From: Embleya scabrispora DSM 41855
GTDB lineage: Bacteria; Actinomycetota; Actinomycetes; Streptomycetales; Streptomycetaceae
Length of the DNA: 64,000 bases
Assembly (NCBI RefSeq): GCF_000372745.1
Contig: NZ_KB889574.1
Span: 62,001 to 126,000 of the forward strand
Reading direction: 5' to 3'
Each line of letters begins with the position of its first letter. The stretch's first letter is position 1. Below the pieces are notes generated by a model. That model made no database searches. It was not told where the DNA came from and saw only the letters and a list, made by a program, of their open reading frames with translations. The position numbers were made by a program, and so were the translations under genes. Shown one piece after another: positions 1-64,000 of this stretch.

Positions 1-1133
1 GTGATCCTGGTGAGGATGTAGTTCAGGTATTCCGCGGTCGGTCTGCCGGCGCGGATCCCCGGAATGAAGCCACCATACTTCTTCATGTTGTCGGCTACTT
101 CTTCGGGGTTGAACGTGATGGCCACGTAGAAGAAGGCGAAGAAGACGATCAGCAAGAAGTACGTGATCATGTACAACGGGTGGTCGCCCTTGACGAAGTG
201 GCGTTCGATCCACACCGCCCAGTCCGATTTCCCACCGCTGAACTGAGCGATGAGGGCCGGGATGTACAGCAGCGACGAGGCGAAGATGACGGGGATGATG
301 CCCGCCTGGTTCACCTTGAGCGGGATGTAGGTCGAGGTCCCGCCGTAGGCGCGACGCCCGATCATGCGCTTGGCGTACTGCACCGGGATCCGGCGCTGCG
401 CCTGTTCCACGAAGACCACCAGGCCGACCATCACGAGGCCGATGGCGATGACGGTGAAGAACGGCACCCAGCCGCCGCCGATGGTGCCCTGCTCCTTGAT
501 GGTCCACAGCGCGGCCGGGAAACCGGCGGCGACCGAGACGAACATCAGGATCGACATGCCGTTGCCGATGCCGCGGTCGGTGATCAGCTCACCGAGCCAC
601 ATGATCGTCGAGGTGCCGGCGGTCATCACGGCGACCATGACGATCACCCGGAAGAGCGAGTCGTCCGGGACGATGCCCTGCGGGTCGCAGGTCGCGCTGC
701 GAGCGCTGGAGAACAGCGCGCCGCTGCGGGCGGTGGCGATCAGCGCGGTCGACTGGAGGATCGACAGCGCGATGGTCAGGTACCGGGTGTACTGGGTGAT
801 CTTCGCGGTGCCGGACTGGCCCTCCTTCTTGAGGGCCTCCAGCCGCGGGATCACCACGGTCAGCAGCTGCAGGATGATGCTCGCCGTGATGTACGGCATG
901 ATCCCCAGCGCGAAGATCGTGAGTTGCAGCAGCGCGCCGCCGCTGAACATGTTCACGAGGCCGAACAGGCTGTTCCGGTTGGAGTCCTCCACGCAAGAGC
1001 GCACCATCTCGAACGAGACGCCCGGTACCGGGATATGCGACCCGATCCGGAAGAGGACGATGATCGCCAACGTGAACAGCAGCTTCTTGCGCAGGTCGGG
1101 CGTGCGGAACGCCCTGGCGAACGCGGTGAGCAC
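1..1133 (-). CDS. secY: SecY, preprotein translocase channel subunit (3' end cut off by window edge)
   Basis: The minus strand reads MLTAFARAFRTPDLRKKLLF and continues open to base 1, giving about 377 of an expected roughly 437 residues; the C-terminus lies outside the window. SecY is the central membrane channel of the Sec translocon and works with SecE (encoded at 30236-30562) and SecG. Multiple hydrophobic segments are visible, and GIIPVIFASSL is typical of the family. The GTG start at 1133 has AGGAGG four bases upstream; a second GTG at 1135 is in the wrong frame. The gene sits downstream of rplO as in other actinobacteria, but is separated from it by a 352-nt gap with two hairpins. Confidence 0.95.
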   Translation of the reverse strand, partial: MLTAFARAFRTPDLRKKLLFTLAIIVLFRIGSHIPVPGVSFEMVRSCVEDSNRNSLFGLVNMFSGGALLQLTIFALGIMPYITASIILQLLTVVIPRLEALKKEGQSGTAKITQYTRYLTIALSILQSTALIATARSGALFSSARSATCDPQGIVPDDSLFRVIVMVAVMTAGTSTIMWLGELITDRGIGNGMSILMFVSVAAGFPAALWTIKEQGTIGGGWVPFFTVIAIGLVMVGLVVFVEQAQRRIPVQYAKRMIGRRAYGGTSTYIPLKVNQAGIIPVIFASSLLYIPALIAQFSGGKSDWAVWIERHFVKGDHPLYMITYFLLIVFFAFFYVAITFNPEEVADNMKKYGGFIPGIRAGRPTAEYLNYILTRI

Positions 1134-1365
1134 ACTGCCTCCTGCGCCCCGCCCGTCTTAGGGGCGAGTCGATCGAGTCGTCGGTCCGGATAGGACCACT
1201 GGTCAGGTCCCGTACAGGGAACCTCACGGACAATAACAGCGCCGACGGCCCGGAAGTATCGCCCCGGTCCGACGTTCCTGCGACATGACGCAACACACGG
1301 TGAAAACAGAGCAAGTCATGTGTGGGGGTGGAGCAATGAGCCGGCCCCCACGGCACAGCAAATCA

Positions 1366-1401
1366 CAGGGGCGTCACCACCTTACCGGCGTGACGCCCCT
1401 G
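1366..1401 (-). terminator. Hairpin between rplO and secY (second)
   Basis: A perfect 12-bp stem (CAGGGGCGTCAC paired with GTGACGCCCCTG) with a 12-nt loop. It is terminator-like for an actinomycete but lacks a long U-tract, so it could equally act in processing or attenuation. Confidence 0.5.
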
Positions 1402-1425
1402 CGCTATAGCCTCCAACGACGTCAA

Positions 1426-1454
1426 GGCCCGTTCGGTACCGATCCGAACGGGCC
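1426..1454 (-). terminator. Hairpin directly downstream of rplO (first)
   Basis: A perfect 11-bp stem (GGCCCGTTCGG paired with CCGAACGGGCC) with a 7-nt loop. It begins about 31 nt after the rplO stop codon on the minus strand and is likely a partial terminator or mRNA 3'-end stabiliser. Confidence 0.55.
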
Positions 1455-1485
1455 ATGACGGTCAAACCTTGTCCACGCCTACGGG

Positions 1486-1944
1486 TCAGACCGACAGTTC
1501 GTCGGCCGAACCGCCCGCGGCGGCGATCTTCGTCTTCGCCGAGCCGGAGAAGGCGTGCACCTTCACCTGAACGGCGACCGAGATCTCGCCGGTGCCCAGG
1601 ACCTTGACGGGCAGGTTCTTGCGAACCGCGCCCTTCTCGATCAGACCCTCGACGGTGACCTCGCCACCGTCGGGGTACAGGGACTCGATCTTGTCCAGGT
1701 TCACGACCTGGAACTCGACCCGGAACGGGTTCTTGAAGCCCTTGAGCTTGGGCAGCCGCATGTGCAGCGGCATCTGCCCACCCTCGAAGCGGGCCGGCAC
1801 CTGGTAACGAGCCTTGGTGCCCTTGGTGCCACGACCGGCGGTCTTACCCTTGGAGCCCTCGCCTCGACCCACGCGGGTCTTGGCGGTCTTGGCGCCCGGG
1901 GCGGGCCGCAGGTGGTGCACCTTCAGCGGGTTGTCAGCACCCAT
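1486..1944 (-). CDS. rplO: 50S ribosomal protein L15
   Basis: This 152-residue protein starts [19 protein letters not shown]. The Gly/Lys-rich N-terminal stretch [19 protein letters not shown] is typical of L15, a 23S rRNA-binding protein of the large subunit. Length and order (rpmD-rplO-secY) match the actinobacterial spc operon. It starts one base past the rpmD stop region, so translational coupling is likely. It ends ahead of two hairpins that separate it from secY. Confidence 0.97.
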
Positions 1945-1945
1945 G

Positions 1946-2128
1946 TCAGTCGACCTCCTCGACGGTGACGAGGTGCGACACCGTCGCGATCATGCCGCGG
2001 ATCTCCGGGCGGTCTTCCTTGACGACCACGTCGTGGACGCGCTTGAGACCGAGCGAACGGAGAGTGTCCCGCTGGTTCTGCCTGCCACCGATCTTGGATC
2101 GGGTCTGCGTGACCTTGAGACGTGCCAT
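1946..2128 (-). CDS. rpmD: 50S ribosomal protein L30
   Basis: This 60-residue protein starts [20 protein letters not shown], the classic L30 N-terminus, and binds 23S rRNA. The open frame continues further upstream, but the ATG at 2128 is chosen because it overlaps the rpsE stop codon in a TAATG arrangement and matches family length. Translational coupling with rpsE is therefore expected. Confidence 0.96.
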
Positions 2129-2733
2129 TACGCACCAACCCCCGCGCGGGCCCGCAGAAGCGCGGCCGGAGCCACGTCCTCCAGAGGCAGGCCACGACGA
2201 GCCGCGATCTCCTCGGGGCGAACGAGCCCCTGGAGCGCCGCGACGGTCGCGTGCACGATGTTGATCGGGTTCGACGAACCGAGCGACTTGCTCAGCACGT
2301 CGTGGATGCCGGCGCACTCGAGCACGGCGCGCACGGGGCCACCGGCAATGACACCGGTACCCGGCGAAGCCGGCTTCAGGAGCACGACGCCGGCAGCCTT
2401 CTCACCCTGGATCGGGTGCGGAATGGTGCCCTGGATACGGGGGACCTTGAAGAAGTGCTTCTTGGCCTCTTCAACACCCTTGGCGATCGCGGCCGGCACC
2501 TCCTTGGCCTTGCCGTAACCGACACCTACGGTGCCATCGCCATCGCCAACCACGACCAGCGCGGTGAAGCTGAAGCGACGACCACCCTTCACGACCTTGG
2601 CGACGCGATTGATCGCGACGACGCGCTCGACGTAAGCGGTCTTCTCGGCGGCTGCGCCACCATCACGTCGATCCCGCCGGTCCCGCCGCTCGCCGCCGCC
2701 GGCGCCGCCACCGCGGCGCTGGGGTCCAGCCAT
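2128..2733 (-). CDS. rpsE: 30S ribosomal protein S5
   Basis: This 201-residue protein starts [20 protein letters not shown], the basic, Gly/Arg-rich N-terminal extension usual in actinobacterial S5. It is followed by the conserved [19 protein letters not shown] double-stranded-RNA-binding region. S5 acts in decoding accuracy and subunit assembly. The frame stays open about 39 codons upstream, but the ATG at 2733 has GAGGA nearby and matches the family start. It lies between rplR and rpmD. Confidence 0.97.
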
Positions 2734-2779
2734 CAGAATGTCCTCATCTGTCGTTCGAAGCTTGTCCGGAGCAGCGGGC

Positions 2780-3163
2780 TCAGAAGGTGAGCCCGTTTCC
2801 GCGTGCGGCATCCGCGAGGGCGGCGATACGACCGTGGTACTTGTTACCACCGCGGTCGAACACGACAGCCTCTACACCGGCAGCCTTCGCGCGTTCGGCG
2901 ACCAATTCGCCGACCTTGCGAGCCTGAGCGGTCTTGTCGCCCTCACCACCACGGATGGACGGGTCCATCGTGGAGGCCGAAGCGAGAGTGTGGCCGGCGA
3001 TGTCGTCGATAACCTGCGCCACCATGTGACGGGTGGAGCGGCTCACGACGAGACGGGGCCGCAGCGGGGTGCCGGAAACCTTCTTCCGCACCCGAATGTG
3101 CCGGCGCTTGCGTGCGACAGACTTCTTCGCGACGCCCTTGCCGGTCTTCACGCCGACAGCCAT
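2780..3163 (-). CDS. rplR: 50S ribosomal protein L18
   Basis: This 127-residue protein binds 5S rRNA in the central protuberance. Diagnostic stretches are [20 protein letters not shown] near the N-terminus and [20 protein letters not shown] at the C-terminus. Length is normal. Only 2 nt separate its start from the rplF stop, consistent with coupled translation in the spc operon. Confidence 0.97.
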
Positions 3164-3165
3164 GC

Positions 3166-3705
3166 CTACTTACCAGCCTTTCCGACCTTGCGGCGGATGA
3201 CCTCGCCGGCGTACTTGACGCCCTTGGCCTTGTACGGGTCGGGCTTCCGCAGCTTGCGGATGTTCGCGGCGATTTCACCGACCTTCTGCTTGTCGATGCC
3301 TTCGACCGAGAAACGGGTCGGGGCCTCGACCACGAAGGTGATGCCCTCCGGGGCCTCGACGACGACGGGGTGGCTGAATCCGAGCGCGAACTCCAGCGAG
3401 GAGCCCTTCGCCTGGACTCGGTAACCGACACCGCTGATCTCGAGCTTCTTGATGTATCCCTGGGTCACACCAGTGATCATGTTCGCCACCAGCGTCCGGG
3501 ACAGCCCGTGCAGGGCCTTCGAGCGACGCTCGTCGTCGGGACGGGTCACCGCGAGGGTGCCGTCATCCGACTTTGCGATCTCGATCGGGGCGGCGATGGT
3601 GTGCGACAGGGAACCCTTGGGGCCCTTCACGACAACCTCGCGGCCATTGATGGTGACGTCCACACCGGTGGGAACCGGGATGGGGAGACGTCCGATGCGC
3701 GACAT
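3166..3705 (-). CDS. rplF: 50S ribosomal protein L6
   Basis: This 179-residue protein starts [19 protein letters not shown] and ends with the L6 signature [21 protein letters not shown]6 sits near the GTPase-associated centre and binds 23S rRNA. Length and order (rpsH-rplF-rplR) are standard. Confidence 0.97.
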
Positions 3706-3723
3706 TGCTCTCCTTCCCTTCCC

Positions 3724-4122
3724 TTACCAGACGAAGGCGAGGACTTCCCCGCCCACGCCCTTCTTGGCCGCCTGCTTGTCGGTGAGGAGACCGGTCGACG
3801 TCGAGATAATCGCGACGCCGAGGCCACCGAGCACCTTCGGCAGGTTCGTGGACTTTGCGTACACCCGCAGACCGGGCTTCGACACACGGCGGACGCCGGC
3901 GATCGAGCGCTCGCGGTTCGGGCCGTACTTGAGGACGACGGTGAGCTTCTTGCCCACCTCCGCGTCCTCGACGCGCCAGCCCTGGATGTAACCCTCCTGC
4001 TGGAGGATCTCCGCGATGTGCGACTTGATCTTGCTGAACGGCATCACGACGTCGTCGTGATATGCCGAGTTGGCGTTCCGCAGACGGGTCAACATGTCTG
4101 CGATGGGGTCGGTCATGGTCAT
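3724..4122 (-). CDS. rpsH: 30S ribosomal protein S8
   Basis: This 132-residue protein starts [20 protein letters not shown] and contains [20 protein letters not shown], the conserved C-terminal 16S rRNA-binding motif. S8 is an early assembly protein; in other bacteria it also represses spc-operon translation. The preceding gap to rpsN is unusually long (188 nt) and holds two perfect hairpins, a possible control site. Confidence 0.97.
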
Positions 4123-4175
4123 GACGGCCTCAAGGCCTTTCTCGCCGTGGTTTCCCGGCGTGCGATCCCTCGCCC

Positions 4176-4201
4176 CGCCGCCCTCCCGAGAGAGGGCGGC
4201 G
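4176..4201 (-). terminator. Hairpin in the rpsN-rpsH gap (proximal to rpsH)
   Basis: A perfect 10-bp stem (4176-4185 with 4192-4201; CGCCGCCCTC) and a 6-nt loop. It lies 54 nt upstream of the rpsH start, so it may be an mRNA leader structure for S8 rather than a full terminator. Confidence 0.5.
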
Positions 4202-4245
4202 AGGCGACGACTGCGGTGCGGGACCTACGACGTCGTTACTGTTCT

Positions 4246-4268
4246 CGCCCGTCCCCGCGGGACGGGCG
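4246..4268 (-). terminator. Hairpin in the rpsN-rpsH gap (proximal to rpsN)
   Basis: A perfect 10-bp stem (CGCCCGTCCC with GGGACGGGCG) closed by a 3-nt loop, 43 nt downstream of the rpsN stop. With the hairpin at 4176-4201 it forms a tandem pair within the operon. Confidence 0.5.
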
Positions 4269-4310
4269 ATGTTGCCGGGTCGCGTCGGCCGCCGAAACGG
4301 CCGCCGCGAA

Positions 4311-4496
4311 CTACCAGCTGCTCTTGGTGACGCCCGGCAGCTCGCCGGCGTGCGCCATCGTGCGCAGGCACACGCGGCACAGGCCGAACTTGCGGTACAC
4401 CGAGTGAGGGCGGCCACAGCGCTGGCAGCGCGTGTAGCCACGAACCTCGAACTTCGGCTTGCGGGCGGCCTTTGCGATCAGGGCCTTCTTCGCCAC
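4311..4496 (-). CDS. rpsN: 30S ribosomal protein S14, zinc-binding (type Z) form
   Basis: This 61-residue protein has the short zinc-ribbon form of S14: Cys pairs in TRCQRCGR and GLCRVCLR, with a C-terminal KSSW. The long zinc-free paralogue seen in many streptomycetes is not in this window. It starts at GTG 4496 with an N-terminus [20 protein letters not shown]. Known role: 30S head, essential for tRNA site assembly. Confidence 0.97.
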
Positions 4497-4540
4497 GTCT
4501 CAGTCTCCTTGTTGCGTTCCTCAGTCGGCGAGCCGACTGC

Positions 4541-5110
4541 TCACGCTTCCTTGAACGGGAAGCCGAGGAGACGCAGCAGAGCGCGGCCCTCGTCGTCGTT
4601 CTTGGCGCTGGTCACCACAGTGATGTCCATGCCGCGAACGCGGTCGATCTTGTCCTGGTCGATCTCGTGGAACATCGACTGCTCCGTGAGACCGAAGGTG
4701 TAGTTGCCACGACCGTCGAACTGCTTCGGCGAGAGGCCGCGGAAGTCGCGGATACGCGGCAGAGCGATCGACAGCAGACGGTCGAGGAACTCCCACATGC
4801 GGTCGCCGCGCAGTGTAACGTGCGCGCCGATCGGCTGACCCTCACGCAGCTTGAACTGCGCGATGGACTTGCGGGCCTTCGTGACCTGGGGCTTCTGGCC
4901 GGTGATGGCCATCAGGTCCTTGATCGCGCCGTCGATCAGCTTCGAGTCGCGGGCGGCGTCGCCCACACCCATGTTGACCACGATCTTGGTGACGCCCGGA
5001 ACCTGCATGACGTTCTCGAACGAGAACTCCTCACGCAGCTTGCCGAGGATCTCCTCGCGGTAACGCTGCTTCAGACGCGGCAGTTCGCGCGCCTCAGTGG
5101 TGACCGTCAT
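4541..5110 (-). CDS. rplE: 50S ribosomal protein L5
   Basis: This 189-residue protein carries [20 protein letters not shown] and the C-terminal [20 protein letters not shown] typical of L5. L5 binds 5S rRNA and contacts P-site tRNA. The ATG at 5110 overlaps the rplX stop (TGATG), implying coupled translation. Confidence 0.97.
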
Positions 5111-5445
5111 CAGATGTCCTCACCGGTCCGCTTGGCGTACCGGATCTTGTTGCCCTCGTCATCGAACCGGAAGCCGGTCCGCGTCGGGACCTTCTTACCG
5201 TCCTTCTCCACCACCAGCATCACGTTGCTGACGTGGATGGAGGCTTCCTGGGTGATGATGCCACCGGTCTTGGCACCCTTGGCGGACTGACCGACCTTGG
5301 TGTGCTTCTTGATCCGGTTGACGCCCTCGACCAGGACGCGCTCCTTCGGCGGGTAGGCCGCGATGACCTTGCCCTGCTTGCCCTTGTCCTTGCCGGTGAT
5401 GACCTGTACCAGGTCACCCTTCTTGATCTTCATCGCCTTCGCCAT
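5110..5445 (-). CDS. rplX: 50S ribosomal protein L24
   Basis: This 111-residue protein has an N-terminal KOW motif, [20 protein letters not shown], and ends [11 protein letters not shown]24 initiates 50S assembly. The ATG at 5445 ([10 protein letters not shown]) is preceded by GGAGG. Some relatives are annotated from the internal MKIKKG (ATG 5433), so the first four residues are uncertain. Confidence 0.96.
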
Positions 5446-5448
5446 TGG

Positions 5449-5817
5449 TTAGAGCACCTCCGGCGCGAGCGAGATGATCTTCATGAACTTCTTCTCACGA
5501 AGCTCACGGCCGACCGGGCCGAAAATACGGGTGCCTCGGGGTTCGCCATCGTTCTTCAGGACAACGGCGGCGTTTTCATCGAAGCGGATGTAGGAGCCGT
5601 CGACACGCCGGCGCTCCTTCACGGTCCGCACGATGACCGCCTTGATGACGTCGCCCTTCTTCACGTTGCCACCGGGGATCGCGTCCTTGACGGTGGCAAC
5701 GATGACGTCCCCGATGCCCGCGTAGCGCCGGCCGGAGCCACCGAGCACACGGATGCAGAGAATCTCCTTCGCACCCGTGTTGTCGGCGACTCGCAGTCGC
5801 GACTCCTGCTGGATCAC
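5449..5817 (-). CDS. rplN: 50S ribosomal protein L14
   Basis: This 122-residue protein starts [20 protein letters not shown], nearly invariant among bacteria, and includes the L14 motif [20 protein letters not shown]. It contacts 16S rRNA at an intersubunit bridge. It lies 3 nt upstream of rplX. Confidence 0.98.
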
Positions 5818-5879
5818 GTCTAACTCCTGATCGTCACGTCGCGGTCACGACCCACGGTTGGTGGGGCGACCGGCGCTCG

Positions 5880-6161
5880 CTACTTGGCCTTTTCGAGGAT
5901 CTCGACGATGCGCCAACGCTTGCTGGCGGACAGCGGCCGAGTCTCCATGAGGACGACACGGTCACCGACGCCACAGGCGTTCTGCTCGTCGTGAGCCTTC
6001 AGCTTGTTCGTGCGGCGGATGACCTTGCCGTACATCGGGTGCTTCACGCGGTCCTCGACGGCGACAACGACGGTCTTGTCCATCTTGTCGCTGACGACGA
6101 GGCCCTCACGGGTCTTGCGGAAACCCCGGGCTGCTTCAGTCATCTCAGTCTTCTCGCTCAC
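5880..6161 (-). CDS. rpsQ: 30S ribosomal protein S17
   Basis: This 93-residue protein contains [20 protein letters not shown] and [19 protein letters not shown], the conserved S17 core. It is a primary 16S rRNA binder. The GTG start at 6161 overlaps the rpmC stop by four bases (GTGA), so translation is coupled. Confidence 0.97.
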
Positions 6162-6391
6162 GCCGCGCCTCCGGTCTCCTGCACGTCGATGCCCAGCTCG
6201 CGCTCGCGCATCAGCGTGTAGATCCGGGCGATGTCCTTACGGACAGCCTTGAGCCGCCCGTGGTTTTCGAGCTGCCCGGTCGCCGCCTGGAAACGGAGGT
6301 TGAACAGCTCCTCCTTGGCTTCGCGGAGCTTGGCGACGATTTCCTCGTCACCGAGTTCGCGGAGCTCGGACGCCTTGGTAACGGCCGCCAT
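6158..6391 (-). CDS. rpmC: 50S ribosomal protein L29
   Basis: This 77-residue protein, [20 protein letters not shown], contains [20 protein letters not shown], the L29 signature. It forms part of the nascent-chain exit site. ATG 6391 overlaps the rplP stop (TGATG) and matches the family N-terminus; a GTG one codon upstream (6394) would add a single Met and is less likely. Confidence 0.96.
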
Positions 6392-6810
6392 CACGCCTCA
6401 CCAGCCTCGCGCCGGACGATCCGGCACTTCATCGGCAGCTTGTGCACGGCGCGGGTAAGCGCCTCACGAGCCACCTTCTCGTTCGGGTACGACAGTTCGA
6501 ACATCACCCGACCGGGCTTGACGTTCGCGACCCACCACTCGGGCGAGCCCTTACCGGAACCCATGCGGGTTTCGGCAGGCTTCTTGGTCAGCGGACGGTC
6601 GGGGTAGATGTTGATCCACACCTTGCCACCACGGCGAATGTGCCGGGTGATGGCAATACGAGCGGACTCGATCTGACGGTTGGTCACGTACGCCTGGCCG
6701 AGGGCCTGGATGCCGTACTCGCCGAACGCCAGTTCCGTACCGCCCTTGGCGCGGCCACCACGCTTGGGGTGGTGCTGCTTGCGGTGCTTGACCCTGCGGG
6801 GGATCAGCAT
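6391..6810 (-). CDS. rplP: 50S ribosomal protein L16
   Basis: This 139-residue protein starts [19 protein letters not shown], the invariant L16 start, and includes [20 protein letters not shown] and [19 protein letters not shown]. It contacts A-site tRNA. The frame is open far upstream into rpsC, but this ATG is the family start. Confidence 0.98.
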
Positions 6811-6815
6811 CGGGG

Positions 6816-7691
6816 TCAGGCCTCCGATCCGGATTCGGGCGCCGAGTTCACAGCCTCGGCCGCCGGCGCGGAGCCGGTGTCCGAGGAACCGGTGGCCTGC
6901 GCGTCGTTCTGCTGCGGACGTCCGCTGCGGCCACCACGGCCGCCGCGCTCGCCGCCACGACCGCCGCCGCCACCCTCGCCACCACGACGGGGACGCTCGG
7001 GAGCGCCGCCGCGGGCGGGACGGTTGCTGGCACGAGCCGCGGCGTTCTCGGCACGGACCTCGGCGATGTTCTTGACGTCGCCCTTGTAGATCCACACCTT
7101 CACGCCGATGCGACCGAACGTCGTACGGGCCTCGAAGAAGCCGTAGTCGACGTTGGCGCGCAGCGTGTGCAGCGGCACGCGACCCTCACGGTAGAACTCC
7201 GAGCGGGACATTTCGGCCCCACCCAGACGCCCACCGCACTGGATTTTGATGCCCTTGGCCCCGGCCTTCATGGAGCTCTGCATCGCCTTGCGCATCGCAC
7301 GGCGGAAGGACACGCGGCTCGAGAGCTGCTCGGCCACACCCTGCGCGACCAGCTGGGCGTCCACCTCGGGGTTCTTCACCTCGAGGATGTTCAGCTGGAC
7401 CTGCTTGCCGGTGAGCTTCTCCAGCTCACCGCGGATGCGGTCTGCCTCCGCACCACGACGGCCGATGACGATGCCCGGCCGGGCGGTGTGGATGTCGACG
7501 CGGACGCGCTCACGGGTGCGCTCGATCTCTACCTTCGAGATCCCGGCGCGCTCCATGCCCTTCGTCATCATCTGACGAATCTTGACGTCCTCGCCGACGT
7601 AGTCCTTGTACAGCTTGTCGGCGTACCACCGGGACTTGAAGTCCGTGGTGATGCCGAGACGGAACCCGTGCGGGTTAACCTTCTGGCCCAC
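6816..7691 (-). CDS. rpsC: 30S ribosomal protein S3 with extended Arg/Gly-rich tail
   Basis: This 291-residue protein starts [20 protein letters not shown]. The KH-type RNA-binding domain follows, with [20 protein letters not shown] around residues 70-90. S3 lines the mRNA entry channel. After about residue 215 comes a low-complexity tail of Arg/Gly repeats and then an acidic, Ser/Ala-rich end; such tails occur in actinobacterial S3. GTG 7691 shares one base with the rplV stop (TAGTG). Confidence 0.97.
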
Positions 7692-8035
7692 TAGCGGGTC
7701 CTCTCCTTCTCGGCGACAACCACGGTGATGTGGCTGGTGCGCTTGCGGATGCGGTACGCCCGGCCCTGTGCCCGCGGACGGAAACGCTTGAGGGTCGGAC
7801 CCTCGTCCACGTAGGCGGCGGACACGTACAGGATGTTCGTGTCCAGGTTGTGGTTGTGACCGGCGTTGGCAATGGCGCTGTCCAGCACCTTGCCGACCGG
7901 CTCACTCGCGGCCTGCGGAGCGAATCGCAGGACCGCCTGGGCCTCCGCGGCGTTCATGCCACGGATGAGGTCCACCACACGGCGGGCCTTCATGGGCGTG
8001 ACGCGGATGTACCGCGCCTGAGCCCTGGCTTCCAT
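7691..8035 (-). CDS. rplV: 50S ribosomal protein L22
   Basis: This 114-residue protein starts [20 protein letters not shown] and includes [20 protein letters not shown]. It lines the peptide exit tunnel. The ATG at 8035 is chosen because AAGGGGA lies about 6 nt upstream and the family begins there; an in-frame ATG at 8065 would add [10 protein letters not shown] and lacks a good ribosome-binding site. Confidence 0.95.
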
Positions 8036-8078
8036 CGACGTCCCCTTGCTCATCTCGATATCCATGCGATTCGCCGCG

Positions 8079-8360
8079 TCAGCGACGACGCGACTTCCGG
8101 TCGTCCTTCTCGTGACCGCGGAAGGTCCGAGTCGGCGCGAACTCGCCGAGCTTGTGGCCGACCATCGACTCGGTCACGAACACCGGGACGTGCTTACGGC
8201 CGTCGTGCACCGCGATCGTGTGGCCCAGCATCGCCGGGACGATCATCGAGCGGCGGGACCAGGTCTTGATGACGTTCTTGGTTCCCTTGTCGTTCTGTAC
8301 GTCCACCTTCTTGATGAGGTGGCCGTCGACGAAGGGTCCCTTCTTGAGACTGCGCGGCAT
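8079..8360 (-). CDS. rpsS: 30S ribosomal protein S19
   Basis: This 93-residue protein starts [20 protein letters not shown] and contains [20 protein letters not shown], both nearly invariant in S19. It is located in the 30S head, contacting 23S rRNA through a bridge. It lies between rplB and rplV as in all S10 operons. Confidence 0.98.
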
Positions 8361-8371
8361 CGAGACTGCTC

Positions 8372-9208
8372 CTAGCGCTTCTTGTTCGTCTTGCGGCGGC
8401 GGATGATGAGCTTGTCGCTGGCCTTCTTCGGCCGGCGAGTACGACCCTCGGGCTTACCCCAGGGGCTCACCGGGTGGCGACCACCAGAGGTCTTACCCTC
8501 ACCACCACCGTGCGGGTGGTCGATGGGGTTCATCGCCACACCGCGGACGGTCGGGCGCTTGCCCTTCCAGCGCATGCGACCGGCCTTGCCCCAGTTGATG
8601 TTCGACTGCTCGGCATTGCCGATCTCGCCGACCGTCGCCCGGCAGCGCACGTCCACCAGGCGAATTTCGCCCGAGGGCATGCGGAGGGTCGCGTGGGCGC
8701 CCTCCTTCGCCAGCAGCTGCACGCTGACACCCGCGGAACGGGCGATCTTCGCGCCGCCACCGGGCCGAAGCTCGATGGCGTGGATGACCGTACCGACCGG
8801 GATGTTCCGGAGCGGCATGTTGTTGCCCGGCTTGATGTCGGCGCCCGGACCGTTTTCGATCCGGTCGCCCTGCTTCAGCTTGTTCGGGCAAAGGATGTAG
8901 CGCTTCTCGCCGTCCGCGTAGTGCAGAAGAGCGATGCGCGCGGTGCGGTTCGGGTCGTACTCGATGTGAGCGACCTTCGCCGGAACGCCGTCCTTGTCGT
9001 TGCGCCGGAAGTCGATCAGTCGGTACGCGCGCTTGTGGCCGCCACCCTGGTGGCGAGCAGTCACACGGCCGTGGTTGTTACGACCACCCTTGCTGTGCAG
9101 AGGGCGGACCAGCGACTTCTCCGGCTCGGACCGCGTGATCTCGACGAAGTCGGCGACGCTGGCGCCACGACGGCCCGGCGTCGTCGGCTTGTACTTGCGG
9201 ATGCCCAT
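8372..9208 (-). CDS. rplB: 50S ribosomal protein L2
   Basis: This 278-residue protein starts [20 protein letters not shown] and contains the family signature [20 protein letters not shown] near residue 220, with the His essential for peptidyl-transferase centre structure. It ends in a very basic [20 protein letters not shown]. Length is standard. Confidence 0.98.
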
Positions 9209-9242
9209 GGCTTCTCTTAGTCCTCGTCCGTATCAGCGGCCG

Positions 9243-9584
9243 TCAGCCGACGGGTCCACCGAAGATGTCGATCCGCTCGCCCTCTGCAAGGGTGACGATC
9301 GCGCGCTTCGTGTCCTTGCGCTTGCCGAAACCGGTCTTGGTGCGCTTGCGCTTACCAACGCGGTTGATCGTGTTGACGCTCTCGACCTTGACCCCGAAGA
9401 CCGCGATGACGGCCTGCTTGATCTGGGTCTTGTTGGCGTCGGGGTGCACGATGAACGTGTACTTGTTCTCGTCGATGAGCCCGTAGCTCTTCTCCGAGAT
9501 CACCGGCTTCAGCAGCACGTCGCGCGGGTCGGTGTAGGTCTTGCTGGTGACCTTCGTCGTGCTCTCGACGGTGTCGGTGCTCAC
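9243..9584 (-). CDS. rplW: 50S ribosomal protein L23
   Basis: This 113-residue protein contains [20 protein letters not shown] and [20 protein letters not shown], the L23 core. It docks trigger factor and SRP at the tunnel exit. The start overlaps the rplD stop by four bases. It has a short Thr/Ser-rich N-terminal extension ([15 protein letters not shown]). Confidence 0.96.
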
Positions 9585-10258
9585 GCGTGGCTCCCTTCGA
9601 GCTCGTCGGAGCTCGCGACCGCCGAGGCGGCCTGCGCCGGTCCGGCGATGAAGCGCTCCAGAGCGGCCTTCGTGAAGACCACGTCGTCGGAGACGAGCAC
9701 GTCGTAGGTGTTCAGCTGCCCGACCTCGAGCAAGTGCACCTGCGGAAGGTTGCGGGCGCTCAGCCAGGCAGTGGTGTCGGACTTCTCGACGACCAGGAGC
9801 ACGTTCTTGCGCTCACTGATCTTGCCGAGCAGCGTCTTCGCCGCCTTGACCGACGGCTTGTCGCCCTCGATCAGCGCGGAAACGCAGTGGATGCGCTCGT
9901 GACGCGCCCGGTCGGAGAGGGCGCCGCGCAGGGCGGACGCCTTCATCTTCTTCGGGGTCCGCTGCTCGTAGTCACGCGGCACGGGACCGTGCACGACGCC
10001 ACCACCGGCGAACTGCGGCGCGCGGGTCGAACCCTGACGGGCGCGACCGGTGCCCTTCTGGCGGTACGGCTTGCGCCCACCACCGCGGACCTCGCCACGA
10101 GTCTTGGTCTTGTGCGTGCCCTGACGAGCCGCGGCGAGCTGGGCCACGACGACCTGGTGGATCGTCGGGATGCTCACCTGGACGTCGAACAGCTCCGCGG
10201 GGAGGTCGATCGTCCCGGACTTCTCGCCGGCGGGCGAAAGAACGTCAATGCTGGTCAT
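9581..10258 (-). CDS. rplD: 50S ribosomal protein L4
   Basis: This 225-residue protein starts [15 protein letters not shown] and includes [20 protein letters not shown], the tunnel-constriction loop of L4. In E. coli L4 autoregulates the S10 operon; no such site was proven here. ATG 10258 matches the family start, but the Shine-Dalgarno-like GAAGGG is rather far (12 nt); a GTG at 10267 overlapping the rplC stop is the alternative. Confidence 0.95.
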
Positions 10259-10263
10259 GAAAT

Positions 10264-10908
10264 TCACACACCCTTCGCAGCAGTGCGCACCAGAACCAGG
10301 CCGCCGTTCGGACCGGGGACCGCGCCCTTGATCAGGAGCAGGCCCTTCTCGGCGTCGACGGCGTGAACGGTCAGGTTCTGGGTGGAGACGCGCTCGTTAC
10401 CCATGCGGCCTGCCATGCGCACGCCCTTGAACACACGACCCGGGGTGGCGCAGCCACCGATCGAGCCGGGCGAGCGGTGCTTGCGCTGCGTACCGTGCGA
10501 GCTGCCGAGACCCTTGAAGCCGTGCCGCTTCATGACACCGGCCGTGCCCTTGCCCTTCGAGGTGCCCATGACGTCGACCTTCTGGCCGGCCTCGAACACA
10601 TCGGCGGTGATCTCGTCGGCCAGCTTGTACTCGCCGGCGTCGGAGGTGCGCAGCTCGACCAGGTGGCGGCGCGGGGTGACCCCGGCCTTGGCGAAGTGGC
10701 CGGCGAGCGGCTTGTTCACCTTGCGCGGGTCGATCGCGCCGAACGCGATCTGGACGGCGGAGTAGCCGTCGACCTCGGCGTTGCGGACCTGGGTCACGAC
10801 GCAGGGCCCGGCCTCGACCACAGTCACTGGAACGACGCGGTTGTTCTCGTCCCAGACCTGGGTCATGCCGAGCTTCTTGCCCAGAATGCCCTTCATCTGC
10901 TTCGTCAT
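10264..10908 (-). CDS. rplC: 50S ribosomal protein L3
   Basis: This 214-residue protein starts [20 protein letters not shown]. It includes [20 protein letters not shown] and [20 protein letters not shown], the loop that reaches the peptidyl-transferase centre. ATG 10908 is the conserved start although the frame is open upstream. It is the second gene of the S10 operon. Confidence 0.97.
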
Positions 10909-10921
10909 CGTCGGTGCGTCC

Positions 10922-11230
10922 TCAGAGCTTGATCTCGATGTCGACGCCGGCCGGCAGGTCGAGACGCATAAGCGAGTCGACCGTCTTCGGCGTGGGGTCG
11001 AGGATGTCGATGAGCCGCTTGTGAGTGCGCATCTCGAAGTGCTCGCGCGAGTCCTTGTACTTGTGCGGCGAGCGGATGACGCAGTACACGTTCTTCTCGG
11101 TCGGCAGCGGCACCGGTCCCGCAACCTGCGCACCAGTACGCGTCACCGTCTCGACGATCTTCTTCGCCGAACTGTCGATGACCTCGTGGTCGTAGGCCTT
11201 GAGCCTGATGCGGATCTTCTGTCCCGCCAT
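10922..11230 (-). CDS. rpsJ: 30S ribosomal protein S10
   Basis: This 102-residue protein, [20 protein letters not shown], contains [20 protein letters not shown] and the closing [13 protein letters not shown]10 is a 30S head protein and a NusB partner (NusE) in antitermination. It is the first gene of the S10 operon and has a long structured leader upstream (11231-11754). Confidence 0.98.
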
Positions 11231-11328
11231 GGCTGCTTCGAATTCCTTCTCTCGTACCGCTGCGGATCACCCCCGCTGACACGGGGAGAAGACTTGGGCT
11301 GAAAACCCGTTGGGGTTTCCCTTCCCCG

Positions 11329-11354
11329 CCGACCCCCGCGGTCGGGCGTGTCGC
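11329..11354 (-). promoter_or_regulatory. Leader element shared with rpsL (copy 1, rpsJ leader)
   Basis: This 26-nt stretch is identical to 16193-16218. On the transcribed strand it begins GCGACACGCC and then forms a stem CCGACC-GCGGG-GGTCGG. It ends 98 nt upstream of the rpsJ start codon. I infer a common control signal for the S10 and str operons. Confidence 0.6.
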
Positions 11355-11598
11355 TCTGTTGCTCACAAGCACCCCTTGGAAACCCTTACGGGCGGCCTGG
11401 GGGCCTGGGCAACGTACTCTCGGCATCACCTTCGCTGCGGCAAGCGAAAGGACGACACGAGGTCGCTAAGCGACGACGCCGGCTGCATGGGTGGCAGGAC
11501 AGAAGTCCACCGATTGTTCGGAGTCAACAAGGCCGGCGCCCGATTCCGTCTGTGCGACAGGCACGGCGCAGCCCGTTGTCTATCCGAGCAACTTGGCT

Positions 11599-11629
11599 AG
11601 TATGCCCCACGAATGGCGGGCTTGGCCAA
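11599..11629 (-). promoter_or_regulatory. Candidate rpsJ promoter
   Basis: On the minus strand, TTGGCC (-35-like, 11629-11624) is followed after 19 nt by CATACT (-10-like, 11604-11599). The spacing is one to two bases longer than ideal, so this is tentative. Confidence 0.35.
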
Positions 11630-11714
11630 TCGAGCGACTCTCCCAGGTTTGAGAGAGCCCCCGAGCAATGGATATCCGGTCCCACCTTGGGGGTGGAATC
11701 GATCCGGACAAAGC

Positions 11715-11748
11715 CCCGCCCGCCGACCCAGGTGGACCGGCGGGCGGG
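11715..11748 (-). terminator. tuf terminator
   Basis: A perfect 11-bp GC-only stem (CCCGCCCGCCG with CGGCGGGCGGG) and a 12-nt loop, starting 7 nt after the tuf stop codon. Position and strength support termination of the rpsL-rpsG-fusA-tuf operon. Confidence 0.8.
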
Positions 11749-11754
11749 ATTTCA

Positions 11755-12948
<1,194 letters not shown>

Positions 12949-13077
12949 TGGGGTCCTCCTGTGGACTGGTTCTTTACGCCGTACGACGTCGGGTATCGGG
13001 GGTGAGCCGGGGCGGGGGCACCGGAGTCCTGCGGACCCCGGGTCCCCCTGGTATCGCTGATGCCGCGGTGGCGGTGA

Positions 13078-15207
13078 TTACTCGCCGCGCGACTTGGCGA
13101 TGATCTCCTCGGCGACGTTCCTCGGAACCTCGGCGTAGGAGTCGAACTGCATGGAGTAGCTCGCGCGACCCGAGGTCTTGCTGCGGAGGTCGCCGACATA
13201 GCCGAACATCTCCGACAGCGGGACCAAAGCCTTGACGACACGCGCACCAAAGCGCTCGTCCATGGCTTGGATCTGGCCGCGACGCGAGTTGAGGTCGCCG
13301 ATCACATCGCCCATGTAGTCCTCGGGCGTGGTGACCTCGACGGCCATCATCGGCTCGAGAAGAGCCGGACTGGCCTGCCGAGCCGCTTCCTTGAACGCCT
13401 GCGAACCGGCGATCTTGAACGCGAGTTCGGACGAGTCGACCTCGTGGTAGCCACCGTCGATCAGCGTCAGTCGCACGCCGACCATCGGGTAGCCGGCGAG
13501 AACGCCGTACTGCATGGCCTCCTGCGCACCCGCGTCCACCGAGGGGATGTACTCCCTGGGGATACGGCCACCGGTGACCTTGTTGACGAACTCGTACGCG
13601 TCGCCCTCGAGCGGCTCGAGCGCGATCTGCACCTTGGCGAACTGACCGGTACCACCGGTCTGCTTCTTGTGCGTGTAGTCCACACGCTCGACGACCTTGC
13701 GGATCGTCTCGCGGTAGGCCACCTGCGGCTTGCCGACGTTGGCCTCCACGCGGAATTCGCGCTTCATCCGGTCGACCAGCACCTCGAGGTGCAGCTCGCC
13801 CATGCCGCCGATGATCGTCTGGCCGGTCTCCTCGTCGGAGTGCACCTGGAACGAGGGGTCCTCGGCGGCGAGGGACTGGATGGCGACACCCAGCTTCTCC
13901 TGGTCGCCCTTGGACTTCGGCTCGATCGCGACCTCGATGACCGGGGCCGGGAACGTCATCGACTCCAGGATCACCGGGTTCGCCGGGTCGCAGAGCGTCT
14001 CACCGGTGGTGGTGTCCTTGAGACCCATCACCGCGATGATGTCGCCCGCGCCGACCGACGGGATCTCCTCACGCTTGTTCGCGTGCATCCGGTAGATCTT
14101 GCCGATGCGCTCCTTGCGGCCCTTCACCGAGTTCAGCACGGAGCTGCCGGCTTCCAGGACGCCCGAGTACACCCGGACGAAGGTGAGCTTGCCCAGGTGC
14201 GGGTCACGCATGATCTTGAAGGCGAGGCCCGCGAAGGGCTCGTCATCGCTCGGCTGGCGAACGATGACCTCTTCTTCCTTGTTGACCGCGTGACCCTGGA
14301 TGCCCTCGATGTCGAGCGGCGACGGCAGGTAACGAACGACCGCGTCGAGCAGGGGCTGGACGCCCTTGTTCTTGAACGCGGTGCCACAGAACACGGGGGT
14401 GAACGTGGGCTTGCCCTTGTTCTCACCCTTGGTCGAGGCGATGGTCGCGCGACGGATCGCGGCGATCAGCTGCTCCGTGGTGGGCTCTTCGCCCTCCAGG
14501 TACAGCTCCATCATCTGGTCGTCGTACTCGGCGATCGTCTCGAGCAGCTTGCCTCGGTACTCGGCGGCGGCCTCGGTGTGCGTGGCCGGGATGTCGACGA
14601 CGTCGTACATCTCGCCCTTGGCCGCCTCGGCCGACCAGACCAGCGCCTTCATGGCGACCAGGTCGACAACACCCTGGAAGTCCATCTCGGTGCCGATCGG
14701 CAGCTGCATCACCAGCGGAACCGCGCCCAGTCGCGCGTCGATCATGTCGACACAGCGGTGGAACTCGGCGCCGGTGCGGTCGAGCTTGTTCACGAAGCAG
14801 ATGCGCGGCACGCCGTACCGGTCGGCCTGACGCCAAACGGTCTCGGACTGCGGCTCCACGCCGGCGACACCGTCGAAGACGGTGACGGCGCCGTCGAGCA
14901 CGCGCAGCGAACGCTCCACCTCGACGGTGAAGTCGACGTGGCCGGGGGTGTCGATGATGTTGATCGTGTGATCGACGTCGTCGAGCGTCCAGTGACAGGT
15001 CGTCGCGGCAGACGTGATGGTGATGCCGCGCTCCTGCTCCTGTTCCATCCAGTCCATGGTGGCAGCGCCCTCATGAACCTCACCGATCTTGTAGTTGACC
15101 CCGGTGTAGAACAGGATCCGCTCGGTGGTGGTGGTCTTGCCCGCGTCGATGTGGGCCATGATGCCGATGTTTCGGACCTTGGCCAGATCAAGAGCAGTGG
15201 TAGCCAT
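13078..15207 (-). CDS. fusA: Elongation factor G
   Basis: This 709-residue translocase GTPase starts [21 protein letters not shown]1 is [20 protein letters not shown]3 [20 protein letters not shown] and G4 [10 protein letters not shown]. All five domains fit the length, with the C-terminal [20 protein letters not shown]. It moves tRNA-mRNA through the ribosome and aids recycling. It lies 42 nt after rpsG and upstream of tuf in the str operon. Confidence 0.98.
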
Positions 15208-15249
15208 CGTGGCTTGTCTTCTCTCGGCTTCTCGTCGTTGCGGGTGGAA

Positions 15250-15720
15250 CTACCAGCGGTAGTGCGCGAAGGCCTTGTTGGACTCGGCCATCTTGTGGGT
15301 GTCCTCGCGGCGCTTGACCGCGGCGCCCAGACCGTTGCTCGCGTCCAGGAGCTCGTTCATCAGACGCTCGGTCATCGTCTTCTCGCGACGAGCGCGGGAG
15401 TAGCCGACGAGCCAGCGGAGAGCGAGGGTCGTGGAGCGGCCCGGACGGACCTCGACCGGCACCTGGTAGGTCGCGCCACCGACACGGCGGCTGCGGACCT
15501 CGAGGGTCGGCTTCACGTTCTCGAGGGCACGCTTGAGCGTGATGACCGGGTCGGTACCGGTCTTCTCGCGGCAGCCTTCGAGCGCGCCGTAGACGATCTT
15601 CTCGGCGACGGAGCGCTTGCCGCTCATCAGGACCTTGTTCACCAGCGAGGTGACCAACGGCGAGTTGTAAACCGGGTCGATGATGACCGGTCGCTTGGGG
15701 GCAGGGCCCTTACGCGGCAT
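15250..15720 (-). CDS. rpsG: 30S ribosomal protein S7
   Basis: This 156-residue protein starts [20 protein letters not shown] and contains [20 protein letters not shown]. It organises the 30S head and, in other bacteria, represses its own operon. The ATG at 15720 overlaps the rpsL stop (TAATG). Confidence 0.98.
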
Positions 15721-16094
15721 TAGCTCTTCTCCTTCTTCGCGCCGTAGCGGCTGCGCGCCTGCTTGCGGTTCTTGACACCCTGGGTGTCGAGCGAACCACG
15801 AATGATCTTGTAGCGGACACCGGGGAGGTCCTTCACACGACCACCGCGAACGAGCACGATCGAGTGCTCCTGGAGGTTGTGACCCTCGCCGGGGATATAG
15901 GCCGTCACCTCGATGCCACTCGTGAGGCGCACACGCGCGACCTTGCGAAGCGCCGAGTTCGGCTTCTTCGGCGTCGTCGTGTAAACACGGGTGCACACGC
16001 CGCGACGCTGCGGGCTCCCCTTGAGCGCCGGAGTCTTGGCCTTGTCGACCTTGTCCTGGCGGCCCTTTCGGACCAGCTGCTGGATCGTGGGCAC
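15720..16094 (-). CDS. rpsL: 30S ribosomal protein S12
   Basis: This 124-residue protein, [15 protein letters not shown] after the GTG start at 16094, has a GGAG ribosome-binding site. S12 controls decoding fidelity. The streptomycin-contact segments [13 protein letters not shown] and [11 protein letters not shown] carry the usual lysines, so the sequence predicts streptomycin sensitivity at this site. It is the first gene of the str operon, with a predicted promoter at 16348-16376 and a leader of about 250 nt. Confidence 0.98.
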
Positions 16095-16192
16095 CGCGTC
16101 TCCGTCTTCTTCGTGCCGAGCGGTCTTTTTGAAGCGACTGCAATGTCTGAATCGGCCTGCATCCCGGTCGACGCCGGAGCCAACCGCAAGAT

Positions 16193-16218
16193 CCGACCCC
16201 CGCGGTCGGGCGTGTCGC
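16193..16218 (-). promoter_or_regulatory. Leader element shared with rpsJ (copy 2, rpsL leader)
   Basis: Identical over 26 nt to 11329-11354, with the same CCGACC-GCGGG-GGTCGG stem. It ends 98-99 nt upstream of the rpsL start, the same distance as in the rpsJ leader. Confidence 0.6.
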
Positions 16219-16347
16219 CCGGTCTTGGGAGTGTGCTTGTTCGGGAGGCTGCGGGTCGGTCTCCCGCGCCCTCTCACGCACGCATCCCGTCGGGATTGCG
16301 GTGAGCGCAGGCACAAGAGCCCGGGGACACCCCAGGCACAAGGAGAG

Positions 16348-16376
16348 AGACTACCTACCACAGCAGCAGAGGTCAA
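16348..16376 (-). promoter_or_regulatory. rpsL (str operon) promoter
   Basis: On the minus strand, TTGACC (16376-16371) and TAGTCT (16353-16348) are separated by exactly 17 nt. This is a good match for the principal vegetative sigma factor. Transcription would start near 16341. Confidence 0.75.
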
Positions 16377-16544
16377 AGCGAAAAGAAAGACCCCCACCAC
16401 GACATCGAATTCGGCGCTCTCACCTTCGTGGAGCACCGAATCGTTCAGGGCGGTACATCACCCTCCGAGCCCCACCGTACCCGGCATTGCGGCCCGAGGC
16501 GAACGAGCACGCGCCCGGCCGGCGCCGCACGGCCCGAACGTGAC

Positions 16545-17045
16545 TCAGCACACCGCGCGCAGCGCGCCGAACAGGTTCAGGTGCTCCGAATAGTCGTGGT
16601 GGTTCGAGTCCAGCACGAGCACCACGATGGTCAGCGCCAGGAGGGCCATGCCGATCCAGCCCAGGACCACGCCGGCGATCGCCATGCCCCGGCCCTGCTG
16701 ACCGGTGCGGGCGGTCTGGGCCAGCGCTATGTGGCCGAAGATCACCGCGAGCAGGCTGCCCAGCCAGTACAGCCAGACGATGCCCAGGATCATCGACGCG
16801 ATGGCCAGGCCGTTGGTGCCCGGCTGGGGCAGGTAGCCGCCGTAGCCGGGGTACTGGTGGTAGCCGTAGCCGTACGGCGGCTGGTGCCCGTACTGCGGCG
16901 CCTGGCCGTAGCCGTACGGGGCGGGCGACTCCCCCGGCCCGTAGCCGTAGCCGTAGGGCGGGTACGGCTCGCCGTAGGGGCTCTGCGCATCGCCGTGCGG
17001 CTGCTCTCGGTGGGGACCGTACTCGGACCCGCCAGGGGTGCTCAT
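16545..17045 (-). CDS. DUF4190-type small membrane protein with Pro/Tyr/Gly-rich N-terminus
   Basis: This 166-residue protein starts at ATG 17045 behind GGGAG. Residues 1-80 are disordered and rich in PYG/PPYGYGYG-like units. They are followed by two predicted membrane segments: GLAIASMILGIVWLYWLGSL, and MAIAGVVLGWIGMALLALTI separated by IFGHIALAQTARTGQQGRG. This arrangement is typical of DUF4190 proteins of actinobacteria, whose role is unknown. It lies between rpoC and rpsL on the same strand, with terminators and promoters isolating it from both. The open frame extends upstream but loses the domain character there. Confidence 0.85.
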   Translation of the reverse strand: MSTPGGSEYGPHREQPHGDAQSPYGEPYPPYGYGYGPGESPAPYGYGQAPQYGHQPPYGYGYHQYPGYGGYLPQPGTNGLAIASMILGIVWLYWLGSLLAVIFGHIALAQTARTGQQGRGMAIAGVVLGWIGMALLALTIVVLVLDSNHHDYSEHLNLFGALRAVC

Positions 17046-17140
17046 GGGGTTCTCCCGGAGTGGGACGGCGCGTTGGGAGCATCGTCGCACCGATCGGAGC
17101 GGGCGGTGGAGAGGTACGCGTACACAAAGGTGTGGACATG

Positions 17141-17178
17141 CGACAGGGCCGCCATCCCGAAGGATGGCGGCCCTGTCG
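17141..17178 (-). terminator. rpoC terminator
   Basis: A perfect 17-bp stem (17141-17157 with 17162-17178) closed by a CGAA tetraloop, 35 nt after the rpoC stop. It is one of the strongest hairpins in the window and would end rpoBC transcription. Confidence 0.85.
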
Positions 17179-17212
17179 CTACTACCGGTGAATCGGCCCG
17201 GCCATGGGCGGA

Positions 17213-21088
<3,876 letters not shown>

Positions 21089-21188
21089 TGTTTCGTCAAT
21101 CCCTCTTTCGGGGTTTGGTCCCGGCGGTCACGGCGGGGGCTGTGCCGTGCTCACCAGTGTGTGTCTTCATCAGGACTGGGGTCGAAAT

Positions 21189-21218
21189 CCCGGGGCCGGC
21201 CTCACGGCCGGACCCGGG
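21189..21218 (-). terminator. Intercistronic hairpin between rpoB and rpoC
   Basis: Stem CCCGGG-G-CCGGCC with GGCCGG-A-CCCGGG, 12 pairs with one mismatch and a 4-nt loop, 9 nt after the rpoB stop. It could tune the rpoB:rpoC ratio or be a processing site. Confidence 0.5.
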
Positions 21219-21226
21219 AGGGAGCC

Positions 21227-24706
<3,480 letters not shown>

Positions 24707-25315
24707 GAGGGGTCCTTCCGAGGGCTCGGACTCACTATGCGCATACTGGACGGCCCGGGTTCATACACCGGGAGAAGTCAATAGGCAGCGCAAAGGGTCA
24801 GTGTAGCCACAAGGCACACCGCTGTCCAGCCCCTATTGAAGGGCCGGTCCACCACCCGGATTCAGAAACCATCCGGCAACCGTGCTTCAGGGGTGCGTCC
24901 GAAGAATTGCGCGCCCCGATCCGTTCGTCAAGGGGTTGCTTTCCCCCTCAGAGCCGACGGAACCCTTCCGCGCCCCGAGAAAACCGGACGTAGGTCCTGA
25001 TCCCGCGGCCTGCGACGAGAGTCTCGTCACAGTGGCCGACCGGGTCCGCGGGGAACCTCGGGAAGCCTGGAAAACACGGTAGACCGCCGGTCCGACAACG
25101 ACCGGATCGGGCGCTCGCAGGGCGACCCGCGCGCCCTGGCGCGCGCCCTCGGCAGGGCGGGACCGGCCTGGTACGAGGGGGTCCGGTGAGCGCTGAGAGT
25201 GTTGGGAGTATCACCCTTTCGAGCGAGGCCGAGAGGGGTATGTCCGACTCTGTACGGGTCGTCGCGAGGGTTGCCCGGCGCCGGCGGGCGGTCCGTGAAC
25301 CGCTCCGGAAAAGCC
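24707..25315 (-). promoter_or_regulatory. rpoBC upstream region
   Basis: About 610 nt without a gene between the rplL terminator and rpoB. It holds a good promoter (24800-24828) and an 8-bp inverted repeat around it (24778-24785/24832-24839). There is also a weaker TTGACG-17-AATTCT pair near 24903-24931 and an 8-bp GC palindrome at 25128-25145. rpoBC therefore seems to be transcribed separately from rplJL. Confidence 0.65.
24800..24828 (-). promoter_or_regulatory. rpoB promoter
   Basis: On the minus strand, TGGACA (24828-24823), a 17-nt spacer and TACACT (24805-24800). The predicted start is near 24793, giving a leader of about 87 nt. An inverted repeat TCAATAGG...CCTATTGA brackets the whole promoter. 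Confidence 0.75.
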
Positions 25316-25349
25316 CGAAGGCGACCGCCCTGACGGGCGGTCGCCTTCG
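25316..25349 (-). terminator. rplJL terminator
   Basis: A perfect 15-bp stem (25316-25330 with 25335-25349; CGAAGGCGACCGCCC) and a 4-nt loop, 29 nt after the rplL stop. It separates rplJL from rpoBC. Confidence 0.85.
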
Positions 25350-25377
25350 GTGATGCCACCCGGAGGGCGGCGTCGAA

Positions 25378-25758
25378 TTACTTGACCTCGACCGAGGCGC
25401 CGGCGCCTTCGAGGGCAGCCTTCGCCTTCTCGGCGGCCTCCTTCGAGACCTTCTCCAGGAGCGCCTTGGGGGCGGAGTCCACGAGGTCCTTGGCCTCCTT
25501 CAGACCGAGGCTCGTGAGCGCGCGCACCTCCTTGATGACCTGGATCTTCTTGTCGCCGGCACCCGTGAGGATGACGTCGAACTCGTCCTGCTCCTCGACG
25601 ACCTCGGCGACGGCGCCCGTGCCGGCGGGGCCCGCGACGGCGACCGGAGCGGCAGCCTTGACGTCGAAGGTGTCCTCGAACAGCTTCACGAAGTCCGCGA
25701 GCTGGATGAGGGGCATGGCCTTGAACTCTTCGATGAGCTCTTCGTGGGTGAGCGCCAT
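25378..25758 (-). CDS. rplL: 50S ribosomal protein L7/L12
   Basis: This 126-residue acidic stalk protein starts [20 protein letters not shown]. An Ala/Pro/Gly/Val hinge is followed by the C-terminal domain [20 protein letters not shown] and [18 protein letters not shown]. It recruits translation factors as dimers bound to L10. It is followed by a 15-bp terminator. Confidence 0.98.
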
Positions 25759-25851
25759 GATCGGCGGTCCTTCCTGATCAATTCGGCGGGTGCCGGGTGG
25801 TGTGGATGGGCGGGGGCGCTGCCCCCGGCGACGTCGGTCGCGACTGCCGAA

Positions 25852-26415
25852 CTACTCGGCGGTCTCGGCCTCGGCGGCGGGAGCCGGCTCGCCGGCACCG
25901 CCCTGCTCGGCCTTCGCCCGAAGCGCGTCCGCGGTGCGGACGAACTGCGAGAGCGGAGCCTGGAAGGTCGCCGCGGCCTTGGCCATGGATCCCTTCATGG
26001 CACCCGCCAGCTTGGCGAGCAGCACCTCACGGGTTTCGAGGTCCGCGAGCTTCTTGATCTCGTCGGCGCTGAGCGCCTTGCCCTCAAGGACGCCGCCCTT
26101 GATGACGAGAAGGGGGTTCGCCTTGGCGAAGTCACGCAGGCTCTTCGCGGCCTCCACGGGGTCACCCGTGACGAACGCGATCGCGGACGGGCCCTCGAAG
26201 AGGTCGTCCAGCTGATCGATGCCCGCCTCGTTGGCGGCGATCTTGGTCAGCGTGTTCTTCACCACGGCGTACTGCGCGTTCTCACCGAGCGAACGACGCA
26301 GCTCCTTGAGCTGCGCGACGGTGAGCCCGCGGTACTCGGTCAGCACTGCGGCGTTCGAGTCACGGAACTGCTCCGTGAGCTCGGCGACCGCGGCCGCCTT
26401 GTCGGGCCTCGCCAT
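25852..26415 (-). CDS. rplJ: 50S ribosomal protein L10
   Basis: This 187-residue protein starts [20 protein letters not shown] with AGGAGG ahead of ATG 26415. It contains [20 protein letters not shown] and the usual Ala/Glu-rich tail. L10 anchors L7/L12 dimers. In other bacteria the L10-L12 complex represses its own mRNA leader; the 315-nt leader here is rich in hairpins. Confidence 0.97.
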
Positions 26416-26730
26416 AGGGCTGGCCTCCTTCCGCGATGCGATTGCCGATCGACCGTGGCGGTCGACCGTGTGCCGGATGAATACGCCGGTCCGCAGGGCG
26501 GAAGGGGTCCACATACGAAAAACGCCCCGGCGCAGGCGCACGGGGCGTACATCCTCGAATCACGCGGAATCCGCGTGCTTCGGGGGCAACGTCTCACGTT
26601 CACACCTGCGCAGGTCGTCCGCGATGCGGAACCTTCGTTTGCCGACCCTGCCTTACGGCACGACGACAACGACCGACGGTCTTTGGCTTGGTGCCAAGGT
26701 ACGCGACGGCACTCGTTCGGAGCAAATCGG
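26416..26730 (-). promoter_or_regulatory. rplJL leader with hairpins and an intrinsic terminator
   Basis: On the minus strand, in order: a small TTGGC-ACCAA-GCCAA hairpin near 26690; a CACGCGG-AAT-CCGCGTG palindrome (26561-26577); a GC hairpin followed by five U residues (26518-26548); then CGACC...GGTCG (26450-26464) close to the rplJ ribosome-binding site. The U-tracted hairpin could terminate the upstream lipoprotein gene or attenuate rplJL. The structure suits an L10-type autoregulatory leader, which is inference. Confidence 0.5.
26518..26548 (-). terminator. Intrinsic terminator with U-tract upstream of rplJ
   Basis: Minus-strand stem ACGCCCCG paired with CGGGGCGT around an 11-nt GC-rich loop that can itself pair, then TTTTT. 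It lies 183 nt past the lipoprotein stop and 103 nt before rplJ. Confidence 0.7.
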
Positions 26731-27681
26731 TTACCGGGGGACCGGCAGCGACGGCATCCCGGGCATCGACGGCATGCCGGGCATGCTCGGCAGGCCCTTG
26801 GTGAGGTCGCTCATGTCGAAGACCTGGTCGGCCGGCGGCGGCGCGATGTCGAACTTCGCGCCCCAGTTCGTGTAGTCACCCGCGAAGACCATCGGCCCCT
26901 GGTTGCTCTGGGTGTGGTTCTCCACGTGGGTGACCAGCTTGTCCGGGCCGATCCACACGTCGATCTTCTCGGTCGTCACGCCCAGCGCCGCCTGCTGCTG
27001 CCGCAGGGTCTCGATATCCGCCTCGGTGAGGTTGGCGTCGATGTCCGCGATCAGCTTGCCGAATTCGATGGTGCCGGCGAAGTGCCGGGTGCGGACACCT
27101 GCGCGGTCCTCGGTGCCGACCTCCTTGAGGTCACCCGCCTGGAGCAGCAGCGCCACGCTCTTGGCCGGATTCCCGGTCGCGATCACGTCGGCCATGAGCT
27201 TGCCCATCGCGTCGCGCCCGGCCATTCCCGCGGTGCCCGACTTCATCCAGGACTTGCCGCCCATCATGGGCGTCTTCATGTTGATGTAGGCGGCGTCCTT
27301 GGTCGTCACACACTTCAGCTCGCCCATGGTGACCTCGCTGAGGTTGGTGCCGCCCGCCCACGACATCCGGCCCTCGAATTTTCCGCCGCCGGGCATCCGG
27401 GCGCCTGCCGGAAGTTGCGGGTTCGGGGACTGTCCACCCGGGGACTGCCCGCCCGAGGCGAGGCCGGGGATCGAGGTGGTGCCGGAGAACTGCACCGACT
27501 GCTTCTGGGCGGTGGCCTTCTCCACGTCGTCCAGGAAGGCGCCCGCGGCGCTCTTGGCCCCTCCAGCGCCCTTCTTCGGCGTGCTCTCGCCGTCGTCGCC
27601 GCACGCGGTCAGTCCGCCGAGCGCGAGCAGGGCCGCGGTGACGGCGGCGGTGAGGTGGGTCCGGTGTGCTCGCGTACGCAT
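26731..27681 (-). CDS. LppX/LprAFG-like lipoprotein
   Basis: This 316-residue protein has a signal peptide and the lipobox LGGLTAC, so the mature protein should be membrane-anchored at Cys 27. The body has the repetitive beta-sheet character of LppX/LprAFG-type lipid-carrier or DUF-type lipoproteins, for example RHFAGTIEFGKLIADIDANL. A Gly/Pro/Gln/Ser-rich insert lies near residues 75-95, and the C-terminus ends in GMPSMPGMPS-like repeats. A lipoprotein at this place between rplA and rplJ is conserved in streptomycetes. The ligand is unknown. Confidence 0.85.
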   Translation of the reverse strand: MRTRAHRTHLTAAVTAALLALGGLTACGDDGESTPKKGAGGAKSAAGAFLDDVEKATAQKQSVQFSGTTSIPGLASGGQSPGGQSPNPQLPAGARMPGGGKFEGRMSWAGGTNLSEVTMGELKCVTTKDAAYINMKTPMMGGKSWMKSGTAGMAGRDAMGKLMADVIATGNPAKSVALLLQAGDLKEVGTEDRAGVRTRHFAGTIEFGKLIADIDANLTEADIETLRQQQAALGVTTEKIDVWIGPDKLVTHVENHTQSNQGPMVFAGDYTNWGAKFDIAPPPADQVFDMSDLTKGLPSMPGMPSMPGMPSLPVPR

Positions 27682-27801
27682 AACGCTCTCCCCGTGGCAT
27701 GTCGTCGATCGACGATCGTGGCGACCCTACCGACGGCCGTACCGCGCGTCAGGAGGTTTCTCCCTCCCCTTCGCCCGGGCGTGGTGGGTGTCCGGACGTG
27801 C

Positions 27802-27837
27802 CGAGGCCCGGCACACCGTGCGGTGTGCCGGGCCTCG
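27802..27837 (-). terminator. rplKA terminator
   Basis: Near-perfect inverted repeat of 17 bp (CGAGGCCCGGCACACCG, 27802-27818, with 27821-27837), 18 nt after the rplA stop codon. Confidence 0.85.
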
Positions 27838-27854
27838 TTCGCGTGCGGGGCGGA

Positions 27855-28571
27855 TCAGACCGCCTCTTCCTCCACCAGGAGGTTGCGGGTGCGGTTCGGG
27901 TCGACCTGGATGCCGGGGCCCATCGTGGTCGAGACGCCGACCTTCTTGATGTAGCGACCCTTGGCGGCCGACGGCTTCGCGCGGAGCACCTCTTCGAGGG
28001 CGGCGGCGTAGTTCTCGACGAGCTGGGTGTCGTCGAACGTCGTCTTGCCGATGATGAAGTGCAGGTTCGAGTGCTTGTCGACGCGGAACTCGATCTTGCC
28101 GCCCTTGATCTCGTTCACGGCCTTCGCCACGTCGGGCGTGACCGTGCCGGTCTTCGGGTTGGGCATGAGGCCACGCGGGCCGAGCACGCGGCCCAGGCGG
28201 CCGACCTTGCCCATCAGGTCCGGGGTGGCGACGACGGCGTCGAAGTCGAGCCGACCCTTGGCGACCTCGTCGATGAGCTCGTCGGAACCGACGATGTCGG
28301 CGCCGGCAGCCTTGGCAGCCTCGGCACGGTCACCGGTCGCGAAGACCAGGACCCGGGCGGTCTTGCCGGTGCCGTGCGGGAGGATGACGGTGCTGCGGAC
28401 CATCTGGTCGGCCTTGCGCGGGTCGACACCCAGGCGCATGGCCACCTCGACGGTGCCGGCGAACTTGGTGGGCGAGGTTTCCTTGGCCAGTCGAACGGCC
28501 TCGAGCGGCGAGTAGAGCCGCTCGTGGTCGATCTTGGTGTCGGCCTCGCGGTAGGACTTGCTGCGCTTCAC
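27855..28571 (-). CDS. rplA: 50S ribosomal protein L1
   Basis: This 238-residue protein starts at GTG 28571 and contains [20 protein letters not shown], the L1 signature, and the C-terminal [17 protein letters not shown]. It forms the mobile stalk that ejects E-site tRNA. It follows rplK by 130 nt and is followed by a 17-bp hairpin. Confidence 0.98.
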
Positions 28572-28701
28572 TGAAAGCTCCTGGAATTCCGAAAGGAGTT
28601 GTGGTGGGAGCGGGTCGCGCGGACCCTTCCACTCCGCGAGGTCGTGGGCTTGCGCGCACTTCCTCGCGTCGGTTCTGGTACTGCCGGACTGCGGGGCTCG
28701 A

Positions 28702-29136
28702 TCAGCCCTCGACCGTGATGCCCATCGAACGCGCGGTGCCGGAGATGATCTTCTCCGCGGCGTCGATGTCGTTGGCGTTCAGGTCGGCCATCTTGGTCTG
28801 CGCGATGCCGCGGATCTGCTCGCGGGTGACCTTGGCGACCTTGGTCTTGTGCGGCTCGCCCGAGCCCTTCTCGACACCGGCGGCCTTGAGGATCAGGCGC
28901 GCGGCCGGCGGCGTCTTCGTCACGAAGGTGAAGGAACGGTCTTCGTAGACCGAGATCTCCACCGGGACGATGTCGCCACGCTGCGACTCGGTCGCCGCGT
29001 TGTACGCCTTGCAGAACTCCATGATGTTGACGCCGTGCTGGCCCAGAGCGGGACCGACCGGCGGGGCCGGCGTGGCTGCGCCGGCCTTGATCTGCAGCTT
29101 GATGATCGCTGACAGCTTCTTCTTCTTGGGAGGCAT
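28702..29136 (-). CDS. rplK: 50S ribosomal protein L11
   Basis: This 144-residue protein starts [20 protein letters not shown] and includes [20 protein letters not shown], the conserved thiopeptide-binding region. It sits in the GTPase-associated centre and activates RelA. It is preceded by a hairpin separating it from nusG. Confidence 0.98.
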
Positions 29137-29216
29137 TTTTTTCCGGGTCCTTCGACGAGATGTACGTCCCGATCACCACGCGGAGCGCGGACGTGTTCGG
29201 GCCCGCCACGCGGTGC

Positions 29217-29254
29217 GGCGCCCACTCAACGATAACCACCGTTGTGAGGGCGCC
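29217..29254 (-). terminator. Hairpin between nusG and rplK
   Basis: A 15-position stem (29217-29231 with 29240-29254) with 13 pairs and an 8-nt loop. It is either a nusG terminator or part of the rplK leader. Confidence 0.55.
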
Positions 29255-29309
29255 TTGTCCACCACCCGGATGCGACCCCGGCGAAACGGGGTCCCACCTG
29301 GGGGAAGTA

Positions 29310-30170
29310 TCAGTTCTTCTGGATCTGGTTGAACGAGAGCTCGACCGGCGTCTCGCGCCCGAAGATCTCCACCAGGCCCTTGACCTTCTGCGAGTCGGCG
29401 TTGATCTCGTTGATCGTCGCCTGCAGCGTCGCGAAGGGGCCGTCGATGACGGTGACCGAGTCGCCGACCTCGAAGTCGAGCACCTTGACCTCGGTCGTGC
29501 TCTTGGCGCCGCCGCCGGCGCCGGTCGCCTTCTCCTCCTCGGGAGCGAGGATCTTGACGACCTCGTCGAGGGTGAGCGGGAAGGGCTCGTGCGCGTTGCC
29601 GACGAAGCCGGTGACCCCGGGGGTGTTCCGGACGGCGCCCCACGACTCGTTCGTCAGGTCCATCCGGACCAGCACGTAGCCGGGGAACTTGTTGCGCTTG
29701 ACGGTCTTGCGCTGGCCGTTCTTGATCTCGACGACCTCTTCCTGCGGCACCTCGACCTGGAAGATGTAGTCCTCCATGTTGAGCGAGGTGGTGCGGGACT
29801 CGAGGTTGGCCTTCACACGGTTCTCGTAACCCGCGTAGGAGTGGATGACGTACCACTCGCCCGGGGCGCGGCGGAGCGCGTCCTTGAAGTCCTCGGCCGG
29901 GTCGCTTTCGGGGACGTCCTCGAGTTCGGCGTCGTCGCCGGCCTCGGCGTCGTCGTCCTCGAACTCGTCGTCGTCCGCGCCCTCGGCGTCGTCCTCGGCG
30001 GCCTCGGCGTCTTCCACTTCGTCATCGGTGGAGACGGGCGAGGCCTCGGCCACGTCCTCGTGAGTTGCAGCCTCGAGAGCTGCGTCCTCGAGAGCTGCGG
30101 CCTCCGCCTGCTCCGACAGGGCCACCGTCTCGTCGGCGGAGTTGTCGGCGGACAGGTTCGGGTCAGACAC
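29310..30170 (-). CDS. nusG: Transcription factor NusG with long acidic N-terminus
   Basis: This 286-residue protein has a highly acidic, Ala/Glu/Asp-rich first ~100 residues. The NGN domain follows ([20 protein letters not shown] ... [20 protein letters not shown]), then the C-terminal KOW domain [19 protein letters not shown]. NusG binds RNA polymerase, influencing elongation, Rho termination and coupling to S10. The acidic extension is usual in streptomycetes. It lies 65 nt after secE. Confidence 0.97.
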
Positions 30171-30235
30171 GTTGGGTGCTTCTTCCTGGCTGGGGGTCGA
30201 ACGGTCGTTGCAGGCGCGCTACGAAAGGGTGGGGC

Positions 30236-30562
30236 TCAGCCGAAGATGGCGAGCGCGGCCTTCGCGAAGCCGAGGTCGAGTCCGTAGACGATTCCGATGA
30301 TCATCAGACAGAACACGATGACCACCGTGGTGTACGTGCTCAGCTCGTTACGGGTCGGCCAAACAACCTTACGCAGCTCGGCGATGATTTGCCGGTAGAA
30401 AAGAGCCGCCCGCGCGAACAGGTTCTTCTTTTTCTGCTCCGGCTTGCCCGAAGAACCCTTCGGGCGATTCGCCCGGCGACCGCCGGGGGGCTCGTCGTCG
30501 GAGCCGCGGCCATCAGAGCTGCTGTGCTCAGGCGTAGCCGTGGAGCCGTGGGCCTCCGTCAA
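30236..30562 (-). CDS. secE: SecE, preprotein translocase subunit
   Basis: A single-span membrane protein with the family motif FYRQIIAELRKVVWPTRNEL followed by the hydrophobic TTVVIVFCLMIIGIVYGLDL. It clamps SecY. The TTG start at 30562 (MTEAHGS..., 108 residues) is preferred because GAGGA lies just upstream and the N-terminus resembles relatives; a GTG at 30598 would give 120 residues but has no ribosome-binding site. It is followed by nusG, as is universal. Confidence 0.93.
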   Translation of the reverse strand: MTEAHGSTATPEHSSSDGRGSDDEPPGGRRANRPKGSSGKPEQKKKNLFARAALFYRQIIAELRKVVWPTRNELSTYTTVVIVFCLMIIGIVYGLDLGFAKAALAIFG

Positions 30563-30681
30563 CTCGTCCTCACCTGATCCGGTCCGACCGTGGATCACCG
30601 ACGGGGTTGTCGGCGCCGACAGTTTGCGCTGACTGCGTACGAGTCACGATCGATCCGGGGATCGACCGCGGTCGCACATCG

Positions 30682-30754
30682 CAGGGCACGAGGGACTTGA
30701 ACCCCCAACCCCCGGTTTTGGAGACCGGTGCTCTGCCAATTGAGCTAGTGCCCT
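30682..30754 (-). tRNA. tRNA-Trp (anticodon CCA)
   Basis: A 73-nt cloverleaf: acceptor AGGGCAC/GTGCCCT, D-arm AGCTCAATTGGCAGAGC, anticodon loop CTCCAAA, T-arm with GGTTCAAGTCC. The 3' CCA is not encoded. It sits directly upstream of secE, the usual place in streptomycetes. Confidence 0.95.
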
Positions 30755-30940
30755 TCACGTGGTCATCAACCTAGCGGAGTCGCCGACCCGAGAACACAAG
30801 ATTTTCGGGCGCGGCAGGATGCAGGTTGGGACCGCCAAGCGTCGAGTGTACGGGGTCGAGTGCGTCAGGTCGAACCCGTGCCGCGTGGGTAGGCGCTTCG
30901 GCTCCGCGGCGACGTGCCCGCGCCGGGGTGGAATGGGACC

Positions 30941-32191
30941 ATGGCCGGCATGACGGCTCCCACCCCCAGTTCCCCGTCCGTGCCCGCGTCGAAGCGCCGG
31001 ATCTCGGCCCGCGTCGGTGCCATCGCCGAGTCCGCGACGCTCGCGGTCGACGCCAAGGCCAAGGCGCTCAAGGCCGCCGGTCGCCCCGTGGTCGGCTTCG
31101 GCGCCGGCGAGCCGGACTTCCCCACGCCCGACTACATCGTGGACGCGGCGGCGGCGGCCTGTCGCGAGCCGAGGTTCCACCGCTACACACCGGCCGGCGG
31201 GCTGCCCGAGCTGAAGGCCGCGATCGTCGCCAAGACCCTGCGCGACTCGGGCCTGGCGGTGGACCCGGCCCAGGTGCTGGTGACCAACGGTGGCAAGCAG
31301 GCGATCTACGAGGCGTTCGCGGCCATCCTGGACCCGGGCGACGAGGTGCTCGTACCGGCGCCGTACTGGACCACCTACCCGGAGTCGATCAAGCTCGCGG
31401 GCGGCGTCCCGGTGGACGTGGTCGCCGACGAGGGCACCGACTACCTGGTGTCCGTCGAGCAGCTGGAGGCGGCGCGCACCGAGCGCACCAAGGTGCTGGT
31501 GTTCGTCTCGCCGTCGAACCCGACCGGCGCGGTGTACTCGCGGGAGCAGACCGAGGCGATCGGGCGCTGGGCGGTCGAGCACGGGCTGTGGGTGCTGACC
31601 GACGAGATCTACGAGCACCTGGTCTACGACGACACCGAATTCGTGTCGATGCCGGTGGTGGTGCCGGAGCTGGCGGACCGCTGCGTGATCGTCAACGGGG
31701 TCGCCAAGACGTACGCGATGACCGGCTGGCGGGTCGGCTGGATCATCGGTCCCCGGGACGTGATCAAGGCCGCCGCGAACCTCCAGTCCCATGCCACCTC
31801 GAACGTGTGCAACGTCGCCCAGGCCGCCGCGCTCACCGCGCTGACCGGCGATCTGGCCGCGGTGGACACGATGAAGGTGGCCTTCGACCGTCGCCGGCGC
31901 ACGATCGTGCGGATGCTGAACGAGATCCCGGGGGTGCGGTGCCCCGAGCCCAAGGGCGCGTTCTACGTCTACCCGTCGGTCAAGGGGGTGCTGGGCAAGG
32001 AGATCCGGGGGGTGCGTCCGGCGACCTCGGCCGAGTTGGCGAACCTGATCCTGGACGAGGTCGAGGTGGCCGTGGTGCCGGGCGAGGCCTTCGGCACCCA
32101 GGGCTACCTGCGGCTGTCCTACGCGCTCGGCGACGAGGATCTGGTCGAGGGGGTCGACCGGATCGCCCGGCTGTTGGGCGAGGCGAAGTAG
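30941..32191 (+). CDS. aspC: PLP-dependent aminotransferase, aspartate aminotransferase type
   Basis: This 416-residue class I/II aminotransferase is likely to transfer amino groups between aspartate or aromatic acids and 2-oxoglutarate. Visible are [15 protein letters not shown] near the N-terminus, [22 protein letters not shown] and the PLP-binding lysine in [16 protein letters not shown] (about K256), plus the C-terminal substrate Arg in LRLSYAL. The start is uncertain between ATG 30941 and ATG 30950; 30941 is taken. Its place next to tRNA-Trp/secE is conserved in streptomycetes. Substrate preference cannot be read from sequence. Confidence 0.9.
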
Positions 32192-32348
32192 TCGACCCGG
32201 ATCCGGGCCGTCGTACGGGTGACCGTGCGGCGGCCCCGGCGCGCCGGCGGGGTCGTTCACGTGCCGGCCCCCGAAGTTTCGGCTCACCTTCAGGGGATCA
32301 TCCGCGGTACCCCTCACGTGCGCGGGCCCGGTGGTCCATGATCTGTGG

Positions 32349-33422
32349 ATGGATCGTCCCGCACGCGATGTCCGCGCCCTCCCGAAGGCTCATCTCCACC
32401 TGCACTTCACGGGATCCATGCGGTCGGAAACCCTGTTGGAACTGGCGGATCTGCACGGTGTGCGACTGCCCGACTCGCTGACCTCGGGTCGACCACCACG
32501 ATTGCGGGCCACCGACGAGCGGGGCTGGTTCCGGTTCCAGCGGTTGTACGACATCGCCCGCTCGTGTGTGCGCACCCCGGACGACATGCATCGGCTGGTC
32601 CGCGAGGCGGCGGAGGACGACCGGGCCGAGGGCTCGGGCTGGCTGGAGATCCAGGTGGATCCGACCTCGTACGCACCTCGCCTGGGCGGGTTGACGCCGG
32701 CGGTCGAGATCGTGCTGGACGCGGTGGAGGCCGCTCGGAAGGCGACCGGGATCGGGATCGCGGTGGTGATCGCGGCGAATCGCACCAAGCACCAGCTGGA
32801 GGCGCGCACGCTGGCCCGGCTCGCCGCCCAGTACACCGATCGCGGCGTGGTCGGCTTCGGGCTGTCCAACGACGAGCGGCGGGGTCGGGCGCCCGCGTTC
32901 GAGCGGGCCTTCGAGATCGCCCGACACGCCGGGCTGTTCGCGAACCCGCACGGCGGCGAGTTGGACGGGCCGCGCAGCATCCGCGAATGCGTGGACGTGT
33001 TGGGCGCGCGCCGGCTCGGGCACGGGATCCGGGTGGTGGAGGATCCCGAATTGATGGCGCTGCTCGCGCGGCGGCGGATCGTGTGCGAGGTGTGCCCGGC
33101 GTCCAACGTCGCGCTCGGTGTCTACGACAAGGCGGCGGACGTGCCGCTGCGGAAGTTGTTCGAGGCGGGGGTGCCGATCGCGCTCGGCGCCGACGACCCG
33201 TTGTTGTTCGGCTCCCGGCTGGCCGCGCAGTACGAGCTGGCCAGGGACGAACACGGTTTCGACGATACGGAGCTGGCCGAGCTTGCCCGGCAGTCGATCC
33301 TGGGCTCGGTGGCGCCTGCGCCTGTGCAGCGGGCACTGCTGGACGGGGTGGACGGGTGGTTGACGTCACCCGGCGCTTCGGTTGAGGCGGGTTTGGTTCC
33401 GGCCCGCCCGCCCGTTGCCTGA
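32349..33422 (+). CDS. Adenosine deaminase family protein
   Basis: This 357-residue metal-dependent hydrolase carries all expected metal and substrate motifs: KAHLHLHFTGS at the N-terminus, ANPHGGELDGP, LGHGIR and ALGADDPLLF. The family deaminates adenosine to inosine or a related purine. ATG 32349 is used; GTG 32331 is in frame and adds six residues. It runs convergently with murB. The His to Gly-Gly form HGGE instead of HAGE is a mild deviation, so the substrate could be an adenine derivative. Confidence 0.88.
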   Translation: MDRPARDVRALPKAHLHLHFTGSMRSETLLELADLHGVRLPDSLTSGRPPRLRATDERGWFRFQRLYDIARSCVRTPDDMHRLVREAAEDDRAEGSGWLEIQVDPTSYAPRLGGLTPAVEIVLDAVEAARKATGIGIAVVIAANRTKHQLEARTLARLAAQYTDRGVVGFGLSNDERRGRAPAFERAFEIARHAGLFANPHGGELDGPRSIRECVDVLGARRLGHGIRVVEDPELMALLARRRIVCEVCPASNVALGVYDKAADVPLRKLFEAGVPIALGADDPLLFGSRLAAQYELARDEHGFDDTELAELARQSILGSVAPAPVQRALLDGVDGWLTSPGASVEAGLVPARPPVA

Positions 33423-33493
33423 GGTGACCGGGCCGCGGGTTTCGGGCACTGGTGGGCGGATCGGGCCCCCGGGCCCGGGCCGGGCGCTTCGGG

Positions 33494-34546
33494 TCAGAGT
33501 TTGGCGTTGATCAGGACCGGTTCGTTGATCAGGGTTACGCCGAACGTGTCGTGGACGCCGTCGCGGACCTCGCGGGCCAGGGTGAGCAGGTCCTCGGTGC
33601 TGGCCTGGCCGCGATTGGTCAGGGCCAGCGTGTGCTTGGTGGAGATGCGCGCCCGGCCCTGCCCGTAGCCCTTGGCGAAGCCGGCCCGTTCGATCAGCCA
33701 CGCCGCGGAGGTCTTCACGTGGTCGGCGCCGGACGGGTAGCTCGGCGGGGTGACGTCGGGACCCAGATGCCGCGCGGTCCGCGCGCTCAGCTCGGCGAAG
33801 GCGTCGTGGGTGAGGATCGGGTTGGTGAAGAAGGAGCCCGCGCTCCAGGTGTCGTGGTCGCCCGGATCCAGCACCATGCCCTTGCCGCGCCGCAGGCCGA
33901 GCACCGCGGTGCGGGCGGCCGCGACCGGGACCCGTTCGCCCGGCTCGACGCCGAGCGTGCGTGCCAGTTCGGCGTACCGGATCGGTGCCGAGCGGCCCGC
34001 GTCGTCGCGCAGGCGAAAGCACACGCGCAGCACCACGAAGCGGTCGTCGCCCTTGAAGACGCTGTGTCGGTAGGTGAAGCGGCACTCGGCGGCGGTCAGC
34101 GTGCGCACGCCGCGCTCGGTCCGGTCGTAGACCTCGACCGAGGTGATCGTCTCGGCGACCTCCTGGCCGTAGGCCCCGACGTTCTGCACCGGGGTCGCGC
34201 CGGCGCTGCCCGGGATGCCGGCGAGGCATTCGATGCCGGACAGGCCCGCGGCGACGGCGGCGGTGACCACGTCGTCCCACGGCACGCCGGCGTCGACGCT
34301 CACGTCGGTGCCGTCCACGCGCAGCCCGGTGGTGGCGATCCGCAGCACGTCGCCCGGGAAGCCGTCGTCGCCGACGACCAGGTTGCTGCCGCCGCCGAGC
34401 ACGAGCAACGGGGTGCCCTGCTCGTCGGCGGCGCGAACGGTCGCGAGCACCGCGTCGGTGGTCGTGGCCGTGTGGAGCCGACGAGCCGGGCCGCCGAGGC
34501 GGAGGGTGGTCAGGGAGGCGAGAGGCGCGTCGGTTTCAGGCTGCAC
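33494..34546 (-). CDS. murB: UDP-N-acetylenolpyruvoylglucosamine reductase
   Basis: This 350-residue FAD enzyme reduces UDP-GlcNAc-enolpyruvate to UDP-MurNAc in peptidoglycan synthesis. It has the FAD-binding segment LLVLGGGSNLVVGDDGFPGD and GIPGSAGATPVQNVGAYGQE. The catalytic Ser region is AGSFFTNPIL, with AAWLIERAGFAKGYG further on. It starts at GTG 34546. It is convergent with the adenosine deaminase gene and downstream of the hadAB-like pair. Confidence 0.97.
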   Translation of the reverse strand: MQPETDAPLASLTTLRLGGPARRLHTATTTDAVLATVRAADEQGTPLLVLGGGSNLVVGDDGFPGDVLRIATTGLRVDGTDVSVDAGVPWDDVVTAAVAAGLSGIECLAGIPGSAGATPVQNVGAYGQEVAETITSVEVYDRTERGVRTLTAAECRFTYRHSVFKGDDRFVVLRVCFRLRDDAGRSAPIRYAELARTLGVEPGERVPVAAARTAVLGLRRGKGMVLDPGDHDTWSAGSFFTNPILTHDAFAELSARTARHLGPDVTPPSYPSGADHVKTSAAWLIERAGFAKGYGQGRARISTKHTLALTNRGQASTEDLLTLAREVRDGVHDTFGVTLINEPVLINAKL

Positions 34547-34581
34547 CGTTGGATTCTCGCATCACCCGACGGGTGCGGGAC

Positions 34582-35010
34582 TCAGGCCAACTGGACGACG
34601 GCCCTGGGCACGCCCAGGACCTTGGCGCCGCCGGAGGTGACCAGCAGGTCCACCCGGGCCCGGCGGTCGTCCAGAAGCACCGCGACCTTGCCGGTGACCT
34701 CGATGGTCGCCCCCTCGACGGTGTCCGGAACCGCGACCGGCTTGGTGAAGCGCACGCCGAACTCGATCAGGGCTCCCGGGTCGCCGAGCCAGTCGGTGAC
34801 CACCCGCGCGGCCTCGGCCATGGTGAACATGCCGTGCGCGATCACGTCCGGCAGGCCGACCTCGGCGGCGAACCGACCGTTCCAGTGGATCGGGTTGAAG
34901 TCGCCCGAGGCGCCCGCGTAGCGGACCAGGGTCTCCCGGGTGACCGGGAAGCTGCGGGCGGGCAGTTCGGTACCGACCGCGACGTCGTCGAAGGAGATCT
35001 TGGCGGTCAT
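34582..35010 (-). CDS. MaoC-like dehydratase, HadB-type
   Basis: This 142-residue hotdog-fold protein, MTAKISFDDVAVGTELPARS, has the hydratase-2 motif YAGASGDFNPIHWN, with the catalytic Asp and His. It resembles the HadB subunit of (3R)-hydroxyacyl-ACP/CoA dehydratases, which needs a HadA partner. The upstream hadA-like gene overlaps its start region, so the two form an operon. An ATG two codons upstream (35016) is also possible. Confidence 0.9.
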   Translation of the reverse strand: MTAKISFDDVAVGTELPARSFPVTRETLVRYAGASGDFNPIHWNGRFAAEVGLPDVIAHGMFTMAEAARVVTDWLGDPGALIEFGVRFTKPVAVPDTVEGATIEVTGKVAVLLDDRRARVDLLVTSGGAKVLGVPRAVVQLA

Positions 35011-35012
35011 GA

Positions 35013-35474
35013 TCATGCCTCCGAGTCGTCGGCCGCGGCGCGGGCCACCAGGGACGAGAGCGCGGTGACGATGTGCTCGCCCTCCACGGTGGTCACCTCG
35101 GCGCGCGTGGTGAGGATGTCGTTGCCCGCGAGGGACTTGATGTTGTCCACGGTGGTCACCACGGTCAGCCGGTCGCCCGCGCGGACCGGGCGCGTGTAGG
35201 TGAACTTCTGGTCGCCGTGTACGACGCGCGAGTAGTCCAGACCGAGCTCGGGGTCGTGGACGACCTGGTCCGCGGCGCGCATGGTGACCACGATCGCGAA
35301 CGTCGGCGGCGCGATCACGTCCGGGTGCCCGAGCGCCTTGGCCGCCTCGGGGTCGTTGTACGCGGGATCGGGGTCACCGATCGCGGCGGCGAACTCGCGG
35401 ATCTTCTCCCGACCCACCTCGTACGGCTCGGTGGGCGGATACGTCCGCCCGATGAACTTCGCGTCCAGCGGCAT
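35013..35474 (-). CDS. MaoC N-terminal domain protein, HadA-type
   Basis: This 153-residue protein starts MPLDAKFIGRTYPPTEPYEV and contains FAAAIGDPDPAYNDPEAAKA and PPTFAIVVTM. It is a UPF0336/HadA-like hotdog protein that lacks the hydratase catalytic motif and pairs with HadB. The complex would dehydrate 3-hydroxyacyl chains. It follows rpmG but is separated from it by a strong hairpin. Confidence 0.9.
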   Translation of the reverse strand: MPLDAKFIGRTYPPTEPYEVGREKIREFAAAIGDPDPAYNDPEAAKALGHPDVIAPPTFAIVVTMRAADQVVHDPELGLDYSRVVHGDQKFTYTRPVRAGDRLTVVTTVDNIKSLAGNDILTTRAEVTTVEGEHIVTALSSLVARAAADDSEA

Positions 35475-35534
35475 GAAGCGGTTCTCCCTGGTGGATGGCG
35501 GGCCGGTGCGGGCAACGCTGCGGAGAATACGACA

Positions 35535-35568
35535 ACGAGGCCACCCCCCTGGTGGGGAGTGGCCTCGT
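35535..35568 (-). terminator. rpmG terminator
   Basis: Stem ACGAGGCCAC paired with GTGGCCTCGT, extended by four C-G pairs with one bulged A, 5-nt loop. It begins 22 nt after the rpmG stop. Confidence 0.8.
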
Positions 35569-35589
35569 CGGTGTCGTGGTGCGAATCGC

Positions 35590-35754
35590 CTAGCGGGTTT
35601 CGCGGTGCGCGGTGTGCGCGTTGCAGCGGGGGCAGTGCTTCTTCATCTCAAGACGGTCCGGGTCGTTGCGCCGGTTCTTCTTGGTGATGTAGTTCCGCTC
35701 CTTGCACTCCACGCAGGCCAGCGTGATCTTCGGGCGGACGTCGGTGGCAGCCAC
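35590..35754 (-). CDS. rpmG: 50S ribosomal protein L33, zinc-binding form
   Basis: This 54-residue protein reads [20 protein letters not shown] and continues to [15 protein letters not shown]. Two CxxC pairs (CVEC, CPRC) mark the zinc-containing type; streptomycetes often carry a zinc-free paralogue elsewhere. It starts at GTG 35754 with GGAAGG eight nt upstream. It lies just downstream of tRNA-Met and tRNA-Thr. Confidence 0.95.
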
Positions 35755-35830
35755 TGGAGTGCCTTCCTTGCGGTCAGGGGTGAATACAGCAGAAGCAGCC
35801 GATGCGGAGTCTCCCCCGAATCGGCTCGCT

Positions 35831-35906
35831 TGGTAGCGGCGACCGGACTTGAACCGGTGACACAGCGATTATGAGCCGCTTGCTCTACCGTCTGAGCTAC
35901 GCCGCC
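35831..35906 (-). tRNA. tRNA-Met (anticodon CAT, elongator type)
   Basis: A 76-nt cloverleaf with encoded CCA; acceptor GGCGGCG/CGCCGCT with a first G-U pair, anticodon loop CTCATAA, T-arm GGTTCAAGTCC. The closed first pair points to an elongator rather than an initiator tRNA. Confidence 0.93.
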
Positions 35907-35916
35907 TCGACGAGGC

Positions 35917-35938
35917 CCCCGCCTGCTGCCAGGCGGGG
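35917..35938 (-). terminator. Hairpin between tRNA-Thr and tRNA-Met
   Basis: A perfect 9-bp stem CCCCGCCTG/CAGGCGGGG with a 4-nt loop in the spacer between the two tRNA genes; a likely processing or termination structure. Confidence 0.5.
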
Positions 35939-35951
35939 ATCCCATCGTCTG

Positions 35952-36024
35952 AGCCCCAATACGGAATCGAACCGTAGACCTTCTCCTTACCATGGAGACG
36001 CTCTACCGACTGAGCTATTGGGGC
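35952..36024 (-). tRNA. tRNA-Thr (anticodon GGT)
   Basis: A 73-nt cloverleaf: acceptor GCCCCAA/TTGGGGC, D-arm AGCTCAGTCGGTAGAGC, anticodon loop ATGGTAA, T-arm GGTTCGATTCC. CCA is not encoded. It is first in the tRNA-Thr/tRNA-Met/rpmG group. Confidence 0.94.
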
Positions 36025-36092
36025 GAGCAGGAAAACCATACACGCTGCCTGTCACCGATCGGAAATCGATTGGCGCAACGCCCTCGGCTCGA

Positions 36093-37919
36093 CTACTCGG
36101 CGGACCAGACAGCCCTGGTCAGAGCCCCTTCCACGGTTTGCGCGTAGACGGCCGCGGCCAGCCACGCAGCGGACAAAAGGTCGTTGTCGCCCGCGCGAAG
36201 ACGCCCGAAAACATCCCGTTCGCGGCCCGCCGCGACGTGCGTGAGGCGCTCGACCAGGCCGGCTCCCGTGGCCAGGCCGACCCGGCGCAGCCGGGCGGTG
36301 TCGGCGGCGGTGGAACCGGCCAGCGCGAGCACCGGCCGACCGCCGCTGATCGCTCGCTCTACGTGACGGTGCATCAGGTACAGCGGGCCGGCCGGGAGTT
36401 CCTCGGCCGCGACGGTCGCGACGGGGATCGCGGCGGCGTCCGGGAGGTCGGCGCGGTGCAGGCGGTCCAGGCCCAGGTCGACGCGGCCCAGTCGGTCCTC
36501 GGCCAGCCGCAGTGTGGGGCCCTCGCCCGGCGGGATGCCGACCGCGAGCACCCGGATCGCCCGATCGGCGCCGGGTTCGAGGCGGCCGATCAGCCGCAAT
36601 CGCAGGCCCGGGCAGGTCGCGAGCAGACGCAGGTTGTCGCGGTAGGCGAAGGCCGGATCGGCGTGCGCGACGAGCAGGTGCACGTCCAGTCCGGCGCAGA
36701 CGGCGCGGACCCGGTCCCGGGCGCCGGGGGTCGGGCCGAGCACGGTGACGTCGAGGAAGAGCAGGTCGACGCCCGCGGGGCGGTCGTCCGTGGGCAGGTC
36801 GCGGTGGCCGACGACGCGGTCGACCTGGGTGGCCGGCGGGACGTCCCACAGGGCGCGGAGCGGCTCCTCGGTCCAGGCCGCCCCGCTCGCCCGGGCGGCG
36901 CGCACCCCCTGGCCGGCGCCGAGCCGGCCGCCCGCGGACGCGGTGGCGCCGGAGACGACCAGGCCGGCGCGGGTGAGCGCGGCCGGGTCGATGGAGGTGT
37001 CGCCGACCCGGATCGCGCGGGTCGCGGCGCCGACCGCCCGGTCGGCGCCACCGGGGGCGACGTCGCCGATGGTGCGCAGGGTGCCGGTCGGGTCGACGGT
37101 GGTGGTCACCGCGCCCGCGAAGCCCCGGGCGGTCAGCACGGGTTCGGTGAACAGCCCGTACAGCCGCAACGAGCCGGCCGGTGCGTAGGCCCGGCGGGAG
37201 GTGCCGCGCAGCCCGTCGAGGACCTGCGCCGACTCCCCCGTCGAGGTACGCAGGGCGTGTGCCACGTCGAGCAGTTCGCGCAGCGCGGCGACCAGTTCGG
37301 CGAGTCGGTACGCGGGGTCGCCGGACCGGGCGGCGCGCAGGCCGGTGGCCACCGCGACGGCGGCGGCGGACGCGCGGTGCAGCCCGGCCAGGCGCGCGGT
37401 GTGTGCGGCGCGCAGCAGGCCGGCCTGGAGGACGGCGCCGGCGGTGTCGACGCCGGCGTCCACGATGGCGGCGCCGGCGGTCCACAACGCGTCGGCGGCG
37501 GCGCGTTCGGCGGCGGTGGGTTCGGTGGCTCCGGCTTGTCCCGCGGTTGTGCCGGGGTCGGGGGTCTCGGTGGAAGTGTCCGGGGTGTCGGGGGCGTTCG
37601 AGGTATCCGGTGCGGGTTCGGGTGCGCCGTCGGCGACCGGGGCCGAGGCGGCGGCTGCGGCGCGGTGTACGCAGGCCGGTGCGAGCAGGCACGAGCAGCG
37701 CAGGTCTTCGACGCGGGTGACCGATCCGGTCGGGATGGACAGGGTCAGTTCGGCGTCCTCGCCGACGGTGATCCGTACGGTGTCGCCGTCGCGTGCGATC
37801 GGGCACGCGGCGAGTTTGGCGATCGCCGCGTCCAGGCGTTTGCGCAGGCGCGGGGTGAGCGCCTCGATGATGTCGGCGGTGACGTCCGGCGCGACGGGTG
37901 GCAGGCCCTGCGTGCTCAT
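36093..37919 (-). CDS. SWIM zinc-finger protein (YehQ-like)
   Basis: This 608-residue protein has a SWIM-type motif C75-x-C77...C83-x-H85 in EDLRCSCLLAPACVH, within an N-terminal domain that starts around residue 20. An Ala/Pro/Thr-rich linker follows, then a long alpha/beta region of unknown fold. SWIM fingers usually bind nucleic acid or protein. The ATG at 37919 overlaps the VWA gene stop by four bases. It is the last gene of the MoxR/VWA operon and corresponds to E. coli YehQ by motif and position (from memory). Function is unknown. Confidence 0.88.
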   Translation of the reverse strand: MSTQGLPPVAPDVTADIIEALTPRLRKRLDAAIAKLAACPIARDGDTVRITVGEDAELTLSIPTGSVTRVEDLRCSCLLAPACVHRAAAAASAPVADGAPEPAPDTSNAPDTPDTSTETPDPGTTAGQAGATEPTAAERAAADALWTAGAAIVDAGVDTAGAVLQAGLLRAAHTARLAGLHRASAAAVAVATGLRAARSGDPAYRLAELVAALRELLDVAHALRTSTGESAQVLDGLRGTSRRAYAPAGSLRLYGLFTEPVLTARGFAGAVTTTVDPTGTLRTIGDVAPGGADRAVGAATRAIRVGDTSIDPAALTRAGLVVSGATASAGGRLGAGQGVRAARASGAAWTEEPLRALWDVPPATQVDRVVGHRDLPTDDRPAGVDLLFLDVTVLGPTPGARDRVRAVCAGLDVHLLVAHADPAFAYRDNLRLLATCPGLRLRLIGRLEPGADRAIRVLAVGIPPGEGPTLRLAEDRLGRVDLGLDRLHRADLPDAAAIPVATVAAEELPAGPLYLMHRHVERAISGGRPVLALAGSTAADTARLRRVGLATGAGLVERLTHVAAGRERDVFGRLRAGDNDLLSAAWLAAAVYAQTVEGALTRAVWSAE

Positions 37920-40900
37920 CGGACCTTCTCTCCGACCCAGCGGGCCAGTTCGGTGGGGCTCAGGGCGGCGACCGGCATGCCGGCGGCGACGAGGCTGCCG
38001 GCGACGGCGGCGGAGTAGCGCGGGCGGCCCGCGTCGTCCAGGCTCGCGCAGCCCAGGACGTGGCAGCCGGAGGAGGCCAGCGTGCGTACCTCGGAGAGCA
38101 GGCCGCCCAGGGGGTAGCCCTCCTCGAAGTCGCTGATCACGGTGATCAGCGTGCGCGAGGGCACGGTGACCAGTTCGCGGGCGGCACGCAGCCCGGCGGC
38201 GATGTGCGTGCCGCCGCCGACCTTGACCTCCAGAAGCAGGCCGAGCGGGTCGTGCACGTGCTCGGTGAGGTCGATCACCTCGGTGGAGAAGGCCAGGAAG
38301 TGGGTGCTCAGCGAAGGGACTCCGGCCAGGATCGATGCGGTGAGCGCGGACCAGATGGTCGACGCCTCCATCGAGCCGGACACGTCCACGACCAGGATCA
38401 GTCGCCAATCGTTGCTGCGGCTGGACCGGGTACGGAAGATCGGCCGCTCCGGGACCACGACCACGGTGCCCTCCGCGGTCCGGCGGGCGGTGGTGAGGTT
38501 GGCGCGCAGGGTGCGCGGCAGGTCGAGCGCGCCGCCGGGGCGGCGGGTGGGGCGTGGGGTGGTGATGCCGGTGAGCGCGGGCCGCAGCCGGGTGGCGAGT
38601 TCGCGGCTGAGTTCGGCGACGATCCGGGCGATCAGCGGGCGCAGCAGCGCGAGTTTGGCCTCGGGGAGGCCGCCGGCGTGGGCCAGTACGGTCTTGAGCA
38701 GGTCCACCGAGGGACGGGCCGCGGCGGGGTCGAGGTGGGTGAGGACGTCGGTACGGCCGGCTGCCGCGGCGGCGGCCAGGACCTCCTCGCGGATGTCGGA
38801 GCCGAAGAGGGCGATCAGGTCCTCGGACCATTCCCGGACGCCGGGGTAAGGGGCCTCCCGGCCGCCGCCGTTGCCGTCGCCGAGGTCGCCGCGGGAGCCT
38901 TCGCCGCGGCCGGTGCCGTAGAGCTCGTCGAGCGCGGTGGCCATTTTGCGGGCGTTGCCCTGGAGGTGGTCGGAGCGGCGGCCGAGGATCAGCTTCCAGC
39001 GGTGGGTGGTTGGGAGGTCGTGAGTGGGGAGTGCGGCCGCGGTCGCGGTCGCGGTTTGCTCGGGTGGGATTTGTGCCCGCCCGACCACCCGTTCCGTGGG
39101 GTTCGGAGGCTGCGGGATTTCCGCGTCGGGCGAGGCGATGGGGCCGCACGGCCTGCCGAGGGGGGTGATGTCCGTGGCGGAGGTGGCTTCCGCGACGGGC
39201 TCGGTTCCCTGGGCGGGTTCGGCTTCCGGGTCGGGCGCGGTTTTGGTGCCGGCGGCGGTCGGGTCGGGCGGGGGCAGGAGGCCGCGGTGGGTGAGGGCTT
39301 CTCGGGCGGTCAGGTCGGCGGTGGTCCAGCGGGCCAGGTCGATCGGGTCGGCGTCGGTGTCCACCCGGTCGCCCAGGTGGTCGGCCACCGCGTCGAGGAC
39401 GCGGTCGCGGGCAGCGGGGCTGAGGGTGTCGAAGCCGCCGCGCAGGGCCGGCAGCCGGTCCAGGAACGGGCGGTCGGCGAGGGTGTCGACGCGGTTCAGC
39501 AGCGCCGCCAGGACCGGGCCGCCGGTCTGCAGGAGCGGGCCGGCCGCGGTGAGCAGTCCGGTGAGCCGGCGGGTCAGGTCGGCCCGGGCGGGCGGGGTGG
39601 TCGCGGTGTCGATCCACGAGCCGATCCGGTCGCCGAGGCCGGCCGCGTCCTCGTGGCCGAGCAGGACCCGGACCGCACCGGCTGCGGCGGACATCAGCGG
39701 CGAGCCGTCGGCGGCCAGCCGGGCCAATCCCGTGTTCAGCCGGATCCCGCCGAACATGTCGGCGCGCTCCGCCAGATCGGCCAGGGCGCGGGCGTCGGCC
39801 GGGTCGTCGGATCCGGTCAGGCCGTCGAGGTGGCGAACGGCCGCGGTGAGCAGGGTCTGGGTGACGTCCTCGCCGGCGCCGGGAGACGTGGCCGACTTCG
39901 GGTCGAGGGCCGCCGTGGGGGCGGCCGGGTCGGTGGCGGCCGGGTCGGTGGCGGAACGTGCGTCCGACTTCGGGTCGAGGGCCGGTGTGGTGCCGGCCGA
40001 GGCGGGGGCGGCCGCCTGCGGGGTGGTCGGGCCGGGTGTGGTCCCGGGGGCGATGCCCAGGTGGCCCGCGTGGATGCGGTCGGTCAGGGTCAGTGCGGTG
40101 AGCAGGTTCGGGAGGGTGGCGATGGTCGGCAAGGTGGTGCCGGTCTCGGCCATCCTGGTGGCGGTGAGTTCGGTCAGGCCGCACGCCGCGGCGCGTTCCA
40201 GGCCGGTGAGGATCTGTTCCGCGGTGGGGCCGCCCTCGTCGAGTTCGGCTCGGTGCTGCGCGCGCAGGGTGCCCTCGGCGGCCTGTTCCGGGGTCACCCC
40301 CCGGGTACCGGCCGCGTCCGACAGGGCCGCCACGGACGGGGTCCAGCGCACCCGCCAGCGAGTGGTGACCGCGTCCGCGCCGCCCGCGCCGACCACCGCG
40401 ACTGGTTCGGCGTACGGGATCCGACAGGTGGTCAGTTGTTGCAGGAGCAGTTCGCGGCGCCGGTCCAGGTCGCTGCGCAGCGGGTCCAGGCGCAGATCGC
40501 GCTCGGCCGGGTCGGCGGGGCCGGGCAGGCCGAGTTCGGCGATCCGGCGCTCCACCTCGGGGCCCAGGCCGCTGCGTGGTGCGGCCGGTGCGGGGCGGCC
40601 CGCTCGCTTGCCGACCAGGACACGTTCGAGCGCGCGGGCCACCGATCGGCCCCGGCCCAGCGGCTCGCCGTGGGTGAGCACGGTCTGTACCGCTTCGAGC
40701 AGTTCGCCGCGGCCCGCGGCGGGCAGTCCGCGCAGGTTGGCCAGGTCGCCCGCGAGCCGGACGATCTCGCGGGCGTCGGCCGGTCCGCTGGGATGGCCCT
40801 GGCCGCGCAGGTCGGTGCAGATCCGCACGGCCGCGGCGATCAGCGCCTCGTGCAGCGCGGCCGGGTCGCCGCCGGATTCCAGGACGCACTGCTGCCACTC

Positions 40901-41734
40901 GGGGTCGCGGATGCCGGCCGGATAGCCGGAGCGCGCGTCCAGGAGCGGGTAGGTGTACGGGATCAGCGACATCGTGACGTCGGCGATCTCGGCGGCCGGT
41001 GCGGTGGTGTCCTGGTCGAGCAGGGCCGGCGCGTGGAATGCGCCGAGCACGACCGCGGCGCGCGCACCGTCGGCGGTCGCCTCGTGCAGCGTGGCGCGCA
41101 TCCACGCCTCGCGGCGCAGGTCGACCGGGTCCACGGTGCCCGCGTCGCGGCGCAGGGCCCAGCCGACGGTGAGCGCGGCCCGGCGGATCGCCTCGGCGGC
41201 GGAGCCGGGTGCGGTGGCCTCGACCAGCCGGTCCCACAGGTCGTCGCCGGGCCGGCCGGTGAGCCGGTCGCGCAACGCGGCGTGCAGCCCGCCCACGCCG
41301 GCCACCGCGTCCTTCCCGTCGCCGTCGGTGTCCCCCTCGGCCGCGCGGTCGCTGCGATCCCATCCGGGGTGGCCCAGCGGCAGGTCGCACGGGATCGCCG
41401 GGACGCCGTTTCGCGCGGCCCAGCGCAGTGCGGCCAACTCCGGCGAGAAGTCGGCGAACGGGTAGAAGCCGAGCCCGCCCGGACCGGTGCCGGCCAGGGC
41501 GATCGGCGCGCGGGTGTCCTCGTGTGCGAGCCATTGCAGCCAGGGCGCGGCCTCGTGCGGCAGTTCGACGAGGAGCACGTCGGGGCGGGCCGCGTCCAGC
41601 AGGGTCGGAACCGCGGCGGCGAGCGATGGGGCGTGGTGGCGCACGCCGATCAGGTACGGCTGCCGGGACGCGGCCAGGCGCGCGGCGGCCGGACGGGCCT
41701 CGTCGATGGGCCCGTCCGTACGTATGGTCGACAC
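37916..41734 (-). CDS. DUF5682-VWA fusion protein (YehM+YehP-like)
   Basis: This 1272-residue protein is one uninterrupted frame. The N-terminal DUF5682-type domain includes YLIGVRHHAPSLAAAVPTLL (about residues 27-46) and VVLGAFHAPALL (about 226-237), resembling the ChaN/TIKI-like hydrolase superfamily. The middle is a long helical Ala/Thr/Asp-rich region. The C-terminus is a von Willebrand A domain with the MIDAS motif VVDVSGSMEAS near residue 1115, plus GGGTHIAAGL and VISDFEEG. In E. coli the two halves are separate YehM and YehP. It starts at GTG 41734, 4 nt after the MoxR stop. A MoxR-VWA pair usually acts as a chaperone or metal-insertion machine. Confidence 0.9.
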   Translation of the reverse strand: MSTIRTDGPIDEARPAAARLAASRQPYLIGVRHHAPSLAAAVPTLLDAARPDVLLVELPHEAAPWLQWLAHEDTRAPIALAGTGPGGLGFYPFADFSPELAALRWAARNGVPAIPCDLPLGHPGWDRSDRAAEGDTDGDGKDAVAGVGGLHAALRDRLTGRPGDDLWDRLVEATAPGSAAEAIRRAALTVGWALRRDAGTVDPVDLRREAWMRATLHEATADGARAAVVLGAFHAPALLDQDTTAPAAEIADVTMSLIPYTYPLLDARSGYPAGIRDPEWQQCVLESGGDPAALHEALIAAAVRICTDLRGQGHPSGPADAREIVRLAGDLANLRGLPAAGRGELLEAVQTVLTHGEPLGRGRSVARALERVLVGKRAGRPAPAAPRSGLGPEVERRIAELGLPGPADPAERDLRLDPLRSDLDRRRELLLQQLTTCRIPYAEPVAVVGAGGADAVTTRWRVRWTPSVAALSDAAGTRGVTPEQAAEGTLRAQHRAELDEGGPTAEQILTGLERAAACGLTELTATRMAETGTTLPTIATLPNLLTALTLTDRIHAGHLGIAPGTTPGPTTPQAAAPASAGTTPALDPKSDARSATDPAATDPAAPTAALDPKSATSPGAGEDVTQTLLTAAVRHLDGLTGSDDPADARALADLAERADMFGGIRLNTGLARLAADGSPLMSAAAGAVRVLLGHEDAAGLGDRIGSWIDTATTPPARADLTRRLTGLLTAAGPLLQTGGPVLAALLNRVDTLADRPFLDRLPALRGGFDTLSPAARDRVLDAVADHLGDRVDTDADPIDLARWTTADLTAREALTHRGLLPPPDPTAAGTKTAPDPEAEPAQGTEPVAEATSATDITPLGRPCGPIASPDAEIPQPPNPTERVVGRAQIPPEQTATATAAALPTHDLPTTHRWKLILGRRSDHLQGNARKMATALDELYGTGRGEGSRGDLGDGNGGGREAPYPGVREWSEDLIALFGSDIREEVLAAAAAAGRTDVLTHLDPAAARPSVDLLKTVLAHAGGLPEAKLALLRPLIARIVAELSRELATRLRPALTGITTPRPTRRPGGALDLPRTLRANLTTARRTAEGTVVVVPERPIFRTRSSRSNDWRLILVVDVSGSMEASTIWSALTASILAGVPSLSTHFLAFSTEVIDLTEHVHDPLGLLLEVKVGGGTHIAAGLRAARELVTVPSRTLITVISDFEEGYPLGGLLSEVRTLASSGCHVLGCASLDDAGRPRYSAAVAGSLVAAGMPVAALSPTELARWVGEKVR

Positions 41735-41738
41735 CTCG

Positions 41739-42899
41739 TCAGCCCTCCAGGACTCCGCGCAGGTCCCACAGGGTGCGCCAGGTGGCCGAGCCGTGTTCCG
41801 CCCGGCGGCGTACCGCCGCGTCCCAGTAGGACAGGAGCCGGGCGGCGTCGGCCGGGTCGTCCTTCTTCGCGACGCCGAGCAGGTGTCCCGGCAGCAGGCT
41901 CAGCACGTCCCGGTCGCCCGGGAAGTAGGCCGCGGCCAGCGCGAGCGAGGAGGCCACCGAGACCGCCTCGGCGGTGCTCAGCACGGTGGAGGGGCGCTCG
42001 ATCTCCCAGCCCTCGGCCGAGCGGCCGGTGCGCAGGTCGCGGAACGCGGTGACCAGCACCTCCAGGACCGTGTCGTCGACGGCATAGGCGGTCCCGGTGC
42101 GTTCCACCGCGGCCCTGGCCTGACGGCGGACCAGCGCGATCTCCGCGTCGTGGTCGCCGATCGGGCCGACGGTCTCGAAGTTGAACCGGCGCTTGAGTGC
42201 GGCGGACATCTCCGAGACGCCCCGGTCGCGCAGGTTCGCGGTGGCGATCAGGGTGAAGCCGGGCACGGCGTGCACCTGTGCGTCGGTGCCGCCCGCCAGT
42301 TCCGGAACGGCGATCCGGCGCTCGGACAGCAGCGAGACCAGCGCGTCCTGCACCTCGGGCAGGCAGCGGGTGACCTCTTCGATCCGGGCCACCGCGCCGG
42401 TGGTCATCGCGGTGAGCACCGGCGAGGGCACCAAGGCGCCCCGGCTGGGGCCCTGGGCGAGCAGCAGTGCGTAGTTCCAGCCGTACTTGAGCTGGTCCTC
42501 GGTGGTGCCGGCGGTGCCCTGCACGGTGAGCCCGCTGGTGCCGCACACGGCGGCGGCCAGCAGTTCGGACAACATCGACTTGGCGGTGCCGGGTTCGCCG
42601 ACCAGGAGCAGGCCGCGTTCGCCGGCGAGGGTGACCACGCAGCGTTCGACCAGGGCACGTTCGCCGACGAACTTGGCGCCGATGGTCAGCGTGCGCGGCA
42701 GGCCGTCGACCGGTTCGGGCAGCTTGAGTTCGTCACCGCTGCCCATCACGAAGGTGACCACCGCGCGCGGGGTCAGCCGCCAGGCCGGCGGCCGCGGGCC
42801 GCGGTCGTAGGCGGCCAGGAAGGCGAGTTCCCGCGCGTACAGGTCCTCGGGGGGTTGTACCTGGCGCGCGCTCGCGGCGGGTTCGGTTGCGGTTGCCAT
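41739..42899 (-). CDS. MoxR-type AAA+ ATPase (YehL-like)
   Basis: This 386-residue protein has Walker A GEPGTAKSMLSELL at about residues 101-114, Walker B-like VARIEEVTRCL near 170-180 and sensor 1 TLIATANLRDRGVSEMS near 216-232, with a basic arginine-finger stretch KRRFNFE. MoxR ATPases pair with VWA proteins to remodel or activate client proteins. Its ATG shares a base with the stop of the giant upstream gene (TGATG), so it is translationally coupled, and it is followed directly by the DUF5682-VWA gene. Confidence 0.95.
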   Translation of the reverse strand: MATATEPAASARQVQPPEDLYARELAFLAAYDRGPRPPAWRLTPRAVVTFVMGSGDELKLPEPVDGLPRTLTIGAKFVGERALVERCVVTLAGERGLLLVGEPGTAKSMLSELLAAAVCGTSGLTVQGTAGTTEDQLKYGWNYALLLAQGPSRGALVPSPVLTAMTTGAVARIEEVTRCLPEVQDALVSLLSERRIAVPELAGGTDAQVHAVPGFTLIATANLRDRGVSEMSAALKRRFNFETVGPIGDHDAEIALVRRQARAAVERTGTAYAVDDTVLEVLVTAFRDLRTGRSAEGWEIERPSTVLSTAEAVSVASSLALAAAYFPGDRDVLSLLPGHLLGVAKKDDPADAARLLSYWDAAVRRRAEHGSATWRTLWDLRGVLEG

Positions 42900-45800
42900 C
42901 AGCGGCGGCCCTTCCGGGGGGTGCGGGTGACGAGTTGTTCGAAGCCTGGCGCATCGCCGTCCAGGACGCGTTGCCAGGCTCGGCGGAAGAGTTCGGGTAC
43001 CGGGCAGTCGGGCACGATCGCGGAGTGCTCGGGCTGCGCGTACAGCCCTTCCTTCCAGGTCTCCAGGGGCAGCGCCGGGTTCTTCAGCGCGCTCCAGCCG
43101 CCGGGCAGGAACAGCGTGCGACCGGCGCGCGAGCGCTTGGCCTCGACGACCAAGTCGGTGCCCGCGAGTTCGGTGCGGGCCTTCTTCAGCCGTGCGGGCT
43201 TCCAGCCGGTCCAGCGGGCGACCTGACGGTCCGTGGGGTCCGGCAGGGCGAGCAACTGGAGGTAGAGAACCGCCGCGTCCTCGCCGATGCCGTGCGCCTT
43301 GGCCACCTCGGCGACCAGGTCGGGCACCGCGTACGCCGGGTCCTGCTGGATGCCGGGCGGGCCGTCGGCGCGCAGGAGTTCCTCGAAGGCCGGGTCCAGG
43401 ATCCGGCGGAAGGACTTCAGGTGGGTCGAGTTCGCGGCGCCGCGGAGCGCGATCAGCCGGTCGAACCACGGGTCGTCGGCGCCGGTGAAGCCGGCGGGCC
43501 GGACCTCGGCGAACTCGCTCTCGCCGTACCAGGGCCGGAGCCAGAAGCGGTCCTCGATCCGCAGCACGCCGTCCGGGTCCGCGCCGCCGGTGGCGGGCAG
43601 TCCGACCGCCTCGCGCAGTCGGGTGGCGGTGGAGCCGCTCTCCGAGTACTCGATGTCCAGGTCGAACACCAGGCCCGGATCGGCCAGCCGGGTGCGCAGC
43701 AGGCCGAGCACGTGCGGCAGATGTGCGCGCAGCGGGTCGCCGTAGGGCAGTCGGTAGGCGAGCCACGCGAGCGCGGACACGGTGACGTGCAGGACGTTGC
43801 CGCTGGGCACCGCCTCGGCGTCGGAGGCGCGCAGCCGGCCGTCCTTCTTGTCCATCGTGTGGGTGGAGGTGCCGGTGATCCACTTGCGCGATTCCGGCGT
43901 GAGCACGTTCTCGAACGCGGCGGAGGAGATGCCCCGGGCGTCCGCCGCGACCTCCTCGGGCAACCGCAGCACCCGGCCGAACGCGGCGTCCCACGCCCGG
44001 CAGCCGGCCGCGAGGTCGTGACCCGTCGTCCACAGGCCGGGGACATCCTCGGCTCGCTCGGGAATCAGCGCGCCCAGGACGCCGGCCCGCGCGGTGCCGT
44101 CGAGCCGGTCCAACTGCTCGCGGGCGTTGCTCGCCTCCGCGGCCTTGAGCCCGAGTACGGCCCGCTGGTCCTTGTCCAAATCGCCCGCGATCAGGCCGGC
44201 CAGCAGCACGCTCGCCTCGGCGCGGCCCAGGCCGGTGCCCTCGACCAGGGTCGGCACCGCCTCCGGCCGCCACGGGACGGGTCCGTTCGCGCGGACCCCG
44301 TGCACCACGGCGGCGACCCGCTCGGGGGACATCGGTTCGACGTAGCGGTGTTCCTCGTGCGTGGTGAAGCCGTCGATCGCCTCGAACCGTCCCGAGGGGT
44401 CGTGGTCGAGCGCGATCCAGTGGTCCCTGTCGCCGTAGTGGTACTTGCTGTCCAGGATGAACACCGTACGGTCGCCGCGCCGCATGGTCCGGCCCTGGCG
44501 CTTGCGGTCCTTGCCCTTCTTGGCGCTCGGCTCGCACAGGACGACCTTGCGCAGTGTCCCGGCGGGCCTGCCCAGCGGCCCGGCGGCGAGCGCCTCCAGC
44601 GCCACCAGCAGTGACGCGCGGTGCTCCTCGGAGGTGAACGGGGACAGTGCGCGGGCGAGCATCGCGGCCCGGTGGTCGAGCAGTTCGTGCCAGGAGAGGT
44701 GTGATGCGGCGAGCCGATCGGGCTCGGTGGTCCACTCGGCCGGGCCGTCGGTACGGGCCAGGGCCGCGGCCACCGCGGTGATGTGGTTCACCGTGTTCCA
44801 CGTGGCCGTGCCCGTACCGTAGTAGCTGTATCGGCTGGTGCCCGCGATCCCGGCGAGCGCCCCGTTCAGTTCGGCGTCCTGGCCGTGGGCGGGGCCGGTG
44901 GGCACCACGCGGGCCTTCTGCTCCTTGACGGTGACCGTGCCGAAGTCGCGCAGGCGCCGCACCATTCGGGCGGTGTCCCGGGCCAGCCCGGCAACGCAGC
45001 GCACCAGGCCGGCGTGGCCCAGTTCGGGCAGCAGCCGGCGCACCGGGTCGATCCGCAGCGTGTCCGGGCGGACCGCCTTGTCGGAGGACTTCTTGGCGAT
45101 CGTGTACTCGGCCATCGCGCGCTCGTGGTCCGCGTGCACCTCGGTGACCAGTTCGGCGGCCCGCTCGTGGGTGATCGCGCGCAGCGCCAACGAGCCGGCC
45201 TCGTCGCGCGGTCGCAGTGCGTGCCAGAACGCGAGCGGCGGGACGATCCGGCTGCCCAGGGCCAGATCGACGCCGCCCTTGTCGCCCACGCAGTGGCCCA
45301 GCAGCACGTCGCCGGCCCACAGCGACACGTTGCCGTTCTCCAACACGGCGGTGGGAGCCGCGCCGCCGGGCAAACGCAGTGCGCCGATCGGCACCTCCAG
45401 CGGCATCCGGTCCCAGTGTCGCCGGGTGCGCACGGGAGCACTCACGGTGTGCCCGGCCACCGAACCCGCGGTGATCGTGTCGCCGTCGATCCGGACCCAG
45501 CGGCCCAGCAGCTTGCCGTCGGTGCCGAACGGGCTCTGCTCCAGGCCGGGCAGCAGCGGCAGCAGCTCGCACCGGTCGGGTACGAGCGCGCCGCCGTCGG
45601 CGACTGCGGCGGCGAACGGAGCGGGCAGCGAGGCCCGGCCGTGAATCCCGGTGGCCGGGTCGTACTCGGTCCACTTGCGGTCGCTGCGGTCGGAGTCGAG
45701 CGACCAGTGCGTGGTGCCGTCGGTGAGCACGCCCCGGCGCGGCGGCAGCTTGGTGTCGCCGGCGTACAGCGGACGACCGCCGGTGGTGCGGCCGCCGTCG

Positions 45801-47785
45801 GGCAGCGCGAGGGAGAACGTCGAATTGACATCCGAGTTGCTGTTGGGGCTTTCGCCGGTCACCGGGAAGATCTCGTTCGGGCGCCCGGACCAGTACCCCT
45901 CCCAGTCGTATTCCTTGTTGTACCAGGCGACCAGGAGTTGTCCGTCCACGTAACGGAAGGCGGGGCGCTGCCACGAGACGCGTTCCTTGGGCAGGCGCAG
46001 CTCGTGTTCGAGCAGGATGCCTTCGGGACCGACCACGACGGCGCGCTTGTCGGTGGAGAGCACCAGCGCGGGCCATGCCTCGTCGAGCCGGATCTCGCCC
46101 TTGCGGCCGAAGCGTTCGACCGCCTCGTCCAGCGCGGACCAGCCCAGTTCGTCGTAGACGCCGGCGCGCAGCGTGTCGGCCAGCAGCGCGACCGCGTCGA
46201 ACGCGCGGACCCGGGTCACCACGTCCGGGGTGACCTCCAGGACCACCTCGCGGAACTCGTTGAGCACCTTGAACTCGCGCTCGGCGTCGGGCAGCCCGGC
46301 CGCGGCGGTGACCTTGGTACCCTGCTCGGTCAGCCAGTTCGCGAGTACTCCGCGCAGCACGGGATGCGCGGCGGTGGCTGCGTGGCGGGTGCTCTTGAGG
46401 TTGCCGATCGCCCGGTACAGCAGCGGGAGATGGCGCTCGTCGGCGGCGATCGCGGCCAGCTCGCGACGGCCCGCGGCCTGGTCGCTCCACCACTCGTTGA
46501 GATCGAACGAGCCCTTGGGGTCCGGGTCGGTCAGCGGTATGCCCTCGGTCAGCGCCACATCGAGCAGGTCGACGTCCACGCCGGCGTGCCACCCGTTGCC
46601 GCTGAACAGGCTGACCGGTACGGCCTCGGCCCGCAGCGCGGCGGCCATCCGCACGACCTGGTTCGCGGTGCGCTCGCTGCGCGGGCTGTACCGCCAGCCG
46701 CGTCGGCAGTGCGCGGCCCAGCGGGTGAGCCACTGCGCGCGGGCGCCGGCCGGGAGGTCGCCGTCGACCAGCAGGTCCAGCGCGCCGGCCTCGGCGAGCA
46801 GGTCGAGCCAGAAGTCGTCGAGTTCGGCGTCCGGGGTCGAGCCGCCGGGGGTGGGCAGGATCTCCAGCAGGCGGGCTCGGGTGTCGGGCTCGGCGGCGGC
46901 CAGGGTCGCCAGCGGCTTGCGGTTGACCTTCCAAAAGGACAGCGGCGCGCGGCCGATCGCCGGCGTGGCCAGCAGTTCGCGCAGCAGCGCGAACTCCTCG
47001 GCGGTGTCGTCGCCGCCGGCCGCCCGGATCAGCGCGCGGGCGTCCTCGGCCAGTCCGGCGTACGGCGGCATGCCCGCGGTGCAGCGCTCGACCGCGAGTT
47101 GGCGGAACTGCACCCACGCCTGCGCGGGACCCAGTCGGGCGGCCAGCGCCTTGGCGTGCTCCTTGAGCGCCTTGGCGGTCAACGCGCCGGCGAAGGCGAA
47201 CTCCAGGAAGACCGCGCGCAGCCGCTCCTCCTCGATCGGCAGGTTGTGCACCCGCTCGGCCTCGCGGGCCTTGCCGAAGAAGGCGGACGCGTAGGTCTTG
47301 TTGTCGTGCTTGAGGAAGATCCGCGCGGCCTGCTCGTGGAAGGTGGGCAGGAAGTGCGGTACGGCCCGGCCCAGGCGCACGGCCAGTTCGCCGAAGCCGT
47401 CCTTGGCCGCGCCCGGCTTGGTCTTGGCCTGGCGGTCCAGCCGCTCGATGTCGCGGACCAGGGCCAGCGCGTGGTGTCCGTTGGCCGGGTCGTTGACCAG
47501 GGCCCAGGCCGGGAAGCCGAGTGCCTCGCGGCGGACCTGGCCGACCTCGGGGGCCTCCGGTTCGCGGGCCAGGCCCAGGAAGCCGAGCGCCAGGTCCTCG
47601 GCCTCGCCCAGGGTCGCCGGGACCAGCCGCACGATCGGGCGGTCCTCGAACACGGGGTGCAGGTAGGTGCGCACGGTGAGCGTGTCGATGTCGTCGCCGG
47701 TCAGGGTGCCGACGGGGAGGATGCCGCCCGCGTCCAGCAGGCCGCGCGAGGTGTCGGGGGTGGTGCTCATGCCGGTGCTGTTCAT
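42899..47785 (-). CDS. Giant MoxR-associated protein (1628 aa) with C-terminal winged-helix-like region
   Basis: I do not recognise a named family over the full length. The N-terminal 250 residues are helical (for example FHEQAARIFLKHDNKTYASA then FGKAREAERVHNL). The middle contains long beta-rich stretches with repeated Trp/Gly, such as WYNKEYDWEGYWSGRPNEIF. The C-terminal about 100 residues, TDRQVARWTGWKPARLKKAR, look like a winged helix-turn-helix, so nucleic-acid contact is possible. The ATG at 47785 overlaps the DUF4132 stop (ATGA) behind GGAGG. A longer upstream frame exists but overlaps that gene. It is placed between DUF4132 and MoxR genes, an addition relative to E. coli. Confidence 0.88.
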   Translation of the reverse strand: MNSTGMSTTPDTSRGLLDAGGILPVGTLTGDDIDTLTVRTYLHPVFEDRPIVRLVPATLGEAEDLALGFLGLAREPEAPEVGQVRREALGFPAWALVNDPANGHHALALVRDIERLDRQAKTKPGAAKDGFGELAVRLGRAVPHFLPTFHEQAARIFLKHDNKTYASAFFGKAREAERVHNLPIEEERLRAVFLEFAFAGALTAKALKEHAKALAARLGPAQAWVQFRQLAVERCTAGMPPYAGLAEDARALIRAAGGDDTAEEFALLRELLATPAIGRAPLSFWKVNRKPLATLAAAEPDTRARLLEILPTPGGSTPDAELDDFWLDLLAEAGALDLLVDGDLPAGARAQWLTRWAAHCRRGWRYSPRSERTANQVVRMAAALRAEAVPVSLFSGNGWHAGVDVDLLDVALTEGIPLTDPDPKGSFDLNEWWSDQAAGRRELAAIAADERHLPLLYRAIGNLKSTRHAATAAHPVLRGVLANWLTEQGTKVTAAAGLPDAEREFKVLNEFREVVLEVTPDVVTRVRAFDAVALLADTLRAGVYDELGWSALDEAVERFGRKGEIRLDEAWPALVLSTDKRAVVVGPEGILLEHELRLPKERVSWQRPAFRYVDGQLLVAWYNKEYDWEGYWSGRPNEIFPVTGESPNSNSDVNSTFSLALPDGGRTTGGRPLYAGDTKLPPRRGVLTDGTTHWSLDSDRSDRKWTEYDPATGIHGRASLPAPFAAAVADGGALVPDRCELLPLLPGLEQSPFGTDGKLLGRWVRIDGDTITAGSVAGHTVSAPVRTRRHWDRMPLEVPIGALRLPGGAAPTAVLENGNVSLWAGDVLLGHCVGDKGGVDLALGSRIVPPLAFWHALRPRDEAGSLALRAITHERAAELVTEVHADHERAMAEYTIAKKSSDKAVRPDTLRIDPVRRLLPELGHAGLVRCVAGLARDTARMVRRLRDFGTVTVKEQKARVVPTGPAHGQDAELNGALAGIAGTSRYSYYGTGTATWNTVNHITAVAAALARTDGPAEWTTEPDRLAASHLSWHELLDHRAAMLARALSPFTSEEHRASLLVALEALAAGPLGRPAGTLRKVVLCEPSAKKGKDRKRQGRTMRRGDRTVFILDSKYHYGDRDHWIALDHDPSGRFEAIDGFTTHEEHRYVEPMSPERVAAVVHGVRANGPVPWRPEAVPTLVEGTGLGRAEASVLLAGLIAGDLDKDQRAVLGLKAAEASNAREQLDRLDGTARAGVLGALIPERAEDVPGLWTTGHDLAAGCRAWDAAFGRVLRLPEEVAADARGISSAAFENVLTPESRKWITGTSTHTMDKKDGRLRASDAEAVPSGNVLHVTVSALAWLAYRLPYGDPLRAHLPHVLGLLRTRLADPGLVFDLDIEYSESGSTATRLREAVGLPATGGADPDGVLRIEDRFWLRPWYGESEFAEVRPAGFTGADDPWFDRLIALRGAANSTHLKSFRRILDPAFEELLRADGPPGIQQDPAYAVPDLVAEVAKAHGIGEDAAVLYLQLLALPDPTDRQVARWTGWKPARLKKARTELAGTDLVVEAKRSRAGRTLFLPGGWSALKNPALPLETWKEGLYAQPEHSAIVPDCPVPELFRRAWQRVLDGDAPGFEQLVTRTPRKGRR

Positions 47786-48633
47786 GCCGCGGCCTCCGTG
47801 GTCTCGATCGTGCGGCCCGCGTACAGCGCGGCGCCCATGCGCATGCCTTCCGACCAGGCCACCGGCGGGACCCGGTCCAGGGTCAGCGCGCTGCCGCCCT
47901 CGGTCCAGGTGACCGTGCCGGTCTCGGTCGACTCGTAGCCGTCGTAGTCGCCCAGCCACATCCGGGCCTCGACCGCGCGGCCTCCGTCCAGCACCGCGCA
48001 CACGGCCTGGCCGCCGCGCACCTGGTAACCCAGCTGGGTGGCCCGGCCGATCAGGAAGCGCAGCTGGTCGTAGCGCCCGCCGGCGAACTCCTCGACGCCG
48101 CTGCGGGTGCCGTCCAGGTCCGCGGGTCGGCGCCACACCTCGCGGTAGAGCTGCTGCACGCGCTGCTCGACCCCCAGTTCGACGGCGAACTCGCGCAGGT
48201 CCTCCAGGTCCGCCAGCAGCACCGGGTGCGGGATCCGGATGGTCTGTGCGTCGAGGTAGACGGTGTCGCCGTCGGGGTCGACGATGCCGACGCCGCGCTC
48301 GGAGTCCGCGCCGCGCAGGAATCCGGCCACGTCGGCACCGTCCGCAGTGACCACCAGGTCGCGCAGGACCCGCTGCCAGGAGGGATCCGGCCACACTCGG
48401 GAGAGCAGCGCGACCGGGACCGGGAGCGAGCCGATCATCCAGCGCTCGACCGCGTCCAGGCACGAGCGGTCGTGCCGTTCCAGCCACTCGACGAGCTGTC
48501 GCAGGCCCACCACTGCCGGGTCCTCGCCGAGCTTTCCGGGCACCGACTTGAGTTGCCGCCCCTTGGCATTGCGGCACACCACCTTGCCGTCCTGCAGGGC
48601 GACCTCATAGTCGCCCGCCGGAATCCATCCCAC
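47782..48633 (-). CDS. DUF4132-domain protein (YehI/MolR-like)
   Basis: This 283-residue protein starts MGWIPAGDYEVALQDGKVVC and continues with NAKGRQLKSVPGKLGEDPAV. The DUF4132-like core follows: IRIPHPVLLADLEDLREFAV then VQQLYREVWRRPADL, and later TQLGYQVRGGQ. E. coli YehI (MolR) carries the same domain in a much larger protein. The GTG at 48633 follows GGAGGG by 7 nt; an in-frame TTG at 48681 is less likely. It is the first gene of the operon, so the promoter should lie in 48634-49091. Function is unknown. Confidence 0.85.
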   Translation of the reverse strand: MGWIPAGDYEVALQDGKVVCRNAKGRQLKSVPGKLGEDPAVVGLRQLVEWLERHDRSCLDAVERWMIGSLPVPVALLSRVWPDPSWQRVLRDLVVTADGADVAGFLRGADSERGVGIVDPDGDTVYLDAQTIRIPHPVLLADLEDLREFAVELGVEQRVQQLYREVWRRPADLDGTRSGVEEFAGGRYDQLRFLIGRATQLGYQVRGGQAVCAVLDGGRAVEARMWLGDYDGYESTETGTVTWTEGGSALTLDRVPPVAWSEGMRMGAALYAGRTIETTEAAA

Positions 48634-49091
48634 GATCGTTCCCTCCACTGCTGTCCGCGAATGTCGGTGACACCCCGTCAAATGCCAAGCGGCACAAGGC
48701 GCTCGGCGCCGGTGACCAGGTTGGCGGGAACGTTAGCCGCCGAATCCGACAGCGCCGTCACCCGGCAGGATGAAACCCCGAGGGAAACGGCGGGCGATGG
48801 CCGAAAATCGCGCCCGACAGGCGAACTCTCGGCGGCAGTTGCACCAACGTTCGGCCACCGCGCCGGTGGCGGGACGGCGGCGGAGGCGCCGGGCGCGACC
48901 GCGCCCGCGGACCGCACCCGGGCCGCCCGCGAGGTTTCCCCCGGCGGCTGCGGGCCGCCGCCCATCCGGGGTAATTCCACCGGTTCAACCCATCGTTCGG
49001 CCGTGTCGCCGTATCCGACGGCACCTTGACGCGTTGTGCAGGGCCCACCCGCCGCGGGTGGGCCTGTACGAACCGAAAGGACCGACACAAG
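48634..49091. other. Divergent intergenic region between DUF4132 operon and chaplin gene
   Basis: 458 nt without a gene. It must hold the promoter of the MoxR/VWA operon on minus and of the chaplin gene on plus. A TAACGT (-10-like) occurs on minus near 48730, but I could not find a convincing partner. A perfect 10-bp hairpin lies at 49042-49064 just before the chaplin start. Confidence 0.5.
49042..49064 (+). promoter_or_regulatory. Hairpin in the chaplin mRNA leader
   Basis: A perfect 10-bp stem GGCCCACCCG/CGGGTGGGCC with a 3-nt loop, ending 27 nt before the chaplin ATG and close to its ribosome-binding site. It could control translation or stability of the mRNA. Confidence 0.45.
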
Positions 49092-49334
49092 ATGTCGCGT
49101 ATCGCCAAGGCCGCCGTCCTGACCGCCACTGTGGGCGCCGCTGTCGCGGGCGCTGCGGGCCCCGCCATGGCCAGCTCCGACGCGGATGGCGCGGCCGTCG
49201 ACTCCCCCGGCGTGCTCTCCGGCAACAACATCCAGGTTCCGATTCACATCCCCATCAACCTGTGCGGCAACACCGTCAACTTCTTCGCGGCGATCAACCC
49301 GGCGTTCGGCAACACCTGCATCAACGCCCGCTGA
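49092..49334 (+). CDS. Short chaplin, secreted hydrophobic surface protein
   Basis: This 80-residue protein has a signal peptide, MSRIAKAAVLTATVGAAVAG, cleaved around ASS-DADG. One chaplin domain follows: SPGVLSGNNIQVPIHIPINL, then CGNTVNFFAAINPAFGNTCI. The two Cys residues form the usual disulfide. Short chaplins assemble into amyloid-like layers that lower surface tension and coat aerial hyphae. No sortase signal is present. An upstream in-frame ATG (49026) would bury the signal peptide. A hairpin precedes the ribosome-binding site, and a terminator hairpin follows. Confidence 0.93.
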   Translation: MSRIAKAAVLTATVGAAVAGAAGPAMASSDADGAAVDSPGVLSGNNIQVPIHIPINLCGNTVNFFAAINPAFGNTCINAR

Positions 49335-49344
49335 GAAAACACCT

Positions 49345-49386
49345 CGGCCCCGCTCGGTGCGTTCTTCCACGCATCGAACGGGGCCG
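49345..49386 (+). terminator. Chaplin gene terminator
   Basis: An imperfect 18-position inverted repeat (49345-49362 with 49369-49386; CGGCCCCG core) with a 6-nt loop, starting 11 nt after the chaplin stop. Confidence 0.7.
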
Positions 49387-49485
49387 TGCCATGTGTGCCG
49401 TGCCGAACGGCGGGTCCTGTCGAACCCGGCGCCCGGGCCCGGACCGGGGTCGGCGCCGGCGCGGCGGCGGGGTAGGGATGCGCGC

Positions 49486-49848
49486 ATGACATCCTTCGCC
49501 CTGCACCACGTACAACTGGCCATCCCGGCCGGCAGCGAGGACGCGTGCCGTGCCTTCTACCTCGGCGTCCTGGGCATGACCGAGGTCGCCAAGCCGCCGG
49601 TGTCGGCCGCGCGCGGCGGCCTGTGGGTGCGCGCCGGCACACTGGAGATCCACCTCGGCGTCGAGGCCGACTTCCGGCCCGCGCGCAAGGCGCATCCCGG
49701 CATCCTGGTCGGTGACCTGGACGAGGTGATCGCCCGGCTCACCGCGAACGGCACCGAGGTCGTCCCCGACGGCGAGTTCCCCGGGCATCGTCGGTGCTAC
49801 GCGCAGGACGCGGTGGGCAACCGGCTGGAATTCCTCCAGCCGCTGTGA
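49486..49848 (+). CDS. VOC-family (glyoxalase/bleomycin-resistance fold) protein
   Basis: This 120-residue protein contains LHHVQLAIPAGSEDACRAFY at the start, LEIHLGVEADFRPARKAHPG in the middle and RCYAQDAVGNRLEFLQPL at the end, a single VOC module. Members are metal-dependent lyases, dioxygenases or drug-binding proteins; the specific role is not readable. It starts at ATG 49486 and is a single-gene unit convergent with the ridA gene. Confidence 0.87.
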   Translation: MTSFALHHVQLAIPAGSEDACRAFYLGVLGMTEVAKPPVSAARGGLWVRAGTLEIHLGVEADFRPARKAHPGILVGDLDEVIARLTANGTEVVPDGEFPGHRRCYAQDAVGNRLEFLQPL

Positions 49849-49867
49849 CCGCGTGCTCCCGCCGACG

Positions 49868-50248
49868 TCACGGGCGGCGGGCCACCACGTCGATCTCGAC
49901 CAGGATGTTCATCAGGTCCGAGCCGACCGTCGTGCGCACCGGGTAGGGCGCGGTGAAGTACTCGCGGTAGACCTCGTCGTAGCCGGCGAAGTCGCGCTTG
50001 AGGTGCTCCAGGTGCGTGGTCACCTTCACCACATGGCTGAAGTCCAGGCCGGCCTCGGCCAGCACGGCCTTGAGGTTGTCCAACACCTGGCGGGTCTGGG
50101 TCGCCACGTCGTCGCCGACGGTCGCCCCGGTGGCCGGGTCGATCGGGCCCATGCCCGCGGTGTAGACGAAGTCGCCGGCGTCGATGCCCTGCGAGTACGT
50201 GCCACCGGGCTTGGGCGCGGCGTCGGTGCGAATTTCCTTGTGGGCCAT
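49868..50248 (-). CDS. RidA-family enamine/imine deaminase
   Basis: This 126-residue protein, MAHKEIRTDAAPKPGGTYSQ, contains GDFVYTAGMGPIDPATGATV, the trimer arginine region TTVGSDLMNILVEIDVVARR and the usual length. RidA proteins hydrolyse reactive enamine/imine intermediates released by PLP enzymes. It follows a PLP-type deaminase gene and a kinase gene on the same strand, which fits clearing such intermediates in the pathway. It is the last gene of the minus-strand operon. Confidence 0.93.
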   Translation of the reverse strand: MAHKEIRTDAAPKPGGTYSQGIDAGDFVYTAGMGPIDPATGATVGDDVATQTRQVLDNLKAVLAEAGLDFSHVVKVTTHLEHLKRDFAGYDEVYREYFTAPYPVRTTVGSDLMNILVEIDVVARRP

Positions 50249-50307
50249 GGTGGTTCGCTTTCTCGATCGAGTTCTCGGGTGTTGTGGACGGTATGTGTGG
50301 CGATGGT

Positions 50308-51282
50308 TCAGCGGGCGACGGCGTCGTCCTGTTGGAGCAGCCGCAGCTCGTCCCGGCGGGGCAGTCCCTCCCAGTCGCCGGGCACGGTGACCGCGAACGC
50401 GCCGGCCGCGGCGGCGGTGGCCAACCGGGCCGCCACCGATCCCCCCTCGACCAGCTCGGCGAGATAGCCGGCGGCGAACGCGTCGCCCGCGCCCACCGAG
50501 TCGACCGCGTCGACCCGGTGCGGCGGCACCTCGTGCACGCGGCCTTCGACGATCGCGACGGCGCCGCGCGAGCCCTGCTTGAGCAGCACCTGGGTGGGGC
50601 CGAGCGCGCCGAGATCGCGGGCGAGGTCGAGCACCGGGGTGTGTGCCGGCGCCTTGAGCACGAGGCGGGCCTCGTCCTCGGTGGCGAACAGGATGTCCGC
50701 ACCGGCGGCCAGCGCCCGCAGTTCGGTCGCCGCGTGCTCGGCCGACCACAGCGCCTGCCGGTAGTTCAGGTCGAGCGAGACCGGTACGCCGGCCCCGTTC
50801 GCCTCGGCCACCGCCGCGCGCACCGCCGCGCGCGCGGTCGCCGACAGCGCGGGCGTGATGCCGGTGATGTGCAGGATGCGGGCGGAGCGCACCAGCGCGG
50901 GGTCCACGTCCTCGGGGCAGAGCCGGGAACCGGCGCTGCCCGCACGGTAGTAGCGCACGTCGGTGGCCGCGCTGGTCCGCCGGGCCTTGACCATCAGCCC
51001 GGTGGGCGCGTCCGGGTCGACCACCGCGCCGCGCGTGTCCAGCCCTTCGCCGCCGAGCACGGCCAGTACGAGCCGGCCGAACTCGTCGTCGCCGACCCGA
51101 CCGATCCAGGCGGCCCGCCCGCCGAGGCGGGTGATCCCGATCGCCAGGTTGGTCTCGGCCCCGCCGGTGGCGACGTCGAGCGTGCGGGCGTGCCGCAGCG
51201 GGCCGATGTGCGGCGCGGTGAGCAGCACCATGGTCTCGCCGAGCGTGACCACGTCCGGGGTTTCCCGGGGTTCGGCGGTCAT
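50308..51282 (-). CDS. PfkB-family sugar kinase, likely 2-keto-3-deoxygluconate kinase
   Basis: This 324-residue protein starts MTAEPRETPDVVTLGETMVL. It has the N-terminal GGAETNLAIGITRLGGRAAW sugar-binding segment and the catalytic signature DSVGAGDAFAAGYLAELVEG. The LGETM...GGAETNLA form is common in 2-keto-3-deoxygluconate kinases. The frame is open far upstream; ATG 51282 is preferred from family length and GAGGA. In context it would phosphorylate the product of the upstream deaminase. Substrate identity is inference. Confidence 0.9.
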   Translation of the reverse strand: MTAEPRETPDVVTLGETMVLLTAPHIGPLRHARTLDVATGGAETNLAIGITRLGGRAAWIGRVGDDEFGRLVLAVLGGEGLDTRGAVVDPDAPTGLMVKARRTSAATDVRYYRAGSAGSRLCPEDVDPALVRSARILHITGITPALSATARAAVRAAVAEANGAGVPVSLDLNYRQALWSAEHAATELRALAAGADILFATEDEARLVLKAPAHTPVLDLARDLGALGPTQVLLKQGSRGAVAIVEGRVHEVPPHRVDAVDSVGAGDAFAAGYLAELVEGGSVAARLATAAAAGAFAVTVPGDWEGLPRRDELRLLQQDDAVAR

Positions 51283-51320
51283 GATGTCCTCTCGCCAGAT
51301 TCGCGTCGTCGGTGGCATCG

Positions 51321-51361
51321 GATTCCGGGTCGATCCGGGTCGATCCGGGTAGACCCGGATC
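51321..51361. repeat. Tandem repeat and palindrome between deaminase and kinase genes
   Basis: About three copies of a 10-bp unit GATCCGGGTC, the last of which forms a perfect palindrome GATCCGGGT-AG-ACCCGGATC (51342-51361). It lies in a 197-nt gap of the operon. Confidence 0.7.
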
Positions 51362-51479
51362 GGTTCGGATCGGTTCGAGATCGGGTCGGGCGGGGGTTCC
51401 GGGACCGGGTGCCCGGTGGTTCGGTTTCGGAGCCGGTGCCCGGTTTGCCCGGGTGTCGGGTTCGGGTCCGGCGGTCGGC

Positions 51480-52676
51480 TCAGAAGTGGGTGTTCAGCAC
51501 GTCCACGACCCGGTGGTCGTCGTCCACCACCGGCACCGCGCGCCACTTGTCGAAGGCCGTACAGGGATGCGAGATCCCCAGGCAGACCAGCTCGCCCGGG
51601 GCCATCGTGCTGTCGCCGAGGTCGACATAGGCATGCTGGTCGTCGAGCTTGACCACGCGTGCCGGCCCCGCTTCGCGAAGCGTCCCGTCCAGCGCGCGCA
51701 CCCGCAACGGGATCGGCAGGTCCTGGTCGAAGGGCACGTCGCGGCGCCCCGCGCCGAGCACGGCCAGTCCCGGCTCGGGCGCGGAGACCACCTGCGCCCA
51801 CACCTCCAGGGCGCCCGCGAGCGAGCCCTCCTCGGGGTGGCGCACGAACGGCGTCACGCGGGCGTACAGGCCGTCGTCGTGCGAGACGTAGGCGCCGCTG
51901 CGCAGGATGATCGTGCGGTCCGCGAGCGGCTTGCCGTCCGGCGCGAGCACGTCCACGACCGCGTCGAACCACGCGCTGCCGCCCGCCGAGACGATCGGCG
52001 TGCCGGGCACCAGGTCGGCGATCTCGTCGGCCAGGGTCGCCAGTTCGCGCAACCATCCGGACACCGCGGCGGCGTCCGGCAGGCCACCCTCGTAACCGGC
52101 CACACCCGCCACGGTCAGCCCCGGCACCGCGGCCGCGGCCCGGGCCAGTTCGACCCCCTCGACGATGCCTCGGCAGCCGGTCCGCCCACCCGTGCGGCCC
52201 AGCTCGATCAGTACCGACAACCTCCCACCGGGCACCGCCGCCAACGCCCGGGCGGCCACCTCCACGCCGGCCTGCGAGTCCACGTAGAACAGCAGGTCGG
52301 GCCGGGTGGCGGCCCAGCGCAGCACCTTCTCGTCCAGGACCTCGTTGGCGAGGAGGATCCGCGGCACCCGGAACCGGTGAGCGGCCAGCGCCTGGTTCGC
52401 GGTCGCCACGGTGATCCCCCAGGCGCCCGCGGCCAGTTGCTCGGCGAACAGTTCGGGCGACATGGTGGTCTTGCCGTGCGGTGCGAACAACACGCCGTGC
52501 CGCGCGGTGTACTCGGCCATCGTGGCCACGTTCGCGAGCAGCGCGGACTTGCGCGCGACCATCACCGGCCACGTGAACGGCCCGTCGAACAGGCTGTGTC
52601 CGGCAGCGCCGAGTTCGTCGTCGGTGAGTTCCTCATACGGCAGCCAGGTGCCTTTGGTGTACGAGTCGAGGGTCAT
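51480..52676 (-). CDS. D-threonine-aldolase-fold PLP enzyme (amino acid deaminase/aldolase; candidate D-glucosaminate ammonia-lyase)
   Basis: This 398-residue protein has an alanine-racemase-type barrel with the PLP lysine in FAPHGKTTMSPELFAEQLAA (K69). The C-terminal D-serine-dehydratase-like domain has DQHAYVDLGD and the metal-ligand pair in GISHPCTAFDKW. The family includes D-threonine aldolase, Zn-dependent D-serine dehydratase and D-glucosaminate dehydratase. ATG 52676 overlaps the IclR stop (ATGA). With a KDG-type kinase and RidA next door, D-glucosaminate to 2-keto-3-deoxygluconate is my preferred reaction; D-amino acids are the alternative. Confidence 0.88.
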   Translation of the reverse strand: MTLDSYTKGTWLPYEELTDDELGAAGHSLFDGPFTWPVMVARKSALLANVATMAEYTARHGVLFAPHGKTTMSPELFAEQLAAGAWGITVATANQALAAHRFRVPRILLANEVLDEKVLRWAATRPDLLFYVDSQAGVEVAARALAAVPGGRLSVLIELGRTGGRTGCRGIVEGVELARAAAAVPGLTVAGVAGYEGGLPDAAAVSGWLRELATLADEIADLVPGTPIVSAGGSAWFDAVVDVLAPDGKPLADRTIILRSGAYVSHDDGLYARVTPFVRHPEEGSLAGALEVWAQVVSAPEPGLAVLGAGRRDVPFDQDLPIPLRVRALDGTLREAGPARVVKLDDQHAYVDLGDSTMAPGELVCLGISHPCTAFDKWRAVPVVDDDHRVVDVLNTHF

Positions 52677-53542
52677 CGGTTCGCTCCCAGGGTGCGCGAT
52701 ACACGGAGGGCCGCCGCCGCGACCGCGGGTCCCAGTTCGCGGACCCGCGCGGCGGTGACGCGGGACGTGAGACCGGAGACCGACAGGGCTCCGACCACAA
52801 CGTCGTTGTGGTCGAAGATAGGCGCCGCCACACAGCGCACCTCGGGCTCGTTCTCCCGATCGTCCACGGAGTAGCCCCGGTTGCGGATCCGGGCCAGTTC
52901 GGTGCGCAGCAGCGCGGGGTCGGTGAGCGTGCGGGCGGTGACGGTGGGCAGGCCCGCCTCGACCACCTGGGCGAACACGTCCTCCGGCAGCCAGGCGAGC
53001 ATCGCCTTGCCGACGGCCGTGCAGTACATCGGCGCACGGCTGCCGATCCGCGAGGCCATCCGCACGGCGGTCTCGTTCTCGACCTTGTCGATGTAGACGA
53101 TGTGCGGCGCGTCCGGCACGCACAGGTGCACGGTGCCGCCTGCCTCGCGCATGAGCCGGTGCGCCTCCTCCGCGGCGGCGGTGCGCAGGTCGATGCCGGC
53201 CAGGTACGCCTGGCCGAGCGCGAGCGCGCCGGGGCCGAGGCGGAAGTGGCCGTGTCGGCGGTCGCGGGCGAGCAGCCCGGTGTCCAGGAGCGGTTGGGCC
53301 AGACGCAGCACGGTGCTCTTGGACAGGCCGAGCGCGTCGGCCAGTTCGGTCAGGTTCAGGCCCTCGGCGCCGGCGTGGTCACGGACCTGCTCCAGGACGG
53401 CGAGGGCGCGGCGCAGCGATGCGGACTGGTTGCGCGGCGGCGCCGGCCGGGACTCGGCGCGCGATCCGCCTCGGGTCTCGGCGCCCGGTTCGCTCGGCGT
53501 GTCGTCGACGTCGCGCTCGTGCTCGTGGATGCTCACTGGCAT
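52673..53542 (-). CDS. IclR-family transcriptional regulator
   Basis: This 289-residue protein has a disordered first 40 residues, then a winged helix-turn-helix (SLRRALAVLEQVRDHAGAEG, LNLTELADALGLSKSTVLRL). An effector domain follows with GSRAPMYCTAVGKAMLAWLP and the C-terminal RCVAAPIFDHNDVVVGALSV. IclR proteins sense small acids and often control sugar-acid catabolism. It is encoded within the operon it probably regulates. A 17-bp pseudo-palindrome at 55351-55367 is a candidate site. Confidence 0.94.
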   Translation of the reverse strand: MPVSIHEHERDVDDTPSEPGAETRGGSRAESRPAPPRNQSASLRRALAVLEQVRDHAGAEGLNLTELADALGLSKSTVLRLAQPLLDTGLLARDRRHGHFRLGPGALALGQAYLAGIDLRTAAAEEAHRLMREAGGTVHLCVPDAPHIVYIDKVENETAVRMASRIGSRAPMYCTAVGKAMLAWLPEDVFAQVVEAGLPTVTARTLTDPALLRTELARIRNRGYSVDDRENEPEVRCVAAPIFDHNDVVVGALSVSGLTSRVTAARVRELGPAVAAAALRVSRTLGANR

Positions 53543-53546
53543 GTCC

Positions 53547-55094
53547 TCAGGACGGCCCGACCGGGCGCCCGGGCGTGTGACCCGTCAGGGCTCCGGACGA
53601 GAGTACGGGGACACCGGCCACCAGCACGTCGTCGATGCCGGCGGCGGGTCGGCGGGCGTCGCCGTAGTCGGCGAGGTCGGCCACCCGGGTCGGATCGATC
53701 ACCGCGATGTCGGCGGCCAGGCCGACCCGGAGCAGGCCCCGGTCGGTCAGCCCGAAGCGGCGGGCGGGGTGCGACGCGAGGTGCACCGCGGCCTGTTCCC
53801 AGGTCCAGTCGCCGAGTTCGACCACGTGTCGGGCGAGCAGTCGGGCGAACGCGCCCCAGCCGCGCGGGTGCGGGCTGCCGCCGATGTAGATGCCGTCCGA
53901 GCCGCCGATGTGCGCGGGGTGGCGCAGCAGCGCGCGGACCGACTCGTCGCTGTTGGTCGGCGGCTGGTCGAACACGGCGCTCGCCACCAGGTCGGTGGCG
54001 ATCAGCAGGTCGGCGCAGAACTCGGCCGGGCTCGCGCCGACCTCGGCGGCGGCGTCCACGAGGCGCCGGCCCTCGGCCCAGCGGAAGTCGGCGGCGGGCA
54101 CGTGCGCGAGGGTGATCCGGGGCCACAGGGCCGGGTCCACCCCGCCGGCCAGGAGCCGGCGGGTGGCCGGTTCGGCCAGCGCGGCGACCACCCGGTCGGG
54201 GTCGGGATCATCCAGCGCGCGCGGTAGCGCGACCATCGCCAGGATGCTGCAGCCGCGCAGGTAGGGGTACGCGTCGTAGGTGAGGTCCAGGCCCTCGGCC
54301 CGGGCCGCGTCCACCATGGCGATCAGTTCTTCGGCCGGGCCGTGGTAGTGCGAGACGTGGGTGGCCACGCCGGCGGCGCGGGCCACGTCGAGCATCTCGC
54401 CCATGGCCGGGCCGGCGGCGGCCTCGTAGCCGCGCATGTGCGAGACGTGCGGCAGGCCGCGGGCCGCGACGGGGGCGAGCAGCGCGGCCAGCTCGGCGGC
54501 GTCGGCGTAGCGGCCGGGCACGTACTCCAGGCCGGTGGACAACCCGCACGCGCCCTCGTCCAGGCCCTGTTCGACCGCCTTGGTCATCGCGGCCAGTTCG
54601 GCGGCGTCGGCGGCGCGCGCGGTGGGGCCGAGCGCGCTGTGCCGGACGGTGCCGTGCGGCACGAGGTAGGCGGTGTTGACCGCGGTGGTGCGGTCGTAGG
54701 TGGCGAGCAGGTCGGCGACCGAGACGGGGCCCTCGCCCAGGCCGGGGTGGGTGCCGTTGATCGCCGCGAAGTAGCGGGTCGCGTAGGCCAGCGCGGCGGG
54801 GGTCGCGGGGGCGTAGGACAGGCCGTCCTGGCCGAGCACGAAGGTGGTCACGCCCTGGCGCAGGGCGGCGAGCTGGACCTCGGGGTCGAGCACGGCGGCG
54901 TCGCCGTGCACGTGGGCGTCGACGAAGCCGGGCGCCACGTACCGGCCGCTCGCGTCGAGCTCGGTGTGGGCGCGTGCGCCGTCCAGCCGGCCGATCGCGG
55001 CGATCCGGTCGCCGGTGATCGCGACGTCGGCTCGGAAGGCGGGTGCGCCGGTGCCGTCGAGCACCTGCCCGCCGCGCAGCAGTACGTCGTACAT
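53547..55094 (-). CDS. N-acyl-D-amino-acid deacylase-like amidohydrolase
   Basis: This 515-residue protein starts MYDVLLRGGQVLDGTGAPAF. Metal ligands are visible in APGFVDAHVHGDA, HVSHMRG and ATHVSHYHGP. The family segment GSDGIYIGGSPHPRGWGAFA lies near residue 400. It belongs to the D-aminoacylase branch of the amidohydrolase superfamily, releasing acyl groups from N-acylated amino acids or sugar acids. As first gene of the operon with deaminase, kinase and RidA, it could deacetylate N-acetyl-D-glucosaminate; N-acyl-D-amino acids remain possible. Confidence 0.92.
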   Translation of the reverse strand: MYDVLLRGGQVLDGTGAPAFRADVAITGDRIAAIGRLDGARAHTELDASGRYVAPGFVDAHVHGDAAVLDPEVQLAALRQGVTTFVLGQDGLSYAPATPAALAYATRYFAAINGTHPGLGEGPVSVADLLATYDRTTAVNTAYLVPHGTVRHSALGPTARAADAAELAAMTKAVEQGLDEGACGLSTGLEYVPGRYADAAELAALLAPVAARGLPHVSHMRGYEAAAGPAMGEMLDVARAAGVATHVSHYHGPAEELIAMVDAARAEGLDLTYDAYPYLRGCSILAMVALPRALDDPDPDRVVAALAEPATRRLLAGGVDPALWPRITLAHVPAADFRWAEGRRLVDAAAEVGASPAEFCADLLIATDLVASAVFDQPPTNSDESVRALLRHPAHIGGSDGIYIGGSPHPRGWGAFARLLARHVVELGDWTWEQAAVHLASHPARRFGLTDRGLLRVGLAADIAVIDPTRVADLADYGDARRPAAGIDDVLVAGVPVLSSGALTGHTPGRPVGPS

Positions 55095-55150
55095 GCGCGC
55101 CCTCCCTACCCTTCGTGGTCCGCTCGTGTCCCGGGTGTCGGTGTCCCCGG

Positions 55151-55174
55151 TGTGTCGGTGTGTCGGTGTGTCGG
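55151..55174. repeat. Three tandem copies of TGTGTCGG
   Basis: Three exact 8-bp units in a row, with partial units on both sides, upstream of the amidohydrolase gene. It could be a slippage-prone stretch or a multi-site binding region. Confidence 0.7.
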
Positions 55175-55350
55175 TGCGTGGCCGACCCGGGGTCCCGGGT
55201 CGGGCCGTGTGTCGTGCGGTTTCGCCGTGTGCGGTGCCGTGTACGCGGTGTTGCCATGTACGCGCTGTTGCCGTGCGCCGGCCGCGACGGGGCGACCGAG
55301 CAGGGACGTTACGTGTCCGTGAGCGCTTGGTGCCACTTTCGCAGCACACA

Positions 55351-55367
55351 GTTTTGCAGTGCACAAC
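55351..55367. promoter_or_regulatory. Candidate IclR operator
   Basis: GTTTTGCA-G-TGCACAAC: two 8-nt arms around one central base, seven of eight positions complementary. It lies 16 nt upstream of the plus-strand -35-like box and between the divergent gene sets. Confidence 0.5.
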
Positions 55368-55552
55368 GTTCGGCGGGACGCCTTGTCGGAACGCGGCGCC
55401 GCTTTCTAACGTCCCGCTCACGCCGCACCGGATGTTTCCCCTTGCGGCCCGTTCGTGTCGATTGATGCAGACGTCCAGACGTACAGGCCGACCCTCGGGT
55501 CGCGGCATCGCCCGCGGTCGCTCCGGCCTGCCTCGCCGCAGGAGGAATTGTC

Positions 55553-56845
55553 GTGAAGATCCGGAGTTTGGCCGCCGTCGCAGTGGCCGGCATCGCGCTG
55601 GCGGCGTGCGCGCCGGGCACGGCGTCCAAGTCGAAGTCCGCCGACGAACAGACCGGCACGCTCAAGGTGTGGCTGTACGACGAGGCGAACCGCGCGCCCA
55701 AGGAGAAGGTCGTGAACGCGGCCGTCGCCGACTTCAAGGCCGCGCACCCGAAGGTGAACGTCGAGGTCGGCTACATACCGACCGACGCGGGCCCGCGCGC
55801 GGAGAAGATGAAGGGCGCGTTCAACGACCCGAACAGCGCGCCGGACGTGGTCGAGTTCGGCAACACCGACCTGTTCGGCTACGTCGCGGCCGGCGGCCTC
55901 GCGGACATCTCCGCCGACCTGGACACGTGGTCGGAGGTGGGCGACCTGCCCAAGGACCTCAAGGACACCACGCTGGTCGACGGCAAGACCTACGGTCTGC
56001 CGTGGTGGCTGGGCCTGCGCTCGCTGTACTACCGCACGGACGTGTTCACCGAGCTCGGCATCAAGCCGCCGACCTCGTACGCCGAGCTGGTCGAGGCCGC
56101 GAAGAAGGTGCGTTCGGCCAAGCCGGACATGTTCGGCATCGCGGTCGGCGGCAAGTACACCTTCGGTGGCCTGCCGTTCGTGTGGGCGGGCGGCGGCGAC
56201 ATCGCCACCCAGCAGGGCGGCAAGTACGTCGCCACGATCGATTCGCCGCAGTCGCAGGCCGGCGTCAAGGCGTACACCGACCTGTTCGGCAAGGACATCT
56301 GTCCCCCGCAGCAGTGCGCCGACCTCACCGGCGGCAAGACGGTGGAGGCTTTCGCGGCCGGCACCGCGGGCATGGCGATCCTGCCCAACTCCTCGCGCAG
56401 CGCGGTCGAGGCGGGCGTGGCCAAGGGCAAGTACGCGGTCGTCCCGCTGCCGGGCAACACCCCGGGCTCGATCGCGCCGGCCTTCTCCGGTGGCAACGAC
56501 CTCGGCGTGATGAAGTCCTCGCAGCACCGTTCGCTCGCGGTCGACTTCATGAAGATCCTGGGCGGCAAGAAGTACCAGCTCCAGATGTTCGACGCGATGG
56601 GCAACCTGCCCACGCTCGCCTCGGCGCGTGGTGACGTGGTCGCCAAGGACCCGTGGCTCAAGCCGTTCATCGACACCCTGAACGCGGGCACCAAGTTCGT
56701 GCCCAAGGACGCCGCGTGGGCCAAGATCGACGCGCAGTCCGTGGTGCCGACCATGTTCCAGAAGGTGGTCACCGGCAAGTCCGACGTCTCGGGCGCCACG
56801 GGCGAGGCCAAGACCGCGATCGACAACGCGTTCGCCGGGAAGTAG
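55553..56845 (+). CDS. Sugar ABC transporter solute-binding lipoprotein
   Basis: This 430-residue protein has a signal peptide with lipobox ALAACAP, so it is anchored at about Cys 19. It is a family 1 extracellular solute-binding protein (GTLKVWLYDEANRAPKEKVV, GLPWWLGLRSLYYRTDVFTE, AMGNLPTLAS). The GTG start at 55553 has AGGAGGA 6 nt upstream. With the permeases and GH20 enzyme behind it, the likely ligands are GlcNAc, chitobiose or related oligosaccharides, as for the Das and Ngc systems of streptomycetes. The ligand is inference. Confidence 0.93.
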   Translation: MKIRSLAAVAVAGIALAACAPGTASKSKSADEQTGTLKVWLYDEANRAPKEKVVNAAVADFKAAHPKVNVEVGYIPTDAGPRAEKMKGAFNDPNSAPDVVEFGNTDLFGYVAAGGLADISADLDTWSEVGDLPKDLKDTTLVDGKTYGLPWWLGLRSLYYRTDVFTELGIKPPTSYAELVEAAKKVRSAKPDMFGIAVGGKYTFGGLPFVWAGGGDIATQQGGKYVATIDSPQSQAGVKAYTDLFGKDICPPQQCADLTGGKTVEAFAAGTAGMAILPNSSRSAVEAGVAKGKYAVVPLPGNTPGSIAPAFSGGNDLGVMKSSQHRSLAVDFMKILGGKKYQLQMFDAMGNLPTLASARGDVVAKDPWLKPFIDTLNAGTKFVPKDAAWAKIDAQSVVPTMFQKVVTGKSDVSGATGEAKTAIDNAFAGK

Positions 56846-56849
56846 CACG

Positions 56850-57815
56850 GTGACCACGACCACCACGCCCGCGCGGGCGGACCGGCCGGCCCCGGCCCCG
56901 GTCCGCCCGCGCGGCGGCGCGAACAAGACCAAGTCCGGGCGGCGCCGTTCGTGGATGCCGCTGTGGCTGCTGCTGCCGTCCGCGGTCATCCTGATCCCGC
57001 TGTTCGGCTACCCGCTCTACCAGCTGGGCCTGCTCTCCTTTCTGGAGTTCGGGCAGCCGCAGGCGTCGGCGGGCGAGGTCGCGGAGTTCGTCGGCTTCGA
57101 CAACTACTCGACCCTGCTGGGCGACGACCAGTTCTGGGACGTGCTGTCCCAGACCGTGATCTTCGCGGCGGCCTGCGTCGTGGCCACCCTCGCGGTCGGC
57201 GCGGCCCTCGCGGTGCTGCTGACCCGGGTCGGCAAGTGGCCGCGCCTGCTGCTGCTGTTCGCCGCGCTCGGCGCGTGGGCGGCTCCGGCGATGACCGGTT
57301 CGACGGTGTGGATGTTCCTCTTCGACACCAACCTGGGGCTGGTCAACGAGGTCCTGGGCATGCAGGGCCACAACTGGTTCTACGAGAAGTGGTCCGCGTT
57401 CGCGCTGGTCGGCGTCGTGGTCGTGTGGCACTCGTTCCCGTTCGTGATGATCTCGCTGTACGCGGGCATCGAGTCGATCCCGGTCTCGGTCCTGGAGGCG
57501 GCCCGCCTGGACGGCGCGTCCACGTGGACCACCTTCCGACACGTGATGTTGCCGATCCTGCGGCCGATCCTGACCATCGTGGTGATCCAGTCGATCATCT
57601 GGGACTTCAAGGTCTTCACCCAGATCTACGTGATGACCGGGGGCGGCGGCATCGCCGGCCAGAACCTGGTCCTCAACGTGTACGCGTACCAAAAGGCGTT
57701 CGCGTCCTCGGACTACAGCCTGGGCGCGGCGATCGGCGTGCTGATGACGCTGATCCTGCTCGTCGTCACGGTCTTCTACATCCGCGCGCTGCGTCGCTCC
57801 GGGGAGGAGCTGTGA
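56850..57815 (+). CDS. Sugar ABC transporter permease (MalF type)
   Basis: This 321-residue protein has six predicted membrane spans (for example WMPLWLLLPSAVILIPLFGY). The cytoplasmic EAA loop reads VLEAARLDGASTWTTFRHVM, where the ATPase docks. A disordered Pro/Arg-rich N-terminus precedes the first span. It starts at GTG 56850, 5 nt after the binding-protein stop. Confidence 0.94.
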   Translation: MTTTTTPARADRPAPAPVRPRGGANKTKSGRRRSWMPLWLLLPSAVILIPLFGYPLYQLGLLSFLEFGQPQASAGEVAEFVGFDNYSTLLGDDQFWDVLSQTVIFAAACVVATLAVGAALAVLLTRVGKWPRLLLLFAALGAWAAPAMTGSTVWMFLFDTNLGLVNEVLGMQGHNWFYEKWSAFALVGVVVVWHSFPFVMISLYAGIESIPVSVLEAARLDGASTWTTFRHVMLPILRPILTIVVIQSIIWDFKVFTQIYVMTGGGGIAGQNLVLNVYAYQKAFASSDYSLGAAIGVLMTLILLVVTVFYIRALRRSGEEL

Positions 57816-58702
57816 ACCGTACCTCCGCTGTTCGCCCCGTCGGGCCGCGTCGCGTGAAGGGGAACCGCAAGGTGTCCCGGCGGATCGCCAACACGACGGC
57901 GATCGTGATCGCGCTGCTGACCGTGTTCCCGCTGTACTGGATGGTGCTTTCCGCGCTCAAGCCGGACGGCGAGATCAACTCGGTCGACCCGCGGCCGTGG
58001 ACGTGGCATCCCACGCTGGACAACTTCCGCGACGCGTTCGGGGTCAGCGGCTTCGGCGGCTACTTCCTCAACAGCCTGATCGTGGCGACCGTGGTGGTCG
58101 TACTCTCCGGCCTGGTCTCGTTCCTGGCCGCGGTCGCGTTGACCCGGTTCGACTTCAAGTTCCGCACCACGATCCTGGTGATGTTCCTGGTCGCCCAGAT
58201 GGTGCCGGTCGAGGCGCTGACCATCCCGCTGTTCTTCCTGGTCCGCGACATCGGCACGGTCGCGCCCGGATTCGGGCTCAGCACGCTCGGCTCGCTGATG
58301 CTGGTCAATCTGGCCTTCTCGCTGCCGTTCGCGATCTGGATGTTGCGCGGCTTCGTCAAGGCGATCCCCGAATCGCTGGAGGAGGCCGCCCGGATCGACG
58401 GCGCGAACCGGTTCACCATCCTGTGGCGGATCCTGTTCCCGCTGGTAGCGCCCGGGCTCGCGGCCACGTCGGTGTTCTCGTTCATCACCGCGTGGAACGA
58501 CTTCGTGTTCGCGAAGACGTTCATCCTGGACACCGACCACCAGACGTTGCCGGCGGCGCTGATGGTGTTCTTCAAGCCGGACGAGAACGACTGGGGCGGC
58601 ATCATGGCCGCGTCCACCCTGATGACCATTCCGGTCCTGATCTTCTTCGTGCTGGTACAGCGGCACCTGGTCTCGGGGCTCGGCGGAGCGGTGAAGGACT
58701 GA
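57812..58702 (+). CDS. Sugar ABC transporter permease (MalG type)
   Basis: This 296-residue protein has six spans, with IVIALLTVFPLYWMVLSALK near the start and the EAA loop SLEEAARIDGANRFTILWRI. The GTG start overlaps the previous gene stop (GTGA). No ATPase gene is present, so a shared MsiK-type ATPase encoded elsewhere is expected, as in other streptomycete carbohydrate importers. Confidence 0.94.
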   Translation: MNRTSAVRPVGPRRVKGNRKVSRRIANTTAIVIALLTVFPLYWMVLSALKPDGEINSVDPRPWTWHPTLDNFRDAFGVSGFGGYFLNSLIVATVVVVLSGLVSFLAAVALTRFDFKFRTTILVMFLVAQMVPVEALTIPLFFLVRDIGTVAPGFGLSTLGSLMLVNLAFSLPFAIWMLRGFVKAIPESLEEAARIDGANRFTILWRILFPLVAPGLAATSVFSFITAWNDFVFAKTFILDTDHQTLPAALMVFFKPDENDWGGIMAASTLMTIPVLIFFVLVQRHLVSGLGGAVKD

Positions 58703-58709
58703 TTCCCTC

Positions 58710-60434
58710 ATGACCACCTCCTCCTCGTCCCTGCCCTCGTCGGCCTCGCCGTCGGCTTCATCGGCTTCATCGGCTTCGTTCTCGGCAGGGTCCGTTGCGG
58801 CCGGTTCCTCCGGGACGCCGGCGGCGGTGTGTGTGGTGCCCCGGCCGGCTCGGGTCACGGCGGGCGCGGCTGCGGGGGCATTCGTGTTGACGGCGGCCAC
58901 GGGTCTGACCCATGCGCCGGAGTTGGCCGCCGAGGCCGCGTGGTTGCGCGGTGCGCTGGGCCCGGCGACCGGGTGCCTCCTGGCCCCCGGTCCGGGCATC
59001 GCGCTGCTGCTCGACCCCGACACGCTGCCGGCCGAGGGGTACCGGTTGGAGGTCACCGCCTCGACGGTCGAGTTGCGCGGCGGCTCGGCGGCCGGGGTGT
59101 TCGCGGGCCTGCAGACGCTGCGCCAGTTGTTGCCGGCGGACGCGTTCCGGCGCGCGCGGGTGAGCGTGGGCGAGTGGTCGCTGCCGGTGTGCGTGATCGA
59201 GGACGAGCCGGCCTTCGGCTGGCGCGGGGTGATGCTGGACGTGGCCCGGCACTTCCTGCCCAAGCAGGACGTGCTGCGCTTCGTGGACCTGATGGCGGTG
59301 CACCGGTTGAACGTGCTGCACCTGCATCTGACCGACGACCAGGGCTGGCGGATCGAGGTGCCGGAATGGCCCCGGCTGACCTCGGTGGGCGCGTGGCGCA
59401 CGGGCAGCATGCGTGGGTCGCGGCAGCACGAGACGTTCGACGAGCGGCCGCACGGTGGCTACTACACGGGCGACGACCTGCGCGAGATCGTCGCGTACGC
59501 GGCCGATCGGCACATCACCGTGGTGCCCGAGATCGACCTGCCGGCGCATGTACAGGCGGCGGTGGCGGCCTACCCGTCCCTCGGCGCGGTGCCGGTGGAG
59601 GGGGTGCGCACCCGGTGGGGCGGGTTGTCCGACGGGGTGCTCGCGCCGACCGAGGAGGCGCTGGGCTTCTGCCGCGACGTGCTGGCCGAAGTGTGCGCGA
59701 TCTTCCCGTCCCGGTATGTGTGCGTGGGCGGCGACGAGGTGCCGACCGGGCCGTGGGAGCGGATGGGGCATCCCGACCCGGGCTCGCTCGGCGGCTGGTT
59801 CGTGGCCGAGTTGGCCGCGATGCTGGCCGCGCACGGGCGGTTGCTGTTCGGCTGGGACGAGGTGCTGGCAGGCGGCGCGGCGGTGCCCTCGGACGCGCTG
59901 ATCGGCGGGTGGCGCGCCGAACACGGCACGATCGCGGCGGCCCGGGCCGGATTCGACGTGGTGGCGTGTCCGGACACCTCGGTGTACCTCGACTACCGCC
60001 AGGGCGAGGGCGCGGACGAGCCGATTCCGGTCGGACCGCTGCTGACGTTGGCGGACGTGTACGCGTTCCGGCCGGTGCCGTCGGCGTTGTCCGCCGCGGA
60101 GGGCGCGCGAGTACTGGGCGGGCAGGCGCAGATCTGGACCGAGCACATGGACTCGGTCCGGCGCGTCGATTACATGGCCTTCCCGAGGTTGTGCGCGTTC
60201 GCCGAGGCGGTGTGGTCCGGGCCGGGCGACTTCGCCGACTTCACGACACGGTTGACGTCGGGACATCTGGCCCGGCTGGACGCACTGGGCGTGGAGTACC
60301 GGCCGCTGGACGGCCCACATCCATGGCAAACCCGCCCGGACGCCCTCGGGTGGCCGCGGGAACGCGCGGACCGCGAGGCGGAGTTGCTGGAGCTGACGCG
60401 GGACATCCGGGGCGGGGTGGACGGCGAGGGGTGA
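58710..60434 (+). CDS. Beta-N-acetylhexosaminidase, GH20
   Basis: This 574-residue glycoside hydrolase has the catalytic Asp-Glu pair in YVCVGGDEVPTGPWE (around residue 342) and the active-site segments GWRGVMLDVARHF, HLHLTDDQGWRIE and EIDLPAHVQAA. It removes terminal GlcNAc or GalNAc from oligosaccharides. The first 36 residues are Ser/Ala low complexity with no signal peptide, so the enzyme may be cytoplasmic, acting on imported disaccharide. The start is uncertain because the ribosome-binding site is poor and a later start is possible. It is the last gene of the importer operon. Confidence 0.93.
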   Translation: MTTSSSSLPSSASPSASSASSASFSAGSVAAGSSGTPAAVCVVPRPARVTAGAAAGAFVLTAATGLTHAPELAAEAAWLRGALGPATGCLLAPGPGIALLLDPDTLPAEGYRLEVTASTVELRGGSAAGVFAGLQTLRQLLPADAFRRARVSVGEWSLPVCVIEDEPAFGWRGVMLDVARHFLPKQDVLRFVDLMAVHRLNVLHLHLTDDQGWRIEVPEWPRLTSVGAWRTGSMRGSRQHETFDERPHGGYYTGDDLREIVAYAADRHITVVPEIDLPAHVQAAVAAYPSLGAVPVEGVRTRWGGLSDGVLAPTEEALGFCRDVLAEVCAIFPSRYVCVGGDEVPTGPWERMGHPDPGSLGGWFVAELAAMLAAHGRLLFGWDEVLAGGAAVPSDALIGGWRAEHGTIAAARAGFDVVACPDTSVYLDYRQGEGADEPIPVGPLLTLADVYAFRPVPSALSAAEGARVLGGQAQIWTEHMDSVRRVDYMAFPRLCAFAEAVWSGPGDFADFTTRLTSGHLARLDALGVEYRPLDGPHPWQTRPDALGWPRERADREAELLELTRDIRGGVDGEG

Positions 60435-60612
60435 TGGGGGCTGGGGGCTGGGGCAGAGGACGTCGCGGGCGGCCTGTCGTATGCGGTCCGGTTCGAAGAC
60501 ATCTGACGCTATGTCAGTTACCGTCGGCCGGTCCTGCTTTGCTTGCTCCGCGGTCGCCGCCTGCCGGCCTTGCCGCAGGGACGATCCGTCGAGAGGTCGG
60601 GAGGCCGCCGTC

Positions 60613-61056
60613 ATGCCGTCCGGTTACCACGTGATTCCGAATCTGATCGGGCTGTACGCCGAGCGCATCGACGCCGGCGACTACGCGGGCGTGGGCGAGT
60701 TGTTCGCGCACGCGGTGATCACCGCCGAGGGCCAGGACCTGGAGGTGGCCGGTGCGGCGGGGGCGCGCGCGATGTTCGAGGCGTGGACACGCCGCTACCC
60801 CGACAACGGCACACCGCACACCCGGCACGTCACCACGAACCTGGTCCTGGACGTGGACGACGAGGTGGGCACCGGCACGTGCCGCAGCTACGTGACGGTC
60901 TTCCAAGCCCTGCCCGACTTCCCCCTCCAACCGATCTTCACCGGCCGCTACCACGACACCTTCGAACGCGCCGACGGAACATGGCGGTTCACCCGGCGCC
61001 ACATGATCACCGACTACGTCGGAGACCTGACCCACCACCTGAACCGATCGCTGTAG
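60613..61056 (+). CDS. NTF2-fold (SnoaL-like) protein
   Basis: This 147-residue protein starts MPSGYHVIPNLIGLYAERID at ATG 60613, with GGGAGG upstream. It contains GDYAGVGELFAHAVITAEGQ and, near the end, YHDTFERADGTWRFTRRHMI, the cone-shaped NTF2/SnoaL fold seen in small isomerases, dehydratases and unknown proteins. No function can be assigned. It stands alone, convergent with the Nudix gene. Confidence 0.87.
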   Translation: MPSGYHVIPNLIGLYAERIDAGDYAGVGELFAHAVITAEGQDLEVAGAAGARAMFEAWTRRYPDNGTPHTRHVTTNLVLDVDDEVGTGTCRSYVTVFQALPDFPLQPIFTGRYHDTFERADGTWRFTRRHMITDYVGDLTHHLNRSL

Positions 61057-61182
61057 GGACAACAGTCCGAACGTCCCCCCGACGACCGACCACGGCGCTC
61101 CGGCCCACAGCGCGGCCATGGCGGACGCGGCGAGCGCGACCGCTGCCGGGTGGACCGGGCGGCCGCCGAGTGGGGCCGGGCC

Positions 61183-62205
61183 CTACTCGTAAGTGATGCC
61201 CTCCGGGGGGACGTCGACTCGGCTGTCGTCGTCCAGGATCGGGACGCCGAGGCGTTCGTGGGCAATGCGCTGGGCGGCCAGCGCCTGGGGCAGGCGCGCG
61301 TCGTAGCCGTCGCCGAGGAGCGCGGCGGCGCGGCGCGGGGTGACCAGCGCGCGGCTCCACGACCAGCCCGTCGCCGGGTCGGGGGCGAGCGGGCCGAGTG
61401 CGGTGATCCGGGCGGCGCTGCGGGATCTGACGTCGCTGCCGTCCGGGTCGGACAGATAGCCCACGTGGGTGATCTTCCCGAGCACCGCGTTGGCCTCCTC
61501 GGCGACCTCGCGCGTGAGCGTCGCCAACGCGTCCGCGTCCTCGGGTTCCGCGCCGCCGCCGGGCAGCGCGTACCCGCCGTCCGGGTCACCGACCAACAGG
61601 ACCCGACCCTCGGGATCGAACAGCCACCCCGCCGCCCGGCCGACGGGTATGCCGTCCGGGATCGGCTCGTCCTCGTGCCACACCCGCTTCTTCGCCGGCC
61701 GGTACTCGCGCCCGTCGACCACATACAGGCAGGCCCCCGACGCGTACGCCTCCAACGCCGCCGAGACCCGCCGCCGCGTCGGAGCCGGGAAGCGCGGCAG
61801 TGCCTGGTCGGGGGTGAGCACGTACACCGCGTCCAGTTCGGCATCGGCCGGAGCCAGCACCGCGACCTGCTCGTCGGTCAGCGTCGGCCCGTCGAAGAGG
61901 AAGTCCAAGACGACCCGCCCGTACGTCCCCGCCGCAGTCACACACACCGCGAGCAACCGGCCGACGGTGATGTCCAGGCCCAGTTCCTCGCGCACCTCGC
62001 GTCCGGCGGCCTCGTGCGGGGTCTCCCCCGGCTCGGCCGTCCCGCCGGGAAGCTCCAGGCCGGGCTTGTAGTTGGGCTCCACCACCACGAGCCCGCCGTG
62101 CCGATCACGCAGCAGCACCCCGGCGCCCACCAGCACACCCGGCAGGGTCGCGCAGTAGTCGATCAGGTCCTGCGATACCGGTTCGTCATTGCCGTTGCCA
62201 CTCAT
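61183..62205 (-). CDS. Tandem Nudix-domain hydrolase
   Basis: This 340-residue protein has two Nudix units. The first (residues about 15-150) has a complete Nudix box, GGTAEPGETPHEAAGREVRE followed by ELG. The second (residues about 185-320) has GGGAEPEDADALATLTREVA followed by EEANA: two residues longer between the Glu and REV, and without the usual Gly. The first site is likely catalytic; the second may be weak or structural. The family hydrolyses nucleoside diphosphate derivatives. ATG 62205 is chosen; the frame extends upstream without domain features. Confidence 0.88.
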   Translation of the reverse strand: MSGNGNDEPVSQDLIDYCATLPGVLVGAGVLLRDRHGGLVVVEPNYKPGLELPGGTAEPGETPHEAAGREVREELGLDITVGRLLAVCVTAAGTYGRVVLDFLFDGPTLTDEQVAVLAPADAELDAVYVLTPDQALPRFPAPTRRRVSAALEAYASGACLYVVDGREYRPAKKRVWHEDEPIPDGIPVGRAAGWLFDPEGRVLLVGDPDGGYALPGGGAEPEDADALATLTREVAEEANAVLGKITHVGYLSDPDGSDVRSRSAARITALGPLAPDPATGWSWSRALVTPRRAAALLGDGYDARLPQALAAQRIAHERLGVPILDDDSRVDVPPEGITYE

Positions 62206-62653
62206 CCGCTCCCCCGTCGCGTCCGCCCGTTGTTCCGCCCCATCCTGGCCGATCGATCGCACGAACCGGATAGGCGGGACGACGAATCGCAACCTTTGGG
62301 ACTCCGAGACGGCCGCCACCGAACGCTCGATGGCCCAGGGCGCCCGGCACGAGATCGACACCATCGCGACCCAGGCCGTCGACGGGCCCACCACCCCACC
62401 GCGCGAGCTCCCGGCCCAGTTCTGATCCACCCCACCGGGCCGACGCGGCCGCCATACCGAGCCCGCGTCGAAGTGTCGTCGATCGCGCCGAGGATGCCAC
62501 CCGAAAATGCGGGACGCGCGGTTCGGCGCGCCTGCACTATTAGCTGAATGAGCATGAATTATAACTGTAAGTAACTTTGTTACCTCCCGACGCCTGTTCG
62601 CGTCGCGCGGGACGTACCCGCTGGATCAGCACGGATTGACTAGGAGACCGCGC
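62206..62653. promoter_or_regulatory. Divergent promoter region upstream of the diiron oxygenase
   Basis: 448 nt without a gene. The last 110 nt are unusually AT-rich for this genome, with TATAAC near 62560 (-10-like) and a palindrome AAGTAAC-TTT-GTTACCT at 62569-62585. The left part should hold the Nudix promoter, which I could not define. Confidence 0.55.
62569..62585. promoter_or_regulatory. Palindromic operator candidate
   Basis: AAGTAAC-TTT-GTTACCT: 7-nt arms with six complementary positions around TTT, directly downstream of the TATAAC box and 69 nt before the oxygenase start. The shape suits a TetR-type repressor, but no regulator gene is adjacent. Confidence 0.5.
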
Positions 62654-63589
62654 ATGCCAGTCAAGGACGACACCAAGGACCGTGAGCGCACCGCGGAGCG
62701 CCTGCTGACGGCGTCCACGAAGAACTGGTTCGACCCGCTGACCGAGATCGACTGGGAAGCGCCACTGCTCCCCGACGCGTTCTTCATCGACGAGGAGCGG
62801 TGCACGCTGTACGGCACTCCCATGTGGGACCGGCTCGGCCCGCAGCAGCGGATCGACCTGTCCCGCCACGAGGTGGCGTGCACGGCGAGTGTCGGTATTT
62901 GGGTCGAGGTGATCCTGATGCAACTGCTCGTCAGACACGTGTATGACCAGGACATGACAAGCCGTCATGTGCAGTACGCCTTCACGGAGATCGCCGACGA
63001 GTGTCGCCATTCCACGATGTTCGGGAGCATGATCACGAAGTTCGAGTGCCCCAATTACGGTCCCGGTCGTCACGCGCACGCACTCGGCCGGTTCTTGAAG
63101 ACGGTCGCCTCGGGCGTTCAGCCGTTCGCCGCCGCGCTCATCGCCGAGGAGATCCTCGACGCCATGCAGCGCGAGATGATGCGCAACGAGACCCTCCAGC
63201 CGTTGGTTCGCGACGTCGCGCGCATCCACGTGATCGAGGAGGCGCGGCACGTCCGTTACGCCCGCGAGGAGGTCGCGCGCCGCATGCCGAACCTGAATCG
63301 GGCGCAGAGGGCCATGTGTCGGCTGCTCATCGCGCGGGTGGCGCATGTGACCGCGCGCAACCTGATCCACCCGGGCGTCTACGCGGCGGTGGGCCTGGAT
63401 CCCCGGGCCGCCGCCCGCGAGGCCTGGACGAACCCGCACCGGAGTCGGGCGTTGCAAGACTGGGGGCGGCGCCTGGTGGGGTTCTACGAGGAGAACGGGC
63501 TCATGGGCGGTCCCGGGCTGGCGCTGTGGCGGCGTTCCGGACTGGTGGCGCCCGACTATCGGCCGGGGAAGTCGACGAACGGAGGCTGA
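62654..63589 (+). CDS. AurF-like diiron oxygenase
   Basis: This 311-residue protein has the ferritin-like iron-ligand pattern of AurF: ExxxH in AFTEIADECRHSTMFG (residues about 110-122), EEILDAMQREMM, and HVIEEARHVRYAREEVA (about 192-208). AurF oxidises aryl amines to nitro groups, but many homologues have unknown substrates. ATG 62654 has GGAGA 6 nt upstream. It is monocistronic with an AT-rich promoter and palindrome. It ends near a bidirectional terminator facing tRNA-Tyr. Confidence 0.85.
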   Translation: MPVKDDTKDRERTAERLLTASTKNWFDPLTEIDWEAPLLPDAFFIDEERCTLYGTPMWDRLGPQQRIDLSRHEVACTASVGIWVEVILMQLLVRHVYDQDMTSRHVQYAFTEIADECRHSTMFGSMITKFECPNYGPGRHAHALGRFLKTVASGVQPFAAALIAEEILDAMQREMMRNETLQPLVRDVARIHVIEEARHVRYAREEVARRMPNLNRAQRAMCRLLIARVAHVTARNLIHPGVYAAVGLDPRAAAREAWTNPHRSRALQDWGRRLVGFYEENGLMGGPGLALWRRSGLVAPDYRPGKSTNGG

Positions 63590-63691
63590 TCATCGCACGA
63601 GGTATCCCACGTTCCTGAGCGACTGATCCACACCCGCAACACGCCGAGACACGCCGTACTTTTCGAGCATCGGCCCCGTTTGCTCGAACGA

Positions 63692-63732
63692 CGAAGGCCC
63701 CTGTCTGCGTTTCCGCAGATCAGGGGCCTTCG
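63692..63732. terminator. Bidirectional terminator between the diiron oxygenase gene and tRNA-Tyr
   Basis: A 12-bp stem CGAAGGCCCCTG/CAGGGGCCTTCG continued by TCTGCG/CGCAGA, one unpaired T, 4-nt TTTC loop. It lies 9 nt past the 3' end of tRNA-Tyr and 103 nt past the oxygenase stop, so it can serve both. Confidence 0.8.
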
Positions 63733-63740
63733 TCTCGGTG

Positions 63741-63823
63741 TGGCGGGTGTTGGGTTCGAACCAACGTAGGCATACACCGGCAGATTTACAGTCTGCTCCC
63801 TTTGGCCGCTCGGGCAACCCGCC
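63741..63823 (-). tRNA. tRNA-Tyr (anticodon GTA)
   Basis: An 83-nt type II tRNA with a long variable arm: acceptor GGCGGGT/ACCCGCC, anticodon loop CTGTAAA, T-arm GGTTCGAACCC. CCA is not encoded. The homologous tRNA-Tyr gene is the known integration site of the SLP1 element in Streptomyces coelicolor; no integrase is visible here. Confidence 0.95.
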
Positions 63824-64000
63824 GTGTGCGCCTTGCGGCGCGACGGGACAACAATAGCGGACCACCCGGGGTGCTTCGCCACTCGGTATCGGATCGGGTG
63901 GGTGGTATGCGGTCGGAGTCGGGGTCGTGGGGGACGCTCTAGGCTGGAGGGGTTGCCTTCCCTCCCACTCAGTTCCCACAGAAAGCGATTCCGAGCCTTG
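63824..64000. other. Right end of window, no gene recognised
   Basis: 177 nt upstream of tRNA-Tyr. No complete gene is visible. A plus-strand gene may begin just beyond the edge, but nothing in the window proves it. Confidence 0.5.

Follow-up and report, generated by a model that had tools for sequence, protein, structure and literature searches.

The five-gene operon and its proteins

The window, by which we mean the whole 64,000-nucleotide stretch of DNA analysed, carries five genes that are named here g1 to g5 in the order of transcription (Table 1). The initial annotation had described them as lying on one strand and tightly joined, and the coordinates of the open reading frames confirmed this: g1 and g2 overlap by 4 nt, g2 and g3 by 1 nt, g3 and g4 are separated by a gap of 4 nt, and g4 and g5 again overlap by 4 nt. 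The genome carrying the window is 11.4 Mb in size.

Table 1. Positions in the window of the five genes, their predicted domains and the upstream promoter motif
Feature	Position	Strand	Basis and details
g1, short protein with DUF4132 domain, 283 aa, GTG start	47782..48633	minus	PF13569, 1.1e-26
g2, giant protein, 1628 aa	42899..47785	minus	helical repeat-like N-terminal part (by eye), beta-propeller, mixed C-terminal part
g2, predicted beta-propeller	45206..46165	minus	about residues 541-860; five groups of about four strands at 566-833
g3, MoxR-clade AAA+ ATPase, YehL-like, 386 aa	41739..42899	minus	AAA_5, 1.1e-37; Walker A GEPGTAKS
g4, DUF5682 fused to VWA, 1272 aa	37916..41734	minus	DUF5682, 9.2e-200; VWA_CoxE, 8.1e-62
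g4, predicted TIKI/TraB-like hydrolase core	40955..41659	minus	residues 26-260; GVRHH, LLVELP, RREAWM, GAFHAPA
g4, VWA domain, CoxE-like	37934..38599	minus	PF05762, 8.1e-62; residues 1046-1267
g5, SWIM-motif protein, 608 aa	36093..37919	minus	CSCLLAPACVH
RecA-NDp/PafBC-type promoter motif, degenerate, CTGTCGG-N10-TAACGT	48730..48752	minus	119 nt upstream of g1 start

Both the Walker A and the sensor motifs are present in g3, and the VWA domain of g4 has the residues of a MIDAS-type site (DVSGS, GGGTHI and ISDFE). The giant g2 had no match in Pfam or PADLOC and one weak match in NCBIfam, far below the cut-off. The initial annotation had suggested a possible winged helix in this protein; what the AlphaFold model of its residues 430-1628 (mean pLDDT 82.9) shows is a beta-propeller. 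With hhalign, the giant gave no signal against YehI or DUF5691, and homology to these was rejected. For g5, the Pfam match to SWIM was weak (E 0.035, 14.1 bits, below the cut-off of 19.6), and the motif CxC-x5-CxH was found at residues 75-85, with Cys and His columns nearly invariant in 17 homologues. Profile searches with the families of the giant, g1, g4 and g5 against the sequences of the PDB gave nothing convincing.

Distribution of the operon and comparison with the yeh locus

We used the profile of the giant to fetch loci from GTDB species genomes, and the best 80 of 449 confirmed relatives were taken, 62 with room for all five genes and 18 cut by contig ends. Rather than being found together rarely, the five genes, which the initial annotation had taken for one unit, were present in the same order in 61 of the 62 loci with room. 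This order is not a matter of chance. The genome of the single exception (L136) contains a complete operon at another place. Being the best-scoring of the 449, the 80 loci lean to near kin; the genera among them are Streptomyces, Kitasatospora, Embleya, Yinghuangia, Peterkaempfera and Actinacidiphila. The giant was also matched in 26 of 61 relatives, and among 22 loci of relatives all five genes stood in order in 19, one was cut by a contig end and two had g1 and g2 only. Loci of this last kind were rejected as counterexamples, because two of the three genomes having them hold a complete operon elsewhere (L245 and L076); in the third (G014) only a YehI-type locus was found, its MoxR and VWA matches being split over frames.

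The best-conserved part of the operon is MoxR (71-98% identity in the best segments), and the least conserved are the giant (35-78%) and the SWIM proteins (36-83%). Genus g9, presumably Streptomyces, is represented by 121 genomes; 117 of them contain DUF5682, and 60 have some match to the giant, if partial relatives are counted. Across the phylum, 24 of 396 genomes yielded DUF5682. A linear plasmid of S. atratus, 898 kb long, also carries the complete operon, and its record calls g2 'DNA-binding protein' and g5 'hypothetical protein'. The genes for tRNA-Thr and tRNA-Met adjoin the operon in the Embleya- and Yinghuangia-like loci and not in the other loci scanned, and the idea of an island tied to tRNA genes was dropped.

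In E. coli (NC_000913) the gene order is yehF (WGR), yehH (pseudogene), yehI (DUF4132), yehK, yehL, yehM, yehP and yehQ, and Pfam assigns YehL to AAA_5, YehM to DUF5682, YehP to VWA_CoxE and YehQ to SWIM. The initial annotation had likened the five genes of the window to yehI-yehL-yehM-yehP-yehQ. When set against the seven yeh proteins of E. coli K-12, this likeness proved right for the core, with the giant as an extra, because BLAST matched only g3 to YehL (45% identity over 383 aa, 2e-96) and g4 to YehM (28%) and YehP (37%), of which it is a fusion. The MoxR, DUF5682 and VWA parts are thus homologous, whereas g1 had no significant BLAST match among the seven proteins and has in common with YehI only the DUF4132 domain by Pfam, with a profile match to positions 902-1098 of the YehI profile (probability 75%). 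Little beyond the finger is common to g5 and YehQ, for which neither BLAST nor the profile comparison gave a significant match, and the giant had no counterpart among the seven. Overall, the MoxR, DUF5682, VWA and SWIM genes follow one another in the same way in both loci, and in each a DUF4132 gene lies upstream of them. In the E. coli locus, however, YehM and YehP are separate, DUF4132 lies within a protein of 1210 aa, a giant beta-propeller protein is missing, and the SWIM protein does not align significantly with ours.

RavA-ViaA of E. coli is likewise a MoxR-VWA pair; however, no DUF5682 gene stands beside it, and RavA is more distant from g3 (22% over 155 aa) than YehL, these being the two E. 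coli MoxR proteins compared. Seven subfamilies of MoxR have been named, and YehL is among them (PMC3893208). In the open-licence literature, judged mainly by title, we found no functional study of the YehL locus, nor any papers there on DUF5682 or on DUF4132 together with MoxR.

Four layouts of the actinobacterial MoxR-DUF5682-VWA core were seen. In the first, the core is surrounded by a YehI-like DUF4132 protein and a YehQ-like SWIM protein; in the second, by SWIM and DUF5691; the third is VWA-MoxR-DUF5682 with a protein of no assigned family; and the fourth, that of the window, is g1-giant-MoxR-DUF5682/VWA-SWIM. Both MoxR and VWA adjoin DUF5682 in 20 of 21 DUF5682 loci, the remaining one (L221) being cut by the contig end. 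Another locus (L247) has MoxR and DUF5682 with no VWA match, on a piece of sequence that starts just before MoxR.

The promoter region upstream of g1

In the 250 nt upstream of g1, word counts were dominated by GTTGTCAGTG, followed at a fixed distance by words of the AGAGTT/AGTTCC type. We recognised this pattern as that of the RecA-NDp promoter, the consensus of which is reportedly TTGTCRGTG-N8-TANNNT, as given by Gamulin in 2004. The strict motif was found in 47 of 102 distinct g1 upstreams (0.01 expected), in comparison to two matches in 4.45 million bases (both strands) elsewhere in the same loci. A relaxed form (TGTCRG-N10-TANNNT) was found in 81 of the 102 (0.04 expected) and the loosest one (TGTC-N12-TANNNT) in 99 (0.09 expected). 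The g1 upstreams are related sequences, yet they contain 68 distinct instances of the relaxed motif with 55 distinct spacers. Among 66 mutually dissimilar upstreams (less than 60% identical over the last 150 nt, ungapped), 56 had the relaxed and 29 the strict form. Upstream of g1 in the window there is the relaxed form and no strict match; the relaxed form is also present, with differing spacers, in four loci of the same genus (L078, L049, L079 and L051).

Genome-wide, strict sites numbered three in the window's genome and 21, 26 and 37 in three g9 genomes, with 0-1 per genome for the backwards-pattern control. Of the 26 strict sites in G248 (presumed Streptomyces), the positions of two (785425 and 4951406) place them at MoxR-DUF5682 operons. 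Beyond these, 20 sites were read out and four were not, and the first gene behind the motif, defined by our own ORF rule, was scanned for 14 of the 20. Seven of these 14 genes were recA, ruvC, uvrA, uvrB, recD2, pcrA and ogt; the other seven were two further helicases, ribosomal protein S6, a sigma factor and three genes without a match.

The window's genome contains 71 relaxed sites, in comparison to 14 for the backwards control. By position, the relaxed form lies upstream of all three MoxR-DUF5682 loci known in this genome: that of the window, L018 (site at 15494) and L017 (17196), the gene starts of the latter two not being fixed. Fifty of the 71 sites were read out; 20 chosen ones include sites immediately followed by recA, uvrB and a uvrA paralogue, and the other 30 had none of the control repair genes. 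In 21 actinobacterial loci with other MoxR-DUF5682 layouts, a strict site was located upstream, by position, in six (L231-L233 and L235-L237) and was absent in 15. Regulation by LexA was considered as well and rejected, since GAAC-N4-GTTC occurred in none of 81 upstreams.

RecA-NDp promoters are targets of PafBC (PMC6789036, PMC8223512), and in S. coelicolor they are described for recA and SCO6735 (PMC5087735); as counter-evidence, no conserved motif of the M. smegmatis type is reported in S. venezuelae (PMC9380542). The operon resembles members of the actinobacterial RecA-NDp/PafBC regulon in its promoter motif, which has the same spacing as at recA, uvrA, uvrB and others. It differs in that MoxR and SWIM are without mention in the accessible text of PMC8223512 and PMC9380542, regulon tables aside. 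Judging by the motif, the operon seems to be co-induced with genes for DNA repair.

When DdrO is depleted in Deinococcus, the drA0165-drA0166 operon, the second gene of which codes for a DUF4132 protein (DRA0166), goes up together with the WGR gene dr2173 (PMC8533742). This is a second link to DNA damage. The same paper suggests a molybdopterin role for DUF4132, which together with the VWA_CoxE match of g4 and the old MolR names might favour a machinery for insertion of a cofactor or metal, similar to CoxE/MolR. However, molybdate genes such as moeA and moeB were unchanged in that study (PMC8533742), cofactor genes were found among none of nine flanking proteins scanned, and the promoter belongs to the DNA-repair class; we regard such a function as very improbable.

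The initial annotation had suggested that the operon could be a chaperone-triggered damage-response or defence machine. The RecA-NDp-type promoter gives the first part of this proposal strong new support, but for the second part none was obtained. With PADLOC 2.0.0, the five proteins had no convincing match at E 0.5 or better, the one weak match being REase_II (E 0.009) to the AAA+ protein. Among 135 flanking proteins (of 154 selected, from 60 loci), PADLOC at E 1e-10 found eight families with 1-3 members each, several of them generic; the commonest Pfam families were LysR, MFS and sugar transporters, and TetR, and the neighbours were mostly metabolic, transport and regulatory. As this survey has no matched control set, it merely fails to support defence. 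Viral contigs, queried with the single MoxR protein, had no close relatives of it. A 'phage' record (MT835988.1) with a DUF5682-VWA-like stretch is marked UNVERIFIED and is without annotation, and it was set aside.

The MoxR-vWA ternary systems (Kaur et al. 2020, PMC7159879), which are proposed conflict systems, also combine MoxR and VWA with further partners, and in their beta-propeller subsystem the third component has TPR and beta-propeller regions, similar in outline to the giant. On this model, DUF5682 would be an effector, the giant a sensor, and the operon would be induced when a phage damages DNA. The patchy occurrence of the operon in g9 and its presence on a linear plasmid are in line with such an anti-phage system. 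However, the parts of those systems had no Pfam match above the cut-off here (bpMoxR 21.4 bits against 27), and the VWA domain is here fused to DUF5682. No Pfam match in the five proteins was found for a third component of the VMAP, iSTAND or FtsH kind or for a VWA-fused beta-propeller (residues 541-1045 of g4 at the sequence level only), while the giant is predicted to carry a propeller. YehL, SWIM, TIKI and DUF4132 are without mention in the accessible text of PMC7159879. Inside the operon no swapping of effectors was seen, 61 of 62 loci being alike in content. Together with the PADLOC results and the character of the flanks, this makes an anti-phage system quite improbable in our opinion.

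Candidate activity of the core and proposed mechanism

TIKI/TraB proteins are described by a GX2H motif. In 80 DUF5682 sequences, R208 and H234 were conserved in all, E57 in 75 and H33 in 73; the seven sequences lacking H33 seem to come from gene models that start too late or are misaligned. Conservation of all four residues extends from Embleya to YehM of E. coli. The fold matches of DUF5682 were moderate, with TIKI-superfamily structures at VIA ranks 4-10 and 12; structures missing from the fold lists were not counted as excluded. One structure, 6a8j, we take to be RRSP from its residue numbers. With E. coli YbaP, only the last motif was aligned by hhalign; in an alignment with the Ere family hhalign gave no signal, and TraB_PrgY_gumN was found in none of 41 relatives' genomes. 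From its predicted fold and its H33, E57, R208 and H234 pattern, DUF5682 looks like a TIKI/TraB-type hydrolase, resembling the superfamily named in PMC6254334 (TIKI, TraB, Ere, ChaN, RRSP and HopBA1). It differs from these proteins in being fused to VWA and coupled to an AAA+ ATPase, and one Glu of the RRSP-type set of two His and two Glu is missing.

Alternatively, the operon could encode an assembly chaperone without proteolysis, in which MoxR-VWA matures a complex in the manner of RavA-ViaA, DUF5682 is a TIKI-like domain that is inactive or serves as a structural part, and the client is made under DNA damage. MoxR-VWA pairs discussed in section 8 of PMC7159879 work by remodelling or complex assembly, PMT is a member of the TIKI superfamily without catalytic residues (PMC6254334), and the gene order is fixed. 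The conservation of the four DUF5682 residues as far as E. coli, however, would be unusual for a dead fold, and we treat the chaperone as a possible, if rather unlikely, explanation.

The reading that we prefer, to which we give about an even chance, is a remodelling machine of the YehL type, built on MoxR-VWA and induced by damage, that gates a TIKI-like hydrolase. DNA damage would activate PafBC, and the operon would be driven from its RecA-NDp-type promoter together with recA, uvrA, uvrB, ruvC and pcrA. The MoxR ATPase, which as a member of its family probably forms a ring, would couple ATP hydrolysis to the VWA domain, and the latter may bind a client peptide through its intact MIDAS site; a general scheme for client capture by VWA is given in section 8 of PMC7159879. 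The fused DUF5682, a putative TIKI/TraB-like hydrolase and probably a peptidase, could be positioned on the client or unlocked by MoxR-VWA. The giant, its DUF4132 partner g1 and the SWIM protein may serve as scaffold and adaptor and select the target, perhaps proteins sitting on damaged nucleic acid. The giant with g1 would then be a swappable targeting module and MoxR-DUF5682-VWA the constant core.

Taken together, the promoter and fold evidence replaces 'function unknown' by a claim that can be tested, namely a MoxR-VWA machine that is induced by damage and equipped with a TIKI-like hydrolase, and it offers a concrete lead to the function of the operon and of its relatives in E. coli. Since DUF5682 is present in nearly all the g9 genomes and in E. 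coli, any role in DNA repair would matter for model organisms. Damage-induced, AAA+-driven proteolysis is a further reading, which we consider unlikely: MoxR-VWA would pull at proteins that are stuck on damaged DNA or block it (e.g., DNA-protein crosslinks), SWIM and giant/DUF4132 would recognise the site, and the TIKI-type enzyme would cut. If true, this would make the operon a bacterial equivalent, in its logic, of the eukaryotic proteases of crosslink repair, and yehLMPQ of E. coli would be its enterobacterial form.

Surroundings of the operon and candidate damage-response genes

Embleya- and Yinghuangia-like loci carry the tRNA-Met/tRNA-Thr pair beside the operon; the other loci scanned do not have it there. 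Beyond this pair, the window holds two MaoC-type dehydratase genes and a MurB-type gene. Phage_T4_gp19, a T4-like tail-tube family, was matched by 3 of the 135 operon-flanking proteins, and these matches could mark a contractile injection cluster.

Coordinates of features in the window and at two other loci
Feature	Location	Coordinates	Remark
tRNA-Met + tRNA-Thr	window	35831-36024	directly downstream of operon
MoxR and VWA matches	L246	6676-7733 and 10432-11539	divided among reading frames
Second giant gene	L076	8550-11390	tandem, partial

At four loci of G248, a presumed Streptomyces genome, the genes immediately following strict RecA-NDp motifs (a DNA-damage promoter pattern) are candidates for new damage-response genes (L280, L283, L294 and L295); the family scan covered those at L280, L283 and L294 and returned no match for them.

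Other loci with DUF5682-VWA or MoxR

The genome of the window carries two more MoxR-DUF5682-VWA loci, both of other layouts (L017 and L018), and a relaxed RecA-NDp motif lies upstream, by position, at both. At L017, a Uma2-type gene sits between DUF5691 and MoxR. The frame splits in the YehI-type locus of genome G014 (L246) may reflect either decay or sequencing errors. A DUF5682-VWA-like stretch was also seen in MT835988.1 (L249), an unverified faecal 'Bacteriophage sp.' record that is possibly a bacterial contig.

Relatives of the giant gene and a second, partial giant gene

At L069, L070, L074 and L075, relatives of the giant protein's C-terminal part (g2 residues ~930-1627) occur as free-standing frames of ~660-760 aa, and some genomes hold more than one such frame. 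The MoxR, DUF5682 and VWA profiles had no match within the 18-19 kb read at these loci. At L076, the operon that contains the second, partial giant gene is otherwise complete.
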